Shown here: piece after piece, positions 1 to 64,000 of the stretch
How the letters are laid out: each line of letters opens with the position of its first letter
Position numbering within the stretch: position 1 is the stretch's first letter
Assembly (NCBI RefSeq): GCF_009184635.1
Contig: NZ_WELI01000001.1
Location: forward strand, 310,001-374,000
Length of the DNA stretch: 64,000 bases
DNA from: Rudanella paleaurantiibacter
GTDB taxonomy: Bacteria; Bacteroidota; Bacteroidia; Cytophagales; Spirosomataceae
Direction of reading: 5' to 3'
Notes under the pieces: model-generated
The model's input: the letters and a program-made list of their open reading frames with translations, nothing else
What the model was told of the DNA's origin: nothing
Database searches by the model: none
Position numbers and translations under genes: made by a program

Positions 1-1
1 C

Positions 2-652
2 GCTATTTTTATTGACAAATCGGCCAAAACGAGCAGTCAGGCGTATTGCTACCGGGTGGTGTATCGCAATGCCTGCGGGCAGGAGTCGGACCCCTCGGCC
101 TCGGCTTGTACCATCTGGTTGCGCTCCGATTCGCCGGGTGCCCTCGACTGGACCGCCGACTCACCCTTTGGCCCAATTCCCGTAGTGGAGTACGAAGTTG
201 AAATCATTGACCGAATCACGGGCAATGTGTTACGCCGGCAACCGGTGGGTAGTAACACCCATTTTGAGCCCGACCGCAGCGACCCCGACCTGCCCTTGTA
301 CCGGTTTGTGATTGTGGCTACAGCCACCAATGGGTTCAGTAGCCGGTCGAACCCGTATGAATTGAACCTCGAAGCCGGTATCTTTGCACCGACGGCCTTC
401 ACCCCGAACGGCGACGGTATCAACGACCGTTTCCAGGCGAAAGGGTTTTTCACCGACAACTACCGGCTGACTATCTTCGATCGCTGGGGCTCGGTGATCT
501 ACAGCACTACAAGTTCCGACGAGAACGACGGCTGGGACGGCACCCTCAACGGGCAGCCTGCTCCGGCGAGTACCTACGTCTGGCGCGTTGAGGTGACCGA
601 TGGATCGGGCAAAAAGACCGTCAAATCAGATTCAGTGCTGCTGATTCGGTAA
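2..652 (+). CDS. C-terminal part of a large secreted protein with type B T9SS sorting domain (5' partial)
   Basis: The frame is open from the left edge to the stop, so the gene begins outside the window; 216 residues are visible. The first part resembles fibronectin-like or Ig-like repeats of adhesins (weak). The last ~90 residues carry the hallmark of the gliding-motility-associated C-terminal domain: FAPTAFTPNGDGINDRF, then LTIFDRWGSVIY, then a GWDGTLNGQ-type turn and a final beta strand ending VLLIR. In Bacteroidota this domain sends proteins through the type IX secretion system, with attachment or release at the surface. The same window encodes SprA, part of that translocon. An in-frame GTG at 56 is not a convincing start because coding continues upstream. 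Cargo function is unknown. Confidence 0.88.
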   Translation, partial: AIFIDKSAKTSSQAYCYRVVYRNACGQESDPSASACTIWLRSDSPGALDWTADSPFGPIPVVEYEVEIIDRITGNVLRRQPVGSNTHFEPDRSDPDLPLYRFVIVATATNGFSSRSNPYELNLEAGIFAPTAFTPNGDGINDRFQAKGFFTDNYRLTIFDRWGSVIYSTTSSDENDGWDGTLNGQPAPASTYVWRVEVTDGSGKKTVKSDSVLLIR

Positions 653-670
653 AAGACAGTTGTTTTAAGT

Positions 671-758
671 ACCCCACCCCAACCCCTTCCCGATAGGGAG
701 GGGCCTAAGTTGAGCGTAAGCCTAGTCCCTCCCTATCGGGGAGGGGTTGGGGTGGGGT
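671..758. repeat. Long palindromic element (33-nt arms)
   Basis: The left arm (671-703) and right arm (726-758) are inverted copies with about two mismatches. They consist of C-rich then G-rich blocks with the core CCCTATCGGG on the right. The spacer is ~22 nt. It lies between the secreted-protein gene and ybaB. There is no T-run directly after it, so it is not a standard terminator; it looks like a dispersed intergenic repeat. A related C/G-block palindrome lies at 28242-28377. Confidence 0.75.
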
Positions 759-879
759 GCAAGACAGTTTTAGTGGTGAGCGTTCACCCGATGTGGTTTA
801 TGAGAGCTGGGGCGTAGGCGAGTAATCGGGCGTCAGCAACTCCAAACGAAAAACCATAAACGAAAAACTTAAAGAAGAT

Positions 880-1242
880 ATGTTCGGAAACTTAGGAAAT
901 ATGATGGACATGTTCGGGAAGATGAAAGACATTCAGGCCCGAATGCAGGAAGCCCAACAGAGTCTCTCCACTCTCACCGAAACAGGCGAGTCGGGGGCGG
1001 GTATGGTGCGGGCCACCGTCAATGGTCTCAAGCAGGTGATCAAACTTGACATTGATCCGGACATGGTGAAATCAATCGGTACCTCCAACGACGACCGTGA
1101 GATGCTTCAGGATCTGGTGGTAGCGGCCATCAACAAAGCCATGGAGACAATGGAGCCCAAAATCCGTGAACACCTTCGCAAATCGACCGAAGGCCTATTG
1201 CCCAATATTCCCGGAATGGACCTGGGTAGCATGATGCCGTAA
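880..1242 (+). CDS. YbaB/EbfC family nucleoid-associated protein
   Basis: A 120-residue protein, close to the family's usual ~100-110. It starts MFGNLGNMMDMFGKMKDIQ, followed by a helical region, a central sheet with GAGMVRATVNGLKQVIKLDI, and a C-terminal helix with VVAAINKAMETM. This is the typical helix-sheet-helix dimer of YbaB/EbfC DNA-binding proteins. The start ATG has an AAAGAAG stretch just upstream. The usual neighbours dnaX and recR are absent here. Its role is presumably general nucleoid binding in the cytoplasm. Confidence 0.9.
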   Translation: MFGNLGNMMDMFGKMKDIQARMQEAQQSLSTLTETGESGAGMVRATVNGLKQVIKLDIDPDMVKSIGTSNDDREMLQDLVVAAINKAMETMEPKIREHLRKSTEGLLPNIPGMDLGSMMP

Positions 1243-1329
1243 CTTTTAAAAATAGTTTACAGTTGCGTGTTTACAGTTTGCAGTTAGCTGCCGCTGGGAG
1301 CTCAAATCTGTAAGCCGCAAACCATCTGA

Positions 1330-2364
1330 ATGACCCGGCTTGCCTTAGTTATCCTTAACTACAACGGACAAACATTTCTGGAGCAGTTTCTGCCGCTGGT
1401 ACTCCAACACGCCGACGGGCACCCGGTTTTTGTGGCCGACAATGCCTCTACCGATGGGTCGGTGGCGTATTTGCAGGCCAATTTTCCGGCCGTAACGGTC
1501 GTCCGGCTCACGCGTAACACGGGCTATGCCGGTGGCTATAACGAAGCTCTCGAACAAATTCGGCAGGTACACGGCGGGGCTACGTATTACGCGCTCGTCA
1601 ACTCCGATATTGAACCGACTGCAGGCTGGATTGAGCCAATTCTGCGCCTGATGGATGCCAACCCGCGTATTGCGGCCTGTCAACCCAAAATCCGTGATTT
1701 CAACCGGCGCGACCTTTTCGAGCACGCTGGTGCGGCTGGTGGCTACCTCGACTACCTCGGCTACGTGTTTTGCCGGGGCCGTGTATTTGCCACGTTCGAG
1801 CCCGACCGGGGGCAGTACAACGACAACCGGCGCGTGTTCTGGGCAACGGGGGCCTGTCTGGTGGTTCGGGCCGATGTGTTTCACCAGTCGGGGGGCTTTG
1901 ATGCCCATTTTTTTGCCCACATGGAGGAAATCGACTGGTGCTGGCGCATACAGCGGCTGGGCTACGAGGCCTGGGCGTGTGGTGAGTCGACGGTGTACCA
2001 CGTTGGCGGGGGCACCCTGCCCAAAGTAAACCCCCACAAAACGTATCTGAACTACCGCAACAGCCTGTACATGTTGTACAAAAACCTGCCTTCGGGCTGG
2101 TTATGGCCCAAGTTGCTGTTTCGGTTGGTACTCGACGGTCTGTCGTCGGTATTGTTTCTGAAACAGGGGCAGATAGCCGATGTCTGGGCTATTATTCGGG
2201 CGCACTTTGCTTTTTACGGGCACCTGCCTACCCTCATGAAACAACGCCGGGCGCTGAAACCCCAACAACAACTCTCCGAGCTGCCGGTGGTGCAACAAAG
2301 CATTGTGTGGCAGTATTTTGCCAACAAAAAACAGACGTACGCTGAATTGGTCGAGAATGGGTAG
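1330..2364 (+). CDS. Glycosyltransferase family 2
   Basis: 344 residues. The N-terminal GT-A fold shows LALVILNYNG, then VADNASTDGSV, then LVNSDIEP as the metal-binding aspartate region. An acidic motif, HMEEIDWCWR, follows around residues 196-206. This matches rhamnosyltransferase-like (WbbL-type) GT2 enzymes that transfer a sugar from a nucleotide donor to cell-envelope glycans. The C-terminal ~100 residues contain an amphipathic or hydrophobic stretch. It is probably cytoplasmic and membrane-associated. It stands apart from the main polysaccharide locus, so the substrate is unknown. Confidence 0.9.
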   Translation: MTRLALVILNYNGQTFLEQFLPLVLQHADGHPVFVADNASTDGSVAYLQANFPAVTVVRLTRNTGYAGGYNEALEQIRQVHGGATYYALVNSDIEPTAGWIEPILRLMDANPRIAACQPKIRDFNRRDLFEHAGAAGGYLDYLGYVFCRGRVFATFEPDRGQYNDNRRVFWATGACLVVRADVFHQSGGFDAHFFAHMEEIDWCWRIQRLGYEAWACGESTVYHVGGGTLPKVNPHKTYLNYRNSLYMLYKNLPSGWLWPKLLFRLVLDGLSSVLFLKQGQIADVWAIIRAHFAFYGHLPTLMKQRRALKPQQQLSELPVVQQSIVWQYFANKKQTYAELVENG

Positions 2365-2421
2365 GCGTGTGTTCCAGGCGCATGTTGCATGCACCCGGAA
2401 GCCCATCCCGGAAAACTCCTG

Positions 2422-2643
2422 CTACAATTCCCAGATGGTAGGGTGGGCGTGGCGCCGGAGGTGTTTGTTCATCTCCATCCAGAATGCCAGCACCAGATAA
2501 ATAACGACGGGTGAGCCGAGCGTCAGAAACGAGGTGTAAATGAAATACAGCCGGATGCTGCTGGCGGAGATATTCATGCGTTCACCCAGAACTGAGCAAA
2601 CACCAAAAGCTTGTTTTTCGACGAAGTATCTGATCTTGTTCAT
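2422..2643 (-). CDS. PspC domain protein
   Basis: A 73-residue protein made almost entirely of one PspC domain: VEKQAFGVCSVLGERMNIS, then SIRLYFIYTSFLTLGSPVVIYLVL as the membrane segment, then a short basic tail. PspC proteins are small inner-membrane proteins linked to the phage-shock envelope stress response. Here no pspA or padR-type regulator is adjacent. It is convergent with the preceding GT2 gene, 57 bp apart. Confidence 0.88.
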   Translation of the reverse strand: MNKIRYFVEKQAFGVCSVLGERMNISASSIRLYFIYTSFLTLGSPVVIYLVLAFWMEMNKHLRRHAHPTIWEL

Positions 2644-2968
2644 GAAGCTAAGCGCCTGCTGGGCAATGTATATACGTTGAACTCGGTATTACACAACGAA
2701 AACCTACAGGATTTTGTTTAGTGGCCTGTTACTCAAAATAAACCATTTATTTAACGGCCTTAAATTAGTGAAAAGTTTTGCGGTTGTGTGGAACAAATTT
2801 ACTTCTTTTGTGTTCAAAGGGAGTCGGTTATCTTATCAAGATGCCACACACTGCCTGACAAAGTGCGTTCAGTTGATTGCCAAGTACTCTTGTTTGCGTC
2901 TTTGGTGCCTATTGCGTCCTTTGTAAGAAAGTGCCTTTTTAATGTTTTATTTTTTACTTTTTACAATC
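2644..2968. other. Gene-free stretch upstream of the cold shock gene
   Basis: About 325 bp between the divergent pspC-like and csp genes. Short open frames on the plus strand here have no recognisable domain, odd composition and poor starts, so none is called. A long 5' leader is typical of cold shock mRNAs and may occupy the right half of this region (inference). No clear TAnnTTTG box was found. Confidence 0.5.
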
Positions 2969-3163
2969 ATGCAAACAGGAGTAGTAAAGTTTTTCAACGA
3001 AAGCAAAGGGTACGGTTTTATTGTTGATGATGAGTCGAAGAAAGAAATCTTCGTACACATCACCGGCCTGAACGGCGTCACGATCCGTGAAAACGATCAG
3101 GTACAGTACGAAGTAGTTGATGGCAAGAAAGGCCTCAACGCCGTTAAAGTACAGAAACTGTAA
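2969..3163 (+). CDS. Cold shock domain protein (CspA family)
   Basis: 64 residues, the normal size of a single cold shock domain. It contains the RNP1-type motif ESKGYGFI and the RNP2-type motif EIFVHI, which bind single-stranded nucleic acid. A longer frame opens at 2942, but the ATG at 2969 gives the canonical MQTGVVKFFNE start and is preferred. It likely acts as an RNA chaperone in the cytoplasm. A strong terminator follows at 3197-3228, so it is probably monocistronic. Confidence 0.95.
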   Translation: MQTGVVKFFNESKGYGFIVDDESKKEIFVHITGLNGVTIRENDQVQYEVVDGKKGLNAVKVQKL

Positions 3164-3196
3164 GGAAGGGGGCTTGTCCCTGACTTTTCAACATAC

Positions 3197-3228
3197 AAAC
3201 CCCGCCCGGTCACCAGGCGGGGTTTTTT
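3197..3228 (+). terminator. Rho-independent terminator of the cold shock gene
   Basis: Inverted arms AAACCCCGCC and GGCGGGGTTT with a 10-nt loop, continuing into a run of T. It lies 34 nt after the csp stop codon. Confidence 0.9.
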
Positions 3229-3369
3229 GTGACCTATAATCCAGTTTGTCGCTCACTTTAGCGGGTTCGCCCACCGTTCAAATCAATTCATGTTGAAAAT
3301 AGATATTTGTGTTTGTGACGTACTGCTTTTCATCCTAGTTTTACGCGATTCACTATTACTAATTCATTC

Positions 3370-3810
3370 ATGAAAAAAGTATTCCTTTTCTTGATGCTCA
3401 CCGTAGCCAGCATGAGTGCTTTTGCTGCCGATGCATCCGTTGAAGCGTACATGGTCGATGACCAGCAAGTAGAGCAGTTGATCGCCCAGAGCGAAGACAT
3501 CAGCCTGTCAGTTGTGCAGAACGATATGCTGCAAAACCAGTCGGCAATGACCGCCATGACAGCTGCTCCAACGCAGGTGAAAGCCAACAAAGAGTTTGTT
3601 CCGGCTCTGTTGCTGAACCTGTTCCTGGGTGGTCTGGGTATTCACCGTCTGTACCTGGGTACCAAGCCACTTACCTGGATTGGTTACATCCTGACGTGTG
3701 GTGGTATCTTTGGCGTTGTACCTCTTGTTGACTTGATCGTCCTGATCATCAACAACGACAACCTGTCGCCTTATATCGACAACCCGAAGTTCTTTATGTG
3801 GGCTAAGTAA
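3370..3810 (+). CDS. TM2 domain-containing secreted/membrane protein
   Basis: 146 residues. An N-terminal signal peptide (MKKVFLFLMLTVASMSAFA) is followed by a ~55-residue linker. A TM2 domain comes next: FVPALLLNLFLGGLGIHRLY, then LGTKPLTWIGYILTCGGIFGVVPLVDLIVLI, two membrane helices joined by a short polar turn. TM2 proteins are common small membrane proteins in Bacteroidota with no settled function. The linker is acidic and Gln/Met-rich. The gene has its own terminator. Confidence 0.9.
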   Translation: MKKVFLFLMLTVASMSAFAADASVEAYMVDDQQVEQLIAQSEDISLSVVQNDMLQNQSAMTAMTAAPTQVKANKEFVPALLLNLFLGGLGIHRLYLGTKPLTWIGYILTCGGIFGVVPLVDLIVLIINNDNLSPYIDNPKFFMWAK

Positions 3811-3832
3811 GGGCTCAAAGTCTATGAAATGA

Positions 3833-3870
3833 AAGAAGGCATCTCACCCGGTGAGATGCCTTCTTTTTTA
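3833..3870 (+). terminator. Terminator after the TM2 gene
   Basis: A near-perfect hairpin, AGAAGGCATCTCACC paired with GGTGAGATGCCTTCT, followed by T-rich sequence. It can serve the rightward gene. It also lies between convergent genes. Confidence 0.9.
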
Positions 3871-3949
3871 TACCTTTTGCAGCGTTGGTTTATTGGCTAA
3901 GTGCCAAGATACAATCGAATGTATAGTGCAGATATTCTTCATTGTACAT

Positions 3950-4798
3950 TCACTTGTCTACCTGTTTGAGTACTTCTTTCTTCACCGTCTCATTGAACTG
4001 CCGTACCTGTCGGCTGTTGTATTCCTTGACGAGATTTTGCGACCGGCGAATTCCTCCCGCGTGAAACGACCCGAACAGGGCGGCTCCAACACCCCAGGCC
4101 GAGAGGTAGTAACCCGCCAGAAAGTTGGTAACCCCGAAATACAAACCCGCCGACTGCACCAGAATGCTCAGGATCGCTTCGCCCGGTTTGCCCGCATAAA
4201 ATTGACCCCCGCCCGGTATGAACGTAGAGAGACGTTCGGCCTTTTGTTCGCTCTTGAGCCGGGGGAGTTGCCTGTAAGGGGTCTTTGTGGTGTCGGCACC
4301 AGCCTGCGCAAGCAATTGCTGATAGGCGGCCCCGGCTTCGGGCCAGCGCTGTAGTTCGTTGAGCGACAGAATCCGTACTACACGCGTCAGCGGGGTTTCG
4401 GTGGGGCGGTCGGGGTGAAGGTAGGGCAGGCGTTCCAGTAAGGAGAGGGCGTTTTCAAACTGCCCGGCCAGATACGCACAGGTAATTTGCTCGTGCCGTA
4501 GTACCAGCAGCACCGAGTCGGGGTAGATATTGGTGACCTCGCCGTTGAGGTACTGCACGGCGGGGGCAAATCGTCCCTGTTGTTTCAGGCAGTGTACCTT
4601 ACCGAATACAGCCGACAGCCGGGCCGCCGAATCGGCTTCTTCAAAACCGACCCGGTCGTAGGCGATGCCTGCTTCGAAAAAACGCCCGGCCCCGGCCAGC
4701 GAGTCGGCCTGTTGCAACCACCACTGCGCCAGCGACTGCCCGTTAGTTAAGCAGGTTGCGCACAGGAATGTGCATATCAAACAGAATCTTGTTATCAT
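3950..4798 (-). CDS. TPR-like secreted membrane protein with glycine motif (operon gene 3)
   Basis: 282 residues. The signal peptide is MITRFCLICTFLCATCLTNG. Residues ~22-185 are helical-repeat-like (TPR/Sel1 style, with Ala- and Leu-rich pairs such as AGRFFEAGIAYDRVGF). Around 200-260 comes FIPGGGQFYAGKPGEAILSI and two hydrophobic helices, a PGxGQxYxGK motif seen in TM2/DUF5683-like proteins. The upstream gene (4743-5612) has the same architecture, so the two look like diverged paralogues. The first 56 nt overlap the end of that gene, implying translational coupling. Function is unknown; an envelope role is inferred from the YidD-like partner. Confidence 0.75.
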   Translation of the reverse strand: MITRFCLICTFLCATCLTNGQSLAQWWLQQADSLAGAGRFFEAGIAYDRVGFEEADSAARLSAVFGKVHCLKQQGRFAPAVQYLNGEVTNIYPDSVLLVLRHEQITCAYLAGQFENALSLLERLPYLHPDRPTETPLTRVVRILSLNELQRWPEAGAAYQQLLAQAGADTTKTPYRQLPRLKSEQKAERLSTFIPGGGQFYAGKPGEAILSILVQSAGLYFGVTNFLAGYYLSAWGVGAALFGSFHAGGIRRSQNLVKEYNSRQVRQFNETVKKEVLKQVDK

Positions 4799-5612
4799 AC
4801 TCGCGCCTGAATTCGTTGCGTTTGACTTTCACGGATAGAATACTGCCCCAGATATTGCCGACGTAGAAAACCGTAAACAATGACCCGAAGCCAATGAACC
4901 GGGCACTGCGCGGGCCATCTTTTCGTAGGCCCTCGTACGTGAGCAACCCAAGCGACAGAATGGGCAGAAAGGCCGCAATCCCCTGTTTTGTTTTGCCCGC
5001 GTAAATTTTGCCTAAGCCCGGCAACGCGGCACTGTACAGACCTGCTACCAACGGCGACCGGCGTTTTTCGGCACGCAGGGTCGAGTCGTAACGGTTGAGC
5101 CGTTGCTGTTCATTGACCAGGGCATACGAGCGGTAGGTAAACGACTGCCGTTGGGCCTCATAGTCGGCATACCGGCGTTGTAACAGGGCCAGCCCGCCTA
5201 ATTGCAGGGCTTTAAGCTCGCGAAACGTCGAGTCCGGCGTGGGCAGGGTTTGCATAGCCACACGGGCTGAGTCGCGGTTGCCGACAAAGGCAAGGCAGTA
5301 CGCACCAAAGTAGCGAGACTTGGTGTAAAACGGCGAAGTTGCCGATACCGACAAAAGTTTCCGGTGCGCTACCGTTAAGTCTTTGCTGGTGTAGGCAAGC
5401 CAGCCCCGAAAATAATTGAGCGAGTCGCGCTGTGCGTTGGTTTGGGCCAGTGGTTCGAGCCGCTCGAGGACGTAAACGGCTTCAGTAACGGCCTCTTTGT
5501 CGGCCAGATACTGCGCAAATTGCCACTCGCGCCCAAACGAAATAGGAGGTTGCGCGTACGCTCCCGATAAACTCATCCAAAGCAACAACGCCCCATAGTG
5601 AAGCCATTTCAT
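4743..5612 (-). CDS. TPR-like secreted membrane protein with glycine motif (operon gene 2)
   Basis: 289 residues with a signal peptide (MKWLHYGALLLWMSLSGAYA). A helical-repeat region (residues ~25-185) carries patterns such as AVYVLERLEPL and FRGWLAYTSKDLTVAHRKLL. It is followed by SAALPGLGKIYAGKTKQGI and a pair of hydrophobic helices (~215-260). The layout matches the downstream gene. Its start codon overlaps the YidD-like stop by 4 nt (ATGA), and its end overlaps the next gene by 56 nt, so the three form one transcription unit. No catalytic motif is visible. Confidence 0.75.
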   Translation of the reverse strand: MKWLHYGALLLWMSLSGAYAQPPISFGREWQFAQYLADKEAVTEAVYVLERLEPLAQTNAQRDSLNYFRGWLAYTSKDLTVAHRKLLSVSATSPFYTKSRYFGAYCLAFVGNRDSARVAMQTLPTPDSTFRELKALQLGGLALLQRRYADYEAQRQSFTYRSYALVNEQQRLNRYDSTLRAEKRRSPLVAGLYSAALPGLGKIYAGKTKQGIAAFLPILSLGLLTYEGLRKDGPRSARFIGFGSLFTVFYVGNIWGSILSVKVKRNEFRREYDNKILFDMHIPVRNLLN

Positions 5613-6109
5613 CGGTACCAGCTGAGAGAATCCAGAACGGTGCCGTCCTGTTCGTTGATGTTAATAAGCCGTACGTCGAGTAACCCGATGCGGTTGCAAC
5701 GGGTAATGCGGTCGGCACTCAGAAAAACGCCTTTCACAAGGCCGTACTGTTCAATGGCGCTTTTGCTGAAGTTGGAGCAGGTGAGTTGGTAAGGGCAGGA
5801 GCGAGCCAACTGCTGCGACATGAGCCGCTGATACCCTAGCATGGCTCCTTTGAGCGTGAGCGATACGGGGTTATAACGCGCCAGCCAGCTTTGTCGGCGG
5901 GTAGCCAGAGTACGGTTGCTGTTGCCTGCCCGACGATACTGCGCAAACTCGTCGCCCGTTCGGAAATCCCGGCTGGCAATTAGCTGAAGGTCGGCTTGCT
6001 GACGGCTCTGAGCCAGAGCCGGGTAGCAGCAAAGCACCACGAATAGAGACGCGATAATTCGCGTTGTATTCCGTAAAAGATTTCGCGTTTTAGTCGGGAT
6101 TTTTACCAT
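5609..6109 (-). CDS. YidD family protein with N-terminal signal sequence (operon gene 1)
   Basis: 166 residues, about twice the usual ~70-90 of YidD. The C-terminal half shows the YidD signature: MLGYQRLMSQQLARSCPYQL, then TCSNFSKSAIEQYG, then GVFLSADRITRCN, with three conserved-type cysteines. The first ~34 residues are a hydrophobic segment ending in ALAQ, a plausible signal peptide, which would place the domain outside the cytoplasm. Canonical YidD works at the inner face of the membrane with the YidC insertase. There is no rnpA, yidC or rpmH nearby, so this is probably a specialised paralogue rather than the housekeeping copy. Confidence 0.8.
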   Translation of the reverse strand: MVKIPTKTRNLLRNTTRIIASLFVVLCCYPALAQSRQQADLQLIASRDFRTGDEFAQYRRAGNSNRTLATRRQSWLARYNPVSLTLKGAMLGYQRLMSQQLARSCPYQLTCSNFSKSAIEQYGLVKGVFLSADRITRCNRIGLLDVRLININEQDGTVLDSLSWYR

Positions 6110-6190
6110 GACAAAGGCTGACGCACAAGAGCCACAATGTGCTGTACATGAGCTACAAGATAGTGTGGCTCTACAGAGGGCTCAAACGAT

Positions 6191-6889
6191 TTATTCGACA
6201 CGGGCATTGGCCGGTATGCTGTACTGAAAATATGGACTGTTGGCATCGCCGTTGATTTTGATACCGCCGTAGGTGGTTTTGGCTACGGTTGAGTCGGCAC
6301 CGTCGTACACAATCTCGGTTGTCGCCATCGGAAACGGACGCCCGTCGATTGGTTGGTAGCTGTAGTAAAACACCTTGCGGATAACCTTACCAGCGGTGTT
6401 TTTATAATCCATGTAAATCGGGTTGGCTTTATCGAACACCACTTTAACCCGTTGAATGGCCGCTTTGGGGTCGGGGGTTTTGAGTCGCCACTCGGTCACG
6501 AGCAGTTTGCCGGTATTGTAAGTGCGGTCTTGCACAAACCCGAGCTGAATAAGGCCCATATCGGCAGTAGCCCCCGTCAGAAAGTACGCCAGTTGGGTAG
6601 TCGAGGTGCTGAACGCGTTGTTCTGGTAGCGCATGACGGCGTTCCGGCGAGGGTCATAAATGCGGGTTTCGCCCAGCTTGTTAGCCAGAATCACGATCTC
6701 CTGCGGAAAAGTAAAGTGTGTGACCATGTTACCATTGCGCTGGTAATACACCTCGCCCCGGACCGTCACTGATTTTCCTTTTTGTACCTGCCGGGTTGTC
6801 ATTGTCGCCGACAGCCGCTCAACCGTTTGTGGGGCCGCTATAAACGCAAACAGGCTCAACAGGAGCCCGGCGAAAAGAACGTTTCTCAT
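6191..6889 (-). CDS. LolA-like periplasmic protein
   Basis: 232 residues with a signal peptide (MRNVLFAGLLLSLFAFIAAP). The body is beta-rich: VTVRGEVYYQRNGNMVTHF, then EIVILANKLGETRIYDPRRNA, then VKVVFDKANPIYMDYKN. This is consistent with the LolA/outer-membrane lipoprotein carrier fold as found in Bacteroidota. LolA chaperones lipoproteins across the periplasm. The match is by pattern, not by strict motif, so a different half-barrel periplasmic protein is possible. Transcribed alone, 81 bp upstream of the YidD-like operon on the same strand. Confidence 0.55.
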   Translation of the reverse strand: MRNVLFAGLLLSLFAFIAAPQTVERLSATMTTRQVQKGKSVTVRGEVYYQRNGNMVTHFTFPQEIVILANKLGETRIYDPRRNAVMRYQNNAFSTSTTQLAYFLTGATADMGLIQLGFVQDRTYNTGKLLVTEWRLKTPDPKAAIQRVKVVFDKANPIYMDYKNTAGKVIRKVFYYSYQPIDGRPFPMATTEIVYDGADSTVAKTTYGGIKINGDANSPYFQYSIPANARVE

Positions 6890-7040
6890 GGATCGTAAAT
6901 AGAGAGTGATTGAGCGAACCCATTTCGAAAATAGTATTCACTCAATCACTCAGTTAGGTGGTTTAGGTTTTTAGTGCACCAAACGTGGAACATAGGGGAG
7001 AGAATGGGGCCCCTAAGCTAAAAACCCGAAACGACTTGAG

Positions 7041-7168
7041 GCAATGAATAATGTAGAATGAATAATGTAAAAAAGTGGATAATGCAAAATGGATAATGAA
7101 TAGGTTGGTAATCATTGTTCATTACTCATTATGCATTACTCATTACGCATTCCCCATTGTACATTCAC
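7041..7168. repeat. Imperfect inverted repeat of AATGAATAATG-type units
   Basis: The left half holds several degenerate copies of AATGAATAATG. The right half holds the reverse complements (CATTACTCATTATGCATT and similar). The whole can fold into a long imperfect AT-rich hairpin. It lies between the LolA-like and mdh genes, both leftward. Similar elements occur at 8818-8910 and 54475-54592. Confidence 0.7.
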
Positions 7169-8110
7169 TTAAATGCCCAGATCGAGGGTCTTCAGTACGT
7201 CGTTCATGTTCCGAACGGCATCAGCCGACTTGTTGAAGGCCGCCTGCTCTTCGTCGTTCAGTTTGTAGTCGATGATTTGCTCCCAGCCGTTTTTGCCGAT
7301 CACTACGGGTACGCCGAGGCAGATGTCCGACTGACCGTACTCACCGTCGAGGGCTACGCAGCAGGGGAAAATGTGCTTCTGATCGCGCACGATGCTCTCA
7401 ACCAGTTCAGCCACGGCAGCACCCGGTGCGTACCAAGCCGACGTACCAATCAGTTTGGTCAGGGTGGCACCGCCCACCATGGTATCAGCGGCTACTTTCT
7501 GGAGGGTCTCACCGTCGAGGAACTGACCAACCGGAATACCGTTGCGGGTAGCCAAACGCGTGAGCGGAATCATGGTCGTATCACCGTGACCGCCGATTAC
7601 AGTACCCTGAATATCGTTCGGGGGGCAGTCGAGGGCCAATGACAGATACGTTTTGAAGCGGGCCGAGTCAAGAATACCACCCATACCGATGATCCGGTTT
7701 TTGGGCAGCCCTGATGTTTTGAGCGACAGGTAGGTCATTGTGTCCATCGGGTTCGACACAATGATGATGATCGCTTCGGGTGAGTGCTTCAGGATGTTAT
7801 CGGTTACGCCCTTCACGATATTGGCGTTTGTGCCAATCAGTTCTTCACGCGTCATACCGGGCTTGCGGGGCAGACCCGACGTGATCACGACTACATCTGA
7901 ACCCGCTGTTTTTGCGTAATCATTGGTAGAGCCCGTGATTTTGGTATCGAAGCCACAAAGGGTGGCCGTCTGAAACATATCGAGTGCCTTGCCTTCGCTG
8001 AGACCTTCTTTGATGTCGAGCAATACGACTTCCTGAGCGAGTTGACGGCGGGCGATGTTATCGGCGCAGGTTGCCCCAACGGCACCTGCTCCTACTACGG
8101 TTATTTTCAT
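7169..8110 (-). CDS. mdh: Malate dehydrogenase
   Basis: 313 residues, normal length for the LDH-like bacterial MDH group. The NAD-binding motif is at the N-terminus (VVGAGAVGATCAD), with the ribose-binding acidic residue in VVLLDIKEG. Substrate-binding arginines lie in GLPRKPGMTREEL, and the active-site histidine in GTVIGGHGDTTMIP. It interconverts malate and oxaloacetate with NAD in the TCA cycle, in the cytoplasm. A promoter-like box lies 50 nt upstream. Monocistronic by spacing. Confidence 0.97.
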   Translation of the reverse strand: MKITVVGAGAVGATCADNIARRQLAQEVVLLDIKEGLSEGKALDMFQTATLCGFDTKITGSTNDYAKTAGSDVVVITSGLPRKPGMTREELIGTNANIVKGVTDNILKHSPEAIIIIVSNPMDTMTYLSLKTSGLPKNRIIGMGGILDSARFKTYLSLALDCPPNDIQGTVIGGHGDTTMIPLTRLATRNGIPVGQFLDGETLQKVAADTMVGGATLTKLIGTSAWYAPGAAVAELVESIVRDQKHIFPCCVALDGEYGQSDICLGVPVVIGKNGWEQIIDYKLNDEEQAAFNKSADAVRNMNDVLKTLDLGI

Positions 8111-8159
8111 ACGGTTATAAAGGACTGCTGTCCGGGTTTTGACGTTTTGAAACCGGCCG

Positions 8160-8187
8160 CAAAATTACGGCCTGGATTGTGGACAAA
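8160..8187 (-). promoter_or_regulatory. Candidate Bacteroidota-type promoter of mdh
   Basis: On the minus strand, TAATTTTG (8167-8160) fits the TAnnTTTG -7 consensus. A TTTG (8187-8184) lies 16 nt upstream as a -33 element, slightly closer than typical. It would give a leader of about 40-45 nt before the mdh ATG. Confidence 0.4.
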
Positions 8188-8387
8188 CCAATCTATTTTG
8201 AAAGAGATATGGCAAACTGCCCACATCTTTTTGTAAACGGGTTTGCCGCCCACGGTGCGCTCTGACCTTGCAAAATAAATTGGGCCTGTGGCTCAGTTTT
8301 GAAATATATTCGACCCGTTTGATGTTATACGTCTGGACGGTTCCACCATGATCTTTTCACCCAAACAACCGGCCAACAAAAGTATAG

Positions 8388-8813
8388 ATGGAAAAAAGCA
8401 GTCTTTTGTCGCGTGTGCTCAAATCAGTTTTTTTCCGGTCGGCAGGCGGTCGCGCTTACCGAACGGCCAAAAACAGCCGCAGTATCCTGAAATTAGTGCA
8501 GGACGCCCTTCAGAAGTCGGGTGGCCTCTCGGGAGCCAACGCAGGCATTCGCGCGCAGCTTAGCCTGTTGACCCGCCTGCTCAAAGCGTACGCGTCGGGC
8601 GAGTATCGCGAGATACCCTGGAAAACGCTGCTTCGGATGCTGGCCGTACTGATTTACTTTGTGTCGCCCATAGACTTTATACCGGACTTACTGCCGGTCA
8701 TTGGTCTGACCGATGATATTGCCCTGTTGATGTGGCTGTTCAGTTCCGTAAAAGACGATCTGGAGAAGTTTGCACAGTGGGAGAGCCGGAAGGATATTAT
8801 CCCGATTGGCTAA
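8388..8813 (+). CDS. YkvA family (DUF1232) membrane protein
   Basis: 141 residues. The DUF1232 core is LIYFVSPIDFIPDLLPVIG followed by TDDIALLMWLFSSV, a membrane hairpin containing the conserved SPIDxIPD motif. The N-terminal ~85 residues are helical and polar. Function of the family is not established. The gene is divergent from mdh across 277 bp with no other gene. Confidence 0.9.
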   Translation: MEKSSLLSRVLKSVFFRSAGGRAYRTAKNSRSILKLVQDALQKSGGLSGANAGIRAQLSLLTRLLKAYASGEYREIPWKTLLRMLAVLIYFVSPIDFIPDLLPVIGLTDDIALLMWLFSSVKDDLEKFAQWESRKDIIPIG

Positions 8814-8817
8814 CTTT

Positions 8818-8910
8818 TAATGAGGAATGGTTAATGAATAATGGTTGATGCGGAGCCTTTGGCCAACCTGTCAGACAGTTGATTATTCATTCTGCATTAT
8901 TCATTTTACG
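8818..8910. repeat. Imperfect inverted repeat of AATGAATAATG-type units
   Basis: Left AATGAATAATGGTTGATG, right GATTATTCATTCTGCATTATTCATT (given in overlapping pieces), separated by a GC-rich spacer. It is the same kind of element as 7041-7168. It sits right after the YkvA stop and may act as a terminator-like structure. Confidence 0.6.
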
Positions 8911-8921
8911 TTCTTTTACTT

Positions 8922-8929
8922 TAACTTTG
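8922..8929 (+). promoter_or_regulatory. Candidate -7 box upstream of tatA
   Basis: TAACTTTG matches the TAnnTTTG consensus and ends 23 nt before the tatA ATG. No clear -33 TTTG is visible at the expected distance. Confidence 0.35.
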
Positions 8930-8952
8930 CATATATTCAAATCCCAAAAATT

Positions 8953-9156
8953 ATGACTTTCGCATCCATTTTAGGTTTCCTTGGAGGACTGGGCACAGGA
9001 GAATTGATTCTGATCTTTGCAGTGATCGTCCTGATGTTCGGCGCGAAAAAACTTCCCGAATTGGCCCGTGGCCTGGGAAAAGGTATCCGTGAGTTCAAGG
9101 ATGCCACGAAAGACGTTCGCGAGAATATCGAGGACGGACTGAGAGAAACGAAATAA
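8953..9156 (+). CDS. tatA: Sec-independent protein translocase TatA/E
   Basis: 67 residues, typical for TatA. An N-terminal membrane helix (GELILIFAVIVLMFGAKKL) is followed by the conserved hinge FGAKKLPELARGLGKGIREF and a charged amphipathic helix and tail. TatA forms the pore-like assembly of the twin-arginine pathway for folded proteins. The upstream-extended frame is rejected in favour of the ATG at 8953. No tatB or tatC is adjacent, as is common in Bacteroidota. Confidence 0.95.
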   Translation: MTFASILGFLGGLGTGELILIFAVIVLMFGAKKLPELARGLGKGIREFKDATKDVRENIEDGLRETK

Positions 9157-9188
9157 GCAGAATTTGTCGAGCCGCCCACGCGGCCTGA

Positions 9189-9268
9189 AGTCGCAGATCA
9201 AAAGTCGGTTGACGCATTCATCGTGACTGCGTAGGTCGACTTTTGATCTGCGACTTTTGACTTTTTGC
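9189..9268 (+). terminator. Perfect 19-bp hairpin after tatA, terminator-like
   Basis: Arms 9189-9207 and 9237-9255 are exact reverse complements (AGTCGCAGATCAAAAGTCG). The right arm runs into TTTGACTTTTTG. The 29-nt loop is long for a terminator. It may also belong to the repeat families seen elsewhere in the window. Confidence 0.65.
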
Positions 9269-9305
9269 CCCTCCGTAGCGATTTTTGGCTTTTGACTTTC
9301 ATATC

Positions 9306-10751
9306 GTGACCGATTACTACCGTAGCTTTTCTTTGGTTCAGGCCGACCTCCGGGCGGGCACCATTACCTGCCGCCAACTGGTGGATGGATACCTCGCCCG
9401 TATTGAGGAGAACCGACATCTCAACGTTTTTACGGAGGTTTATGCCGAGGAGGCCCGCCAACGTGCCGACGATCTCGACCGGCGCTGGGCGGCCAACGAA
9501 CCCGTAGGGCGATTGGCGGGTATGGTCATCGGTCTGAAAGACGTACTCAGCCATGCCGGCCACGGCTTGCAGGCGGGTAGCCACATGCTCGATGGCTTTG
9601 TGGCTCAGTTTACGGCCACGGCTGTACAACGGTTGCTCGATGAAGATGCCATTGTGATCGGTCGCCAAAACTGCGACGAATTTGCCATGGGATCGTCGAA
9701 CGAGACATCGGCTTTTGGGCCTGTCCGCAACGCGGCCGACCCCACGCGGGTGCCGGGTGGGTCGAGCGGTGGTTCGGCAGTGGCCGTGCAGGCAGGTCTT
9801 TGCCTGGCCAGTATCGGCTCCGACACCGGGGGCTCCGTTCGGCAGCCGGCCGCTTTTTGCGGAGTTACGGGCCTCAAGCCTACCTACGGGCGCATCAGCC
9901 GCTGGGGTCTGATTGCCTACGCTTCTTCGTTTGATTGCGTGGGTCCCATTGCCCACACCCCCGCCGATTGCGCGCTTCTGCTCGAAATTATGGCTGGCCC
10001 CGACGAGTTCGACAGCACTGTGTCGAACCGCCCGGTGGAAGCCTACAGCGCGGCTACCCAAATGGCGAGTGCCCCCCGGCGGATTGCGTACCTCCGCGAT
10101 GGGGTAGAGAGCCCTGGTGTGGATGCGAGCATTCGTGAGGCTACCCAACGCACCATCGATGCCCTGCGGGCGGCTGGTCATACCGTGGAACCGGTGAGCT
10201 TGTCGCTGCTCGATTCACTGCTGCCTACGTACTACATTCTGACAACGGCCGAAGCCAGCTCCAACCTGTCGCGATTTGATGGGGTGCGCTACGGCCACCG
10301 GACTGCCGAGGCCACCGACTTGATTGAGCTGTACAAAAAAAGCCGGACTGAAGGCTTCGGTTCCGAGGTTCGTCGGCGGATTTTGCTTGGGACGTTTGCC
10401 CTGAGCGCCAGCTACTACGATGCGTATTACACCAAGGCGCAGCAGGTTCGTCGGCTGATTCGGGAAGAGACCGAGCGGTTGTTTGCTGAGTATGATTTTC
10501 TCCTGTCGCCCACTACGCCCAGCCCGGCATTTAAATTGGGTGAAAAAACCGGCCGAAATCCTGACGACGATCCGCTTCAGATGTACTTAGCCGACATTTT
10601 CACCGTTCAGGCTAATGTGGTGGGTTACCCGGCTATATCAATTCCCAACGGTGCCACGCCTGAGGGCTTACCCATTGGCCTGCAACTGATGGCCTCGCCT
10701 TTCGCCGAAGCCTCGTTGGTGGCCATAGCACAGGAGATTACCGATTTGTAA
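9306..10751 (+). CDS. gatA: Amidase, GatA-type (aspartyl/glutamyl-tRNA amidotransferase subunit A-like)
   Basis: 481 residues from the GTG at 9306 (a TTG at 9285 is the alternative; there is no in-frame ATG nearby). The amidase-signature triad is complete: Lys78 in IGLKDV, cis-Ser153 in PGGSSGGSA and nucleophile Ser177 in GSDTGGSVRQ. The surrounding sequence (ETSAFGPVRNA, CGVTGLKPTYGRISRWG, FDCVGPIA) is very close to GatA, which releases ammonia from glutamine to amidate misacylated tRNA. gatB and gatC are not adjacent, common where the genes are scattered. A stand-alone amidase is possible but less likely. Confidence 0.9.
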   Translation: MTDYYRSFSLVQADLRAGTITCRQLVDGYLARIEENRHLNVFTEVYAEEARQRADDLDRRWAANEPVGRLAGMVIGLKDVLSHAGHGLQAGSHMLDGFVAQFTATAVQRLLDEDAIVIGRQNCDEFAMGSSNETSAFGPVRNAADPTRVPGGSSGGSAVAVQAGLCLASIGSDTGGSVRQPAAFCGVTGLKPTYGRISRWGLIAYASSFDCVGPIAHTPADCALLLEIMAGPDEFDSTVSNRPVEAYSAATQMASAPRRIAYLRDGVESPGVDASIREATQRTIDALRAAGHTVEPVSLSLLDSLLPTYYILTTAEASSNLSRFDGVRYGHRTAEATDLIELYKKSRTEGFGSEVRRRILLGTFALSASYYDAYYTKAQQVRRLIREETERLFAEYDFLLSPTTPSPAFKLGEKTGRNPDDDPLQMYLADIFTVQANVVGYPAISIPNGATPEGLPIGLQLMASPFAEASLVAIAQEITDL

Positions 10752-10903
10752 ATGCTTTTAGGAGTAATTTTGAGTTTGAGGCTTATTGTTTGGGTCGATT
10801 CAGTAGGGGAGTTTCACGTTGAAAGCGATCTGTCCGCTTGAGAATCACGTAAAAAATGGCCTAAGAACCCGGAACGAGTAAACATCTAAAACCAAAACGC
10901 AGC

Positions 10904-12451
10904 ATGAGGAAAGCAGCCGTTGTGATTGTGAGCCTGCTTGGTTTCAGTACAGTTTGTTTGGCGGCCCGCCCGTTTGTGGCCGATACCACCCGCACCGATT
11001 CGGTGGTAGTTGTTGAAGAATACACCAGTACCCCCTCGGTACCCGCAGCGCTCCTGCAGGAACGGCTGCCCAAATTGCAGAAAACCATTCCGCTGCCGTA
11101 CCACAAAACGGTGCATGGGTTTGTCGATCACTTTTTGTTCAGAAAACCCAGTTACACCCGCACCATGCTGGAGCGGATGCCGATGTTTTTCCCGTTGTAC
11201 GAGCGTTTGCTGGCTCAGTACAACCTACCCGACGAACTGAAATACCTCTCCATTGTGGAGTCGGGGCTGAACCCCCGGGCTGTGTCGCACGCGGGTGCGG
11301 GTGGCCTTTGGCAGTTTATGCCCGGCACCGGTCGCGATATGCGTTTGTACCAAGACGACTACGTAGACGAGCGAATGGAACCTGTAAAAGCGACCGAAGC
11401 CGCCTGCAAGTACCTCCGCGACCTGTACCGCATTTTTGGGAATTGGCCGCTGGCTCTGGCGGCCTACAACTCGGGGCCTGGTACGGTGAAGCGGGCCATG
11501 CGCCGGTCGGGGGGCGATTCGTTCTGGACAACCTACGACTACCTGCCCAAAGAAACCCGGGCGTATGTGCCGCAATTTATCGCCTTTACGTACGTCATCA
11601 ACTATGCGGCTGACCACGGCATTACGCCCGAAGCCCCCGATTACCCTATTCCGTTCGATACGATTCACGTGAACAACTACTTCAACGTGGTCACGTTTGC
11701 CAAACAGACTGGCATTCCCGTGTCCGATATGCAGAAACTAAACCCGCACATTACCACGGGGGTGTTGCCGCCGTACACGCGCAACTTTATGCTCCGTGTG
11801 CCCAGCGATCAGTTTGCGTATTTCGAGCGGCACCGGAAGGCAATTCTGGACTCGGCGAGCCGGATACCCAACGTGATGGATCACATTCTGCTGGCCGATA
11901 CCGAGGGGGTTCAGTACGATGCTCTCAAGCAGGTTCAGGATAATGATCGGTTCTCGCTGTCGCGGTTGAGTGCGCAACAACCCACAACACTTTTGGCCTC
12001 GAACGCGCCCGTCCTGAGCGATGACGAACCCGCCCCCGACGATGTAGACGAGGTACTCGTGCAGAAACCTAAAAAGATCACGTACGTGGTCAAGAAGGGT
12101 GAGGGTTTGTTTCGGGTAGCCGAGCGGTTTGGTGTAGAGCTGTACGACCTGAAAAAGTGGAACAAGCTCACGTCGAACACCGTTGCGGTGGGGCAGAAGC
12201 TGATTATCCTGAAGGATGTAGGCGAGACCCAGGCCGAAGCATTAGCCGATCAGGGCACGCCGAAAGCGACCAAAACGAAGTCGGTAGCAGCCCGCAAGCC
12301 AATCAAGACCCGTTACCACCGGGTACAGCAGGGTGATACCCTCTGGAACATTGCCCAGCGGTACGACGGCCTGACGATTGAGCAACTGAAGAAAGTTAAT
12401 AAAATCCGGGGCAATGCTCTTAAGCCGGGCCAGAAACTCATTGTGGGCTAG
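10904..12451 (+). CDS. Lytic transglycosylase with two LysM domains (MltD-like)
   Basis: 515 residues with a signal peptide (MRKAAVVIVSLLGFSTVCLA). The goose-lysozyme-like SLT domain spans ~95-230 with catalytic Glu119 in LSIVESGLNPRAVS, then AGAGGLWQFMPGTGR and the AYNSGPG motif. LysM domains lie at ~385-430 (YVVKKGEGLFRVAERFG) and ~469-515 (YHRVQQGDTLWNIAQRY) and bind peptidoglycan. The enzyme cleaves glycan strands to 1,6-anhydro ends in the periplasm. It is monocistronic by spacing. Confidence 0.95.
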   Translation: MRKAAVVIVSLLGFSTVCLAARPFVADTTRTDSVVVVEEYTSTPSVPAALLQERLPKLQKTIPLPYHKTVHGFVDHFLFRKPSYTRTMLERMPMFFPLYERLLAQYNLPDELKYLSIVESGLNPRAVSHAGAGGLWQFMPGTGRDMRLYQDDYVDERMEPVKATEAACKYLRDLYRIFGNWPLALAAYNSGPGTVKRAMRRSGGDSFWTTYDYLPKETRAYVPQFIAFTYVINYAADHGITPEAPDYPIPFDTIHVNNYFNVVTFAKQTGIPVSDMQKLNPHITTGVLPPYTRNFMLRVPSDQFAYFERHRKAILDSASRIPNVMDHILLADTEGVQYDALKQVQDNDRFSLSRLSAQQPTTLLASNAPVLSDDEPAPDDVDEVLVQKPKKITYVVKKGEGLFRVAERFGVELYDLKKWNKLTSNTVAVGQKLIILKDVGETQAEALADQGTPKATKTKSVAARKPIKTRYHRVQQGDTLWNIAQRYDGLTIEQLKKVNKIRGNALKPGQKLIVG

Positions 12452-12624
12452 TGTCTATTGGGAGTACCCACTGAGGGTAACTTTAGCGTCTGTTTTGAAA
12501 CGATAATCGGGCCTTGCTAATCGTAGACCGGTGCGTCAATCGGTACCATATACATTGGGTTATTCTCCCCCTTTTTGTGTATATTTACCGATTAGTAACC
12601 CTCTAAACGAGACGCCATTAAGGC

Positions 12625-13221
12625 ATGATTGCATACTTAGACGGAACGCTGGCTTACAAAGAGCCAACTTACGCTATCATCGACGTGAAAGGCGTAGGCT
12701 ACGCGGTTCACATCTCTTTAGCCACGTACTCAACACTTCCCGGCGGGGGCGACAAGGTAAAACTGTTTACCCACCACATTTTTCGGGAAGATGCCCAACT
12801 CCTCTACGGATTTGCGAGTGGCGACGAAAAATCCCTGTTTCAGGATTTGATCAGCGTGTCGGGGGTGGGGCCTAACACCGCCCTGATGGCTCTGTCGGCC
12901 CTGAGCCCGTCTGACCTCCGTATGGCTATTCTGTCGGAGAATGTGCGGGTGGTGCAAAGCATCAAAGGGGTAGGTGCCAAAACGGCCCAACGAATTATTT
13001 TAGAGTTAAAAGATAAGATGAAGAAGGCCGGCGTCATTCCCGACGGGCCCACGTACCGGCAGGTGGCGGGTGCTAATCCCGTTCGTGAAGAAGCCCTGGC
13101 TGCTTTGATGGCCCTCGGCTTTCAACGGCCATTGGCCGAGAAAAATGTCGATTCTATCCTGCAAAGCGCCGATGGTGCCGATCTGAGCGTTGAAGACGTA
13201 ATTCGCCGTGCACTGCGCTGA
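12625..13221 (+). CDS. ruvA: Holliday junction helicase subunit RuvA
   Basis: 198 residues, full length. The N-terminal OB-fold begins MIAYLDGTLAYKEPTYAIID. Two helix-hairpin-helix motifs follow (SVSGVGPNTALMALSALS and IKGVGAKTAQRIILELK). The C-terminal domain that contacts RuvB contains EEALAALMALGFQRPLAEK. RuvA binds four-way junctions and loads RuvB for branch migration. In several Bacteroidota ruvA lies directly before sprA, as here. Confidence 0.97.
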   Translation: MIAYLDGTLAYKEPTYAIIDVKGVGYAVHISLATYSTLPGGGDKVKLFTHHIFREDAQLLYGFASGDEKSLFQDLISVSGVGPNTALMALSALSPSDLRMAILSENVRVVQSIKGVGAKTAQRIILELKDKMKKAGVIPDGPTYRQVAGANPVREEALAALMALGFQRPLAEKNVDSILQSADGADLSVEDVIRRALR

Positions 13222-13527
13222 CAATGAGCAACGCACCGTGAACAACTAACAACCAACAGTGAGCAGTTACCAATGACTGGTAATTCTTTGCTTTTTGTTG
13301 ATAATCAATGTGTTATTTTTTGTAAGGCCGTATGCGGCTCTACATGTAGGCGTTCTGAGCACAGTTAGTTGCTCATTGTTAGTTGTTCACCGTTCTCTGT
13401 TCGTTGTTATTGTTCGCTGTTCATTGTCCAATGTTTATACGATTGGCACGATGTTAGCCGTTTGAAGTGAAGACCTGTGCAGTTGCCGTATCGTGATCTG
13501 TCACACCACCGATTTGACGCATTACCA
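13222..13527. repeat. Intergenic region with degenerate inverted repeats (ruvA-sprA gap)
   Basis: About 300 bp without a gene. The left part has repeats such as GTGAACAACTAACAA (13238-13252). The right part has the exact reverse complement at 13376-13390, plus several degenerate copies (GTTCGTTGTTATTGTTCG, TGTTCATTGT). This is the same design as the AATGAATAATG elements, with a different unit. The sprA promoter must lie in its right end, but no clear box is seen. Confidence 0.6.
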
Positions 13528-16500
13528 ATGGTGAACCCTTACCTTGTTCACGACTTCTTATTTACCTCTGTGACTACGCTTCAACGCCGGATCAGGCGGC
13601 AGGCTGTAGCCCGATGGCTGCTGTGTGCAACGCTGGGGGTTTCGGCCGTTAGCGTGCTGAATACGAACGCACTGGCCCAGAACGGTCGGCGCGGAACCGT
13701 ACCCCGGCGCAATACCACCCCGGCGGCTCAGGCAGCCCAACAGGCCGACTCAACCCGGCGTGCCAATGCCCGTTTGGCGGCTCAGGAGCGCGCCGATAGC
13801 ATCCGGGCGGCCCGCTCGGCCAATCGGCGGCCTACCGTCAACTGGCCCGACCGGTACGCCACCCGCTTCTCCGAACGCACATCCCGCTCACCGTTTATCC
13901 TGCGCGATCCGCAAGGAGTGGGGACCGATATTCGGCTCGACAGCCGCGACCGCCTGTCTGTTTACGAACAAGTACGGCCGGGCGTCGGTACGTTGGGCGT
14001 TGGTACATCGGGCGTCGCTTCACCGCAAGGGCCTATATCCAGTACAACCCCGCCGGGCGCATCCACGCCGGGCGTCGGTACGCTGCCATTCAGGCCGGCC
14101 GAGAGTATCCCGTTTAGTGATTATCAGCGCCTGCAAAATGGGCGCGCACAGCAGTCGCTCTGGCGTGATTACAGTGCACAACGCGACGGCCAAAGTGCCG
14201 TACGGGGGCGTGGGTTACTCCCAAAACTGGAGTTGCCGCCAGTAGTCGACCGGCTGTTTGGTGGATCGCAGGTCGATTTTAAGCCCAACGGGTTTGTGAT
14301 GCTCGACTTTGGGTATCTGCATCAGTTTATCGACAACCCGGCTATTCCGGTTCAGCAACGGCGGCAAGGTAATTTTATCTTCAACGAGCAGATCAACATC
14401 AACTTCAATGGCAAGATTGGGGAGCGGCTCGGTATGCTCGCCAACTTCGATACCAAAGCCAGCTTTAACTTTGAGAATGCCCTCAAACTGAACTATAAAC
14501 CACAAGGCTTACTGCCGCCCGGTTTACCCGGTGGCCTGCCCGGCGGTTTACCGGGTGGCTTGCCCAATGGTCGTAACCTTACACAGGGGCTGGGGGCTCC
14601 TTCTATTCCTGATTTTACGCCCAAGAACGAAAGCATTATTCAGGGCCTCGAACTGGGTAACATTAGCTGGCCCATCAACAGCCAACTGATTCCGGGCGTG
14701 CAAAACCTCTTTGGTTTCAAATCGCAGCTTCGGTTTGGGCGGCTCAACGCAACGCTGGTGGGCTCGCAGCAACGCTCACGCAAGCAGGAGATTGTGTTGC
14801 GGGGTGGCACCATCGGGCGGCCGTATGAACTCCGGGCCGATCAGTACGATGAGAACCGGCACTTCTTCCTGTCGCAGTTTTTCCGGGATAACTACGAGCG
14901 CGGCTTGCGGTCGCTGCCCATGATTACAACGGGTGTGAATATCACGCGTTTGGAGGTCTACGTTACCAACCGAACCAACACCACCGAAACCCTTCGTAAC
15001 CTGGCGGCTTTCTCTGATTTGGGTGAAAACCGGCGGCTCAATAGCCCCAACAACCCGAATGTGCAGATTATTGCCGGATCGGCTACGGCCGATAACCGCT
15101 CGAATACCCTCTACGACCGGCTTCGGAACAACCCCGATATTCGGCAGGTTGACCGGGCGAGTTTTGTGCTCGACGGGCAGTTTGGCTTCCAGAAGGGCGT
15201 CGACTACGACCTGTTGCGGGGCGCCAAGCGCCTGACCGATCGGGAGTACAAATTTCACCCTGAGCTGGGTTATATCTCGTTGCTGACGCCCTTGCGCAAC
15301 GACGAGGTGCTGGCTGTGGCTTTCGAATACACCTATCAGGGCCGGAGCTACAAGGTGGGTGAACTGACCGAGGATTACCAGAATCGGCGCGACAATGAGG
15401 TGCTGGTGCTGAAAATGCTGAAGTCGGCCACTATCCGCAACAACCTGCAATTGCCGATGTGGGACCTGATGATGAAAAACATCTATACCCTCGGTGGGGC
15501 AGGTGGCATGGGCGGAGCTGGTGCGATGGCTGGTCAGCAGATTAACCGGCAGGGCTTTCAGCTCCGAATCGTGTACAAAGACGATCAGACGGGTATCGAT
15601 AACCCCAACTTGCAGGAGGGGCAGAACCTGCGCGATCGGCCGCTGGTGCAGGTGTTCAATATGGACCAGTTGAACCAGCAACTTGATAAGCAGCCCGACG
15701 GCAACTTCGACTTTGTCGAGAACGTAACCGTTGATCCGCGATTTGGCCGGATTATATTCCCCGTGCTCGAACCGTTTGGGTCGTACCTGTCGCGGCAGTT
15801 TACCGATGCCGAAGAAGACCTGCGGGCAAAGTACGTATTTAATGAGCTGTACCGCCTGACCCTGGCTGATGCCATTCAGGTGCCCGACCGCAACAAGTTT
15901 TTCCTCAAAGGAAGTGTGCAGTCGGGGGTAGGGCCGTCCGTGCAGTTGCCATTTGGTGTGAAAGAAGAATCGGTGCAGGTGTCGGCCGGGGGCGTTCCTC
16001 TGTCGGCCGGAGCCGATTACATTTTCGAGGCTTCGACGGGCCAACTCCGCATCCTGAACGAGAGCGTGGTAGCATCGGGCCGCGAGATTCGGATTGCCTA
16101 CGAGCAGCCCGACTTGTTCCAGAACCAGATTCGCCGACTCATCGGTACCCGGCTCGACTACGCCATCAGCCCCGATATTTCGGTGGGTATGACGGCCATG
16201 AACATGCGCGAAACGCCCGCCGGTTTTCTGACCCGCGTGGCCATTGGCAATGAGCCTGTCAACAACACAATTCTGGGTTTCAACCTGAACCTCCGGAAAG
16301 AATTGCCCGGCCTGACCCGCTTTGTCGATAAGCTGCCGTTCCTGCAAACCAAAGAGTTGTCGACCATTGCGTTGCAGGCCGAGGTAGCCCAGCTTTTCCC
16401 CGGTGTAGCGCCCCGTGTGAATGACAACTCGTTTATTGATGATTTTGAAGCCGCCCGGACCATTTTTGACCTGACCCGACAACCGACCCGCTGGCGTTTG

Positions 16501-19500
16501 GGGGCCACCCCGCTCCAGTTTCCACAGGGTACGGTTCAGAATCCGTTGGAGTACGCCTACAACCGCGCCAAAATTTCGGTGTATAGCGTCGACCAGACTA
16601 TTTACAACAACACCTTGCCGGGGGCTATCCCGCTCAACCTGTCCGAAGACGACAAGCGGAATTTCTATGAGCAGTACTTTCTGCCTAACCAGTTGTTTCC
16701 CGGTCGTTCAACGCCAACCGTTGTATTACCGACCCAAATCCTCGACGTAGCTTACTTCCCCAGCGAGCGGGGTATGTACAATTACAATCCTAACCTGACC
16801 CGTGAGGGCTTCCTGCCCAATCCACGCCAGAACTTCGGTTCGGTAACGCGGGCGGTGGGTTCGGATATTGATTTCGACAATGCCAACGTCGAAACGCTTA
16901 CCTTCTGGATGATGGACCCGTTTTTGCCCGGTGAGCGGGGTAAGGTGCGGGCCTTCCCCGACGATTCGCGCAACAAACCCAATACCACGGGCGGGCGGTT
17001 GATTTTCAACCTCGGCGATATTTCGGAAGATGTAGTGAAAGACGGTCGGTTCAATTTTGAAAACGGCCTGAAAGTAAACCCCGAAGACCGCGGCCCCGAC
17101 AACGACACCACGGCCTGGGGTAAGGTGACCCGGCAGCAGTTTGTGACCAATGCCTTCTCAAATCAGGCCGGAGATCTCGAACGGCAGGACGTGGGCCTCG
17201 ACGGGTTGACCAATGCCGAAGAGCAGCAGAAATTTGCGGACTTCCTCACCCAGATTCGGCCCCGGGTCAATGCTGATGCCTTCGAGCAGATTCAAAGCGA
17301 CCCATCAAACGACGACTTCCGGTTCTACCTCGGCCCACAGGCCGACTCGGCTAAGTACATCGTTGCCCGGTACAAGCAGTTTATGGGCATGGATGGTAAC
17401 TCCAAAGACCTCAACAATCGCAACCAGTTCCTGACACCCTCGTCGACTAACCTGCCCGATATTGAGGATTTGAACGTCGACAATACCATCAACGACAACG
17501 AAGCCTACTACGAATACCCCATTGATCTGCGGCCGGGACAGTTGCAGGTTGGCCGGGGCTATATTGTTGACAAAATTGAAACGGAGGGGACTACCTGGTA
17601 CCAGTTTCGGATTCCGGTGCGCGACTTTGCCCGCAAGGTCGGTAATATCAACGGCTTCAAGTCGATCCGGTTCATCCGGATGTACATGACCGATTTCCAG
17701 GAGCCGGTAGTGCTTCGGTTCGGGCAGCTTCAACTGGAAGCCAACCAGTACCGCCGGTTTACAGGCGACTTGAATCAGCGTGGTTTGCAGGAAGTGCCCG
17801 AGCCCTACGATGCTCAGTTTAAGGTTACTACGGTAAATATCGAAGAGAACAGTCAGAGCACAACGGCCGTTACCGGGGGGGGAGTAGCACAGACCAAATA
17901 TCGGTACACGGTGCCGCCGGGCTTCCAGCGCGACCGCGACTTTACGCAGATTGCCAACGTGGAGCTCAACGAGCAGTCGATGGCGTTGAGCGTGACCAAC
18001 CTGCGCGATGGCGACTCGCGGGGGGCTTTCCGTATCACCAACCTCGACCTGCAATTCCGCAAGCGGCTCAAGATGTTTGTGCACATGCACAACGAGCAGG
18101 ATGAAAGCGGGCAGGTGGCGGCCTTTATGCGAATTGGTACCGACTTTACGGATAACTACTACGAAATTGAAACCCCCGGTCTGCAGGCCACGCCTTCGTC
18201 GGCCATTGCCGATACCGAAGTATGGCCCAACGAGAACGAAATAGATATTCTCCTGCAGGACCTGATCGACCTGAAAGTTCGCCGAAATGGTGAGCTGACC
18301 CGTCGGTCGGCGGTGCCTTACGAGGGACAGGCCGTTGATCCCGACGACCCGTCGAAAGTGTACAAGATCACGGTTGTGGGTAACCCTGACCTGAGTGCGG
18401 TGCAGTCTGTTATGATTGGGGTACGCAACCCGCGTTCGGCCGATCAGCAACCCAAAACGTTTACGATCTGGGTGAACGAACTTCGCACCAACGGCTACGA
18501 CCAAACGGCCGGTAAGGCTGGGGTGGTGGCTATGAACGTCAAACTGGCTGATTTCGCCAACGTGACGGCTTCAGGTAAGTTTACAACCTTCGGATTTGGC
18601 GGGGTACAAACCAAAGTGGGCGAGCGTACGCGTGACCTCACGGTGGAGTACGGGGTGTCGTCGGCAGTGTCGATTGATAAGCTCTTTCCCGAAAAGTGGG
18701 GCCTGCGCATTCCGATGTATTTCAACGTCGATTCCCGCCGGATTGCCCCGCAGTTTGACCCGCTCGACCCCGATGTGAAGCTCGAACAGTCGTTACTGGC
18801 CTTCCCCGATGGCTCGGCCCGGTCGTCGTACCGCCGGATGGTCGAGGACCGCACCATGCGCCGGGGGATTAACCTCTCCAACGTGCGGAAGGTGAAAACC
18901 AACCCCAACGCGAAGAATCATTTCTACGATGTCGAAAACTTCGGGTTCTCGTATGCCTTCAACGACATTGAACGCACCAACATCCTAACCGATCAGTACC
19001 TGCAACGGCAGTATCGGGGGGGCATTACGTACACGTACAGTCCGCAACCCCGTATACTTGAGCCGTTCAAGAACGTAAAAAGTCTGGAGCGCAAGTACCT
19101 GTTCTGGCTGAAAGATTTCAATCTGAGCCTGGTACCCTCCGTGGTATCGATACGGACGGATATGGACCGGAGCTTCATTAAAACCCAGCTTCGTAACGCC
19201 GACCCTACGGCTGCGGGCAGTGGCGGAACGGGCCTGACCACCCTTGGCGTGGCTCCGTTGTTCGAAAAATACTTCCTGTTCAACCGGTACTACGATATTA
19301 CCTGGAACCTGACGAAAAACCTGTTGCTCACCTATAAGTCGCAGGCCAACGCCATTATCGACGAACCGGCGGGCGACATTGACCGCCAATGGAAACGCGA
19401 CTCCATCTGGCAGAGTGTGCAGAAATTGGGACGCATCAAAAACTACCAGCAGGATCTGCGCTTTACGTACCGACTTCCGCTCGATAAACTCCCGCTCACC

Positions 19501-21147
19501 GACTGGATTGCGGCCGATGTCAACTACGGCATGGGCTACCAGTTTCAGGCCAACGCCTTTGGCCTAACCGACTCTACCGGGGCTTCGTTTGGTAACGTAT
19601 TGCGCAACAACCGCGAGCGGGGTATCACGGGCCGTATCGATCTAGTGCTGCTTTACAACAAGATCAGAGCGTTACGCTGGGCCAATACGCCCTCGCCGGT
19701 GCGGAAAAACTTTGCCCGCAGCCCCGGTGATATTGAAGAAATTGTGCGTAACGAAAACCGCTTGCTCAAGTCGGCTACGCGGGTGTTGCTAACCGTGCGC
19801 GGCATCAACTTCAACTATACCATTCAGGAATCGACCATTTTGCCTGGTTTCTTGCGGACACCCCGGTTCTTCGGGCTCGACCGTGAGGGCGCGCCCGGTC
19901 TGCCGTTTGTGTTGGGGGCACAAGACCGGCAGATTCAGATCAAGGCGGCCGAGCGTGGCTGGCTCACCAACAGCACCGTGCTCAACACGGCGTTCCAGCA
20001 GAGCATCGCCAAAAACTTCACGGCAACTACTAACCTGGAGCCCTTCAAGGATTTCCGGATGAACGTACAGATGCGGCTCACCCGCGCCGACTCGTATCAG
20101 GAGTTTTACCGGCCCTCAACCGTAGGTGGCAACTTCGAGAGCCAAAGCCCGGTGCGCAACGGTCAGTTCAGCATGTCGTTCTGGTCGTTCCGAACAGCCT
20201 TCAACGACCTGGGCTTTAGTTCGCGGGTAAATAATAATGCTTCGACCCTGTTCAAGCGGTTCGAAGACAACCGGAAAGAGATTCTGGCGCGGTTGCAGCA
20301 GGTAAACCCCACCGAGCCGGGCCGACCGGGCAGCTATACGCTCAACTCGCAGGATGTTCTGATTCCGGCGTTTTTTGCCGCCTACAGTGGGCAGAGTGTG
20401 AAGAAAACGAGCCTGTCGCCGTTCTACAATTTCCCCCTACCCAACTGGCGTATCGACTACACGGGTCTGAGTAGCCTGCCGATGTTCCGCAAACGGTTCA
20501 ACTCGTTTACGCTGGCCCACAGCTACACGTCGAACTACAGCGTAGGCAACTTTGTGTCGGCACTCGACTACTCGGCTATGCTGGTCAATCTGGCTGTGAT
20601 GGATTACCCGTTGGCCAGCCGGGCCACGCTCGAAGGTCTGTACATTCCGGTTTTTGTCATGAGCACGATCCAGATGACCGAGCGGTTTGCACCCTTGCTG
20701 GGCGTTCAGTTCCAGACCAAAAACCGCTGGTCGGGCCGGTTTGAGTATAACCAAAGCCGCGATGTAGCACTCAACCTTTCCAACGCGCAGGTGGCCGACC
20801 TGACCAACAAAGACATCACGGCAACGGTAGGGTACACCAAAAACAATTTCCGGTTGCCCTTTATGGTTAACGGGCAGCGTCGGCGGTTGAAAAACGATAT
20901 GACGTTCCAGTTTCAGTTCACCCTGCGCGACACGCGGGCTATTCAGCGCAAGCTCGATGCCGAGCAGATTGTCACGTCGGGCAACTATAACTTCCAGATA
21001 CGCCCCACGATCAATTATGTTGTGAGCCGCCGGTTGAACCTCAACTTCTACTTCGACCGTACGTTCAATGATCCGCTCGTACTCAACTCGTACCGTCGGG
21101 CAACTACGGCCGGTGGGGTACAGGTTCGCTTCAATCTGGCCGAATAA
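13528..21147 (+). CDS. sprA: SprA, T9SS translocon/gliding motility outer-membrane protein
   Basis: 2539 residues from the ATG at 13528; a GTG at 13477 gives 17 more residues before the signal peptide and is less likely. The signal peptide ends ...NTNALAQ after a basic RRIRRQAVARWLL stretch. The body has SprA hallmarks: an early FGGSQVDFKPNGFVMLDFGY followed by GNFIFNEQININFNGKIGER, repeated again-and-again amphipathic strands, and NDFEAART-like sites (FIDDFEAARTIFDLTRQP). SprA is a giant single-chain barrel that forms the type IX secretion conduit in the outer membrane. Low-complexity stretches occur near 13979-14090 (GVGT repeats) and 14512-14568 (PGGL repeats). It is followed by its own terminator. 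Confidence 0.97.
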   Translation: MVNPYLVHDFLFTSVTTLQRRIRRQAVARWLLCATLGVSAVSVLNTNALAQNGRRGTVPRRNTTPAAQAAQQADSTRRANARLAAQERADSIRAARSANRRPTVNWPDRYATRFSERTSRSPFILRDPQGVGTDIRLDSRDRLSVYEQVRPGVGTLGVGTSGVASPQGPISSTTPPGASTPGVGTLPFRPAESIPFSDYQRLQNGRAQQSLWRDYSAQRDGQSAVRGRGLLPKLELPPVVDRLFGGSQVDFKPNGFVMLDFGYLHQFIDNPAIPVQQRRQGNFIFNEQININFNGKIGERLGMLANFDTKASFNFENALKLNYKPQGLLPPGLPGGLPGGLPGGLPNGRNLTQGLGAPSIPDFTPKNESIIQGLELGNISWPINSQLIPGVQNLFGFKSQLRFGRLNATLVGSQQRSRKQEIVLRGGTIGRPYELRADQYDENRHFFLSQFFRDNYERGLRSLPMITTGVNITRLEVYVTNRTNTTETLRNLAAFSDLGENRRLNSPNNPNVQIIAGSATADNRSNTLYDRLRNNPDIRQVDRASFVLDGQFGFQKGVDYDLLRGAKRLTDREYKFHPELGYISLLTPLRNDEVLAVAFEYTYQGRSYKVGELTEDYQNRRDNEVLVLKMLKSATIRNNLQLPMWDLMMKNIYTLGGAGGMGGAGAMAGQQINRQGFQLRIVYKDDQTGIDNPNLQEGQNLRDRPLVQVFNMDQLNQQLDKQPDGNFDFVENVTVDPRFGRIIFPVLEPFGSYLSRQFTDAEEDLRAKYVFNELYRLTLADAIQVPDRNKFFLKGSVQSGVGPSVQLPFGVKEESVQVSAGGVPLSAGADYIFEASTGQLRILNESVVASGREIRIAYEQPDLFQNQIRRLIGTRLDYAISPDISVGMTAMNMRETPAGFLTRVAIGNEPVNNTILGFNLNLRKELPGLTRFVDKLPFLQTKELSTIALQAEVAQLFPGVAPRVNDNSFIDDFEAARTIFDLTRQPTRWRLGATPLQFPQGTVQNPLEYAYNRAKISVYSVDQTIYNNTLPGAIPLNLSEDDKRNFYEQYFLPNQLFPGRSTPTVVLPTQILDVAYFPSERGMYNYNPNLTREGFLPNPRQNFGSVTRAVGSDIDFDNANVETLTFWMMDPFLPGERGKVRAFPDDSRNKPNTTGGRLIFNLGDISEDVVKDGRFNFENGLKVNPEDRGPDNDTTAWGKVTRQQFVTNAFSNQAGDLERQDVGLDGLTNAEEQQKFADFLTQIRPRVNADAFEQIQSDPSNDDFRFYLGPQADSAKYIVARYKQFMGMDGNSKDLNNRNQFLTPSSTNLPDIEDLNVDNTINDNEAYYEYPIDLRPGQLQVGRGYIVDKIETEGTTWYQFRIPVRDFARKVGNINGFKSIRFIRMYMTDFQEPVVLRFGQLQLEANQYRRFTGDLNQRGLQEVPEPYDAQFKVTTVNIEENSQSTTAVTGGGVAQTKYRYTVPPGFQRDRDFTQIANVELNEQSMALSVTNLRDGDSRGAFRITNLDLQFRKRLKMFVHMHNEQDESGQVAAFMRIGTDFTDNYYEIETPGLQATPSSAIADTEVWPNENEIDILLQDLIDLKVRRNGELTRRSAVPYEGQAVDPDDPSKVYKITVVGNPDLSAVQSVMIGVRNPRSADQQPKTFTIWVNELRTNGYDQTAGKAGVVAMNVKLADFANVTASGKFTTFGFGGVQTKVGERTRDLTVEYGVSSAVSIDKLFPEKWGLRIPMYFNVDSRRIAPQFDPLDPDVKLEQSLLAFPDGSARSSYRRMVEDRTMRRGINLSNVRKVKTNPNAKNHFYDVENFGFSYAFNDIERTNILTDQYLQRQYRGGITYTYSPQPRILEPFKNVKSLERKYLFWLKDFNLSLVPSVVSIRTDMDRSFIKTQLRNADPTAAGSGGTGLTTLGVAPLFEKYFLFNRYYDITWNLTKNLLLTYKSQANAIIDEPAGDIDRQWKRDSIWQSVQKLGRIKNYQQDLRFTYRLPLDKLPLTDWIAADVNYGMGYQFQANAFGLTDSTGASFGNVLRNNRERGITGRIDLVLLYNKIRALRWANTPSPVRKNFARSPGDIEEIVRNENRLLKSATRVLLTVRGINFNYTIQESTILPGFLRTPRFFGLDREGAPGLPFVLGAQDRQIQIKAAERGWLTNSTVLNTAFQQSIAKNFTATTNLEPFKDFRMNVQMRLTRADSYQEFYRPSTVGGNFESQSPVRNGQFSMSFWSFRTAFNDLGFSSRVNNNASTLFKRFEDNRKEILARLQQVNPTEPGRPGSYTLNSQDVLIPAFFAAYSGQSVKKTSLSPFYNFPLPNWRIDYTGLSSLPMFRKRFNSFTLAHSYTSNYSVGNFVSALDYSAMLVNLAVMDYPLASRATLEGLYIPVFVMSTIQMTERFAPLLGVQFQTKNRWSGRFEYNQSRDVALNLSNAQVADLTNKDITATVGYTKNNFRLPFMVNGQRRRLKNDMTFQFQFTLRDTRAIQRKLDAEQIVTSGNYNFQIRPTINYVVSRRLNLNFYFDRTFNDPLVLNSYRRATTAGGVQVRFNLAE
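14512..14568. repeat. In-frame 12-bp tandem repeat in sprA
   Basis: Roughly four copies of a 12-nt unit encode PGGL repeats (LPPGLPGGLPGGLPGG) in the N-terminal third of SprA. Copies differ at third positions, so they are not a fresh slippage product. Confidence 0.75.
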
Positions 21148-21167
21148 GGAGTGTTGCTAACGTATTG

Positions 21168-21210
21168 AGAGGTGTCATCTTATGTGGAAAGATGACACCT
21201 CTTTTTGTTT
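21168..21210 (+). terminator. Terminator after sprA
   Basis: GAGGTGTCATCT (21169-21180) pairs exactly with AGATGACACCTC (21190-21201), followed by TTTTTGTTTT-like sequence. Confidence 0.92.
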
Positions 21211-21338
21211 TCTATGGGCTTGGGCAGCGATGTCCGCCGGGCGGCCTCAACCAGCTGCCTCACGTTAAGATTAGATTATATATGAAAGAATTGACAAATA
21301 AATTTTTGATAAAATAATTGTGCTCTCCAACTTTGGGG

Positions 21339-21358
21339 CAAAGTAGTCTACTACTTTG
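21339..21358. promoter_or_regulatory. Perfect 20-bp palindrome at the GT39 start
   Basis: CAAAGTAGT (21339-21347), a CT spacer, and ACTACTTTG (21350-21358) form an exact inverted repeat. It directly abuts the ATG at 21359. The position suits a repressor operator or a translation-control hairpin. No regulator gene is adjacent, so this is a structural observation only. Confidence 0.4.
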
Positions 21359-22993
21359 ATGGACTCTTTGCCCATGCAGACACCGTTACTAAGCAAACCT
21401 ATTCTTCCTGATCAACTGGCTATACCCCTGGTTGTAGGCTTGCTGGTTGTGCTGACGACGCATCTGGGGCTAATGCCCCTTGACCCGGGCGATGAATCGC
21501 GCCGGGCGCTGGTTGCCCTTGAAATGAAACTGTCGGGCGATTACCTCACGCCAACCCTCAACGGCGAGCGGTATTTCAACAAACCACCTCTTTACAACTG
21601 GATTATTCTGGGCTCGTATGCCCTGTTTGGTTCGTATTCGTCGTTTGCTCTGCGTTTCCCAATGCTTGTTTCGTTGCTCCTGTTTGGGCTGACGATCTAC
21701 GCGTTTGTGCGCCGGTACACATCGCCCACGGTTGCGTTTCTGGCTGCTCTCATGACGCTCACCACCGGCCGGGTGTTGCTGTACGATTCGTTGTTTGGCT
21801 TAATCGAGATTACCTACTCGTGGGTTACGTACACGACCATGCTACTGGTATTTCACTTCGAGCAACGGCAAAAATACACCCTCATGTACCTGAGCAGCTA
21901 TACCCTAACAGCGGTTGGGTTTATGCTCAAAGGCTTACCGTCAATTGCGTTTGAGGTGCTGACACTGGTGGGGTGGCTGGGATACACCCGGCAATGGAAA
22001 CGGTTGCTGCATCCGGCGCATCTGGCGGGAGTGTTGCTGTTTGTTGGATTGCTGACGACGTATTATGTGGCCTACTTCAGTCGCAATTCGATTCCATTGG
22101 CCGAGGTGGCTGGCGTACTGTTCAATGAGAGCGCCAAACGGACGGTTGCTCATTTCGGGATTGGGCCAACCGTGCTGCACTTGTTTACATTTCCGGTGGA
22201 GGTCTTGTACCATTTTGCGCCCTACCTGCTTTTGGTGGCCCTGTTGTTCCGGCCCGGAACCCGCGCTCAGGTTCAGCAGCAGCCCTTTATTGCGTTCAAT
22301 GCGTTGACGTTTGGGCTTACCGTGCTGGTGTACTGGACCTCGCCCCAAACCTACGGTCGCTATCTAATCGGTCTCATGCCGTTATTGCTTACCGTTCTGG
22401 CTTATCTGTACGTCAACCACAGTACCCCCACCGAGCCATACCGGTTCTGGGTGGAGCGGATATGGTTGGTCGCTACCGGTATTCTGGCGGTCGGGTGCTG
22501 GGCCACGTTGTTTGTACCGGCTACCCAACAACTACCCGGTATGGTCTGGAAAACGGCCTGTATATCGCTGGGGCTGGCCTTGCTGGTCTTACAGATGGTC
22601 CGGCAACCGGCCAACCGGTTAGTCTGGCTCGTGGCTGTCATGCTCGTCATTCGGTTGGGGTTCAATTGGCTGGTACTACCCGGCCGGGCTGCCAAGCGGG
22701 CTCTCTACAAGCAGAAGACTGAGGAGGCCGTACGGCCCACCTTGGGCAGTCCGCTGTATGCATACCGTAACACGATTGTGTTTGATGGCGGGGCCGACCT
22801 CAACACATTCCATATTGAAGCCTTGCGGGGCGATGTGCTCCGGCGCAGTACCCAGAAAATACGGGGGGCGTACTACATCGCTGATTCGGCCAATCTGGTG
22901 GGCGAGCCATACCGGATTGTACGGCCAATAACCCTGTTTGATCGGCATTCTGCCTACGTTATCCAGTTTAGAGACGATGATTCCACGCCGTAG
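21359..22993 (+). CDS. Glycosyltransferase family 39 (ArnT/PMT-like) membrane protein
   Basis: 544 residues with about 11-12 membrane helices. The first periplasmic loop carries the ArnT-type catalytic region: LDPGDESRRALVALEMKLSG followed by YLTPTLNGERYFNKPPLYNW. The conserved acidic pair and the KPPLYNW motif are typical of undecaprenyl- or polyprenyl-phosphate-sugar-dependent GT39 enzymes. Relatives add aminoarabinose or other sugars to lipid A on the periplasmic face. The 3' end overlaps the PagL-like gene by 17 nt, so the two are co-translated. Start choice between 21359 and an ATG at 21374 is uncertain. Confidence 0.88.
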   Translation: MDSLPMQTPLLSKPILPDQLAIPLVVGLLVVLTTHLGLMPLDPGDESRRALVALEMKLSGDYLTPTLNGERYFNKPPLYNWIILGSYALFGSYSSFALRFPMLVSLLLFGLTIYAFVRRYTSPTVAFLAALMTLTTGRVLLYDSLFGLIEITYSWVTYTTMLLVFHFEQRQKYTLMYLSSYTLTAVGFMLKGLPSIAFEVLTLVGWLGYTRQWKRLLHPAHLAGVLLFVGLLTTYYVAYFSRNSIPLAEVAGVLFNESAKRTVAHFGIGPTVLHLFTFPVEVLYHFAPYLLLVALLFRPGTRAQVQQQPFIAFNALTFGLTVLVYWTSPQTYGRYLIGLMPLLLTVLAYLYVNHSTPTEPYRFWVERIWLVATGILAVGCWATLFVPATQQLPGMVWKTACISLGLALLVLQMVRQPANRLVWLVAVMLVIRLGFNWLVLPGRAAKRALYKQKTEEAVRPTLGSPLYAYRNTIVFDGGADLNTFHIEALRGDVLRRSTQKIRGAYYIADSANLVGEPYRIVRPITLFDRHSAYVIQFRDDDSTP

Positions 22994-24113
22994 ACACCCC
23001 CTGAAACGCCGATTTGCGCTGGCCGCCTTGCCGCTCGGGAGCCTGCTGGCGGTTGTCTGCACCAATGTGCGGGCGCAGGTTCGGCTTGTACCCGACGAGC
23101 GGGAATTTGGCCTCAGCACACAGATCGGCCTGGGTAGCCCGGCCCGGTTTGTGCCTAACAGTGAGCAGGCTGCGGTAGGCGTTGAGGCTTCGTTTAACCG
23201 ACTGCTGGTTCGGCAGAATAACGGCGTACCGTGTGGGCCGCTTGCCCGCGCCGGGGTGTTGGTACAGGCGTATTCGTTTCGGAACCCAGTTGTACTGGGG
23301 CATTCGCTCGGGGCTGCCTTGTTTTACGAGCCACAACTGCTCAGTTGGGGTCGTTTGGCGGTATCTGGCCGGATTCTGGCGGGTGTTTCGTACGTGAGTC
23401 GACAGTACGATGCCGAAACCAACCCGACCAACCGGGCTATTGGTACAGCCATGAACGGCCTGATTGGTGCGGGTTTGCTGGCCCGGTACGTAGTAGCCCC
23501 CGGCTGGCGGGTTCTGGTTGGGCTGGAAGGTAAGCATCTGTCAAATGCGGGTGTTCGGTTACCCAATCAGGGACTCAACACGCCCGCTCTTACGGTTGGT
23601 ATGACCTATTTTACCGGAGCGTCGGGCGCGCAGTTGGCCAAACGGCCTAAGTGCCCTTCGGGTATGCTGGGTAAACGGTGGCTCACCCGGATGGTGATGC
23701 TGGGGTCAACGCGGGTTTTGCCGGCCACCACCGACCGCCCGGAGCGTGGCTACCCCATCTGGGGGCTTAATCTGGTGGGCGGGTATGCCGTTTGGCGAAG
23801 CCATTATCTGTCGGGTGGGGTAGAGGTGCTCGACGACCGGAGTTTTCGGGAACAGCTTCGGCGGTGGCACGGGGGGTATCAGGCGCATCGACAGGTAACC
23901 ATGCTGGCGGGCTACGAATGTTGGATGGGCCCTTTCGGTCTGACCGCGCATATGGGCTGGAATATTGTCCGGCCCCCTACGTATAATCCGACAACGTATC
24001 AGAAATATAGCCTGCTGGCCAAAAGCCGATCGGGCCTGACGGGAGGAGTAGCTGTAAAGGCTTATGGCGACGATACAAAGAATATTCAGCTCGTTTTGGG
24101 GTATTCGCTCTGA
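22977..24113 (+). CDS. PagL-like acyloxyacyl hydrolase (lipid A deacylase-like) barrel
   Basis: 378 residues. A basic N-terminus and signal peptide end near VRAQ. The beta-barrel region contains GLEGKHLSNAGVRLPNQGLN. This matches the PagL active-site pattern, with His187 and Ser189 as the presumed catalytic pair and the family's N-x-G following. PagL removes the 3-O-acyl chain of lipid A in the outer membrane. The protein is about twice the length of classic PagL: the C-terminal ~150 residues hold additional strands. The start at 22977 is preferred because it precedes the basic signal peptide. Coupled to the GT39 gene. Confidence 0.75.
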   Translation: MIPRRRHPLKRRFALAALPLGSLLAVVCTNVRAQVRLVPDEREFGLSTQIGLGSPARFVPNSEQAAVGVEASFNRLLVRQNNGVPCGPLARAGVLVQAYSFRNPVVLGHSLGAALFYEPQLLSWGRLAVSGRILAGVSYVSRQYDAETNPTNRAIGTAMNGLIGAGLLARYVVAPGWRVLVGLEGKHLSNAGVRLPNQGLNTPALTVGMTYFTGASGAQLAKRPKCPSGMLGKRWLTRMVMLGSTRVLPATTDRPERGYPIWGLNLVGGYAVWRSHYLSGGVEVLDDRSFREQLRRWHGGYQAHRQVTMLAGYECWMGPFGLTAHMGWNIVRPPTYNPTTYQKYSLLAKSRSGLTGGVAVKAYGDDTKNIQLVLGYSL

Positions 24114-24259
24114 TAACCACCCACTTCCGAGTGTAAGTAATATTCTGTTCACTATTTAGCTGGACTAAGTAGGTAAATGGGGTTTGTGTAGGTAATGTTT
24201 TTTTGAAAAAAATTTACATGAACATAAAGTCATAATTTAGATATATCCTGTTCGGGCCT

Positions 24260-24267
24260 TATCTTTG
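24260..24267 (+). promoter_or_regulatory. Candidate -7 box upstream of the polysaccharide export gene
   Basis: TATCTTTG fits TAnnTTTG, ~80 nt before the ATG, in an AT-rich 230-bp gap. A -33 TTTG is not evident (TTTAG at 24237). Confidence 0.35.
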
Positions 24268-24346
24268 ACTGTCTGGAAGAAAATTCTGAGGGGTTTTGAC
24301 CAAAATGCAGGGATAAAATTTGTTTTTTAATATAATTAATATTCAT

Positions 24347-25147
24347 ATGTCAAGTTTTTCTGTTGAGGTGAGCAAGCGAGTATTTATCACTGGACTTTTC
24401 TTACTAGTCTGGCTGTCGGGTTGCGTGAGTCCTAAACAGTTGGTCTATTTTCAGGACATATCGAGTACGCCCGATTCTATCCGTTTGGCCCCTTTCTCGG
24501 CAACCATTCGGCCGGGTGATCTGCTGTCGGTACAGGTGAGTAGCCTCAACCCCGAAGCCTCGGCTTTTTTCAATCCGCACCCGGCACAGCCGCTTACAGC
24601 CGCCCCGTCGACGTTGAACTCAACAACGCCCCTGCCCGCTTACAACGGCTATCTGGTAGCCCCTGACAATACCATTACCCTGCCCCTGATTGGCAAGGTT
24701 GCGGTAGCGGGCCTGACCAATGTACAGGCTGCCAGTCAGATTCAGACCCGGCTGAAAGATTATCTCAAAGAGCCAACGGTGAGCCTGCGGAATCTGAACT
24801 TCCGAATTACGGTACTGGGCGAGGTGGCCCGACCGTCGCTCTTCAATATTTCGAACGAACAAATTTCATTGCCCGAAGCCCTGGGGCTGGCGGGCGACCT
24901 GACCGTGTACGGTCGGCGCGATAATGTGCTTGTGATCCGTGAAGAAAACGGAAAGCGTACCTCCGTGCGGCTCGACCTGACCCGGCGCGATGTATTTCAG
25001 TCGCCTTACTACTACCTGCACCCCAACGACGTGGTGTATGTAGAACCCGTTAAGGCGCGGGTCGCTAGTGTCGACCGGGTGTATCAGATCACCCCTATTG
25101 TACTGAGTGCCCTATCCTTTCTGGCCATAATTGCTTCACGCTGGTAA
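24347..25147 (+). CDS. Polysaccharide export lipoprotein (Wza-like)
   Basis: 266 residues. The lipobox LSGC follows a hydrophobic stretch (FITGLFLLVWLSGC). The Poly_export domain starts SATIRPGDLLSVQV. SLBB-like segments follow (FRITVLGEVARPSLFNI, LPEALGLAGDL), ending HPNDVVYVEPVKARV and a C-terminal hydrophobic helix (ITPIVLSALSFLAIIAS). It forms the outer-membrane channel for exopolysaccharide. The ATG at 24347 is preferred over an upstream TTG. It is 14 bp before the wzc-like gene and opens the EPS operon. Confidence 0.93.
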   Translation: MSSFSVEVSKRVFITGLFLLVWLSGCVSPKQLVYFQDISSTPDSIRLAPFSATIRPGDLLSVQVSSLNPEASAFFNPHPAQPLTAAPSTLNSTTPLPAYNGYLVAPDNTITLPLIGKVAVAGLTNVQAASQIQTRLKDYLKEPTVSLRNLNFRITVLGEVARPSLFNISNEQISLPEALGLAGDLTVYGRRDNVLVIREENGKRTSVRLDLTRRDVFQSPYYYLHPNDVVYVEPVKARVASVDRVYQITPIVLSALSFLAIIASRW

Positions 25148-25161
25148 ACTCAAGAAGTACT

Positions 25162-27483
25162 ATGAACAACGACTCAACTTATTCTTACGTCCCGTACCAG
25201 ATGGTCGAGGGCGAATCGAAAAACTTACGGGCGGTACTTATGCGATATGCGCGTAACTGGCCCTGGTTTGTAGCGAGTATGGCTATCGCGCTGGCGGCTG
25301 CCTACGTGTACCTGTTGTATCAGCAACCGGTGTATAAAGTGCAGGCCAGTTTGCTGATTAAGGACGAAAAGAAAGGCCTTGATCAGAGCAGTGTGCTGAA
25401 AGAACTCGAAATCTTCACGCCCAAGAAGGTGGTCGATAATGAGATCGAGATTTTGAAGTCGTACACACTGATGGACAAGATTGTGTCGCGGCTCCAACTG
25501 ACTACCCGGTATTATAAACCAACCCGGTTTGGGTACCGCGAAGTGTACGAGGCTCCGTTTCGGCTGATTGTGGAGAAGCCAACACCCCAGTTGTACGAAA
25601 GCGAACTGAATTTTGCCTTTTTGTCGGATCAGACGGTCGACATCAACGGGAAGGTGTACCCCCTCAACGAAAGTGTGCAGACGCCTTACGGTCGTTTGCG
25701 GGTGTTCAACCGGAAGCCCGTGGGGGTTAATACGGAACCGGTTCGGGTGCAGGTGGTGACGCAAACCGAAGCCGTTACCGACTTTTTGAAGAAGCTCAAG
25801 GCCGAGCCAACCTCAAAGGCATCGAGTGTGATTATGCTGACCCTCGAAGATGCTGTGCCGCACCGGGGTGAGGCCATGCTGAATGAGTTGATCGAAGAAT
25901 ACAATCAGGCGGCCATTGCCGACAAAAACAAGATGGCGGCTAACACCCTGCGCTTTATTGAAGAGCGGCTGGCCCTGATTTCGAGCGAACTGGCATCGGT
26001 GGAGAAAGACGTAGAGCGCTACAAATCGAACCAGGGAATTACCGATCTGGGGGCGCAGGCGCAGAATTTTCTGGCCACAGTGCAGCAGAACGACGTACAG
26101 ATGAATCAGGTAAAGATTCAGATGAGCGCCCTCAACGACCTGGACCGGTATCTGAAGAGTCAGTCGAGCAGTCAGGGGTTGGCCCCGGCTACCCTCGGCC
26201 TGGCCGACCCGGTATTGCTGGGGATGGTAAACCGGCTGTCGGAGCTGGAACTGAAGCGGGAGCAGGCCGTGCGGACTACCTCGGAGCTGAACCCGATTGT
26301 ACAAACCCTCGACGGGCAGATCAAAGAAACCCGTACCAACATTACGGAGAATGTAGAAACCATGAAGAAGCAGCTGGCGAGTACGCAACAGCAGCTGATG
26401 GCCAACAATGGTCGCATGGAAAGCATGATTCGGACGATTCCGGCCAAGGAGCGGTCGTTGCTGGATATTACCCGGCAGCAGTCGATCAAGAACGGGCTGT
26501 ACACCTACCTGCTTCAGAAGCGTGAAGAAACAGCCGTTTCGTTTGCCTCGACTATTTCGGATAGCCGCACGATTGATGCTGCCCGCGCGGGTAACCTGCC
26601 CATTAAGCCGGTTCGGCGGTTTTTCTTCCTGGTGTTTGGTTTGCTGGGTTTGCTGCTGCCCATTGGGGTGATTGCGGGCCGCGATGCACTCAACAACCGG
26701 GTATTGCGCCGGGCCGATGTGGAAGATCAGACGCAGGCCCCGATTCTGGGCGAGTTGGTCAAGAACAAAAATGGGGAGGCTATGGTGATTCGGAGCCGGA
26801 GCCAGTCGGTTTTGGCCGAACAAATCCGGACGCTGCGAACCAATCTCCAGTTTTTGCGGACCGATGCAGAGCGTAGTCAGGTTCTGTTGTTCACGTCGAG
26901 CATCAGTGGTGAAGGAAAGTCGTTTATCTCGCTCAACCTGGGTGCCAGCCTGGCCCTGACTGGCCGCCGGACGGTGGTACTGGAAATGGACCTTCGGAAA
27001 CCCAAGCTGCACAAAAATCTGGGTATTGCCCACGGGTCGGGTATCAGCAATTACCTTATTGGTGATGCAACTGTGGAAGAGATTCTGCGGCAGGTTCCGG
27101 GGCACGATAACTACTTTATCATCACCAGCGGGCCAATTCCGCCCAACCCTGCCGAACTGCTCAGCACTCCGAAGCTGACCGAACTGATTAATGCCCTCAA
27201 AGAGCATTTTGATTATGTATTGATTGACTCACCGCCGATTGGTCTGGTGACTGATGCCCAACTGATTGCCCCATTGGCCGACGCTACCCTGTACGTGGTG
27301 CGCCACGACCTAACGCCCAAACTGTACCTGAAACAACTGGATACGTGGTATCGGGAGCAGCGGTTCCAGAAACTCAATGTGATTCTGAATGCCGTGGGTG
27401 ATGGTGAAGCGTATTACAACAGCTACGGCTACGGGGGATACTACGACGAGAAAAAACCGGCGCGAACCGGCAAACGAGCGTAG
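25162..27483 (+). CDS. Polysaccharide co-polymerase / tyrosine autokinase (Wzc-like)
   Basis: 773 residues. The N-terminal Wzz domain has a membrane helix at ~30-50 (WPWFVASMAIALAAAYVYLL). A long coiled-coil periplasmic region follows (~250-450), then a second helix (~490-510, FFFLVFGLLGLLLPIGVIAG). The cytoplasmic BY-kinase domain has Walker A near residue 580 (SSISGEGKSF), Walker A' in VVLEMDLRKPKL and Walker B in DYVLIDSPP. A C-terminal tyrosine cluster (YYNSYGYGGYYDEK) is the presumed autophosphorylation site. It controls chain length and export with the Wza-like channel; the CpsB-type phosphatase at 39.5-40.2 kb is the expected opposing enzyme. Confidence 0.95.
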   Translation: MNNDSTYSYVPYQMVEGESKNLRAVLMRYARNWPWFVASMAIALAAAYVYLLYQQPVYKVQASLLIKDEKKGLDQSSVLKELEIFTPKKVVDNEIEILKSYTLMDKIVSRLQLTTRYYKPTRFGYREVYEAPFRLIVEKPTPQLYESELNFAFLSDQTVDINGKVYPLNESVQTPYGRLRVFNRKPVGVNTEPVRVQVVTQTEAVTDFLKKLKAEPTSKASSVIMLTLEDAVPHRGEAMLNELIEEYNQAAIADKNKMAANTLRFIEERLALISSELASVEKDVERYKSNQGITDLGAQAQNFLATVQQNDVQMNQVKIQMSALNDLDRYLKSQSSSQGLAPATLGLADPVLLGMVNRLSELELKREQAVRTTSELNPIVQTLDGQIKETRTNITENVETMKKQLASTQQQLMANNGRMESMIRTIPAKERSLLDITRQQSIKNGLYTYLLQKREETAVSFASTISDSRTIDAARAGNLPIKPVRRFFFLVFGLLGLLLPIGVIAGRDALNNRVLRRADVEDQTQAPILGELVKNKNGEAMVIRSRSQSVLAEQIRTLRTNLQFLRTDAERSQVLLFTSSISGEGKSFISLNLGASLALTGRRTVVLEMDLRKPKLHKNLGIAHGSGISNYLIGDATVEEILRQVPGHDNYFIITSGPIPPNPAELLSTPKLTELINALKEHFDYVLIDSPPIGLVTDAQLIAPLADATLYVVRHDLTPKLYLKQLDTWYREQRFQKLNVILNAVGDGEAYYNSYGYGGYYDEKKPARTGKRA

Positions 27484-27537
27484 CGCCAACTTCTTTTTTA
27501 TTCCGGGTTATACTGCCAATTATTTCGTTTTGTTCCC

Positions 27538-28218
27538 ATGCTTTCCATCGATTCAACTTATACTAAGGTTCACGACGTTCGTCGTGATGTTGATGCGGTA
27601 GCTACCGGTTTACAATCATCCTGGTATTCGCAATACGGTAAGCGATTGTTTGATATTACGGTTGCTTCGCTTGTTACGCTCTTTGTGCTTTCGTGGCTGC
27701 TGCCCATTGTATGCCTGATCATCCGGATTACCTCACCGGGTCCGGGTTTGTTCAGGCAGGTGCGGTCGGGTAGGCGGGGGCAGGTATTTCGGTGCCTCAA
27801 GTTTCGGACGATGTATTACAACCCTAAAGGGAACTTTGCCCAGTGCCGACAGCATGACTCCCGCGTGACGCCCATTGGCCGGTTTTTGCGTCGGACTAAC
27901 TTGGATGAAATGCCGCAGTTTCTGAATGTACTGTGGGGCGATATGAGCATTGTAGGGCCCCGGCCGCATGCCATTCAGCACGACGAAATGTACTGGACCC
28001 GGATTCCGAGCTATCATAAGCGGTATCTGGTGCGGCCGGGTATTACGGGCCTGGCGCAGGTGCGCGGGGCACGGGGCGAAACCCGCGAACTGATCAATAT
28101 GAAACACCGAGTTGATTATGATCTGCTGTACGTTCGGCGGGAGTCGCTGGGGCTCGATGTCAAGTTATGCCTCGCTACAGTGAAGGCGATGGTGAAGGGT
28201 AATGTTAATGCCTGGTAG
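27538..28218 (+). CDS. Undecaprenyl-phosphate sugar-1-phosphate transferase (initiating enzyme)
   Basis: 226 residues of the bacterial sugar transferase family, short form (PglC/WcaJ C-domain). One membrane helix (ITVASLVTLFVLSWLLPIVC) is followed by SPGPGLFRQVRSGRRGQVF, CLKFRTM, the catalytic-type RFLRRTNLDEMPQFLNVLWG, and MSIVGPRPH. It puts the first sugar phosphate on undecaprenyl phosphate at the inner membrane. It sits 54 bp downstream of the wzc-like gene. The long N-terminal Wzx-like domain of WcaJ is absent. Confidence 0.95.
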   Translation: MLSIDSTYTKVHDVRRDVDAVATGLQSSWYSQYGKRLFDITVASLVTLFVLSWLLPIVCLIIRITSPGPGLFRQVRSGRRGQVFRCLKFRTMYYNPKGNFAQCRQHDSRVTPIGRFLRRTNLDEMPQFLNVLWGDMSIVGPRPHAIQHDEMYWTRIPSYHKRYLVRPGITGLAQVRGARGETRELINMKHRVDYDLLYVRRESLGLDVKLCLATVKAMVKGNVNAW

Positions 28219-28241
28219 GGGAGGGACCACCGGCCGAGAGT

Positions 28242-28377
28242 GACCACCCCCTAACCCCCTCTTGAAAAACAGGAGGGGAAACAGACAGACAGTTTACCTA
28301 CAGGTGACCTTCAATATGTCAAGTTGGTGGTGTACAATTCCCCCTCCTTAGTTCAAGGAGGGGGTTAGGGGGTGGTC
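28242..28377. repeat. Palindromic element with ~40-nt arms
   Basis: Left arm 28242-28280 and right arm 28338-28377 are imperfect inverted copies (GACCACCCCCTAACCCCCTC-type versus GAGGGGGTTAGGGGGTGGTC-type, one or a few mismatches). The ~57-nt spacer is unlike the arms. It interrupts the EPS gene series between the sugar transferase and flippase. The design resembles the 671-758 element, though the sequence differs. Confidence 0.7.
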
Positions 28378-28470
28378 GTCCGCTACGATCAAGTAAAACA
28401 CGCAGGTATCAGACTGCGATATAACCCGGAAAGGCATTGATTGCCGTTCCGAAAAACACGAAAGCTTTTC

Positions 28471-29862
28471 ATGTTCGCCGTAATTCATGCGCTTCGGTTT
28501 CGCCTGCAACGACCTGCCAATGTGGTAGACGGTGCGGCACCCTCCAGTGCCGCACCCTCCGGTGCGGCACTCGAATCGAAAATCAACCGGAGCATTGTGG
28601 TTTCGTTTGGGGTTCGGTTTCTGAGTATAGCCGTTACGTTTCTGTTTATTCCGCTGGCTATTCAGACGCTCTCGCGGCATGAGTTCGGAATCTGGATGGT
28701 GTTGTTTTCGATGGTCAACTGGTTGGCCATTGTCGAAACGGCGGTTATCAATTACCTGCGCAATGAACTGATTGCCTGTTTTGTGGCCGACGATACCGAC
28801 CGGGCCGGGCAGGTGGTGGCCTCGGCGGTGGCTACGGCCGCCCTCATTGCGCTGGCATTGGTTGGCGTGGCTGGTGTGGCGTATCTGATGGGTTGGCTCA
28901 GCCCGTTGCTTAGCCTGCTTTCGATCAACGAACCGGGTGTGCAGCAGGCGTTTGGGGTGGTGCTGGTAGGGCACGTGTTGCAGATGATGATGAAGCTGTA
29001 CAACGGGGTGCTGCTCGCTGACCATAAAGTGTACCTGACATCGGTGAGTTTGCTGACCTGTAACCTCATCAGCTTTGTCGCGATTCTGCTGCTGGCCTAC
29101 TTTCAGGTTAACTCACTACTTGTATTCTCGGCCATTCAGAGCTTCATGCCTATTGTGGTGTACGGCGGCTTTCTGGCGTATGGGTTTCGGACGACGTACG
29201 CCCGGCTTGTGCCCAACATAGGGCATTGGGCAAGTGTACGTATTGGCTCGGTGCTGAGCCGTAGCGGTAGCTTTTTTGTGTTGCAGCTCGTGAGTACGCT
29301 CATGTTTACGTCGGGTAGCCTGGTGGTGGCCCGGTACTTTTCGGCTACCGAAGTGACTACCTATGCCGTTACGGCCAAGTATTACAGCCTTATTCCGACC
29401 ATCTACGGCATCGTGATTGCGCCCTACTGGTCGGCCTTTGCCGAAGCGTTTCTGAAGCGTGACCATCGCTGGATTACGGGTACTATGAGTCGGCTACACA
29501 AGTTCTGTGTGGCTACGGTACTAGTGGCGGCTGGTATGCTCCTGATGAGCAATATCGCGTGCCGGATCTGGCTGGGCAATACGGTGACTATTCCGTTTGA
29601 GCTGGCGTTTGCCTTCACGGTGTATTCGGGCGCGTATGTGCTCCTGAGTAACTACAACTACTACACCAACGCGGTGGGTCGGTTACGGTTGGCTACGATT
29701 GTCTCAGCGGTTGGTTGTGTTCTCTTTTTCCCGCTCAACTACCTGTTTATCGAGGTGCTGGGATTAGGGTTGTCGGGTGTGGTGTGGGTGAGCACGGTCT
29801 GGTGCCTCTTACTGACCCTGTGTTGCCGGTACGAATACCAAAAATCACTGGCAACGCTATGA
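28471..29862 (+). CDS. Polysaccharide flippase (Wzx/MATE-like)
   Basis: 463 residues (ATG at 28471; a TTG at 28441 would add 10). About 12-14 membrane helices in the MVF/oligosaccharide-flippase style, the first pair in VRFLSIAVTFLFIPLAIQTL. It moves undecaprenyl-linked repeat units across the inner membrane. The pre-helix N-terminus carries a GAAPS-type repeat (28531-28570) unusual for the family. The stop overlaps the acyltransferase ATG by 4 nt. Confidence 0.9.
   Translation: MFAVIHALRFRLQRPANVVDGAAPSSAAPSGAALESKINRSIVVSFGVRFLSIAVTFLFIPLAIQTLSRHEFGIWMVLFSMVNWLAIVETAVINYLRNELIACFVADDTDRAGQVVASAVATAALIALALVGVAGVAYLMGWLSPLLSLLSINEPGVQQAFGVVLVGHVLQMMMKLYNGVLLADHKVYLTSVSLLTCNLISFVAILLLAYFQVNSLLVFSAIQSFMPIVVYGGFLAYGFRTTYARLVPNIGHWASVRIGSVLSRSGSFFVLQLVSTLMFTSGSLVVARYFSATEVTTYAVTAKYYSLIPTIYGIVIAPYWSAFAEAFLKRDHRWITGTMSRLHKFCVATVLVAAGMLLMSNIACRIWLGNTVTIPFELAFAFTVYSGAYVLLSNYNYYTNAVGRLRLATIVSAVGCVLFFPLNYLFIEVLGLGLSGVVWVSTVWCLLLTLCCRYEYQKSLATL
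28531..28570. repeat. 15-bp tandem repeat in the flippase N-terminus
   Basis: Two and two-thirds copies of a 15-nt unit whose core GTGCGGCAC (or GTGCCGCAC) is itself near-palindromic. The unit keeps the frame and encodes GAAPS/SAAPS/GAA. Confidence 0.75.
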
Positions 29863-30488
29863 AAAAGCCTACCCTACTGAATAGCCTCTATCGGCTCGTG
29901 CGGTACGGATACCGGCTCGTGCGGGGCGCTATCGGTCAGGGGCTAAGTAAGCTGCTACTCCGGGCCAATATGGTGGAATACGGAGCCAATTTTCGCAGCA
30001 ACGGCGTATCCATTGTCGACATTCGGCACCCGGCGTCTATGCGTATGGGTGATAATGTGTCGCTCAACAACGGGCTGAATTACAACCGGATAGGGCGGCA
30101 ACAGCGGTGCATGTTTGTGGCCAACTACGGCGGGATAATTACCATTGGTAACCACGTAGGTATGAGTGGAACGGCCCTGATCTGCCACTGCGGCATCAGT
30201 ATTGGCAATCATGTACTGATCGGGGGCAACACCGCCATTTACGATACCGATTTTCACCCGATTACGGCCGAGGGCCGACGCCGGGGCTCCCACGCCGAAC
30301 AGGCCGCCAAAAAGCCGGTACGCATCGAAGACGATGTGTTTATTGGCGCCCACTCGACTATTCTGAAAGGCGTGACCATTGGCCGGGGGGCCGTGATCGG
30401 GGCCGGGTCGGTGGTGTCGCGCAATGTTCCCCCCTACGAAATCTGGGCTGGTAACCCGGCCAAGTTTATCAAAGCCGTCGACCAATGA
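29859..30488 (+). CDS. Acyltransferase with left-handed beta-helix (hexapeptide) repeats
   Basis: 209 residues. Hexapeptide repeats span ~95-200 (GGIITIGNHVGMSGTALICH, ISIGNHVLIGGN, VFIGAHSTILKGVTIGRG). The catalytic-type His lies in YDTDFHP. The end is the standard AGNPAKFIK. It probably acetylates a sugar of the repeat unit from acetyl-CoA. The start overlaps the flippase stop (ATGA), and its stop overlaps the polymerase start (ATGA). Confidence 0.92.
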   Translation: MKKPTLLNSLYRLVRYGYRLVRGAIGQGLSKLLLRANMVEYGANFRSNGVSIVDIRHPASMRMGDNVSLNNGLNYNRIGRQQRCMFVANYGGIITIGNHVGMSGTALICHCGISIGNHVLIGGNTAIYDTDFHPITAEGRRRGSHAEQAAKKPVRIEDDVFIGAHSTILKGVTIGRGAVIGAGSVVSRNVPPYEIWAGNPAKFIKAVDQ

Positions 30489-31876
30489 AGAATCTACCTT
30501 ACATATTGCTCATGTACGCGGGGGTACTGGCTTTCCCGTACGCTCTCGAACTTTACTTCGGGTTTGGCGAATCGTACCTGTACCCATCGGTAGAGAGTCA
30601 TTTGCCCCTCTTACTACCCATTATTGCCATTTTTACCCTCCGTAATTTCTTTACCCGCTTCTTCCTGTCGGTTTGGGTAGCGTGGTTGCTGGTTGGCGAA
30701 ACGTTCATTCTCTCGTACTACGAACACAACCCGTATTATATCGCGCAGGCTGAGGGTTGCCTTATCTACGCCCTCTTTCTGGCGGCTCTGTCGGCCGGGA
30801 TGCTGCTGTACGAACAAAGCAACCCGCAGCGAATTCACGGAGCCATTCATAAAGCTATGCACACCTCGGTGTCGTACGACCTGGGGTATCTGGAGTACGG
30901 CTTTGTGGCGTATCCGTTTATCTGGATTGCCATTATCTACAGCAACATTGGTTTTATTCCGCTTCTGGCTGGTAAAGACATTACCGACAGCATGTACGAG
31001 ATTCAGTACGGCTACATTTATGGCTATGGCCTCTACAACTGTGTCAGTGCGCTGGTGGTGTACCGCAAACTACGCATGAGCCGGGCTCTGATGGCCAAGG
31101 TTCTCTGGGGATTGATATTGCTGGTGGTAGTCCTGATTATGTCGTTCGATAGCAAGCGGCTCTTTCTCCTGCTGACAATCCTGGCCATCATGGTCTACGA
31201 GCAGATGACAACCCGCAGCTTTCGGATCAACAAAGGCATGATTGTGGCGGGTTTGTTTGCGCTTGTCATGTATAGTGGTCTTCAAAGTGTCCGGCTCGGT
31301 AACAGCGACGTGGGTAAATATTCGAGTCAGGGTTTACCCGTGGGCGTCGAGTTTCGGGAGTACATCCGAACCGTCAATAGCTTCGGGCCGGGCGATATTG
31401 CCAACTATGACCTGCTCACGAGTACCCTCGGTCAAATGCTTAATTCGTCGCTGATTCGGTTGGCGGGTTTCGACAAGACCGAGCTGATTAGCCAGGATAG
31501 TGCCACCGCCTGGATGAAACTCTTCGACGATAACAATGCGCTCGGTATCCGAACGGGCCTGATTTCGGAAGTGTATTTCGCCTATGATTTTGCCGGTCTG
31601 TTGCTGATGGTTCTCATCGGGTACGGGATCAGTGCCTTGGGCAATGCCCTGCTCAGAGCGGGTCGGTTTAGCCATCTGGTGATGCTGGCTACCGTGTACG
31701 GCCTTACGCTCCTGACCGTGTTCGGGCAGCTATCCGTTTGGGGCGGGTGCCTCACCGTACTGGCTTATCTGTATGCCCTGTTGTCTGTTTTCAATCTGAT
31801 TTTGGGCCGAAAGAGCCCTCAGCCTGCCGTACCTTATCTTGTTCGTCATGATTTACGTCGTTATTCCCGTTCATAA
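30485..31876 (+). CDS. Oligosaccharide repeat-unit polymerase (Wzy-like)
   Basis: 463 residues with about ten membrane helices and a long extracytoplasmic loop (~265-360; FREYIRTVNSFGPGDIANYD). Low-similarity membrane proteins of this kind between a flippase and glycosyltransferases are Wzy polymerases, which join repeat units at the periplasmic side. Assignment rests on topology and context. Its end overlaps the next GT2 gene by 29 nt. Confidence 0.8.
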   Translation: MKNLPYILLMYAGVLAFPYALELYFGFGESYLYPSVESHLPLLLPIIAIFTLRNFFTRFFLSVWVAWLLVGETFILSYYEHNPYYIAQAEGCLIYALFLAALSAGMLLYEQSNPQRIHGAIHKAMHTSVSYDLGYLEYGFVAYPFIWIAIIYSNIGFIPLLAGKDITDSMYEIQYGYIYGYGLYNCVSALVVYRKLRMSRALMAKVLWGLILLVVVLIMSFDSKRLFLLLTILAIMVYEQMTTRSFRINKGMIVAGLFALVMYSGLQSVRLGNSDVGKYSSQGLPVGVEFREYIRTVNSFGPGDIANYDLLTSTLGQMLNSSLIRLAGFDKTELISQDSATAWMKLFDDNNALGIRTGLISEVYFAYDFAGLLLMVLIGYGISALGNALLRAGRFSHLVMLATVYGLTLLTVFGQLSVWGGCLTVLAYLYALLSVFNLILGRKSPQPAVPYLVRHDLRRYSRS

Positions 31877-32744
31877 CCGCAAACAGTACACCCGTACCTG
31901 CCTGCAATGCCTGCGCGGGCAAACGTACCCGTCGGTGCAGACAATTATTGTAGACGATGGCTCTACCGATGGTACCGACGCCATGGTGCAGACCGAGTTT
32001 CCCGAAGCCGTGCTGCTCAAAGGCGATGGTAACCTTTGGTGGACCGAAGCCACCAATGTAGGTATCCGGTACGCGTTTCATAAGGCTCCCGCCAACGAAG
32101 AAAACTTTATCCTGACCCTCAACGACGATACCGAGGTGGGTCCCGATTACGTGGCGCAGCTGCTGGCTACGTACCGCGAGCACGGCCCCTGTCTGGTTGG
32201 TTCAGTAAGTGTGGATTCGGCCAACCCGGCCCGGCTCGAATACGCTGGTACCCGTGTAAACCTGCGCTGGACGGGTGAGGTCGATCTGGCCAGTCAGCAG
32301 TATCAGAATCAGTACAGCCGCCTGAAAAGCGGCCCAACGGCCCTGCGTTCAGATAGTTTGCCGGGTCGGGGTGTACTGATTCCGTTTCGGGTGTTGCACG
32401 AGATTGGCCTGTTCGATTCGCGCCGGTTTACGCACTACATGGCGGATATTGAGTTTAGCGTTCGTGCGCACAAGGCCGGTTTCCCGCTTATGGTATCGGT
32501 TTTGGCCGTTGTGCGCGAGCACGTACACGCTACTGGCCTCGATGTGAAAGGAACGCTATCGTTGGGGCAGTTTGTCCGGGGGATGTTCTCCATGCGGTCG
32601 TCTACCTACCTCAAGCCCCGGTTCTATTTTGCCCTCCGGCACTCACCAACCCATTTGCTTTACTTTCTGCTCGATGTAGCCCGCATGTTTACCGGCTACA
32701 CCCTGCGCCGGTACAAATCCCGTACGCTCAAAGCCGGGCTCTAA
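31848..32744 (+). CDS. Glycosyltransferase family 2
   Basis: 298 residues. The GT-A signature is VVIPVHNRKQYT, IIVDDGSTDGT, LNDDTEV, and further along PGRGVLIPFRV with the MADIEFSVRAHKAG acidic motif. It likely adds a sugar of the repeat unit on the cytoplasmic side. The ATG at 31848 is used (an earlier TTG at 31839 is weaker). It is the last gene of the rightward EPS operon, followed by a shared terminator. Confidence 0.92.
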   Translation: MIYVVIPVHNRKQYTRTCLQCLRGQTYPSVQTIIVDDGSTDGTDAMVQTEFPEAVLLKGDGNLWWTEATNVGIRYAFHKAPANEENFILTLNDDTEVGPDYVAQLLATYREHGPCLVGSVSVDSANPARLEYAGTRVNLRWTGEVDLASQQYQNQYSRLKSGPTALRSDSLPGRGVLIPFRVLHEIGLFDSRRFTHYMADIEFSVRAHKAGFPLMVSVLAVVREHVHATGLDVKGTLSLGQFVRGMFSMRSSTYLKPRFYFALRHSPTHLLYFLLDVARMFTGYTLRRYKSRTLKAGL

Positions 32745-32845
32745 GCGAGTACACCGTCCTGTTCAGCGACTTCACGATAGCCCGCGCCGAACCAGCCCGA
32801 GGCCCCAAACGATAATCCGCGTAAACCTTAACCCCTAAAAGACAG

Positions 32846-32875
32846 CGGGGGCCGACTCTTTCGAATCGGCCCCCG
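32846..32875. terminator. Bidirectional terminator between convergent genes
   Basis: CGGGGGCCGA and TCGGCCCCCG form a strong GC stem with a 10-nt loop. It separates the rightward GT2 gene (end 32744) from the leftward beta-helix gene (end 32903). Confidence 0.85.
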
Positions 32876-32902
32876 TTGCGTTTGGGTAGGGTTTTATTCT
32901 GA

Positions 32903-34321
32903 TTACTTGTTGGCCAGCGTGCAGTCTTTCAGGGCGTTACCCGTAGCTGAGTCGCTTTCGTGCATAAACTTGGTTGACGTGCCTTTGCGGTGCAACTGAC
33001 TGTTGCTGATTACGTTGCGGCTGGTTTTGGCACCCGTGAATTTCACAATGGCCGCTGCCGATTTGCTTTGCTCACAGCTAATGGTACTGTTGGTGAAGCT
33101 ATTGTTCTGGCAGTCGAAGCTCGTCGACTCAATGCTAACGGCGCAGGCGCCCCGGCTCGTGATCCGGTTGTTGTGGAAACGGCTGTCCGATACGTTGCGG
33201 ATTTGTACAAACAGGCTCGTATTGAACGTGTTGTTTTCGATGGTTGAGCGGAGCATGTTACCCAGAAACAGGTAGGCATTGTCGTTGGCGCCCGTGTTCT
33301 GATTGCCGCTGATGGTCACGTTTTCGTGAAAATCACCTTTCAGTGATGAGATGGCGATGATGGCCGTTGGGCGATTCCCTTCCACGTTGGTGCGGTTCAG
33401 AGCCGTAAACACGTTTTGCAGAATCTGTGCGTTTTTAACGGCTCCGGCCAGCTCAATGCCCAAATCGTACGGATTGCTGATGGTGTTATTGGCAATGACA
33501 ATCTCGCCACCTTTGCCCGACAGGCTAACCGCCATGCCGTGGTGGTACGCGCTGTTTTCGTTCAGGCCCAGGTTCCGAAATACCGAGTTCCGAACCTCAA
33601 TGTTGCTGAACCGAACCACGCCGTCGGTCAGGTGGTTCTGAATCTCGATACCCATGTTGCCCAGATTGGTAAACGTGCAGTTGTTTACCCGAAGGTCGCT
33701 CACGGAGGCTCCTACGGCGTCGGTCACGAGCTTGATGCCCGAGGTAGCACCGTAAGGGGCCGTAAACGTACACCCCGTAAACGACAACCCTTTGATAGCT
33801 TTGCGGTTGCCCGATACCAGTCCAAAGTAGTACGTGCTACCATCGCGGCTGCTGCTTTCAAACGTCAGGTTGGCAAACGAAACGTTCGTTACCGAGCCCA
33901 GATCAAAAATGGTGCGTACACCCGTTACGAGTTTAGCGTCGCCAACGCCTACCAGCTCCACATTCGACTCCTCCAGTTTGATTACCTGCGACAGCTTGTA
34001 CGTACCGGCACCAAACAGCAGTTGCTTGCCTGTACTGGCTTTCAGGGCCTTCCGGATAGCCTCGGTGTCGTCGGTTTGACCATCGCCCTTTGCGCCGAAC
34101 GTCCGCACGTCAACTGCATTCGCGTCGATCTGAACACTTACCCGTGCTGCGGTAGTCTCAACCACCGGGGTAGCTACGGCTTGCGGAGCCACTTCGTCGG
34201 CGGTAGGGTTGCAGCTCGTCAGCAAACCACTCATCAGTACCGTAATCGCCAGTACCGCTGAGCGGACCATTGAGCTGGTCAGACGAACTTGAGTAAGGGT
34301 GTTAGCTGTAGAGAGGGCCAT
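32903..34321 (-). CDS. Right-handed beta-helix lipoprotein (pectate-lyase-3 type N-motif)
   Basis: 472 residues. A lipobox (VLMSGLLTSC) follows the signal segment. The start of the beta-helix is the Pectate_lyase_3 hallmark DVRTFGAKGDGQTDDTEAIR. Parallel beta-helix repeats follow, with many Asn-rich turns (FTGCTFT, VNNCTFTNL, IENNTFNTS). It could depolymerise or bind the exopolysaccharide at the cell surface; EPS loci often carry such lyases or epimerases. Catalytic residues cannot be assigned. The ATG at 34321 is favoured over a TTG 33 nt upstream. Its own promoter lies in the AT-rich gap to the right. Confidence 0.8.
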   Translation of the reverse strand: MALSTANTLTQVRLTSSMVRSAVLAITVLMSGLLTSCNPTADEVAPQAVATPVVETTAARVSVQIDANAVDVRTFGAKGDGQTDDTEAIRKALKASTGKQLLFGAGTYKLSQVIKLEESNVELVGVGDAKLVTGVRTIFDLGSVTNVSFANLTFESSSRDGSTYYFGLVSGNRKAIKGLSFTGCTFTAPYGATSGIKLVTDAVGASVSDLRVNNCTFTNLGNMGIEIQNHLTDGVVRFSNIEVRNSVFRNLGLNENSAYHHGMAVSLSGKGGEIVIANNTISNPYDLGIELAGAVKNAQILQNVFTALNRTNVEGNRPTAIIAISSLKGDFHENVTISGNQNTGANDNAYLFLGNMLRSTIENNTFNTSLFVQIRNVSDSRFHNNRITSRGACAVSIESTSFDCQNNSFTNSTISCEQSKSAAAIVKFTGAKTSRNVISNSQLHRKGTSTKFMHESDSATGNALKDCTLANK

Positions 34322-34354
34322 GTTTTTGATCGTTTTAGCGCGTTGGCTGATCAA

Positions 34355-34758
34355 AATTGGCCTCTAAATGAGGGGAGGAGGGGGCTAATTCGATGAGTTG
34401 CAGAATCCGCCGGTTTTTTGGCAGGATATTGAACAAAACTGGTTTGGGTGAACAGTTAAAAATTGCACTATTAAATGATTTTTAATCTCGAATGATTGTT
34501 TATTATAAATGATAATAAGTTTATTATTTTGACTGTGGCCTTAATAGGGCATTAAAAACATAATTATATATTATATTATAATAATTTATAAGAATAAAAT
34601 TTGGAATTTTTGCCTATTAACATAGAGGTATTGGTTGTATTTTTCCTATAATCATTCTTGTTAATCTGCTTTTAATAATTGTACTTTTTGGGGCTACTAT
34701 TCGTGTGACTATACTTCTGAGCGACGCGGGACAGGATTTACAAACAGAAGAACATGGA
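34355..34758. other. Strongly AT-rich gene-free segment
   Basis: Roughly 400 bp with long A/T runs (for example 34550-34620) in an otherwise GC-rich region. No open frame or repeat is convincing. It must hold the promoter of the leftward beta-helix gene. High AT content suggests a nucleoid-protein-binding or transcription-start region, or a junction left by recombination (inference). Confidence 0.55.
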
Positions 34759-34802
34759 TAAAAACAAAACCCCCTAACATGCATGAATAGCACATTAGGG
34801 GG
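34759..34802 (-). terminator. Terminator of the leftward EPS operon
   Basis: Read leftward, CCCCCTAA (34802-34795) and TTAGGGGG (34777-34770) enclose a 17-nt loop. The stem is followed by TTTTGTTTTTA. It lies ~48 nt after the GT4 stop. Confidence 0.85.
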
Positions 34803-34849
34803 TAAATGATGAGGCTAGCTACGCGTATTGGATAGCCTTTAGCTGGACA

Positions 34850-36043
34850 CTATGCCGGCCGTTGGGCGAACGTATTCTCCTTGACCACCGATTCATAAAT
34901 CGACAAGACCTGGTCGAGTACGCGGTCGGCTGCGTACCGCTCCTGAAATTCGTGGTAGAGCAACTCGGTCTGGGCGGTTGTCAGCGGTTGTTGGCGCGTC
35001 TGTGTCAGGGCCTCGTGCAGCGATTGAGCGTCACCAGCCTTGAAAGCCGTGCCGAGTTTACCGTGCCGGATAATCGTAAGCAGATTCTCGACATCCGAGG
35101 TAACAATGGGCGTTCCGGTGGCAAAGGCTTCGAGCATGGTAGTCGGGAGGCCTTCGTAACAGATAGACGTAATCACAAACGCCCGGCAACGTTTCAGTTG
35201 TTCGGCGGCTTCTTCGCGGGGTAGCTTGCCAATATATTGCAGATGCGGGAGTTCGGCGGCTGCCTGCTCAACCAGGGGCCGGAGGGGACCATCGCCCACA
35301 ATCCGGATGGGGTGAGTGCCCAGTCGGGCTGCGTCGATCAGGGTCTGAATCCCTTTCTCGGGGGATAGTCGGCCTACGTACAGGAAAAAATCCTCCCGGT
35401 GTTCGGGGCCGGAGTACCCCAGATCGGGCACAAAATTGGGTTTGACGACTACCTGCTCCGGTCTGAGTTTTAGCGACGACTGGAGTATCTTTTTCCGGCC
35501 AAACTCGGTGAGGTTGATAAACCGGTCGATACGTTGCCAGGTGCCCATGAGCTTATGCAGGCCCGTGATGGCCGTGAGTTGGGCCGACTGCACCTTCGAG
35601 TCGCGGAAGCACCCAAACCGGATTCCATCGAGCGGAAGCGTTTGGGTGAGGCAGCGTTCGCAGGGCACCTCGGTGGGCCGCATCAGCATCCCCCCCACGC
35701 ACACCAGGCGGTAGTTATGCAGGGTCATCACAATCGGAATGCCCCGTTTCTTGATGGTATCAATTACCCCCGGCGAGGCCGTGTAAAACAGGTTGTGAAT
35801 GTGCACCACATCGGGTTTGAACCGGTCGAGCGCTTCGTTAACCCGCCGGGCCGATCCACTATGGTGCAGCGACCGGATAGCTCCGCTCAGATTGCCCAGC
35901 AATGACCCATCGAACCCTTCGTTGGTAAACGTAACCGTTTCGACCGGTAGGCCAGCCTGCCGCAGCGCATCCACTTCCTGTTCGAAAATGACGTCTTCGC
36001 CACCGCGTTGCTGGTAGTAATTATGAATAAAGAGAATCCGCAT
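34850..36043 (-). CDS. Glycosyltransferase family 4
   Basis: 397 residues, GT-B fold. The start is MRILFIHNYYQQRGGEDVIF, with a glycine-rich donor loop. The C-terminal half has FLYVGRLSPEKGIQTLIDAA, RIVGDGPLRPL and the EX7E-type PTTMLEAFATGTPIV. It transfers a sugar in EPS assembly on the cytoplasmic side. It is the last gene of the leftward operon (3 bp after the Wzi-like gene), followed by a terminator. Confidence 0.95.
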   Translation of the reverse strand: MRILFIHNYYQQRGGEDVIFEQEVDALRQAGLPVETVTFTNEGFDGSLLGNLSGAIRSLHHSGSARRVNEALDRFKPDVVHIHNLFYTASPGVIDTIKKRGIPIVMTLHNYRLVCVGGMLMRPTEVPCERCLTQTLPLDGIRFGCFRDSKVQSAQLTAITGLHKLMGTWQRIDRFINLTEFGRKKILQSSLKLRPEQVVVKPNFVPDLGYSGPEHREDFFLYVGRLSPEKGIQTLIDAARLGTHPIRIVGDGPLRPLVEQAAAELPHLQYIGKLPREEAAEQLKRCRAFVITSICYEGLPTTMLEAFATGTPIVTSDVENLLTIIRHGKLGTAFKAGDAQSLHEALTQTRQQPLTTAQTELLYHEFQERYAADRVLDQVLSIYESVVKENTFAQRPA

Positions 36044-36046
36044 ACG

Positions 36047-37546
36047 TCAACGTTGGGATAAAAGAGTACGAAAACTGAGCATGGCCCCCAAACTGTTGCT
36101 GAGCCAACGCCCTTCGTCGGCGGCTACGGTGAGCCGTACCTGCGACTGCGTGCCCCACCGCACGGGTACCAGTACCTCGGCCATGCCCGATAGTTGCGTG
36201 CGCGGGGTACGGGGGTCGTGCCAGATAGGGCGACCAAAGTTGCGGCTGTGCGACACTAGCGCCCGTACCTGTACACCCGAAGGCCAGCCGCCCAGCAACC
36301 CCAGGTGCAGCACCTGTACCCGGTTGTTGCTGATCATCATACGACCGAACCCCCCGCGCAAATCGCGCAGGTCGGGGCGGGTGTCGAGGTAACGTGTCAG
36401 AAATGGCGTTCCCAGTACCCGCTGCTGATGGGTCCAGCCGTCGCGGTACTGATAATTATTGAAATAGTCGTCGGCTCCGTCGTACTGCCGGTTTTTAGTG
36501 TCGATGGTAAATCCGCCCTGATTCATGGTGGTCAGGAGTTCGGCCGTAACCTGCTGCAGCCGAAACCCCGTGCCGATCTCGGGAGCCGCGTTGCGCCACC
36601 GCAGGCCGTACAGCCCGTCGGGCATATTTTGCATGGCTACCCCCGATTTGTCTTCGAACGGGTGCTGGTAGTACAGATACCAGTTGGCCCGGCTACCGGC
36701 CAGTTCGAGGGCCACGTCGATAGAGCCGAGGTGGTTGCCTACCCGGTTGAGCAGGTCAAACTGGCTGTACTGGGCCGAGTCGCTGGCCGGGGGCTGATCT
36801 ACGGTGATGACCCGCCAGTAATCGCGGAGCGAGCTGGGGAGCCGACCACCGGGCGCGAGTTTTCCCACGGCTTCGGACCGGCCACCCCATTGCGCATGGT
36901 GCGTGACGCCCCCAAACAGCCGAACCCGGTTGCGAAACAGGCTGACTCGGCCAAACAGGGCTTTCTGATGCAGAAATGACCCCTGCACCGAGTCGGTGTT
37001 ACTAAACCAGCCATGCGCGTACAGGGCCGACACCGCCAGAATCCCTTTGGTGAAGCCCACGGGCACAAACCCCCGCGTGCCAATCTGTAGTTTCGGAATC
37101 GGCATTGCATTGCCCGACCAGGCGTAGCTACCCGATGTCAGCAGGGTGTCGCCCAGGCCAAACACCTCGCGCCGTTTGCCGACATAAAGTTCAAACGCAC
37201 CGAGCCGGGCGCTGGCGTAAGCCTCGGGGAGCAACACCCGGGCGGCACCGGGCGCGGCTGTGCCTACAGCTTCAAGGCCCAGTTTCAGGTGTACCTGTTT
37301 GGGGTTGTCGGGGTCGCCCAGAAACCGGACGGCGCCCACCCGTACCAGACCGGCTGGTGCATTGAGCGGAACAATTCCGTACTGGCGCGAGCGCAGCCAG
37401 AAGGGCGTCGACGAGCCCGAAGCCACCAGCCCCCCGGCCTCGGCAAACACCCGTTGCCCCCGTTGGGTGGTGTCCGGAATTTGTTGCGCGAAGCCAGGAG
37501 TCAGAGCGGCAATGGCCGTGAGGCCACCGAAGAAAAGTCGTTTCAT
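36047..37546 (-). CDS. Wzi-like capsule assembly outer-membrane protein
   Basis: 499 residues. A signal peptide (MKRLFFGGLTAIAALTPGFA) is followed by a barrel with the Capsule_assemb_Wzi pattern: STPFWLRSRQYGIVPLNAPA, LLPEAYASARLGAFELYVGK, and many alternating aromatic strands. Wzi proteins attach or organise capsular polysaccharide at the outer membrane. The ATG at 37546 is chosen because it begins the signal peptide. It is the third gene of the leftward operon and supports surface attachment rather than purely released slime. Confidence 0.85.
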   Translation of the reverse strand: MKRLFFGGLTAIAALTPGFAQQIPDTTQRGQRVFAEAGGLVASGSSTPFWLRSRQYGIVPLNAPAGLVRVGAVRFLGDPDNPKQVHLKLGLEAVGTAAPGAARVLLPEAYASARLGAFELYVGKRREVFGLGDTLLTSGSYAWSGNAMPIPKLQIGTRGFVPVGFTKGILAVSALYAHGWFSNTDSVQGSFLHQKALFGRVSLFRNRVRLFGGVTHHAQWGGRSEAVGKLAPGGRLPSSLRDYWRVITVDQPPASDSAQYSQFDLLNRVGNHLGSIDVALELAGSRANWYLYYQHPFEDKSGVAMQNMPDGLYGLRWRNAAPEIGTGFRLQQVTAELLTTMNQGGFTIDTKNRQYDGADDYFNNYQYRDGWTHQQRVLGTPFLTRYLDTRPDLRDLRGGFGRMMISNNRVQVLHLGLLGGWPSGVQVRALVSHSRNFGRPIWHDPRTPRTQLSGMAEVLVPVRWGTQSQVRLTVAADEGRWLSNSLGAMLSFRTLLSQR

Positions 37547-37569
37547 TACGAGAGTTTGCAAACGGAGGG

Positions 37570-38499
37570 TCAAAATGAAAGATGTCGGCGCATACGGGTC
37601 AGGTCCGATAAAACCCGGCTGGTCAGGCGGGTGGGCAGGCTAAACCGCTGCCGCATACCCCGCACGTAATGGCTGGAGCAAACGAGCGAATCGGGAAACG
37701 TGAACGTTTGCCGGGTGCCGGGGTCCAGGATGGTTTCGTACCGGTTATAGCCTGATGTGTTGGTTGAGTCGAGGCTGAAACCGATGTTCCGAATTTTCGA
37801 TACGGTCGGGTAGAGGGTTACACCCTGATGTTTGGCTTGTGCATAACACCACCGGATGGCCCACGAGTCAATTTCTTTGGTGCGCCAGCGCCGGAGCATC
37901 CTGGGTCGGTCGCTGCCGAAGTACGCAAATTGGCGGTAACGGGTTTTGTCGGCCACAAACTCATCATAATCGGCTACTGACCAGTCGGCCTTGGCCCACC
38001 GGTCGGCCCAGGTAGCCCACCCCCACGAACTCGTGCGGGGAAATACGTACGCATCAAACGGATAATGGGCGGGTTTGGTAAACGGAAAGGTATAGCCAGA
38101 AATAGAAAACAGCTGCGGCTCATGCGCGTAGTGCGTGAGTGCGCTGTTCATGTAATCGAGGAAGTTGGGCGTAGTAAGCAGGTCGTCTTCCAGTACGATA
38201 ACCTTGCCATACTGCGCCATCACGGCCGATACGCCCGTAATGACCGAGGTGGCTAACCCTCGGTTTTCGGAGGCATAGTGCCGATACACGTTTCGGAATC
38301 CATCAACCGCGTCGACAATAGCCCGCACGGCTGCTACTTTAGGCTCATCGGCGGGTTTTTTAGGTCCATCGATAAACACATGCAAATCGCTCTGGGAAGC
38401 CAGATAATTAGCCCGCAGGGCGTCGAGCGTCTGTTGAATTTCGGCGGGGCGTTTATAGCCAAACAACACAATCGGGGCTAACGAATGAGGTGCGTTCAT
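37570..38499 (-). CDS. Glycosyltransferase, GNT-I/sugar-transferase-like
   Basis: 309 residues. The start APIVLFGYKRPAEIQQTLDA resembles GNT-I-like and HlpA-like GT-A enzymes. The metal-binding motif is VIVLEDDLLTTPNFLDYMN, and the following FPRTSSWGWATWADRW is typical of this group in polysaccharide loci. It overlaps the WecG-like gene by 4 nt (ATGA) and precedes wzi by 23 bp. Confidence 0.88.
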   Translation of the reverse strand: MNAPHSLAPIVLFGYKRPAEIQQTLDALRANYLASQSDLHVFIDGPKKPADEPKVAAVRAIVDAVDGFRNVYRHYASENRGLATSVITGVSAVMAQYGKVIVLEDDLLTTPNFLDYMNSALTHYAHEPQLFSISGYTFPFTKPAHYPFDAYVFPRTSSWGWATWADRWAKADWSVADYDEFVADKTRYRQFAYFGSDRPRMLRRWRTKEIDSWAIRWCYAQAKHQGVTLYPTVSKIRNIGFSLDSTNTSGYNRYETILDPGTRQTFTFPDSLVCSSHYVRGMRQRFSLPTRLTSRVLSDLTRMRRHLSF

Positions 38500-39299
38500 G
38501 AGCGTTGCGGGTTAAGCATGAGTCGGAACGAGTGCCGGGCCAGGTGCAACAGAAACAGCGAGTTGGTCACGGCATAGCGTTTAAACAGCCGCCGGGGCTC
38601 CATAGCCAGCCGGTAGGCCCATTCGAGCCCGTTTTGCTGCATCCAAAGGGGCGACCGCGACTGCACCCCGGCCAGAATGGGGAGCGCCCCGCCAATACCG
38701 AGCAGCACGGCCCCAATACGACCCCGCATTTGCGCCATCCAGCGTTCCTGCTTGGGGCATCCGAGGGCTACAAACACCAGCCGGGCACCCGACGCGTTGA
38801 TCTGGTCAATGGTCGCTTCTTCCTCGGCCGGGGTGAGCGGCCGAAACGGGGGCGACAAAACGCCGGCAATCTGCAGGTTGGGGTGCCGTTCCTGGCAAAC
38901 GGCTACCGTTTTGGCCAGTACATCGGGCGTGGAACCGTAGAAAAAGACCGGCAGGCTCTCGTCGGCTGCCCGCCGAACCAGGTCGGGTAGCATATCGATA
39001 CCGGCCACCCGATCCTGCCGAATCTGGCGTTGCAGCCGGATAGCCCAGGTCAGGGGTACGCCATCGGCACACACCCAGTCGGCCCCGTTGACCAGTTCGG
39101 CAAACTCTTTCTTTTGTTGGCCTTCAATGGTCATGTGCACGTTGGCAAAGCAGACCGTCCGCGACTCGCCCTGTTGAGCGGCCCGGATAATCGACTCCCG
39201 AATGTGGTCGTACGAGCCGAGGGAGACGTTGAGGCTAATTACGGGCGCTCGTTCGGGCTGTTGAGCGCGTATGGGCGAACCGTTTGTAAAACTGGACAT
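38496..39299 (-). CDS. WecG/TagA/CpsF family glycosyltransferase
   Basis: 267 residues. Motifs: VCADGVPLTWAIRLQ, then VFFYGSTPDVLAKTVAV, then RLVFVALGCPKQERWM with the conserved catalytic region, and GGALPILAGVQSRSPLWMQQ. This family adds the second sugar, such as N-acetylmannosamine (or its uronic acid), to a polyprenyl-linked primer. It is the first gene of the four-gene leftward operon. Confidence 0.93.
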   Translation of the reverse strand: MSSFTNGSPIRAQQPERAPVISLNVSLGSYDHIRESIIRAAQQGESRTVCFANVHMTIEGQQKKEFAELVNGADWVCADGVPLTWAIRLQRQIRQDRVAGIDMLPDLVRRAADESLPVFFYGSTPDVLAKTVAVCQERHPNLQIAGVLSPPFRPLTPAEEEATIDQINASGARLVFVALGCPKQERWMAQMRGRIGAVLLGIGGALPILAGVQSRSPLWMQQNGLEWAYRLAMEPRRLFKRYAVTNSLFLLHLARHSFRLMLNPQRS

Positions 39300-39470
39300 T
39301 GAGTGATTTATCGTTTTTGGTTTCTGGTTTATCGTTGTTAGGGTAAGGTCCAGATTTTTGGAGTGGCCGACGTTTCAGTGTATCGGTTTGGGGTTATGAT
39401 TACGTGGGAACTGGCTTAGAAGGTCTTGGGCAGAGCACAGAATCGAACTGCCAATCTTTATAAACTCACG

Positions 39471-40232
39471 TTACAAAAGCTTCTGATTCACAAGAGGTTG
39501 TTTCGAAAGCAAGTCCCAGTCGGCTGAGGTGAATACGGCGGGCAAACAGGCCAAATCAGCCTCTCGGTGCAGATCACTGCCCAGAAAGTCAACACAGTGT
39601 TCCTGCAAAAGCAATTGCGCGAACCGCTGGGTTCGGGAGCCGTACCGCCCCGTCAGCGACAAGAGGTTGAGCTGCATATGGCACCCCTGGGCTCGTAATT
39701 GCTTGAGCAAATACGGCTCGGTCTGGTAATAGCGATACCGTTCCGGGTGGGCCAACACGGGGGTGTAGCCTTTCACCTGCATAGCAAAAATCCAGTCGGT
39801 GAGTTGCCGGGGCGCGGCTGCCCACCCGGTTTCGATCAGCACATACTGAGCCTCTCCGAATGTCATAAGCGAGTCGGTCCGGAGCTGATGGTCAAAGTTC
39901 TCATCGAGCAGGTATTCGGCTGCCACACTAAACGTAATTGGCAACTCCGCATCGGCAATGGCTGCCCGCACCAGGGCTTCTTTCTCGCGCAACAAGGCTA
40001 CCGTGTTGGGGTGGTAATCCTGGCTAATGTGCGGGGTACAAACCACCCGCCGGATACCCCACTGCGCGTATTGCCGGAGGCACGTCATGGTTTCGTCGAG
40101 GGTTTTCACCCCATCATCGACGCCCGGAAGCAAGTGATTGTGCATATCTACGGGCCATGTAGCCGCCATGCGCTCCTGAAAAGGGCCATCGTCGGGTTTC
40201 CCCATACGCCACCGTCGAAAATACTCCCACAT
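39471..40232 (-). CDS. CpsB/CapC-type tyrosine-protein phosphatase (PHP fold)
   Basis: 253 residues. The PHP metal site begins MHNHLLPGVDDG with further ligands in CTPHISQDYHPNT, a central VAAEYLLDENF, and LAHPERYRYYQ then FLGSDLHR. This family is a manganese-dependent phosphatase that removes phosphate from Wzc-type kinases. The wzc-like kinase at 25.2-27.5 kb is the likely substrate. A 171-bp gap separates it from the wecG-like gene. Its short N-terminus carries no signal peptide, consistent with the cytoplasm. Confidence 0.92.
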   Translation of the reverse strand: MWEYFRRWRMGKPDDGPFQERMAATWPVDMHNHLLPGVDDGVKTLDETMTCLRQYAQWGIRRVVCTPHISQDYHPNTVALLREKEALVRAAIADAELPITFSVAAEYLLDENFDHQLRTDSLMTFGEAQYVLIETGWAAAPRQLTDWIFAMQVKGYTPVLAHPERYRYYQTEPYLLKQLRAQGCHMQLNLLSLTGRYGSRTQRFAQLLLQEHCVDFLGSDLHREADLACLPAVFTSADWDLLSKQPLVNQKLL

Positions 40233-40438
40233 ACCTTTCTATCCACTCAAAACGCCAAACCCATCCGACTACCGTACTGCGTTTGTACACGTACTCCACT
40301 CCTGAAGAGGGATTCTTTAGCTGTTACGGTGATCGTTTGAGTCGACCTACTTTGGTTTGGCATAACAAAAAAAGCTAATTTTATTAAATGTTCATATTAA
40401 ATTGCATACAGAGTTCTAAACTATCCCCTTAGTGTGTA

Positions 40439-40446
40439 TAGGTTTG
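40439..40446 (+). promoter_or_regulatory. Candidate -7 box upstream of the epimerase
   Basis: TAGGTTTG matches TAnnTTTG and ends 29 nt before the ATG at 40476, in an AT-rich leader. No convincing -33 element. Confidence 0.35.
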
Positions 40447-40475
40447 TGTGTTAAACCGCTCATTGTTTGCGCGTT

Positions 40476-41438
40476 ATGAATGTACTGATTACGGGAGGAG
40501 CCGGTTTTATTGGATCAACGTTGGCGGGCCGACTGCTGCGTGAGGGGTATCGGGTGAGTATTGTCGACAATTTCAACAGTGCCTACGATCCGGCCCTGAA
40601 ACGCCAGAACATCCGGCGGCTGGGCCCGGCCGGGTCGGTGATGGTGTACGAGGGCGACGTGCGGCAACCGCAGTTTATGCGTCACGTACTTCGGCACGAG
40701 GCCGTTGATGTGGTTGTGCACCTGGCGGGTCTGGCGGGTGTGCGGCCATCCTTACAAAACCCAACTGCTTACTTCGATCATAACCTCAACGGCACCACAG
40801 TGCTGCTCGACGCCATGCGCGATACGGGCGTTAGTCGGGTGGTGGTAGCCTCGTCGTCGTCGGTGTACGGCAACCGGGTGCAGGGGCCTTTTCTCGAAAC
40901 CGACCCGGCCGATGAACCAGTATCGCCCTACGCGCTTTCCAAACGGGCGGTTGAGCTGGTGTGCAGTCAGTACAGCCGTTTGTATGGTCTCAATGCGTAC
41001 TGTTTGCGCCTGTTTACGGTGTACGGCCCCCGGCAGCGGCCCGATATGGCCATTTCGCGGTTTCTGCATCAGCTGTACCGGGGGCAGCCCGTCCGGCTTT
41101 TCGGCGATGGACACAGTCAGCGCGATTATACGTACGTCGATGATATTGTCGACGGTATGGTACGGGCCATCCGGCGGGTGAGTGGGTACGAGGTGATCAA
41201 TCTGGGTAGCGCGGCTCCGGTATCGCTGCTCGAACTGGTCTGGTTGCTGCGTGATATTACCGGGCGGCATTCGCCCATTGAATGGCAGGCCGATCAGCCG
41301 GGCGATGTTCCACTGACTTACGCCGACATTGACAAAGCCCGGCGGTTGCTCGGCTATGCGCCAGCCACCAATTTGCGCGAGGGCCTCACACACATGGTCG
41401 AGCAGTTAGGAAAACCGACCGTACTTTCTCTATCATGA
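40476..41438 (+). CDS. NAD-dependent sugar-nucleotide epimerase (extended SDR)
   Basis: 320 residues. The Rossmann motif VLITGGAGFIGSTLAGRLL is followed by SIVDNFNSAYDP, a catalytic triad region SSSSVYG and YALSKRAVE (Tyr-x3-Lys), and RLFTVYGPRQRPDMA. This pattern is closest to UDP-glucuronate/galactose 4-epimerases. It supplies a nucleotide sugar to the EPS pathway. The ATG at 40476 gives the standard start. Its stop overlaps the following GT2 (ATGA). Confidence 0.93.
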   Translation: MNVLITGGAGFIGSTLAGRLLREGYRVSIVDNFNSAYDPALKRQNIRRLGPAGSVMVYEGDVRQPQFMRHVLRHEAVDVVVHLAGLAGVRPSLQNPTAYFDHNLNGTTVLLDAMRDTGVSRVVVASSSSVYGNRVQGPFLETDPADEPVSPYALSKRAVELVCSQYSRLYGLNAYCLRLFTVYGPRQRPDMAISRFLHQLYRGQPVRLFGDGHSQRDYTYVDDIVDGMVRAIRRVSGYEVINLGSAAPVSLLELVWLLRDITGRHSPIEWQADQPGDVPLTYADIDKARRLLGYAPATNLREGLTHMVEQLGKPTVLSLS

Positions 41439-42430
41439 AAAAACCATACCTCTCGGTTGTTGTGGGGGTGTACAACGAGGCCGGCAACATTGCCCCGCTT
41501 ATCAGTCAGCTGAGCGCGGCCCTCGAACCCGTCGATTACGAACTGATTTATGTGAACGACGGCTCGACCGATGCCACACTGACCGAGCTGAAGGCGATGG
41601 CTCATCCGCGTTTGACGGTGCTGGATTTACAAAAGAACTACGGGCAAAGTCTGGCTCTGGCTGCCGGTATCGACGCAGCCACGGGGGCCTTTATCGTCAC
41701 GATGGACGGCGATGGCCAAAACGACCCGACCGATATTCTGCGGATGCTCGAAACTGCCGAACGGCAGGACGTAGATCTGGTCATGGGTATTCGGCAGGCC
41801 CGGCAGGATGGGTTCTGGCTCCGAAAACTGCCCAGTCAACTGGCCAATGCGCTGGTGCGTTGGGTGCTCAAAGCGCCTGTGCAGGACAATGGCTGTGGCA
41901 TTAAGCTGTTTCGGGCTGAGCTGGCCAAGTCCATCGGGCTCTATGGCGAGATGCACCGGTTTGTGGGTATTCTGGCCTATCTGGAGGGGGCGCGGATCGT
42001 ACAAGTGCCTGTGCGGCATCATGCCCGCACCATTGGCCAGTCGAAATACGGTCTGAGCCGCACCTTTCGGGTGTTGAGCGATCTCATTTACCTGTATTTC
42101 CTGAAACGCTACCGGCACAAGCCCATGCACCTGTTTGGAGGGCTCAGCTTGTTGCTGGCCACCGTGGGGGCATTGCTGTGGGTTGGGCAGGGGCTGGGTT
42201 TCCGGTCCGAATCGTTCAGTTTGGTCACGTTGGGTGCGGTGGCCATGCTGGGGAGCCTGCAACTGGCTGGTATGGGGTTGCTGGCTGAGGGTCAGCTACG
42301 TACCTATCACGAATCGCAGGGGAAGAAGCCGTACCGGGTTCGGCGGGTGTTCAGGGCTTCGGGCGGGTCAGGTCGGTCAGTCGCTGCCCCTGTTGCCGCC
42401 CCCATCGCAACTGCTTGGCCTGCCCAATAA
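41435..42430 (+). CDS. Membrane GT2 (DPM1/ArnC/GtrB-like)
   Basis: 331 residues. The N-terminal GT-A domain has LSVVVGVYNEAGNIAPL, YVNDGSTDAT and MDGDGQNDP. Further C-terminal are VRHHARTIGQSKYGLSR and two membrane helices (LFGGLSLLLATVGALLW, LVTLGAVAMLGSLQLAGMGLL). This family makes polyprenyl-phosphate sugars. One product could feed the GT39 enzyme at 21.4 kb (inference). The last ~20 residues (Ala/Pro-rich) lie in an 80-bp convergent overlap with the CLC gene and look non-native. Confidence 0.92.
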   Translation: MKKPYLSVVVGVYNEAGNIAPLISQLSAALEPVDYELIYVNDGSTDATLTELKAMAHPRLTVLDLQKNYGQSLALAAGIDAATGAFIVTMDGDGQNDPTDILRMLETAERQDVDLVMGIRQARQDGFWLRKLPSQLANALVRWVLKAPVQDNGCGIKLFRAELAKSIGLYGEMHRFVGILAYLEGARIVQVPVRHHARTIGQSKYGLSRTFRVLSDLIYLYFLKRYRHKPMHLFGGLSLLLATVGALLWVGQGLGFRSESFSLVTLGAVAMLGSLQLAGMGLLAEGQLRTYHESQGKKPYRVRRVFRASGGSGRSVAAPVAAPIATAWPAQ

Positions 42431-43655
42431 CCTGCGCGCCGTAGATACCCCGGTGCCCGGTGCACAGGTACGCCACTACGCAGGCAATAGCTACGTAAGG
42501 GCCGCAGGCTACGCCAAACAGTTCGAGCGCCATCAGAATGCAGGCCAGGGGGGTATTGGCCGCCCCGGCAAATACAGCTACAAAGCCCATACCGGCCAGC
42601 AGGGCCGTGGGTAAGGGGAGCCAGGCCGAGAGGGCACTGCCCAGCGTGGCCCCGATAAAAAACAGGGGAGTAACCTCGCCCCCTTTGAACCCGGCACCGA
42701 GCGTAAGGGCTGTAAACAGGATTTTGAGGATGAAATCGGCAGGCGAAAGGGTCTGCTCAAACGATTCGACAATAACTGGTACGCCCAGGCCAATGTAGCG
42801 CGTACTGCCGAGGGCCCACACGGCTCCGGCTACCAACGTACCGCCCACCAGCGGCCGGAGGGGTGCAAACGCCAGCCGGGCTTTGAATGCCCGCCCGATG
42901 CGGTGGGTCAGGGTGCTGAACAGGATAGCCGTTGCCCCAAAGACAAGGCCCGCCAGAGCCGCATAGAGCGCGTAGGCGGGCGTGAGGTCGGGCACGGCCG
43001 GGATGTGGTAATGGGTATGCCCAACCTGCCACCACCGCGTGACGTAATCGGCCCCAATAGCCGCAGCAAAGGCCGGAAACAGGGCCTCGTAACTCAGCCG
43101 ACCCACCAGAAACACTTCTAAGCCAAATATCGCCCCGGCCAGCGGAGTACCAAACACCGAGCCGAACCCCGCACTGATACCCGCAATGAGCAGGAGCCGA
43201 CGGTCGCGGGGGCGCAGGCGAAACACGGGCGTAAGCCGGTCGGCAATAGCCCCACCCAGTTGTAGGGCCGTACCCTCGCGCCCGGCCGAGCCCCCAAACA
43301 GGTGCGTACCCACCGTACCGATCAGAATGAGCGGTGCCATCCGAAACGGAATGGGCGACCGGGGCCGGTGAATGGTTTCGAGGAGCAGATTGTTGCCACC
43401 TTCGACCGACCGCCCCCAGTAGTGATACATCAGCCCAATTAGAAAGCCGCCGAGGGGCAGCAGGGCAATTATCCAGGGGTTCGATTCGCGCCAGTTGGTG
43501 GCCCAGTCGAGGGCGACGAGAAACAGAGCCGAAGCCGAGCCAACGCCTACCGAAAGGAGCGTACAGATGACCAGCCACCGCGTAATAAAAACGAGAGAGG
43601 GAGCCCACCGGGCCAGAGCCGTCAGGGAATCAACAGGAGAAAGACGAGCCGCCAT
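42351..43655 (-). CDS. CLC family anion transporter, fluoride-type (CLC-F) features
   Basis: 434 residues with the CLC duplicated helical fold. The gating-glutamate motif is GSAGREGT (Glu127) rather than the common GREGP. The site normally GSGIP is GGNNLL (86-91). The later motif is GGEVTPLFFIGA (325-330 and on) in place of GxFxP. As known from the literature on fluoride/proton CLC antiporters, these deviations mark the CLC-F clade. It likely exports fluoride, though a general chloride transporter cannot be excluded. The 3' end overlaps the convergent GT2 gene by 80 bp. No fluoride riboswitch pattern was seen upstream. Confidence 0.85.
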   Translation of the reverse strand: MAARLSPVDSLTALARWAPSLVFITRWLVICTLLSVGVGSASALFLVALDWATNWRESNPWIIALLPLGGFLIGLMYHYWGRSVEGGNNLLLETIHRPRSPIPFRMAPLILIGTVGTHLFGGSAGREGTALQLGGAIADRLTPVFRLRPRDRRLLLIAGISAGFGSVFGTPLAGAIFGLEVFLVGRLSYEALFPAFAAAIGADYVTRWWQVGHTHYHIPAVPDLTPAYALYAALAGLVFGATAILFSTLTHRIGRAFKARLAFAPLRPLVGGTLVAGAVWALGSTRYIGLGVPVIVESFEQTLSPADFILKILFTALTLGAGFKGGEVTPLFFIGATLGSALSAWLPLPTALLAGMGFVAVFAGAANTPLACILMALELFGVACGPYVAIACVVAYLCTGHRGIYGAQVIGQAKQLRWGRQQGQRLTDLTRPKP

Positions 43656-43786
43656 AGAGGGTATTAAATTACAATATTCTCCCGCAAAGCCCCGCGCCTT
43701 TATGCGGCAGCGGCCGACCGTCGGGGATATAATCGGGGCGCCCCGTGGCGGATCAACGCGCCCGAATGGGTGTAAGGTTCTGTGCG

Positions 43787-43933
43787 TCAGACTGGTGGGT
43801 TAGTGTCTTTCGAGATAAGATACCGGACGTATGCCGAAAAGTTAAGACCTAACTTTTTAGCCGCTTCTTCGGCCTGCTTATGTAGACTTGGGTTCATACG
43901 AACCAAATAGGCTTTTTGAGTTTCCTTTTCCAT
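43787..43933 (-). CDS. Small ribbon-helix-helix DNA-binding protein next to TnpB
   Basis: 48 residues, read directly from the sequence. It begins MEKETQKAYLVRMNPSLHKQ and continues AEEAAKKLGLNFSAYVRYLI. The pattern is one beta strand (KAYLVRMNP) then two helices, the Arc/MetJ/CopG fold that binds operators as dimers. It is transcribed away from the tnpB gene, and its ATG overlaps the left arm of a 17-bp inverted repeat, the kind of site such proteins bind. It may repress itself and tnpB, or be an orphan antitoxin. No toxin partner is visible on the other side. Composition is AT-richer than its neighbours. Confidence 0.75.
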   Translation of the reverse strand: MEKETQKAYLVRMNPSLHKQAEEAAKKLGLNFSAYVRYLISKDTNPPV

Positions 43934-43974
43934 ATCACTTGCAAATATATATCATAAATATTTGCAAGTGATAT
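43932..43974. promoter_or_regulatory. Perfect 17-bp inverted repeat between the RHH gene and tnpB
   Basis: ATATCACTTGCAAATAT (43932-43948) and its exact reverse complement (43958-43974) enclose a 9-nt spacer. It lies in the only gap between divergent starts, overlapping the RHH start codon. It may be an operator for the RHH protein. Alternatively it is the left-end subterminal hairpin of the insertion element. The two are not exclusive. Confidence 0.65.
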
Positions 43975-43996
43975 ATAAATGATATACAATTGCGTA

Positions 43997-45145
43997 ATGA
44001 TTCAGACGGTCCGCCACGCGGTCAAAACATACCGCTATAAACTTAACCCTACCCCGAGCCAGCAACAGGCATTGGGGCAATGGTTAGGCGCGTGTCGGTA
44101 TATTTATAACCTGACACTGGACTACAAAAATACTCTTTGGGGACAGCATAAAGTGAGCATTGGCAAGAATGAGATTCAAAAAGAACTTACTCCAATTGCC
44201 AAAGAAACAGCGTGGATTGGTTGTGTTCACTCGCAGACGTTGCAGGACGTAACCGACCGCGTATTCAATGCGTATGATGGATTCTTTAAACAGGGCAAGG
44301 GTTTTCCCAAGTTCGCCCGGAAGGGTCAGTATCAATCCTTTTCGTTTAAGCAGGGCGTTAAGATCAACTCTACGCACGTTCAGCTACCCAAGCTTGGAAA
44401 GATCAGATACCGCAATAGTCAACCTTGTACGGGAACCGGAACGCCGGACCGAATCAAACGGGCTACCGTTCGGGAACGTGCGGACGGGTGGTATGTATGC
44501 CTGTGTGTGGAAACATACATTGAGCAACTATCCGAAACATCGGCAAGTATTGGTATCGACGTTGGAATCAAAAGCCTTTTAGTCACCTCGAACGGTGAAA
44601 CAATTGAGAATCCCAAACACCTCTACAAAGCTGAGAAGAAATTAAAGCGTCTGCAACGGTTGGTGAGCCGCAAAAAGAAAGGGTCTGCCAATCGCAAAAA
44701 GGCCGTTCAGAAGTTAGCCCGTCAGCATCAGAAGGTAGCCAACACCCGCAAAGACTTTCACCATAAGCTAACGACCCGGCTGATTAGAGAGAACCAATCT
44801 ATATCCGTCGAGCAGTTGCAGATTAAGAATATGTTAGGGAATCACCATCTGGCAAAATCCATATCGGATGCTGGTTGGTACTCGCTAACCCAAATGCTCG
44901 AATATAAGGCCTGTTGGTATGGCCGGACGTTTGAGAAGGTCAATGCCCGTCACACCTCGCAGGATTGTTCGGAGTGTGGCTATCGCAATACAGACCTGAC
45001 ACTTTCGGTTCGGGAGTGGATTTGCCCTGAATGTGGGGTAACGCACGAGCGGGACGTGAACGCAGCAACCAATATAAAGAATAGGGCGGTAGGGCATACC
45101 GCACGGGAGACCCCGCGTCTCTCAGCTTGTGGAGTCCGGCGTTAG
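43997..45145 (+). CDS. tnpB: TnpB, RNA-guided endonuclease (IS605 OrfB)
   Basis: 382 residues (ATG at 43997, beginning MIQTVRHAVKTYRYKLNPT; an ATG at 43979 adds six residues). The RuvC nuclease residues all look present: Asp188 in GIDVGIKSLL, Glu272 in SVEQLQIKNM, Asp353 in ERDVNAATNIK. A zinc ribbon, CSECGYRN then CPECG, sits between the last two. The N-terminal helix-turn-helix and basic bridging region are intact. TnpB uses the RNA from the element's right end to cut a target beside its TAM. It appears full length and active. Confidence 0.95.
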   Translation: MIQTVRHAVKTYRYKLNPTPSQQQALGQWLGACRYIYNLTLDYKNTLWGQHKVSIGKNEIQKELTPIAKETAWIGCVHSQTLQDVTDRVFNAYDGFFKQGKGFPKFARKGQYQSFSFKQGVKINSTHVQLPKLGKIRYRNSQPCTGTGTPDRIKRATVRERADGWYVCLCVETYIEQLSETSASIGIDVGIKSLLVTSNGETIENPKHLYKAEKKLKRLQRLVSRKKKGSANRKKAVQKLARQHQKVANTRKDFHHKLTTRLIRENQSISVEQLQIKNMLGNHHLAKSISDAGWYSLTQMLEYKACWYGRTFEKVNARHTSQDCSECGYRNTDLTLSVREWICPECGVTHERDVNAATNIKNRAVGHTARETPRLSACGVRR

Positions 45146-45194
45146 TTGGACGTTGAAGCAAGAATCCCCGTGCCTTTAGGCCGGGGAGTGTCAA
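45146..45194 (+). ncRNA. Right-end hairpin/omega RNA scaffold 3' end of the TnpB element
   Basis: After the tnpB stop comes GAATCCCCGTGCCTTTAGGC followed by CGGGGAGTGTCAA. This is the well-known right-end stem of IS605-type elements and the 3' part of the guide RNA scaffold. The stem TCCCCG/CGGGGA is at 45165-45170 and 45182-45187. The guide would then be the ~16-20 nt immediately after GTGTCAA, i.e. from about 45195. The 5' part of the RNA probably overlaps the tnpB 3' end. Confidence 0.7.
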
Positions 45195-45776
45195 AAAAAA
45201 TAACTCCCGGCCAGCAGGTCGGGAGCTATCTGGTAACCCTACAGTACGCTTCAATGGCAAAATCAACTCACAGACAACTTCATAACGTTGAGTCATCTGC
45301 GTGACTGATCGGGCTCGACTCAAAACAGAAACACCAGGTAATATAAAGTCTCTTAGTACTTTTTGCCGGTTGGCTTCGGCATACGGGGGGGACTTTATTT
45401 GGTTTGGCAAACTAACCATTTGCCTGTTAGAAGAAGCTTACACTTTCCTTAGAAAAAGCTTAGAAATTAGCCCCATTTTGGGACTGTAGTTTTAATTTTA
45501 AGGTTATAATAAATTGGTTTACAGATAATTACTTATATTGTTTTGCTCTGGGTGTCCGAACCCGTCACATAGCGCGCCCTTCGGGCGTTTGAAAGAGAAA
45601 GATACCTTTGTTTTCAGTACTGTACGTTGGGCAATAGATAATATTCCCCGATATGAGAGAGGATAGAGGTCCAGTATCCAGCGTCTGATATCTTTACTGG
45701 TTCCTGTAACGAAACAAAAGGCTACTGAATTACGAAGGCTGGGCCGGTGCTGTACCGGCCTGTATGATGCCGCACT
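45195..45776. other. Gene-free region after the TnpB element
   Basis: About 580 bp. A hairpin at 45204-45225 (CTCCCGG and CGGGAG) is followed, read leftward, by TTATTTTTTTTGACA, so it looks like a minus-strand terminator, but no leftward gene is obvious to its right. A long minus-strand frame crossing the element end is judged accidental. Near 45603 TACCTTTG fits a -7 box and could drive the response regulator. The part around 45490-45540 is AT-rich. A short GC hairpin (GCGCCCTTCGGGCG) lies at ~45574-45587. Confidence 0.5.
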
Positions 45777-46463
45777 ATGAAAACGATTCTGATTATTGAA
45801 GACGACCGCCGTATTGCTCAGAATATCAGTCGGGGCCTTGCCGCCGAAGGGTATCAGACCGAAATAGCGTACGAAGGGTACAACGGGCGTGATTTGGCCT
45901 TGCAACAGCCGGTCGATCTGGTTATTTTAGATATTAACCTGCCCGGCCTCAACGGGTTTGAGGTATGCCGCAACCTGCGGTCGGCCAAGCCGCACCTGCC
46001 CATTATCATGCTCACGGCTCTGGGCGAAGTGGAAGACAAGGTGGAAGGGCTGGAACGCGGGGCCGACGACTATATGGTGAAGCCTTTCGACTGGCGGGAG
46101 CTGAGCGCCCGGGTGGCTACCTGCCTCCGGCGGTCGGAGCGGCTCAACGCCAACATTGCCGATGAGGTGGTGCGGATCGCTAACCTGACCGTGAACCTGA
46201 CCGCCAAAGATGTGTACCGCGATACCCAGCGTATTGACCTGACGGGGAAGGAGTTTCGGTTGCTGGAGGAACTGGTGCGGAACCGGGGCCGGGTAGTGAC
46301 CAAAGCCGATCTCGCCGAGCGTGTATGGAGCCTCAACTTCGACCCAGGAACTAACGTGGTAGAGGTGTACATCAACTATTTGCGGAAGAAAATTGACAAG
46401 GATTTTGAGCCCAAGCTGATCCATACCCGGTCGGGGCTGGGTTATGTGCTTAAAGTAGACTAA
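45777..46463 (+). CDS. OmpR/PhoB-type response regulator
   Basis: 228 residues. The receiver domain (1-115) has the acidic pair IIEDD, phospho-acceptor Asp52 in VILDINLPGLNG, Thr in LTALGEV and Lys in YMVKPFDW. The winged-helix DNA-binding domain (~135-228) has LTGKEFRLLEELV and GTNVVEVYINYLRKKID. It is followed 34 bp later by a cognate histidine kinase. Target genes are unknown. Confidence 0.95.
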   Translation: MKTILIIEDDRRIAQNISRGLAAEGYQTEIAYEGYNGRDLALQQPVDLVILDINLPGLNGFEVCRNLRSAKPHLPIIMLTALGEVEDKVEGLERGADDYMVKPFDWRELSARVATCLRRSERLNANIADEVVRIANLTVNLTAKDVYRDTQRIDLTGKEFRLLEELVRNRGRVVTKADLAERVWSLNFDPGTNVVEVYINYLRKKIDKDFEPKLIHTRSGLGYVLKVD

Positions 46464-46497
46464 CCTGACCGTTAACCGCCCCGTGTTTCCAACCATC

Positions 46498-47865
46498 ATG
46501 ACGCTCCGGGCTCAGATTGCCCTTCGGTTTTCGCTCATTGTAGCCACCATTCTGCTGTTGTTGTTCAGCATCATTTACGTGACGGCATCGACCTACCGGC
46601 GCGACGATTTCTACGACCGGCTGAAGCAAAAAGCCCGCACAACGGTGCGGTTTCTGGTGCACGTGAAGGAGGTAGACCGGGCTATGCTCAAAATCATTGA
46701 CCGGAACTCGCTCACAGCCTTGTTCGACGAGAAAGTGCTGGTGTTCGATCATGCCAATAAGCTCATCTACAGCAGTGTTGATGATGCCGAGATTGACCAT
46801 CCACCCGCCTTGCTAAACCGAATCCGGCAGGAGGGCGAACTCGAAGTACAAATGGGGCAGTACGAGATGGTAGGTATTGCTTCGACCCAGAAACAACAGC
46901 AACTCGTGGTACTGGCCTCGGCTCTGGATGCCCCCGGCCTGACCGAACTGAGGCACCTGCGCAACACCTTATTCTGGGGGTTTATTGGGGGGGTGGGCCT
47001 CACGATTCTGGCGGGAATTTTCTTCGCGGGGCAGTCGCTGCGGCCGTTGAATGAGTTCAACCAGCAGATTAAGTCCATAACAGCCCGCAACCTGCGGCAA
47101 CGGCTTGACGAGGGCAACCGGCGCGATGAACTCGAACAACTGGCGATGAATTTCAACGCCCTGCTGGCCCGGCTCGACGAAGCCTTTGCCCAGCAACGGG
47201 CCTTTGTTTCGCACGCGTCGCACGAGTTGCGTACCCCGCTTACGGCCCTCAAGTCGGAAATACAACTGGCTCTGCGCCAACCCCTCGACCGCGCGGAGCA
47301 CGAACGGGTACTGCACACGATGTTGCTCGATACCGACCGGCTGATTGGCCTGGCCAACAGTTTGTTGTTTCTGGCGCGGTCGCTCGAAGATGTGATTCAG
47401 ATGCCGCTGGAGCCGGTACGAATCGACGATGCGGTGTTCGAAGCCCGCGACGAGTTGCTCAGCAGCCACCCCAACTACCGGGTTGATATTCACTACGGGC
47501 AGGCCCCCGACATTGACGACGAAACACTGGTAGAAGGCAATGCGATGCTCCTGCGCCGGGTATTGCTCAACCTGTTTGATAATGCCTGTAAATACTCGCC
47601 CGACCATACGGCGCGGGTGTGCATCACGACCGATAATCAGCAGTGCCACGTGGTGGTACAGGATGCGGGTATTGGCATTCCGGTGGGTGAGCAGGCTGCC
47701 GTTTTCGAGCCCTTCCGGCGGGCGTCCAACGTGCATGAGTACGAGGGGTTTGGGCTGGGGCTACCCATTTGTCAGCGCATTGCTGAATTGCACCGGGGCA
47801 AGATTACCCTTGAAAGTAAACCAAACGAGGGGAGCACGTTCCGGCTTTCGCTGCCGCATCTTTAG
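46498..47865 (+). CDS. Sensor histidine kinase
   Basis: 455 residues. Two membrane helices (~9-30 and ~160-178) flank a ~130-residue periplasmic domain. Then a HAMP region (LRPLNEFNQQIKSITARNLR), the phospho-acceptor His242 in SHASHELRTPLTAL, and the ATPase N box (LLRRVLLNLFDNACKYSP), G1 (DAGIGIP) and G2 (GFGLGLPIC). It autophosphorylates and passes phosphate to the neighbouring regulator. The ATG at 46498 is preferred over an earlier GTG. The sensed signal is unknown. Confidence 0.95.
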   Translation: MTLRAQIALRFSLIVATILLLLFSIIYVTASTYRRDDFYDRLKQKARTTVRFLVHVKEVDRAMLKIIDRNSLTALFDEKVLVFDHANKLIYSSVDDAEIDHPPALLNRIRQEGELEVQMGQYEMVGIASTQKQQQLVVLASALDAPGLTELRHLRNTLFWGFIGGVGLTILAGIFFAGQSLRPLNEFNQQIKSITARNLRQRLDEGNRRDELEQLAMNFNALLARLDEAFAQQRAFVSHASHELRTPLTALKSEIQLALRQPLDRAEHERVLHTMLLDTDRLIGLANSLLFLARSLEDVIQMPLEPVRIDDAVFEARDELLSSHPNYRVDIHYGQAPDIDDETLVEGNAMLLRRVLLNLFDNACKYSPDHTARVCITTDNQQCHVVVQDAGIGIPVGEQAAVFEPFRRASNVHEYEGFGLGLPICQRIAELHRGKITLESKPNEGSTFRLSLPHL

Positions 47866-48015
47866 TTTAGAGTTTTGGGTTTAACGTTGTTGGTGGGTGC
47901 ACACCCTAATTCTAAGTTTTTTCTAATGGATCTGTAAGGGTGGTTTAAGATTGTTGGTGTTGTTTTGAGAGAAGAAGTTCAAGTAGTAGACGTTCAACCT
48001 AAATCACCCCAATCG

Positions 48016-48195
48016 ATGAACTGGCTCGAATACAGTAAATGTGTCCTGGAGAAAGTGCGGTTCGACCGGGCGTTGTTTCGTAAGGAGTTGCGTAAGTTTC
48101 TGGGCTGGTTAACGCCTGCCGAGCGGCTCCATTTGTTACGCTGGTGTCGGCAAAGTCACCGGCAACTGATGGGCAATAGCCTCGTTGCTGCCTAA
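48016..48195 (+). CDS. Small conserved-looking basic protein, function unknown
   Basis: 59 residues from the ATG at 48016 (a longer frame opens at 47965). It is helical, with many Arg/Lys and Leu (FRKELRKFLGWLTPAERLHL), and no Cys, signal or membrane segment. It follows the histidine kinase by 150 bp, which is loose. It has its own terminator at 48282-48336. The steady codon pattern and dedicated terminator support a real gene. I do not recognise a family. Confidence 0.5.
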   Translation: MNWLEYSKCVLEKVRFDRALFRKELRKFLGWLTPAERLHLLRWCRQSHRQLMGNSLVAA

Positions 48196-48281
48196 TTTAA
48201 CCGCAAGGAGATGTATTTTTAGGGTAGTCGGCTCCGTATCAACAGGGTGTTGACTGCCAAGGGTAATGTCCCTCATAGCTG

Positions 48282-48336
48282 ACCGGTCGGCCCGGCGACT
48301 TTCTTCAGGGAAAGCGCCCGGCCGACCGGTTTTTTA
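48282..48336 (+). terminator. Strong terminator hairpin
   Basis: ACCGGTCGGCCCGGCG pairs with CGCCCGGCCGACCGGT with one bulge, over a ~15-nt loop. T-rich tail TTTTTTATT. It lies ~86 nt after the small basic protein and separates it from the convergent gene at 48356. Confidence 0.92.
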
Positions 48337-48355
48337 TTGGCCTTATTAGGGCTAA

Positions 48356-49078
48356 TCAGAGCGCACTGCCAAGCAACAGATGCAGGTAAGCCCCCTGGGT
48401 GTTGGGTCGGGGACCTCCACTCAACGACACCCCGTTGGTTTGCCAGTCGGGCTGGGTGAGGGGCACGAAATACCCGACCCGCGCCCCCACAAACAGTTTG
48501 CGGGCGAGTGGGCTACTGCCCAAACTCGGCCGGGCTACGTGCAGGCCCAGATTCCCCATAAACTGGTTGCGGGCCACGTGAATCTGATTGGTGGGGCCTA
48601 CCAGATACCCGGCAAAGGTGTTGCTGGCGGGGGCAACGTCGGACAGCCGAGCGCCAAACCACGAAAACACCAGCCCGGCGTACGGGATTAGCTGAAACTG
48701 CTCGCGGTTACGGACAATAAGCCCCAGTGAGGTGCCTGCCGTAGAGGCCCGGGTCCAGCTACTGCGGCCCTGCTCCGTTCGGGTGGTGCTGTACGACGAG
48801 AAATTGAACAACGTAGCCAGCCTGATCCGTGGAAACAACGTAGTAAAACCTGCCCCCCGAACCAGATACTGTTCGGGCAGGGCCAGAAAACCGGCTTTGG
48901 TTAATTCGGTGTTGAGGGCCGAAAGCCCCGGGGCCGATACACCCAGTACGGAGTGCAGATAAACCGTTTTTTGGCCCGGCTCGGGGGCCGAGGTTTGCGC
49001 CAGAGCCGGGCTACAGCAAAGCAGGGAGAAGGCGAGGTGCCGACTAAACCGGCGGAGCGATAAGGTCAGGGTATGCAT
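48356..49078 (-). CDS. Predicted outer-membrane barrel protein, unknown function
   Basis: 240 residues. A signal peptide (ending in LLCCSPALAQ) is followed by alternating hydrophobic/polar strands with aromatic ends, such as TLFPRIRLATLFNFSSYST, LIPYAGLVFSWFGARL and LHLLLGSAL at the C-terminus. This is typical of small 8-strand barrels. No family motif. The start overlaps the upstream lipoprotein by 13 nt, so both are likely one operon. Confidence 0.65.
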   Translation of the reverse strand: MHTLTLSLRRFSRHLAFSLLCCSPALAQTSAPEPGQKTVYLHSVLGVSAPGLSALNTELTKAGFLALPEQYLVRGAGFTTLFPRIRLATLFNFSSYSTTRTEQGRSSWTRASTAGTSLGLIVRNREQFQLIPYAGLVFSWFGARLSDVAPASNTFAGYLVGPTNQIHVARNQFMGNLGLHVARPSLGSSPLARKLFVGARVGYFVPLTQPDWQTNGVSLSGGPRPNTQGAYLHLLLGSAL

Positions 49079-49542
49079 GGCACGGGCGTTAACAGCATGT
49101 CGTTATCGAATGACAGCTTCGACCGGTCAATGAACGCCATCACTTGGTCTTTTTCCTGCACAGGGCCGTAGCCTTCGGCGAGTTTGTTCCCTTTGCGCAG
49201 AAACACCACCTCCCGCACCGACTGTTGCCCTTCCGACTCGAAGGTGTAATTGGCGAGGATAGTGTCGCCCTGTACGCTGCCGGTAATCGTTCCCGTGTTC
49301 TGGTCTTTTCCGCTAAACCTGTAAAGTAACTCGCCGGTAATGGTATTGCCGGAGCGGACAAGCTTGAGCCGGACGCTATCCTGGGGTGAGGCAAAGGCGT
49401 AGCATTCGGTGGTTATGGCGCTGCCTGGTTTGGTAGAGGCTGCGGTTTGTGTCGTTTGCTCCGTATCTGTTGCCGACCGTTCTTGCTGGCAGCCTGTTCC
49501 GAGGCAGCATACTGCCAGAAGGATTCTATATCGTGTTTTCAT
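49066..49542 (-). CDS. Small lipoprotein, unknown function
   Basis: 158 residues. The lipobox is LGTGC after MKTRYRILLAVCC. The mature part is beta-rich (VRLKLVRSGNTITGELLYRF, GTITGSVQGDTILANYTFES, VREVVFLRKGNKLAEGYGPV), like the lipocalin-type or Calycin-like half barrels of Bacteroidota lipoproteins. Function unknown. The next genes leftward overlap, and the lipase-META gene upstream lies on the same strand 18 bp away. Confidence 0.7.
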   Translation of the reverse strand: MKTRYRILLAVCCLGTGCQQERSATDTEQTTQTAASTKPGSAITTECYAFASPQDSVRLKLVRSGNTITGELLYRFSGKDQNTGTITGSVQGDTILANYTFESEGQQSVREVVFLRKGNKLAEGYGPVQEKDQVMAFIDRSKLSFDNDMLLTPVPCIP

Positions 49543-49560
49543 GGGGATGATAATAGGTGG

Positions 49561-51039
49561 TTATTTTCGGGTAAACCGCATTACGGCCACGTCGTCGGTC
49601 AGGAGGACAAGGGTATTGGGGTCGCTCAGAGCGTACCGATTCACGCGTTTGAGCGTGTTCAAAAAGACGGTCTCGCCCTCGCCGGGGCACATTTTGCGGG
49701 TCATAGCCATACTGTCGGCAAAACGGATGCCGTTGCCGCTGACCGTTACGGGCCCGTTGAACGCATTACAGCTGGTGTTGCCACTCAGGCGTCCGTCGGT
49801 GCCAAACGTAAGGGTAGGCTTTTGTTCCGGGTAGAGGCCGCCAAACGCAATGCGAGGCCCCGATATGTAATTGAGCTCCCAGCTGCCGCCCAGTGCCCCC
49901 GTGTTTTTCCCTGCCGCCCCTGTTTGCGCGGCCCCCAAAAACTGCCGCTCGGTCAGAAACAGGTAGGGCGGGTGAAAATGGTGAGCAAATATTTTCTCTT
50001 TGCTTTCGGGGTATTTTACAAAGTAGGCGGAGTCGGCCCGGAGCACAATGGTCTGGCCCGTCCGAACGTAGTGGTTGCTGTTGTAGTACTCAGGCGCTAC
50101 GTAGCCATTCAGGTTTTTGCGAACCGTTTTGGAGGCAATGGTACCCAGGTACTTCTGGTAGTTTCGTTGCGCCTTCAGGGCGGGTTTGGTCAGGTTGTTG
50201 TACACGTGTTTGAGCACAATCCGGTTCAGGAGCTTTTGCTTTTTGATTACATCGGGTGCGCCCGAAAACGGGTTAGTCACGTTGAAATCGTTGAGGGTTT
50301 GGATAGACAGAGGCACCTCGGGCACCCAATCGGCGGAGTTGACCACGTTGAAGCCCCAGCCGCCCTGCGTCATGGCTTCGTACTCGTAGGCGAAGTACAG
50401 GTTACCCGGCTTAGGCCCGGCGCTACAGTACGTTTTCAGGCGCATATCAGCGGGTAACCGCCCCGATTTCTGGAGGTTGTACAAATGGGCCGTCAGCAGG
50501 TAAGCAATGGCCCCGCCCTGACTGTGCCCCATCACCAGAATATTTCTGACGCCCTTCTGGTAGCTCGAATCCAGTTTGGGCAGAATATCCTTGCTCAAAA
50601 ATGCGGTAGCTACCAGCCAGCCTACGTGTACGGCCGCCTTGGGGTTCTCGGCCAGGTTGTAGGCAAACGTTTCGGTATCGCTTATCTGTAAATCACCTTT
50701 GGCCGGCACCATAGCCGCGTAGAAGTTGGCGAGCCAGCTGGTGCTGTTGGCCGTAGTGCCGCGCAGGCTGATAACGGCCGTTTGCGCGTTGTCGGTCCAG
50801 AGGTCCCAGCGGTTGTCGAGCCCCACAATAGGCGAGCGATATACGGGCTTGAAGCGTTGCGGGGCCGGATAACTGGCTACGTAGGTGGAGTCGCCAAAGC
50901 GAGCTGACACTTTCATTAGCTCAATGTACTCGGCCGGATCGAAGCCGGGTTGTAGAGATTGCGCCCGCGCTGTACTCAGCGTGAGCAATGCCACCAGGGC
51001 GAGTAAACCGCTTTTCAATGGGTGAATAGCGTGCAACAT
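49561..51039 (-). CDS. Secreted class 3 lipase-like protein fused to a META domain
   Basis: 492 residues (ATG at 51039 begins the signal peptide ...LLTLSTARAQ). The N-terminal 2/3 is an alpha/beta-hydrolase of the Lipase_3 type: LRGTTANSTSWLANF as oxyanion region and NILVMGHSQGGAIAY with nucleophile Ser173. The last ~100 residues form a META (HslJ-like) domain: GGSWELNYISG, LTFGTDGRLSGNTSCNAFNG, MTRKMCPGEGETVFL. The combination is unusual. It probably acts on the cell surface or outside the cell. Substrate unknown. Confidence 0.85.
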   Translation of the reverse strand: MLHAIHPLKSGLLALVALLTLSTARAQSLQPGFDPAEYIELMKVSARFGDSTYVASYPAPQRFKPVYRSPIVGLDNRWDLWTDNAQTAVISLRGTTANSTSWLANFYAAMVPAKGDLQISDTETFAYNLAENPKAAVHVGWLVATAFLSKDILPKLDSSYQKGVRNILVMGHSQGGAIAYLLTAHLYNLQKSGRLPADMRLKTYCSAGPKPGNLYFAYEYEAMTQGGWGFNVVNSADWVPEVPLSIQTLNDFNVTNPFSGAPDVIKKQKLLNRIVLKHVYNNLTKPALKAQRNYQKYLGTIASKTVRKNLNGYVAPEYYNSNHYVRTGQTIVLRADSAYFVKYPESKEKIFAHHFHPPYLFLTERQFLGAAQTGAAGKNTGALGGSWELNYISGPRIAFGGLYPEQKPTLTFGTDGRLSGNTSCNAFNGPVTVSGNGIRFADSMAMTRKMCPGEGETVFLNTLKRVNRYALSDPNTLVLLTDDVAVMRFTRK

Positions 51040-51261
51040 ATAGGGAACGTGTTGGTGATGGGACGAAAATGCAATGTAACGCACTAATTAGTAAATGATG
51101 AGCCGTTTGCTAATAAATTGATTGTATGCATGTTGCGGACGGCAGCGGGAAATAAGACCATTTTTTTGATACTCTATTCCAACGGTCGAGAAATAAACGG
51201 GGTCTATTGGGTACACTCCGGAGGTGTTCAACCCCTTTTGTTTTATTTTTTAACAACACGC

Positions 51262-51978
51262 ATGAATCGATTAACCACGTCTGTGTTGGCCCTACTCGCC
51301 CTGGTGAGCGTGGCCTGTCAGGACAATCAGTCGCTGACTCCCAAACCAACTACCGGTGTTTTGCTGGACGAAACATTTGCCAATGGACAGAACGGCTGGG
51401 AGGGCGAATACACCGATTACGGGGTCGCGCAGGACTCCCTCATCCAATTTAAATTTGAATACGTAAAACTGCCCAGCCCGCTCGATAGCACGCGCAAGTC
51501 GTTGCACGTGTACGGTCGCAACCGTAGCGACGATCTGTTTATGTTTGTCCGGAAAAAACTGACCGGTTTGGCTCCCAATACGGAGTACACGTTGCTGTTC
51601 GATGTGGAGTTGGCCTCCATGTACCCCGAAAACAGCATCGGCATTGGCGGCTCACCGGCTACGAGCGTGTTTCTGAAAGCCGGGGCATCGGCGCAGAAAC
51701 CCGAAAAAGTGAAGAAAGACGATTTTTACCACCTGAGTGTCGACAAAGGCTCACAGTCGGATGAGGGTAAAAATGCGGTTATCATTGGCAACGTAGCCAA
51801 CGGTAAACAGGAAGAAGGATACGCCCTGATTCAGCGGTCGAACAAAGGCAAGCCCCTGACGGTCAAGACAAACGAGGCTGGTGAACTCTGGGTCTTCGTC
51901 GGCACCGATTCAGGCTTTGAAGGCGATCAGTCGCTCTACTACAGCCGGGTGAAAGTGACGGCGGTAGGGAAGGAGTAA
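51262..51978 (+). CDS. Lipoprotein with a jelly-roll-like domain, unknown function
   Basis: 238 residues from the ATG at 51262; a frame opening at 51118 includes an unlikely N-terminal 48-residue extension. The lipobox is ALVSVAC. A beta-sandwich-like domain follows (VLLDETFANGQNGWEGEYTD, LTGLAPNTEYTLLFDVELAS, KPLTVKTNEAGELWVFVGTD), reminiscent of carbohydrate-binding modules of surface proteins. No catalytic motif. Ends in a purine-rich inverted repeat shared with the convergent gene. Confidence 0.75.
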   Translation: MNRLTTSVLALLALVSVACQDNQSLTPKPTTGVLLDETFANGQNGWEGEYTDYGVAQDSLIQFKFEYVKLPSPLDSTRKSLHVYGRNRSDDLFMFVRKKLTGLAPNTEYTLLFDVELASMYPENSIGIGGSPATSVFLKAGASAQKPEKVKKDDFYHLSVDKGSQSDEGKNAVIIGNVANGKQEEGYALIQRSNKGKPLTVKTNEAGELWVFVGTDSGFEGDQSLYYSRVKVTAVGKE

Positions 51979-52074
51979 GGGAAAAAGGAGGAATCGGAGG
52001 AGAAGGAGGAAGAGAGGTAAGGGTACACATCGCTCAACCGTTCCCTTGCTCCTTCCTCCCTTCTCCTTTCCTCC
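51979..52074. terminator. Purine/pyrimidine mirrored inverted repeat between convergent genes
   Basis: A GGAGGAGAAGGAGGAAG-type purine run (to ~52022) faces a CTCCTTCCTCCCTTCTCC-type pyrimidine run (from ~52040). They can form an imperfect stem. It separates the lipoprotein gene from the HMA-like gene and may terminate both. Polypurine tracts can also form triplex DNA. Confidence 0.5.
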
Positions 52075-52326
52075 TTACAATAAATCACACTCATACCCCA
52101 CGGCGTGCAGAACGCTCATGATTCGGTCGGGGTTGATCTGGCTACCCTCAACCCGCAACACGTTATCGCAGTCGTCGAGGTCGAAATTGACGCGGTACAA
52201 TCCGAACTGACGGCTGAGTAATTGGGCGAGGGCATCGGCCTGTTGGGGGGCGGCCACGTTGGTTTTGAATACTTCGACCCGTCGTTTGAACAGGATCGAC
52301 TCGGGGAAATCGGTTCGGAGGTTCAT
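52075..52326 (-). CDS. HMA-fold-like small protein lacking the CxxC metal motif
   Basis: 83 residues from the ATG at 52326. The pattern is beta-alpha-beta-beta-alpha-beta of heavy-metal-associated domains: VEVFKTNVAAPQQADALAQL, LYRVNFDLDDCDNVLRVEG, then INPDRIMSVLHAVGYECDLL. The usual CxxC metal loop is missing (TNVAAPQQA). Similar proteins are common in Bacteroidota and may be regulatory or binding proteins. It is divergent from the AraC regulator (144 bp). The longer frame to 52635 is antisense to that regulator and rejected. Confidence 0.7.
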   Translation of the reverse strand: MNLRTDFPESILFKRRVEVFKTNVAAPQQADALAQLLSRQFGLYRVNFDLDDCDNVLRVEGSQINPDRIMSVLHAVGYECDLL

Positions 52327-52370
52327 CGGGATTTGTTGTTTTGCGGTCGGTAAAAATCGGCAAAATTCTC

Positions 52371-52378
52371 CAAACGTA
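52371..52378 (-). promoter_or_regulatory. Candidate -7 box for the HMA-like gene
   Basis: On the minus strand TACGTTTG fits TAnnTTTG and ends 44 nt before the ATG at 52326. No -33 match found. Confidence 0.3.
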
Positions 52379-52470
52379 TACGGGCTAAGCGTGCCTATTT
52401 TCGGGGGCGTTTGTGCCACCAAATCTGCCCGGAATTGCGTATTTTTGGGGTACCTATTTCCCCGAAAACC

Positions 52471-53454
52471 ATGAAGAAAGTTGCCCTGCTCGTCTACGAA
52501 GACGCGGTGCTGTCGTCGATCTCCGGCGCCATTGATCTCCTGCTCGCCACCAACGGATTTCTGGGGCAGATGGGCCAGTCGCCCGCCTTTCAGCTCGAAC
52601 TGGTGAGCGATGCCGGCGGGCCTATTCAGCTCCATGTACCGGCTCAGTTTATCAGCTCACGCACGTTCGATGAGGTAACCGAAACCGATCTGGTGCTGGT
52701 GCCCGCGTTTTATGTCAGCCCCGAGCTGGCCCTGTCGAAAAACGGCCGCCTGATTGAATGGTTACTGGCCCGCCGGGCTGAGGGCACCGAAATTGCCAGT
52801 ATGTGTTTGGGAAGCTATTTTCTGGCCGAAGCGGGCCTGTTGGCGGGGCGGTCGTGTACCTCGCACTGGACCGCGCTCGAAGACATGCAACACCGCTACC
52901 CCGATGTGGAGGTGTTGACCGATAGCGTTATGACCGACAAAGACGGTATCTACACCAGTGGCGGGGCCTTGCTGTCGTGGAACCTGATTCTGTACCTGAT
53001 CGAGAAGTTTTGCGGGCGCGACATCAGCATTGGAGTCAGCCGCCGGTTCAATATCGACCTCGACCGGGTAAGTCAGTCGCATTTTGTGGTATTTCAGGGG
53101 CAGCGCAAGCACGAAGATGCGCCGATTCTGAAAGCCCAGACTTTCATCGAACAAAACTACCATCTGCCTATTTCGGTGGAGCAAATTGCCGAACAGGCCA
53201 ATATGAGCAAGCGCAATTTTATCCGGCGCTTCAAACAGGCCACCCAAAACACCCCGCTCGAATACCTGCAACGCGTGAAGGTGGAGTCGGCCAAGAAAGC
53301 CCTCGAAAAAAACGCCGACGACGTTAGCTCCATCATGTACAATGCGGGCTATAACGACGTGAAAACGTTTCGGAAGGTGTTTAAGCAGATTACCGGCCTT
53401 ACTCCGCAAGACTACCGCCGGAAATACAGCCGCGACGTGGTGACGCTGAGTTGA
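52471..53454 (+). CDS. GlxA-like AraC family transcriptional regulator
   Basis: 327 residues from the ATG at 52471 (earlier in-frame starts read through 5' sequence). The N-terminal DJ-1/PfpI-like domain (~1-185) has the motif SMCLGSYFLAEAGLLAGRSC with the nucleophile-elbow Cys, typical of GlxA regulators. The C-terminal AraC HTH (~225-325) has LPISVEQIAEQANMSKRNFI, RRFKQATQNTPLEYLQRVKV and GYNDVKTFRKVFKQITGLTP. It likely controls a small-molecule stress or sugar gene set, possibly the neighbours. Divergent from the HMA-like gene. Confidence 0.9.
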   Translation: MKKVALLVYEDAVLSSISGAIDLLLATNGFLGQMGQSPAFQLELVSDAGGPIQLHVPAQFISSRTFDEVTETDLVLVPAFYVSPELALSKNGRLIEWLLARRAEGTEIASMCLGSYFLAEAGLLAGRSCTSHWTALEDMQHRYPDVEVLTDSVMTDKDGIYTSGGALLSWNLILYLIEKFCGRDISIGVSRRFNIDLDRVSQSHFVVFQGQRKHEDAPILKAQTFIEQNYHLPISVEQIAEQANMSKRNFIRRFKQATQNTPLEYLQRVKVESAKKALEKNADDVSSIMYNAGYNDVKTFRKVFKQITGLTPQDYRRKYSRDVVTLS

Positions 53455-53505
53455 TTGAGTGAATGAGCGATTTGATGAATTGGCGATTGGATGAAGCAGG
53501 ACTTG

Positions 53506-54444
53506 CTACAGACCCGCTTCGGAGAGCCAGTTTTTGAGCACTGTCAGGTCGCGTTTCATGCCGGCTACGAGTTGTTTGCGTCCCTCAGCCCCGTCTTTGG
53601 CAGTGGGCATGGGGTATTCAAAGTGGATAGACAGCAGCGGTCGCACACCAACCTGTTTCATAAGCCGGAAAAAAGCCGGGAAGTCGGTTTGCCCTTCACC
53701 CAGCGGCACCGATTGGTTTTTTAGTTTCTGCCCCGAACCCATCCAGCGAAAATCTTTTACGTCGACCGTACGCACGAAGGGGTGAATGCGTCGGAAACCT
53801 AGTGGCCAGCTGTTCGACCCTTCGACGGTGGCATGGTACAGATCGTACTGGCAACCGAGGTAGCGGGCATCCTGCCCCCGCAGGGCATCGGCGAGGTCCC
53901 AAACGGGAGCGCCAAATTTTTGGCCGCTATGGTTCTGATACCCGCCGTGAATACCGTATTTCTGATTGAGCCGGGCGAGTCCAGCCAGGTCTTTGCGAAT
54001 CCGCGCGACCCCGGCCTCCATCGTTTCGTTTGGTAGGTAATCAATCCAGCCGGTTCGGTAGGCCCGTACGCCCTGCGCGGCAGCTGTTTTCACGATAGCC
54101 TCGGCCTGGGGCGACTCGGCACTCGTGAGGGCTGTCACAATGGTGGGGATGCTAAGTCCCGCTTTCCGGGCGGCTTCAATAGCGCGAGGTAGGTCGTCGG
54201 CAACGCGTTCGGGCAGTACATGCCCTGCTGGCCTGACGGTCATATCGAGCCCATCGAAACCGGCTTCGGCCGATAGGCCCGCTATTTCGTCGTAGCTAAA
54301 TCCGTCGAGGTGTTTGGTAAAGACCTGAATCCGGAGTGGTTCGGGGGCGGGGGTAGCGGCCCAGAGGTCGGTGCTGGCCGCTACGGCGGCTGTGGTGGCC
54401 AGATGGCTCAGAAACGTTCGGCGACTGTCGGAAAAGGGTGTCAT
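53506..54444 (-). CDS. Sugar phosphate isomerase/epimerase-like TIM barrel, exported
   Basis: 312 residues from the ATG at 54444. A Tat-like N-terminus (DSRRTFLSHLATTAAVAAST) precedes the xylose-isomerase-like TIM barrel: FDGLDMTVRPAGHV, KAGLSIPTIVTAL, KYGIHGGYQNHSGQKFG, CQYDLYHATVEG, ending PLLSIHFEYP. Candidate metal ligands lie in those segments. Tat export fits tatA in the window. It is separated from the DUF2264 gene by an inverted-repeat element. Confidence 0.85.
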   Translation of the reverse strand: MTPFSDSRRTFLSHLATTAAVAASTDLWAATPAPEPLRIQVFTKHLDGFSYDEIAGLSAEAGFDGLDMTVRPAGHVLPERVADDLPRAIEAARKAGLSIPTIVTALTSAESPQAEAIVKTAAAQGVRAYRTGWIDYLPNETMEAGVARIRKDLAGLARLNQKYGIHGGYQNHSGQKFGAPVWDLADALRGQDARYLGCQYDLYHATVEGSNSWPLGFRRIHPFVRTVDVKDFRWMGSGQKLKNQSVPLGEGQTDFPAFFRLMKQVGVRPLLSIHFEYPMPTAKDGAEGRKQLVAGMKRDLTVLKNWLSEAGL

Positions 54445-54474
54445 GGAGTAATCAGTAAACGTCAAATGTATAGC

Positions 54475-54592
54475 GTATAATGTAGAATGGATACTGTAAA
54501 ATGTATAGTGTAAGAAAGGTAATAAATGGCTTGATAATCAGCTGGAGAATCATTCTTCATTATACATTATTCATTCACTCCCTCAATTTTAC
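54475..54592. repeat. Imperfect inverted repeat of AATGTATAATG-type units
   Basis: Left-half copies (AATGTATAGCGTATAATGTA, AATGTATAGTG) and right-half reverse complements (CATTCTTCATTATACATTAT) lie between the isomerase and DUF2264 genes. Same structural type as 7041-7168. Confidence 0.65.
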
Positions 54593-55818
54593 AGGGCATG
54601 GTCGGCTTTTACGTCTTGCCCTGACCAGATTTTACGGGCCGTCCAATCCACGGTGGGGCCGCTCCAGAACGGGTCGGTAGGGGGTAGACCCAGGGGCAGA
54701 AACGCCACCGTACAGAGGTACAAGCTCCCGGTTGAAATGTAATTTTCGCCGAGCGAGGGCTGATGCCCGCATAGCCCAATGGTGAGCCAGCCATTCGGGT
54801 CGAAAGTGCCGGGAGCGTCCATGGTGCGCCGAATCACGGCCGTCAGCGCCGACCGAACCTGATGGGCCGGTAGCTCGTCGGGCAGCGACCGTTGCAGAGC
54901 CATCTGGGCCAGGTGCTGAAACGCCCCACACCGGTACGCCAGCGACCGCCCGAATGCCGCAAACGAGCCATCGGGGGCAATGAGCCGCTCCTGCACGACG
55001 GCAAACCGTTTGGCGCGGGCCATAATCGGGTCGACGGTGGCTTTGCTTATTTTCCGCAGCGGCAGCAAGGTCTGCACTATGTCTACGAGCATTGGCTGAA
55101 TCACGAAACTGTTGTAGTAGTCCCAGTGGAAATTAGGCCCGTCGCCGTACACACCATCGCCCTTGTACCACTGCTCATGCTGCCGAATGGCGTAGTCGAG
55201 CCGCATTTCGTCGGCTTCGCTGTTCAGTTTAAGCAAGGCCGTTTCAATCATCCCACTGAATAGGAGCCAGTTGTTGAAAAACGGCTTGATGGTTCGGGTT
55301 TGGCGGAGGGCTGCCAGCAGATTCTGTTGAGCAGTGGTGTCGAGCCTGGCCCAGAGGGCGTTCGGCGCCCGAACGAGGGCATGGGCCAGAAACGCGGCAT
55401 CTACAACGGGCTGGTTATTTTTGGTCCAGTTGAGGTACGTACCGGGGCTATTTGTGTCAACGGCGCGGGCAATGGCCTGCCGGGCCAGTTCGCCAAAACG
55501 CTGTTGACGCGCTTTTTCATCGGCGGGTACCTCGGCCTCAAGCCAGGGGGCTATACCCGCCAGTGTGCGGCCCAGAGCCTCCAGATGCGTAACCGCCTGC
55601 CGACTTGCCTGCTGTCCCGGTGCCGACTCGACGGGCATCTTCTCGCGGAGTTGCCCAGCGGCTGCGGTTACCAGCACCGGCTCGGCAATTTTGAGCAGGG
55701 TCTGGAGCCAGTAGACCCGGTCGGTGGTGGGCTTGGGCTGAGGCTGTATGTTCGGGATGGTCAGCGCGGGTGCGGCCAGTACGCCAGCCGATTGGCGAAT
55801 AAAAAAGCGACGGTTCAC
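54589..55818 (-). CDS. DUF2264 domain protein, exported
   Basis: 409 residues. Tat-like N-terminus (MNRRFFIRQSAGVLAAPALT). The DUF2264 domain runs from ~35 to the end with KNNQPVVDAAFLAHALVRAP, FNNWLLFSGMIETALLKL, the QWYKGDGVYGDGPNFHWDYY block and LIAPDGSFAAFGRSLAYRCG. DUF2264 proteins resemble glycoside-hydrolase-type (alpha/alpha)6 barrels acting on sugars, probably uronic-acid-containing. The heparinase-type gene downstream suggests polysaccharide catabolism. Confidence 0.85.
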   Translation of the reverse strand: MNRRFFIRQSAGVLAAPALTIPNIQPQPKPTTDRVYWLQTLLKIAEPVLVTAAAGQLREKMPVESAPGQQASRQAVTHLEALGRTLAGIAPWLEAEVPADEKARQQRFGELARQAIARAVDTNSPGTYLNWTKNNQPVVDAAFLAHALVRAPNALWARLDTTAQQNLLAALRQTRTIKPFFNNWLLFSGMIETALLKLNSEADEMRLDYAIRQHEQWYKGDGVYGDGPNFHWDYYNSFVIQPMLVDIVQTLLPLRKISKATVDPIMARAKRFAVVQERLIAPDGSFAAFGRSLAYRCGAFQHLAQMALQRSLPDELPAHQVRSALTAVIRRTMDAPGTFDPNGWLTIGLCGHQPSLGENYISTGSLYLCTVAFLPLGLPPTDPFWSGPTVDWTARKIWSGQDVKADHAL

Positions 55819-55868
55819 AGATTGAGGTTGTTTGTGGTTTCAGCGTTATCTGCGTTTGATTTGAATTC

Positions 55869-56170
55869 AAAAGATTGGCACGCGGATGACACGGATTAGG
55901 CAGATTTTCACGGATTTACTCATCAGCGCGAATTCGTTAAATTAGAGTTATCCGCGTGCCGTTTATACGTAAAAGATTGGCACGCGGATGACACGGATTA
56001 AGCGGATTTTCACAGATTTACTCATCAGCGTAAATCCGTTAAATTAGCGTTATCCGCGTGCCGTTTACACGTAAAAGATTGGCACGCGGATGACACGGAT
56101 TGGGCCGATTTTCACAGATTTACTCATCAGCGCGAATCCGTTAAATTAGCGTTATCCGCGTGCCATTGTA
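55869..56170. repeat. Three tandem 102-bp repeats with internal palindrome
   Basis: Units at 55869-55970, 55971-56072 and 56073-56170 are ~90% alike. Each begins AAAAGATTGGCACGCGGATG and ends ATCCGCGTGCC, so each unit can fold as a hairpin (GGCACGCGGAT with ATCCGCGTGCC). The stretch 55819-56209 between the DUF2264 and peroxidase genes holds nothing else. The repeats are not CRISPR (no spacers, units too long). Confidence 0.85.
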
Positions 56171-56209
56171 AATCTAAAAGGTCTTTCGACCGCCAAAAAT
56201 CTAAACCAT

Positions 56210-57400
56210 TCAAAGGTTGCCACCAACACGCAGGCCGCTGGGTACGCGCTTCGGAATGTTCCGGTCGAAGGAATCGTCGTTGAGCGTGTTCAGAAACTCA
56301 ATAATCGTGTTGATGTCGCGAAACTGCACCCGCAGGTGTTTGGTGAGCGGGTCGAGCTGCTCGGCCTGTACGCGCGGGTTGGCAATGGTAGTGCCCGATA
56401 GGTCTTCGTAAAACATAAGTACTTTCTGAAGGTCGGGCAGTGTGCCGTTGTGCATGTACGGTGCTGTGCGGCTCAGGTTGCGGAGGGTGGGCGTCCGAAA
56501 CGCGTACCGGTTGTCGGGGCCAGCGTCGGATTCGGGCAAGGCCGCGTAATCGGCCACACCGAGGGTATGCAACTTAAAGTCCGACAGCATGGGGCCGTTG
56601 TGGCATTTAGCACAGCCCGACTTCAGAAACAGCGCCAGCCCCTCCTGCTCGGTTTGCGAGAGGGCCGATTTGTCGCCCCGCATGAACTGGTCGAAGCGTG
56701 AGTTGTTGGCAACCAGCGTACGTTCGTAGGCGGCCAACGCCCGCGCCAGATTCGGCACGGTGACCGGCACGGGGTCGGCAAAGGCCTGCCCAAACAGGCG
56801 TCGGTACTCACTGATACGCCGAAGCCGGGCCACTACGCTGTCGGGGGCTACCTCTTTGGCGTAGGCATGGCCCCGCATTTCTTCAAACGCTTTGATGGGT
56901 TCGAGTGCCTGTTTTTCGAGGCTGCTGGCCCGTAAATCCCAAAACATGGGTGCCTGCTCGGCCCCAACGGGGTTTTCGTGGGTTAGTCCGTTGAAAGCCG
57001 CGTTGAGTACCGACTGCGAGTTACGTTTCACCAACGGAATGGTGTTGGGCTCGCGGAAATGCCGCTTGGTGCCTGTACCCTCCCCATTGACCCCGATGGA
57101 TACGGGCAAAAACTCGGCGTACCCAAAGTCGGGGTGGTGGCAGGTGGCGCAGGCTACATCCCGTTTTCCCGACAGAATTGGGTCGTAAAAAAGCATCCGG
57201 CCCAGTTCTATTTTGGCGGGTGTGCCGGGGTTGTCGCTGGGTTCGGGTACGTGTACCGGCAAGGCTTCCAGCACCGAAATGTCGTCGGGCGGCTCTTTCT
57301 GGCTCAGGCGCTCCTGCCGTTCTGACTGACAGCTCAGAGCCACCGAGGCCCCAAAAACGAGCCCCGCTATGCCGAGAAGAATGCGTTTATGACGTTTCAT
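56210..57400 (-). CDS. Di-haem cytochrome c peroxidase-like lipoprotein (MauG/CcpA family)
   Basis: 396 residues from the ATG at 57400. The lipobox gives a lipid-anchored periplasmic protein (VALSC). The first haem site is CATCHH (residues 84-88), the second CAKCH (263-267), both in the di-haem peroxidase fold. The N-terminal half also contains ELGRMLFYDP and GLTHENP. It reduces peroxide, or may oxidise other substrates, in the periplasm. It precedes the DUF2264 gene by the 102-bp repeats. Confidence 0.92.
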   Translation of the reverse strand: MKRHKRILLGIAGLVFGASVALSCQSERQERLSQKEPPDDISVLEALPVHVPEPSDNPGTPAKIELGRMLFYDPILSGKRDVACATCHHPDFGYAEFLPVSIGVNGEGTGTKRHFREPNTIPLVKRNSQSVLNAAFNGLTHENPVGAEQAPMFWDLRASSLEKQALEPIKAFEEMRGHAYAKEVAPDSVVARLRRISEYRRLFGQAFADPVPVTVPNLARALAAYERTLVANNSRFDQFMRGDKSALSQTEQEGLALFLKSGCAKCHNGPMLSDFKLHTLGVADYAALPESDAGPDNRYAFRTPTLRNLSRTAPYMHNGTLPDLQKVLMFYEDLSGTTIANPRVQAEQLDPLTKHLRVQFRDINTIIEFLNTLNDDSFDRNIPKRVPSGLRVGGNL

Positions 57401-57461
57401 ACCGAAAAACACGGGTTTAAAAGCCGGGCCGTTCCCGCCAACGGGTACACGCACGACAGAT

Positions 57462-59345
57462 TTATTTACGCGGCCAACTGCTCAGGGCCGGGGTTGGCGT
57501 GGTGGGCACGTTGGCCCCCTGCGGAATGAGCAAGACCGTGAGTGCACCCGTTGCCCCGGCGGGCATCTGCACCTCAAATCCTACTACCGACGAACCAGTA
57601 TTTGGCGCATCGTACGAGTTGGGCGGGGTGGTGCTCCAGGTTTTCATGGTTACCTGAGCGGGCTCCTGCACGCGGAGGGTGAGTGTTTGCCCATCTTTCC
57701 GCAGCTCGGCCGTGTTGGGGCCTGTAATGCTCACCTCAGCCGGTGTCAGCAACGACCAACGAACCGTGGTCGGTTGGGCAGCGGCTTCCAGTTCGTCGCG
57801 TACCACCACGTAGCTGCCCGCCATGAGCCCAATACCCCGCCGGGCCGTTTTAAGGCTCCCCTGGTACACGCTGCTCAGGTCGGTTGTGGCATTCTGAAAC
57901 GCGGGCGTACTGGCGTAGCTGGTCAGCGGGGCGTTGCCGTTTACCCGTTGCAGTTCGTTGTTGACGGTCAGCGTGCTGTGTACCTCGTTGCGGTACCGAA
58001 ACACCTGCCAGCGTTGAGCGTTCTGGTCTTTGCCCCAGATGTTCAGGCCCTTCGATTCGAGCGAGTTGTAATCCTGCATACCGAGGTCCATGCCCCAGCG
58101 CACGCCATTGGCTTCGAGTACAAACGAGCCCGCGTCCATGTGCGCGTGGTTCACCGAGGGCGAGCCGCCTTTCATGCCCACATATACGGCTTTGGGGTCT
58201 TGCCACGACGACCGGAACAAAGCCACCGGGTTTTTGCCACCGCCCGCCCACAGGGTAGCGGCTGGCGGGTTAATCCGGTTCATTTTCACGCCTTTTCCCC
58301 AGACCATCATGGCGGGTAGAATCCGGTCGTTGAGCATCGGTTTGGGGTCGGCGGTCAGGTGGGTGCGCTCAACCCACAGGAGCGAGGGGTCGTTGCGTTT
58401 CTGCGAAAACCAGAACATAGCCGGTTGAACCCCGCCCCCACGGCCGGCATCGGAGTAATTAAACGACGCTCCCGAGGGGCCGGTCATGTGCAGGAGGTAA
58501 TCGGCCGTTTGCATAAAACCCGGCTGGCGGGATAATCCAAAATCGCTGCGGAAGGCACGTTCGAGGGCACTAATCAGGAGCACGTTGAACGTGGTGCCGT
58601 AGCCCCAGTAGCTGTAGCCTTCGGGGTAGGCACCGTCGGGGGCGTAGTCGGCCATAGCGCGCACCACCGTCCGAACGGCGCGGTTCACCAGCATACGCCC
58701 CTGCTCAGGGTTATTTTCGTAAAGGGCCAACGCGCCAAACGTAATGCCCGCGTTGCAAACCTGATTCCAGTTGTGCGTAGCGGTCAGCCAGCTGTTATGT
58801 TTCTTTTCGAGCGAAGGCTCAATGCCTTTTTTCTGAATGGCTTCGCGGATTTGCGTCCGGGCCGTTTCTGAGAGGTCGTTGTAAAGCCAATCGTAGCCAA
58901 TAGACACGGCCATGGTCATCTCGGCGACATCGAGAAAGTGCGACGGGTTCCAGTCGCTAAAGGCCGACACCGCGAGCAGTTCGCGCTCGGCCCGGTCGAG
59001 GTAGGGTTTCTGACCCGTCAGCCGGTAGGCATACGACAGAAAGAAAATCCGGCGCAGGGCCTCGCGTGACTTGTCGAGCAACCGCCGACCAATCTGGATG
59101 CGTTCAACGGGGGGGAGGCTCTGCATCCGGTCGCATTCGGCCAGAATAGCCCCGTGCGCCTTCGTCCAGACCGGGTCGGCCTGAATGGCTTTGAGCAGGG
59201 CTTTTTCCTCGCCTTTCAGCAGCAACAGACGCGGGTGATCGGGCAATTTGGCGTTGGCCCGCACGGTGTCGGTCTGGGCGCGGGAGAGCGTCGATGCCAG
59301 AAAGAGAAGGAGGGCGAAAAAGGCGAGTCGGGTTGTGGTTTTCAT
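57462..59345 (-). CDS. Heparinase II/III family polysaccharide lyase-like protein
   Basis: 627 residues from the ATG at 59345 with a signal peptide (ending LSRAQ). The N-terminal alpha/alpha toroid (~40-350) has THNWNQVCNAGITFGALALY and YAPDGAYPEGYSYWGYGTTF. The C-terminal beta-sandwich domain has VNHAHMDAGSFVLEANGVRW and the central LGMQDYN. Members break uronate-containing polysaccharides by beta-elimination, in the periplasm or outside. Lies 61 bp upstream of the peroxidase, so one operon is likely. Confidence 0.9.
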   Translation of the reverse strand: MKTTTRLAFFALLLFLASTLSRAQTDTVRANAKLPDHPRLLLLKGEEKALLKAIQADPVWTKAHGAILAECDRMQSLPPVERIQIGRRLLDKSREALRRIFFLSYAYRLTGQKPYLDRAERELLAVSAFSDWNPSHFLDVAEMTMAVSIGYDWLYNDLSETARTQIREAIQKKGIEPSLEKKHNSWLTATHNWNQVCNAGITFGALALYENNPEQGRMLVNRAVRTVVRAMADYAPDGAYPEGYSYWGYGTTFNVLLISALERAFRSDFGLSRQPGFMQTADYLLHMTGPSGASFNYSDAGRGGGVQPAMFWFSQKRNDPSLLWVERTHLTADPKPMLNDRILPAMMVWGKGVKMNRINPPAATLWAGGGKNPVALFRSSWQDPKAVYVGMKGGSPSVNHAHMDAGSFVLEANGVRWGMDLGMQDYNSLESKGLNIWGKDQNAQRWQVFRYRNEVHSTLTVNNELQRVNGNAPLTSYASTPAFQNATTDLSSVYQGSLKTARRGIGLMAGSYVVVRDELEAAAQPTTVRWSLLTPAEVSITGPNTAELRKDGQTLTLRVQEPAQVTMKTWSTTPPNSYDAPNTGSSVVGFEVQMPAGATGALTVLLIPQGANVPTTPTPALSSWPRK

Positions 59346-59424
59346 GCCTACCAAAGGCACAAGGCACGGGTTGTTTACCCAAACAAACTAGCCTGGTTGT
59401 GGGCATGAAAGTTTAGATTAGCTC

Positions 59425-60231
59425 CTACACCCGTAGCATCTCAGCCCCCCATACTATCCCATGCGCAAATGGTATGAGTAGAACCTGTGCCAGTACTGTT
59501 CCAGCCAGCCGGGCCAGTAGTGTCTGCGCCAGATACCGCCGATACGCTCCCTGACTTACTTGCCCGGCGACCACCTCATCGGTCAGCAGTGCCAAATCGG
59601 GGTCGATAAACAGGGTGGCCAGAATAGTAGCCAGTCCGTTAATTAGCCCTGACATCGACGCTGAGGTTGAGCGTAGATCGGGGTTGAGGTAGCCCGCGTA
59701 GAGTGTAGCCAGCACCCCGGCCGTCAGCACAGCGCTTGATACGGCGTTGAGCATAAGCATAGGTATCGACACCACCCGCCGACGATACAAGCCGTCGAGG
59801 TTGGCCGGATCGGGCCATTTGAGGTAGGCTGGCATCCGTCGCAGCGTACGCCAGCGTAGGCTGGAGAGCATAAGTTTTGGGATAGAGCGGTAATCATAGT
59901 ACCGTTCGACAGCCCGCCCCAGTACGCGCTGAAACGAAGGTAACAGCCCGCCCCCCACCAGGGTGGCGAGGGTGGCCGAGAACATAATAAACCGGAACTC
60001 AGCGGTTCCTCCCAGCTGCCCGGCTTTTATGTTTGTTTCGATGGTTTTGGCCAACAACGGAGCCTGTAGGGTACTAGCCAACCGCGATACCAACACCATA
60101 ATGTTGAACAGGGCATACGCCATTGACCAGCGGTGGGTGCGTAACCCCACAATTCGTACGGCCAGGGCGAGTGTCCCGATGAGGGTAATAACAAAAGTTA
60201 GCCCGATAACCAGAACGAGCGACGCGTTCAT
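59425..60231 (-). CDS. Amj-family lipid II flippase-like membrane protein
   Basis: 268 residues with about six membrane helices. The start ALAVRIVGLRTHRWSMAYA and LFNIMVLVSRLASTLQAPLL matches the Amj (YdaH) group, an alternative lipid II flippase to MurJ. Other Amj-like features are the cytoplasmic basic segment (~118-150) and a C-terminal membrane pair. In this context it may instead move another lipid-linked sugar. Its start overlaps the stop of the nucleotidyltransferase by 4 nt. Confidence 0.8.
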   Translation of the reverse strand: MNASLVLVIGLTFVITLIGTLALAVRIVGLRTHRWSMAYALFNIMVLVSRLASTLQAPLLAKTIETNIKAGQLGGTAEFRFIMFSATLATLVGGGLLPSFQRVLGRAVERYYDYRSIPKLMLSSLRWRTLRRMPAYLKWPDPANLDGLYRRRVVSIPMLMLNAVSSAVLTAGVLATLYAGYLNPDLRSTSASMSGLINGLATILATLFIDPDLALLTDEVVAGQVSQGAYRRYLAQTLLARLAGTVLAQVLLIPFAHGIVWGAEMLRV

Positions 60232-61370
60232 ACGTCGTAGGGTAAATCGTGGTTTTTCCAGTCGTAGCGCATCCGGGCCTGTTTATACATCCAGCGTATC
60301 TGCGAGGGACCGGGTTTGCCTTTCCGAAACAGGTTGTAAGCCAGCTGTTGTTTTCTGATGTAACGGTAGGCTTTGCTCAACATATTCGACGACTTAACGG
60401 GCAAGAGACTATAGTACGTTTGCTCGGTAGCCGAGGGGCGCGCGTCGTGTAGCCAGCGGTGTACCGAGTCGGGCAGGGCCAATCCAAACTCATCTGTCAG
60501 CAGCCGCAACCCAAGCTGAATGGGGGCGGTAAGGCCGTATTGGCGGGCCAGCTCGGCCAGCTCGGTCCAGTCGATGGTGGGGTCAGCCCGCCGACAAACG
60601 GCCAGACTGTCGGGAATCCAGCGCAAAATGGGGGTGGTCGTAGCGTGAAAAAGCGGGCTGCCGTGGGCGAGTACGTGAAACAACTGATGCGTAGCCGAGA
60701 GCATGTAGGCCGGTGTGCTATCGGGCAGAGTAATAGTTTGCCGGTTATTCCAGAACGGGGCATCGGCCGATGGGTAGGCATGCTGGGATAGCAGGTGCCA
60801 GTGCAGGTCTACGTCAATTTTGTCGGCGTCCCATCCGTGCATAGCGTGTATAGTATCGCGGTGGCGGGTTTCGTATTGGCTCACCCGCAGATTCAGCGGG
60901 GGGCGCTGAATACAGGCAATTGCCTGCGTAGCCTGCTCAAAAGGCACCATCACGTCGAGGTCGCCCATCATTCGTACCCCTGCATCGGCATAATAGTGGA
61001 GGGTCAGCGGGATTCCTTTCAGCATCATCGACTCAATACCGGCCTCATTGAATACGCGTACTACCTGCTGCATTTTGAGAAGATGCCGTTGGTTTTTCAT
61101 CCAGGTATAGCGATAAATACCGCGCAGGTGCGGAACAAGTGCGTCGCCGGTCGGTTCCAGATTACGGTAAATAAGGGGCATCAGCCGTTGAGATTCCCAG
61201 TCGACGGGATCAAATAAGCGGGGGAGTAACGATTGGTCGGTGGGCGAAAACCGACCGACTCCCCGTGCCTGTCGGTAAGCCTGCCAATAGGGGAGTGCTT
61301 CTGCAGCGGGGAGCACAGCTGCTTTAAGAAGCAGTTGCTGGTCGGGAAGAAGTTGGTAGTAATAACGCAC
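60228..61370 (-). CDS. Nucleotidyltransferase family protein (NTP_transf_5-like)
   Basis: 380 residues from a GTG at 61370 (14 nt after the GT2 stop). The earlier open frame to 61565 overlaps the GT2 gene out of frame and is rejected. Conserved residues are SMMLKGIPLTLHYY (~117) and RMMGDLDVMVPFEQ (~133-146), the GDxDxxV nucleotidyltransferase-like motif. This family often accompanies HPr-kinase-like and PqqD-type proteins in polysaccharide or peptide-modification loci. Substrate unknown. Start uncertain. Confidence 0.8.
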   Translation of the reverse strand: MRYYYQLLPDQQLLLKAAVLPAAEALPYWQAYRQARGVGRFSPTDQSLLPRLFDPVDWESQRLMPLIYRNLEPTGDALVPHLRGIYRYTWMKNQRHLLKMQQVVRVFNEAGIESMMLKGIPLTLHYYADAGVRMMGDLDVMVPFEQATQAIACIQRPPLNLRVSQYETRHRDTIHAMHGWDADKIDVDLHWHLLSQHAYPSADAPFWNNRQTITLPDSTPAYMLSATHQLFHVLAHGSPLFHATTTPILRWIPDSLAVCRRADPTIDWTELAELARQYGLTAPIQLGLRLLTDEFGLALPDSVHRWLHDARPSATEQTYYSLLPVKSSNMLSKAYRYIRKQQLAYNLFRKGKPGPSQIRWMYKQARMRYDWKNHDLPYDV

Positions 61371-61384
61371 TCGATATGAATAAC

Positions 61385-62086
61385 TTAGGGTTCCTGTTGG
61401 GGTGCTTTTGTTTTCTGGCGTTCCAGGTGAGCTTTCAGAATCTGGGCGAATTCGTGCTGGTGCTGGGTTTGCGAAGCCAGTCCGTTGCGGTGTAAGCGCC
61501 GGTGGGCCAGTACATCGGGCAGCATGGCATAGCAGAGCCCTACGTGTTTGGCGCGGGTAAACCACTCGATAAAGTCACCGGTATGGTAAGCCGGGTCAAA
61601 CAAGCCAGTACGAGCAAAGGCGTCGCGTCGAATGAGTAACGTAATTTTCGACCACCCTGGTTGGGCCTCTGCAGGACAGGCAATACTGGCCCTGACGGGT
61701 GCGGGCAGGTCGGGGCTGACAAATTGCTTGATATAGCTAAAACAGGCATCCAGTGCCGGGTTTTGTGCCATATATTCGAGTTGGCGAGCCAGTTTGTGGG
61801 GCTCCCAGCGGTCGTCGGCATCAATAAAAGCAATTAAGTTGCCCGATGCGTAACCGATGGCTTCATTGAGAGTTTGACATACGCCCCGGTTTTCGCGGCT
61901 GTGGAGCCAGACCCGGTCGGCAAACGGCAATAGCCATTCGAGGGTGTCGTCGGTTGAGCCGTCATTGATCACGATTACCTCGGTCGGAAGCCGGGTCTGG
62001 GTTAATACCGATTCAAGGCATTCAACCACGTACCGCCCGGCATTGTAGGCTGGTATGATTACACTAACGGTAGGGCTGACGGTCAT
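61385..62086 (-). CDS. Glycosyltransferase family 2
   Basis: 233 residues. Motifs: VSVIIPAYNAGRYVVECLES, VIVINDGSTDDTLEWL, LIAFIDADDRWEPHKLARQL, and the usual FDPAYHTGDFIEWFTR later. It overlaps the HPr-kinase-like/GT2 fusion stop by 4 nt (ATGA). Compared with the fusion's GT2 part, it is a plain single-domain enzyme. Confidence 0.93.
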   Translation of the reverse strand: MTVSPTVSVIIPAYNAGRYVVECLESVLTQTRLPTEVIVINDGSTDDTLEWLLPFADRVWLHSRENRGVCQTLNEAIGYASGNLIAFIDADDRWEPHKLARQLEYMAQNPALDACFSYIKQFVSPDLPAPVRASIACPAEAQPGWSKITLLIRRDAFARTGLFDPAYHTGDFIEWFTRAKHVGLCYAMLPDVLAHRRLHRNGLASQTQHQHEFAQILKAHLERQKTKAPQQEP

Positions 62087-63930
62087 GACGGGCTTTGGGT
62101 TTCGGCTGGGGGAGTTTCCTGCTGGAATTGTGAAAAATGGGGCAGTGCCTGCACGGTTTGTCCGCTGCGTCGGCGGTCGAGCGAGTATTTGATGGCCTTT
62201 AGCAGGGTACTTTTGACCAGTTCCTCATCGCGGGTGTAATTAGCATCGTGGTGTCGGTAGTAGAGCATGACCTCATCGGTAGAGCGAATTCGGACACCTT
62301 GTTCGCGGGCGCGGTTGTACCAGTCGCCATCTTCGCCAATACGCAGTTCTTCGTTGAAAAGGCCAATGCGCCGAAATACGCTTGTTCGAAACAGCCCGGC
62401 CCCCATCAGAATATTCCAGACCGTGCGCGACTCATCGGGGAAGTGAAACCGCTCCGGGTTAGAACCATCCAGAAAAACATACTGGGTTTTGCCAAAGACC
62501 ACGTCCAGGTCGGGCTCGGCGGCAAACGTAGCCAGCTGTTTGCTCAGTTTGTAGTCCGGGTAAAGATCATCGTTGTCCAGAAACGTTACAAACTCGCCCC
62601 GCACCAGCTCGAAGGCCCGGTTACGGGCGGCTGCCGGCCCCCGGTTTTCCTGATATACGTAACGCACTACTGGCCCAAAAGCCTGCACAATCTGGGCCGA
62701 CGAATCGGTGGAGCCATCGTCTACACAAATAATCTCAACATTTGGGTATTGTCCGTTGAGCACCGATCGAATAGCGTCGCCTACAAACCGTTCTGCGTTG
62801 TAAACAGGCATAATCACACTGACTAGGGGCTGTGGGGCAGCCTTACTGGTGTCGGTTTGGGGCTTGGCGTCGGGCATTGGCTTTGGGTTAAGTTGGCTTA
62901 ATATACCCCGAACAGCCGCCGGAATCTGGGGCAGGTCGGTACCGGTTTCGAGCCAGTAGAGGGGGTATTGCTCTACCAGCTGGGTTAGTTTGCGGAAGGT
63001 AGTCGGTCCGGCTCCGAGCAGGGCCATCGTAGAGGGGGCAAGGGCTAGCAGAGCCTCGGCGGAGGTTGCCGGGCGATAGGTGGTGCCTGTTGTTCCGCCA
63101 AAGTGTGGTAGGGCAATGGCCCGCAATAGAAACTGATTGAGCACCTGTTGGGGCCGGTGCTGGTAAACAAACAGCTGTCCTTTCTGGGCGGGCATCGAAT
63201 CGCGATTGGCCACCTGAGAGGCCCAGTGCGGAAAACGGCTCAGGTTGTCGGCTTCGAGTTTGGCTACATTGTAGAGACAATGGACGAGTCCGGTGGTGGT
63301 GTCGATAAGTACAAAGTCGTCGCCGGCGTAGCCAAGGCCACCATCGAGACAGGCTAGTGTGGCCGTCGACTTCCCTGCGCCCCCCTTCCCCGTAAGCAGC
63401 AGCCCGCTTGTAGGGTCTCCTACACCCCCCGCGTGCACCAGTACCCAGGGTGTAGGCTCGAGCCATTGGTGGAGCAGTGTCCGAAAGGGAAAGCTACGTT
63501 CCCATTCGGGGAGGTCGGTGAGGTTGTCGGCCCAGATAAGAGCCCGGTTGTTTGCCCGGTCGAGAAGGGTAAATACGTTGCCCACCTGCTGATAGGATGC
63601 GTAGCCCTGTTGGGGGTCAATGCCCGGAATAGTACCGTGCTGCCCCAGCTCTCCCCACGACCAGAAAGGTGCGGGTAGTTGGAGCGCCGAGTTGTGGCGG
63701 TCGGCTACCCAAACGGTCAAGTCGGAAATGGAGAGATTGGCCTGGTCGTTTACGGCCCGATGCGCAATGGCATCGGTAAAAAAAGAGACAGGTACCTCCC
63801 CCACAAATTGAATCTGTAAGCGGCAGGCGGCAAAATCAAATGTCTGCGTATACACGGGAGCTGTCAGGTTGGCACAGGCGGAGAAACAGGCTTGGGCAAA
63901 CGCTGAAAAGGAGACTGTAGAAGCAGGCAT
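62083..63930 (-). CDS. HPr-kinase-like P-loop domain fused to a GT2 domain
   Basis: 615 residues. Residues ~1-345 resemble HPr-kinase-related proteins: GLLLTGKGGAGKST (Walker A, 181-188), then GLGYAGDDFVLID (~199-210) and later PHFGGTTGTTYRPAT. Residues ~368-590 are a full GT2 domain: VSVIMPVYNAERFVGDAIRS, ICVDDGSTDSS, FVTFLDNDDLYP. The two are joined by a Lys/Pro/Gln-rich linker (~350-367). The fusion hints that the kinase-like domain supports sugar transfer or scaffold binding. Four nt after the preceding partial gene's stop. Confidence 0.88.
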   Translation of the reverse strand: MPASTVSFSAFAQACFSACANLTAPVYTQTFDFAACRLQIQFVGEVPVSFFTDAIAHRAVNDQANLSISDLTVWVADRHNSALQLPAPFWSWGELGQHGTIPGIDPQQGYASYQQVGNVFTLLDRANNRALIWADNLTDLPEWERSFPFRTLLHQWLEPTPWVLVHAGGVGDPTSGLLLTGKGGAGKSTATLACLDGGLGYAGDDFVLIDTTTGLVHCLYNVAKLEADNLSRFPHWASQVANRDSMPAQKGQLFVYQHRPQQVLNQFLLRAIALPHFGGTTGTTYRPATSAEALLALAPSTMALLGAGPTTFRKLTQLVEQYPLYWLETGTDLPQIPAAVRGILSQLNPKPMPDAKPQTDTSKAAPQPLVSVIMPVYNAERFVGDAIRSVLNGQYPNVEIICVDDGSTDSSAQIVQAFGPVVRYVYQENRGPAAARNRAFELVRGEFVTFLDNDDLYPDYKLSKQLATFAAEPDLDVVFGKTQYVFLDGSNPERFHFPDESRTVWNILMGAGLFRTSVFRRIGLFNEELRIGEDGDWYNRAREQGVRIRSTDEVMLYYRHHDANYTRDEELVKSTLLKAIKYSLDRRRSGQTVQALPHFSQFQQETPPAETQSPS

Positions 63931-63933
63931 TGT

Positions 63934-63999
63934 TTACTTCTGAATAGGCCAGCCCTGCTGAGGGTCAACGTCGTGAATAGGGTCGAGGGCCAGTAAGTC
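63934..63999 (-). CDS. C-terminal end of a gene running off the right edge (partial)
   Basis: On the minus strand a frame ends with TAA three nt before the fusion's ATG. The visible 21 residues are DLLALDPIHDVDPQQGWPI then QK. They are too few to identify; they lie next to the HPr-kinase-like fusion, whose relatives often sit by PqqD-type or lasso-type maturation genes. Only an open frame and position support the call. Confidence 0.55.
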   Translation of the reverse strand, partial: DLLALDPIHDVDPQQGWPIQK

Positions 64000-64000
64000 C

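What the first reader, a model, noticed from the sequence alone, without database searches (positions are those of the whole stretch)
43787..45194. RHH regulator divergent from an intact TnpB across a perfect 17-bp inverted repeat
A 48-residue ribbon-helix-helix protein, the 17-bp inverted repeat and a full-length TnpB form one compact unit. In IS605 elements tnpB usually comes with tnpA or alone. An RHH gene whose start codon overlaps the palindrome suggests a self-controlled switch that also represses the TnpB nuclease. Alternatively it is an orphan antitoxin at the insertion point. The RHH gene is short enough to be missed by standard gene calling.
Basis: partly seen in the sequence, partly recalled or inferred. 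Interest (0 to 1): 0.72.

Follow-up and report, generated by a model that had tools for sequence, protein, structure and literature searches.

The report
TnpB transposon with regulator replacing transposase
A small jumping DNA element carries its usual RNA-guided DNA cutter (TnpB), but the place normally held by its transposase gene is taken by a tiny DNA-binding protein that probably keeps the cutter switched down, and this pairing has arisen more than once in related bacteria.

Summary
The window holds a 1522-bp IS608-type (IS200/IS605 family) element at 43673-45194, starting after a TTAC target and ending in TCAA. It encodes a full-length TnpB with catalytic residues kept and, divergent from it, a 48-residue CopG/HicB-like ribbon-helix-helix (RHH) protein. 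A relative in the same genus (G157) has the precise empty site without the RHH gene, so the RHH gene is inside the element. The same layout occurs in Spirosomaceae G192, in Fibrella forsythiae, and in Hymenobacter copies that pair the RHH gene with a TnpB only 31% identical, in different flanks. Two sister elements, G192 (RHH) and G202 (Y1 tnpA), align at the left end and from tnpB to the right end and differ only in that slot: an RHH gene in place of tnpA. The RHH coding sequence is under strong purifying selection. The 17-bp palindrome is beyond chance but private to this copy; what recurs is a motif between the -33 and -7 boxes of the tnpB promoter. Best reading: a transposase-less TnpB element whose RHH protein represses itself and tnpB. 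Repression is inferred, not shown. No description of this pairing was found in the library searched.

The parts
43669..43672 (+). TTAC target/left cleavage site (CL), also the expected TnpB target-adjacent motif
   Evidence: Same tetranucleotide as IS608 CL (PMC5934647); empty site in G157 reads TTAC then AAAAAATAACTCCC
43673..45194 (+). whole IS608-type element, 1522 bp
   Evidence: Exact insertion relative to the G157 empty site
43686..43726 (+). left end: guide AAAG (43686-43689) followed by an imperfect hairpin (about 43690-43726)
   Evidence: Sequence; GL AAAG as in IS608; ssDNA fold is not better than shuffles here, so the hairpin is weakly supported in this copy
43787..43933 (-). RHH (CopG/HicB-like) protein, 48 aa
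   Evidence: Pfam HicB above cut-off; dN/dS 0.05-0.10 in the RHH comparisons with measurable dS; best structural matches CopG, NikA and Arc with non-significant E-values
43942..43949 (-). putative RHH promoter -7 box TATATTTG
   Evidence: Matches the Bacteroidota TAnnTTTG consensus (own knowledge); the TATATTTG next to the start codon recurs upstream of the Hymenobacter RHH genes
43932..43974 (.). perfect 17-bp inverted repeat with a 9-bp loop, only in this copy
   Evidence: not conserved in G192 or G113
43962..43992 (+). putative tnpB promoter TTG-20-TACAATTG with tandem TGATATA boxes 11 bp apart (43969-43975, 43980-43986) between -33 and -7: likely operator
   Evidence: Aligned in G000, G192 and G113 with the same 20-bp spacing; statistics of the tandem alone are weak
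43997..45145 (+). TnpB RNA-guided endonuclease, 382 aa
   Evidence: NF040570/NF038281, Pfam OrfB_IS605 + Cas12f1-like_TNB; RuvC Asp, Glu, Asp and zinc ribbon line up with a TnpB-related solved chain
45075..45194 (+). omegaRNA 3' region overlapping the tnpB end
   Evidence: Conserved stems in 6 relatives; 9 of 27 pairs changed on both sides with pairing kept
45162..45194 (+). right end: guide GAAT (45162-45165), hairpin 45165-45187, cleavage site TCAA 45191-45194
   Evidence: GR GAAT / CR TCAA as in IS608; hairpin z = -3.5
45195..45214 (+). flank expected to serve as the TnpB guide (AAAAAATAACTCCCGGCCAG); identical to the G157 empty-site sequence next to TTAC

Best explanation
This is a non-autonomous IS608-type (IS200/IS605 family) element in which a small CopG/HicB-like RHH gene occupies the slot of the transposase gene tnpA, between the left end and tnpB. 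Shown from sequence: the boundaries, that the RHH gene is inside, the recurrence, the tnpA/RHH exchange between sister elements, and selection on the RHH protein. Inferred: the element moves with a Y1 transposase supplied in trans, and TnpB plus its omegaRNA cuts empty TTAC sites to keep the element in the genome. Inferred: RHH dimers bind side by side in the roughly 60-bp gap between the two genes, covering the stretch between the -33 and -7 boxes of tnpB and the overlapping RHH promoter, so that the RHH protein represses itself and holds TnpB/omegaRNA expression low until it is diluted, for example after entry into a new cell.
For: Empty site without the RHH gene in G157, exact to the base. 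Hymenobacter copies Hyon (plasmid) and G580a are the same 1291-bp element in different flanks, TTAC|...TCAA|, with the RHH gene inside; G580b is a diverged third copy. The same divergent layout occurs in G192 and Fibrella forsythiae. G192 (RHH) against G202 (tnpA): left 62 bp 81% identical, tnpB to right end 77% identical, only the middle differs. RHH-linked TnpBs are not one clade (p-AU 0.00014), so the pairing arose or was exchanged more than once. RHH dN/dS 0.05-0.10. In G000, G192 and G113 the tnpB promoter keeps TTG-20-TAnnTTTG (or near) with TTTGCAA and (T/C)(G/A)ATAT repeats in the spacer. In Hymenobacter a block GTATGTTGTTT(C)GTAT is shared between TnpB-linked and TnpB-free RHH genes although synonymous sites are near saturation.
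Against: No binding or expression data. The tandem-repeat statistic is weak for single copies (p 0.011 in G000, 0.0008 in G113, 0.16 in G192). Promoter boxes themselves explain part of the conservation. A 522-bp derivative in G192 keeps LE, RHH and RE but no TnpB, so the RHH gene may have a use beyond repressing a TnpB in cis. The pairing is rare (RHH relatives in 5 of 222 family genomes), so the advantage is not universal.
Confidence: 0.6

Rival explanations
1. The RHH protein is an accessory DNA-binding factor for transposition: it binds near the left end and helps a Y1 (HUH) transposase acting in trans, as RHH proteins such as NikA, MobC and TraY help HUH relaxases.
For: RHH sits in the tnpA slot next to the left end; Pfam NikA-like is the second match; NikA is among the top structural and sequence matches, none significant; RHH is kept in a TnpB-less derivative with both ends; Y1 transposases exist elsewhere in all five genomes checked.
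Against: The shared DNA block is between the two promoters, not at the left end; IS605 ends act as single-stranded hairpins, whereas RHH proteins bind duplex DNA; TnpA alone suffices in IS608 (known biology).
Confidence: 0.15
2. The RHH gene is a passenger or former plasmid regulator, captured by the element, that acts on genes elsewhere (plasmid copy control or gene silencing that favours the carrier), and repression of tnpB is incidental.
For: A TnpB-free relative lies on a plasmid next to a replication initiation gene, others beside a shared unknown gene; the Hymenobacter operator-like block is shared with TnpB-free RHH genes; RHH is retained without TnpB in L007.
Against: The divergent position over the tnpB promoter and repeated pairing with different TnpBs suggest that the tnpB promoter is a direct target.
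Confidence: 0.2
3. Orphan antitoxin or neutral gene that happened to lie at the insertion point.
For: HicB-family match; no toxin partner next to it.
Against: Empty site lacks the RHH gene; same gene inside elements at unrelated sites; purifying selection; no HicA found in G113 and G580.
Confidence: 0.03

Closest known systems
IS608 / IS605 (IS200/IS605 family, tnpA and tnpB divergent)
   Same: CL TTAC, CR TCAA, GL AAAG, GR GAAT, right-end hairpin, TnpB plus omegaRNA, no target duplication; sister element G202 keeps tnpA in the same slot
   Different: No tnpA; an RHH gene in its place
TnpB-only elements (IS1341-like)
   Same: TnpB without tnpA, presumably mobilised in trans
   Different: Carries a second, selected gene for a DNA-binding protein with its own divergent promoter
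CopG / Arc-type RHH repressors
   Same: About 45-50 aa, small plasmid or phage autorepressors; best structural matches of the model (non-significant E-values)
   Different: Inside a TnpB transposon; no copy-control role shown
HicAB toxin-antitoxin (HicB RHH)
   Same: Pfam HicB match of the RHH part
   Different: No HicA partner in the element; only the RHH part is present
TldR, nuclease-dead TnpB-like regulators
   Same: TnpB-derived locus with a link to transcription control
   Different: Here TnpB keeps its catalytic residues and the regulator is a separate RHH protein

Membership tests
IS200/IS605 (IS608 group) | Insertion 3' of TTAC, ending TCAA, no target duplication | tested here: met
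   Exact empty site in G157; IS608 values from PMC5934647
IS200/IS605 (IS608 group) | Guide tetranucleotides AAAG (left) and GAAT (right) at the foot of subterminal hairpins | tested here: met
   AAAG 43686-43689, GAAT 45162-45165; right hairpin z -3.5, but left hairpin not better than shuffles
IS200/IS605 (IS608 group) | Y1 transposase tnpA in the element | tested here: not met
   No tnpA in 43673-45194; two Y1 genes elsewhere in the genome. TnpB-only members of the family lack it too, so the claim is 'transposase-less derivative', not an autonomous IS608
Active TnpB nuclease | RuvC Asp/Glu/Asp and zinc ribbon | tested here: met
   Aligned with a TnpB-related solved chain of the 8bf8/8h1j group
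Active TnpB nuclease | omegaRNA at the 3' end of the element | tested here: met
   Conserved and covarying stems in 6 relatives; transcription not tested
RHH (CopG/MetJ/Arc) superfamily | Short strand then two helices; sequence match | tested here: met
   Pfam HicB over cut-off; model has the two helices, pLDDT 73, strand modelled as helix in the monomer; top matches CopG, NikA, Arc, all with E > 1
HicAB toxin-antitoxin | HicA toxin gene next to it | tested here: not met
   None in the element; none found in the G113 or G580 genomes
TldR | Loss of RuvC catalytic residues | tested here: not met
   Residues kept
Autorepressor | Binds own promoter and lowers transcription | not testable with these tools
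   Only motif conservation

The most novel reading that the evidence does not exclude
A distinct class of TnpB element in which tnpA has repeatedly been replaced by an RHH repressor, so that repressor and RNA-guided nuclease form a self-contained retention module: the repressor keeps the nuclease low in an established carrier, and dilution or loss of the element releases TnpB to cut empty sites.
Probability: 0.3. Interest if true: 0.75.

Novelty: new variant of a known kind. Interest (0 to 1): 0.56.

Why it matters
How TnpB expression is controlled in IS200/IS605 elements, and what selects for TnpB elements without a transposase, are open questions. Here sister elements exist that differ only in whether one slot holds tnpA or a repressor-like gene. 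That makes the regulation of an RNA-guided nuclease inside a transposon directly testable with a 1.5-kb DNA.

Tried and rejected
Orphan antitoxin: rejected by the empty site and the lack of HicA. The 17-bp palindrome as conserved operator: rejected, not present in G192 or G113. Single origin of the RHH/TnpB pair on the TnpB tree: rejected (p-AU 0.00014); on the RHH tree it is unresolved because 48 columns give no support. Known RNA families: none at gathering threshold in the window or in three loci. Phages and viral contigs: no RHH relatives; TnpB relatives in viral contigs have no RHH gene upstream. PDB by sequence: nothing convincing for the RHH profile; the one E < 0.01 match is made of short repeats, none significant alone. 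Literature: no paper in the held library links TnpB with a ribbon-helix-helix or CopG gene in such an element; most subscription papers and ISfinder are not held. The genome-contig scan uses short exact peptide patterns and found only Fibrella, so absence there means little.

Full report
What is there. The window (G000:C12:310001-374000) holds a 48-aa RHH ORF at 43787-43933 (-), a perfect 17-bp inverted repeat at 43932-43948/43958-43974 and a full-length TnpB ending at 45145. The repeat is far beyond chance (0 of 5000 shuffles). Each gene is single-copy in the genome.

The element. A same-genus genome, G157, carries the two flanks joined directly: window 42002-43672 continues at 45195, reading TTAC|AAAAAATAACTCCCGG. 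The inserted piece is therefore 43673-45194 (1522 bp) and the RHH gene came in with it; G157 has no RHH gene elsewhere at the threshold used. The ends match IS608: left cleavage site TTAC, guide AAAG, guide GAAT, right cleavage site TCAA (PMC5934647). The right hairpin is strong (z -3.5); the left one is not stronger than shuffles in this copy. The 3' 120 nt hold conserved stems with nine pairs changed on both sides across six relatives, as expected for an omegaRNA.

Recurrence. In 222 genomes of the family, RHH relatives occur in 5 and close TnpBs in 15. The two lie divergent and adjacent in G000, G192 and G113 (Fibrella forsythiae). In Hymenobacter, the H. yonginensis plasmid NZ_CP115397 and genome G580 carry three copies of a 1291-1321-bp element with the same order: left end, RHH, TnpB, right end. 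The plasmid copy and G580a share the sequence inside TTAC|...TCAA| and nothing outside, so these are separate insertions. Their TnpB is 31% identical to that of the window. An order sample of 390 genomes gave beyond these only weaker RHH matches without TnpB next to them, and a phylum sample of 395 genomes found only the window's own.

The swap. G192 (RHH) and G202 (Y1 tnpA) are neighbours on the TnpB tree. They align over the left 62 bp (81%) and from tnpB to the right end (77%), and differ only in the segment between: RHH in one, tnpA in the other. Holding RHH-linked TnpBs as one clade is rejected (p-AU 0.00014). The RHH gene was therefore gained, or the left module exchanged, more than once. 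The direction of each exchange is inferred from tnpA being the general IS605 state.

A real gene. RHH dN/dS is 0.09 (G000/G192), 0.08 (G580a/G580b) and 0.05 (G455/G576); TnpB is at 0.10 for G580a/G580b. These are short genes with synonymous sites near saturation, so the ratios are rough. In the script the G192 TnpB reading stops after 20 codons, so its TnpB figures there are not usable; G192 tnpB has a frameshift near its 5' end. A 522-bp derivative in G192 (L007) keeps both ends and the RHH gene but no TnpB.

Likely operator. In G000, G192 and G113 the tnpB promoter reads TTG-20 bp-TAnnTTTG or near it (promoter consensus from general knowledge), and the 20-bp spacer holds two similar boxes 11 bp apart, TGATATA...TGATATA in the window. 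Alone this is weak statistically. In Hymenobacter a block GTATGTTGTTT(C)GTAT is shared between TnpB-linked RHH genes and TnpB-free RHH genes, although synonymous sites are near saturation (pS 0.80 for G455/Hyon). The 17-bp palindrome itself is private to the window copy.

Mechanism. Most likely the RHH protein binds between the two divergent promoters and represses itself and tnpB. Shown: position, conservation, selection. Inferred: binding, repression, and the benefit (low nuclease level in an established carrier, release on dilution). Transposition would need a Y1 transposase in trans; two Y1 genes exist elsewhere in the genome, whether they act on these ends is unknown.

Standing. By its ends the element belongs to the IS608 group, without tnpA. 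The RHH protein is CopG/HicB-like but not part of a HicAB pair. TnpB keeps its catalytic residues, so it is not a TldR. No paper in the held library was found to report such a pair.

Noticed in passing
L007 (G192), reverse strand, about 522 bp from TTACGATAAAGG to GTGTCAA: An IS605-type element with both ends and an RHH gene but no TnpB: a small non-autonomous derivative whose left end resembles that of a different TnpB clade (L024). The RHH gene is kept.
   Followed up: partly
L010 (G110), L009 (G183, reverse), L014 (G201), L058 (viral contig): Close TnpB relatives without RHH or tnpA lie downstream of a same-strand gene whose C-terminus shares a motif (ETYxYLYRRL...YG...SxLDAIERYGHLDKxY). 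This may be a second recurrent TnpB partner.
   Followed up: no
L033:1428-2477 (-), Hymenobacter TnpB P0001: The usual RuvC-II glutamate position reads VVGNV instead of xxExL; a glutamate at VNES further on may be a relocated catalytic residue, as described for some TnpB/Fanzor clades (from memory).
   Followed up: no
L012 / L003 (G192): tnpB has a frameshift near its 5' end while the adjacent RHH gene is intact.
   Followed up: partly
window 43673-45194: The element sits in the intergenic region between a divergent chloride-channel-like gene (42351-43655, -) and a response regulator (45777-46463, +), so it separates their upstream regions.
   Followed up: no
L028 (G455) and L035 (G576): TnpB-free RHH genes with a conserved unknown neighbour (about 160 aa, ...LGELRQHV...LFSEAEQLRANHFVHE...), probably a plasmid gene pair.
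   Followed up: no
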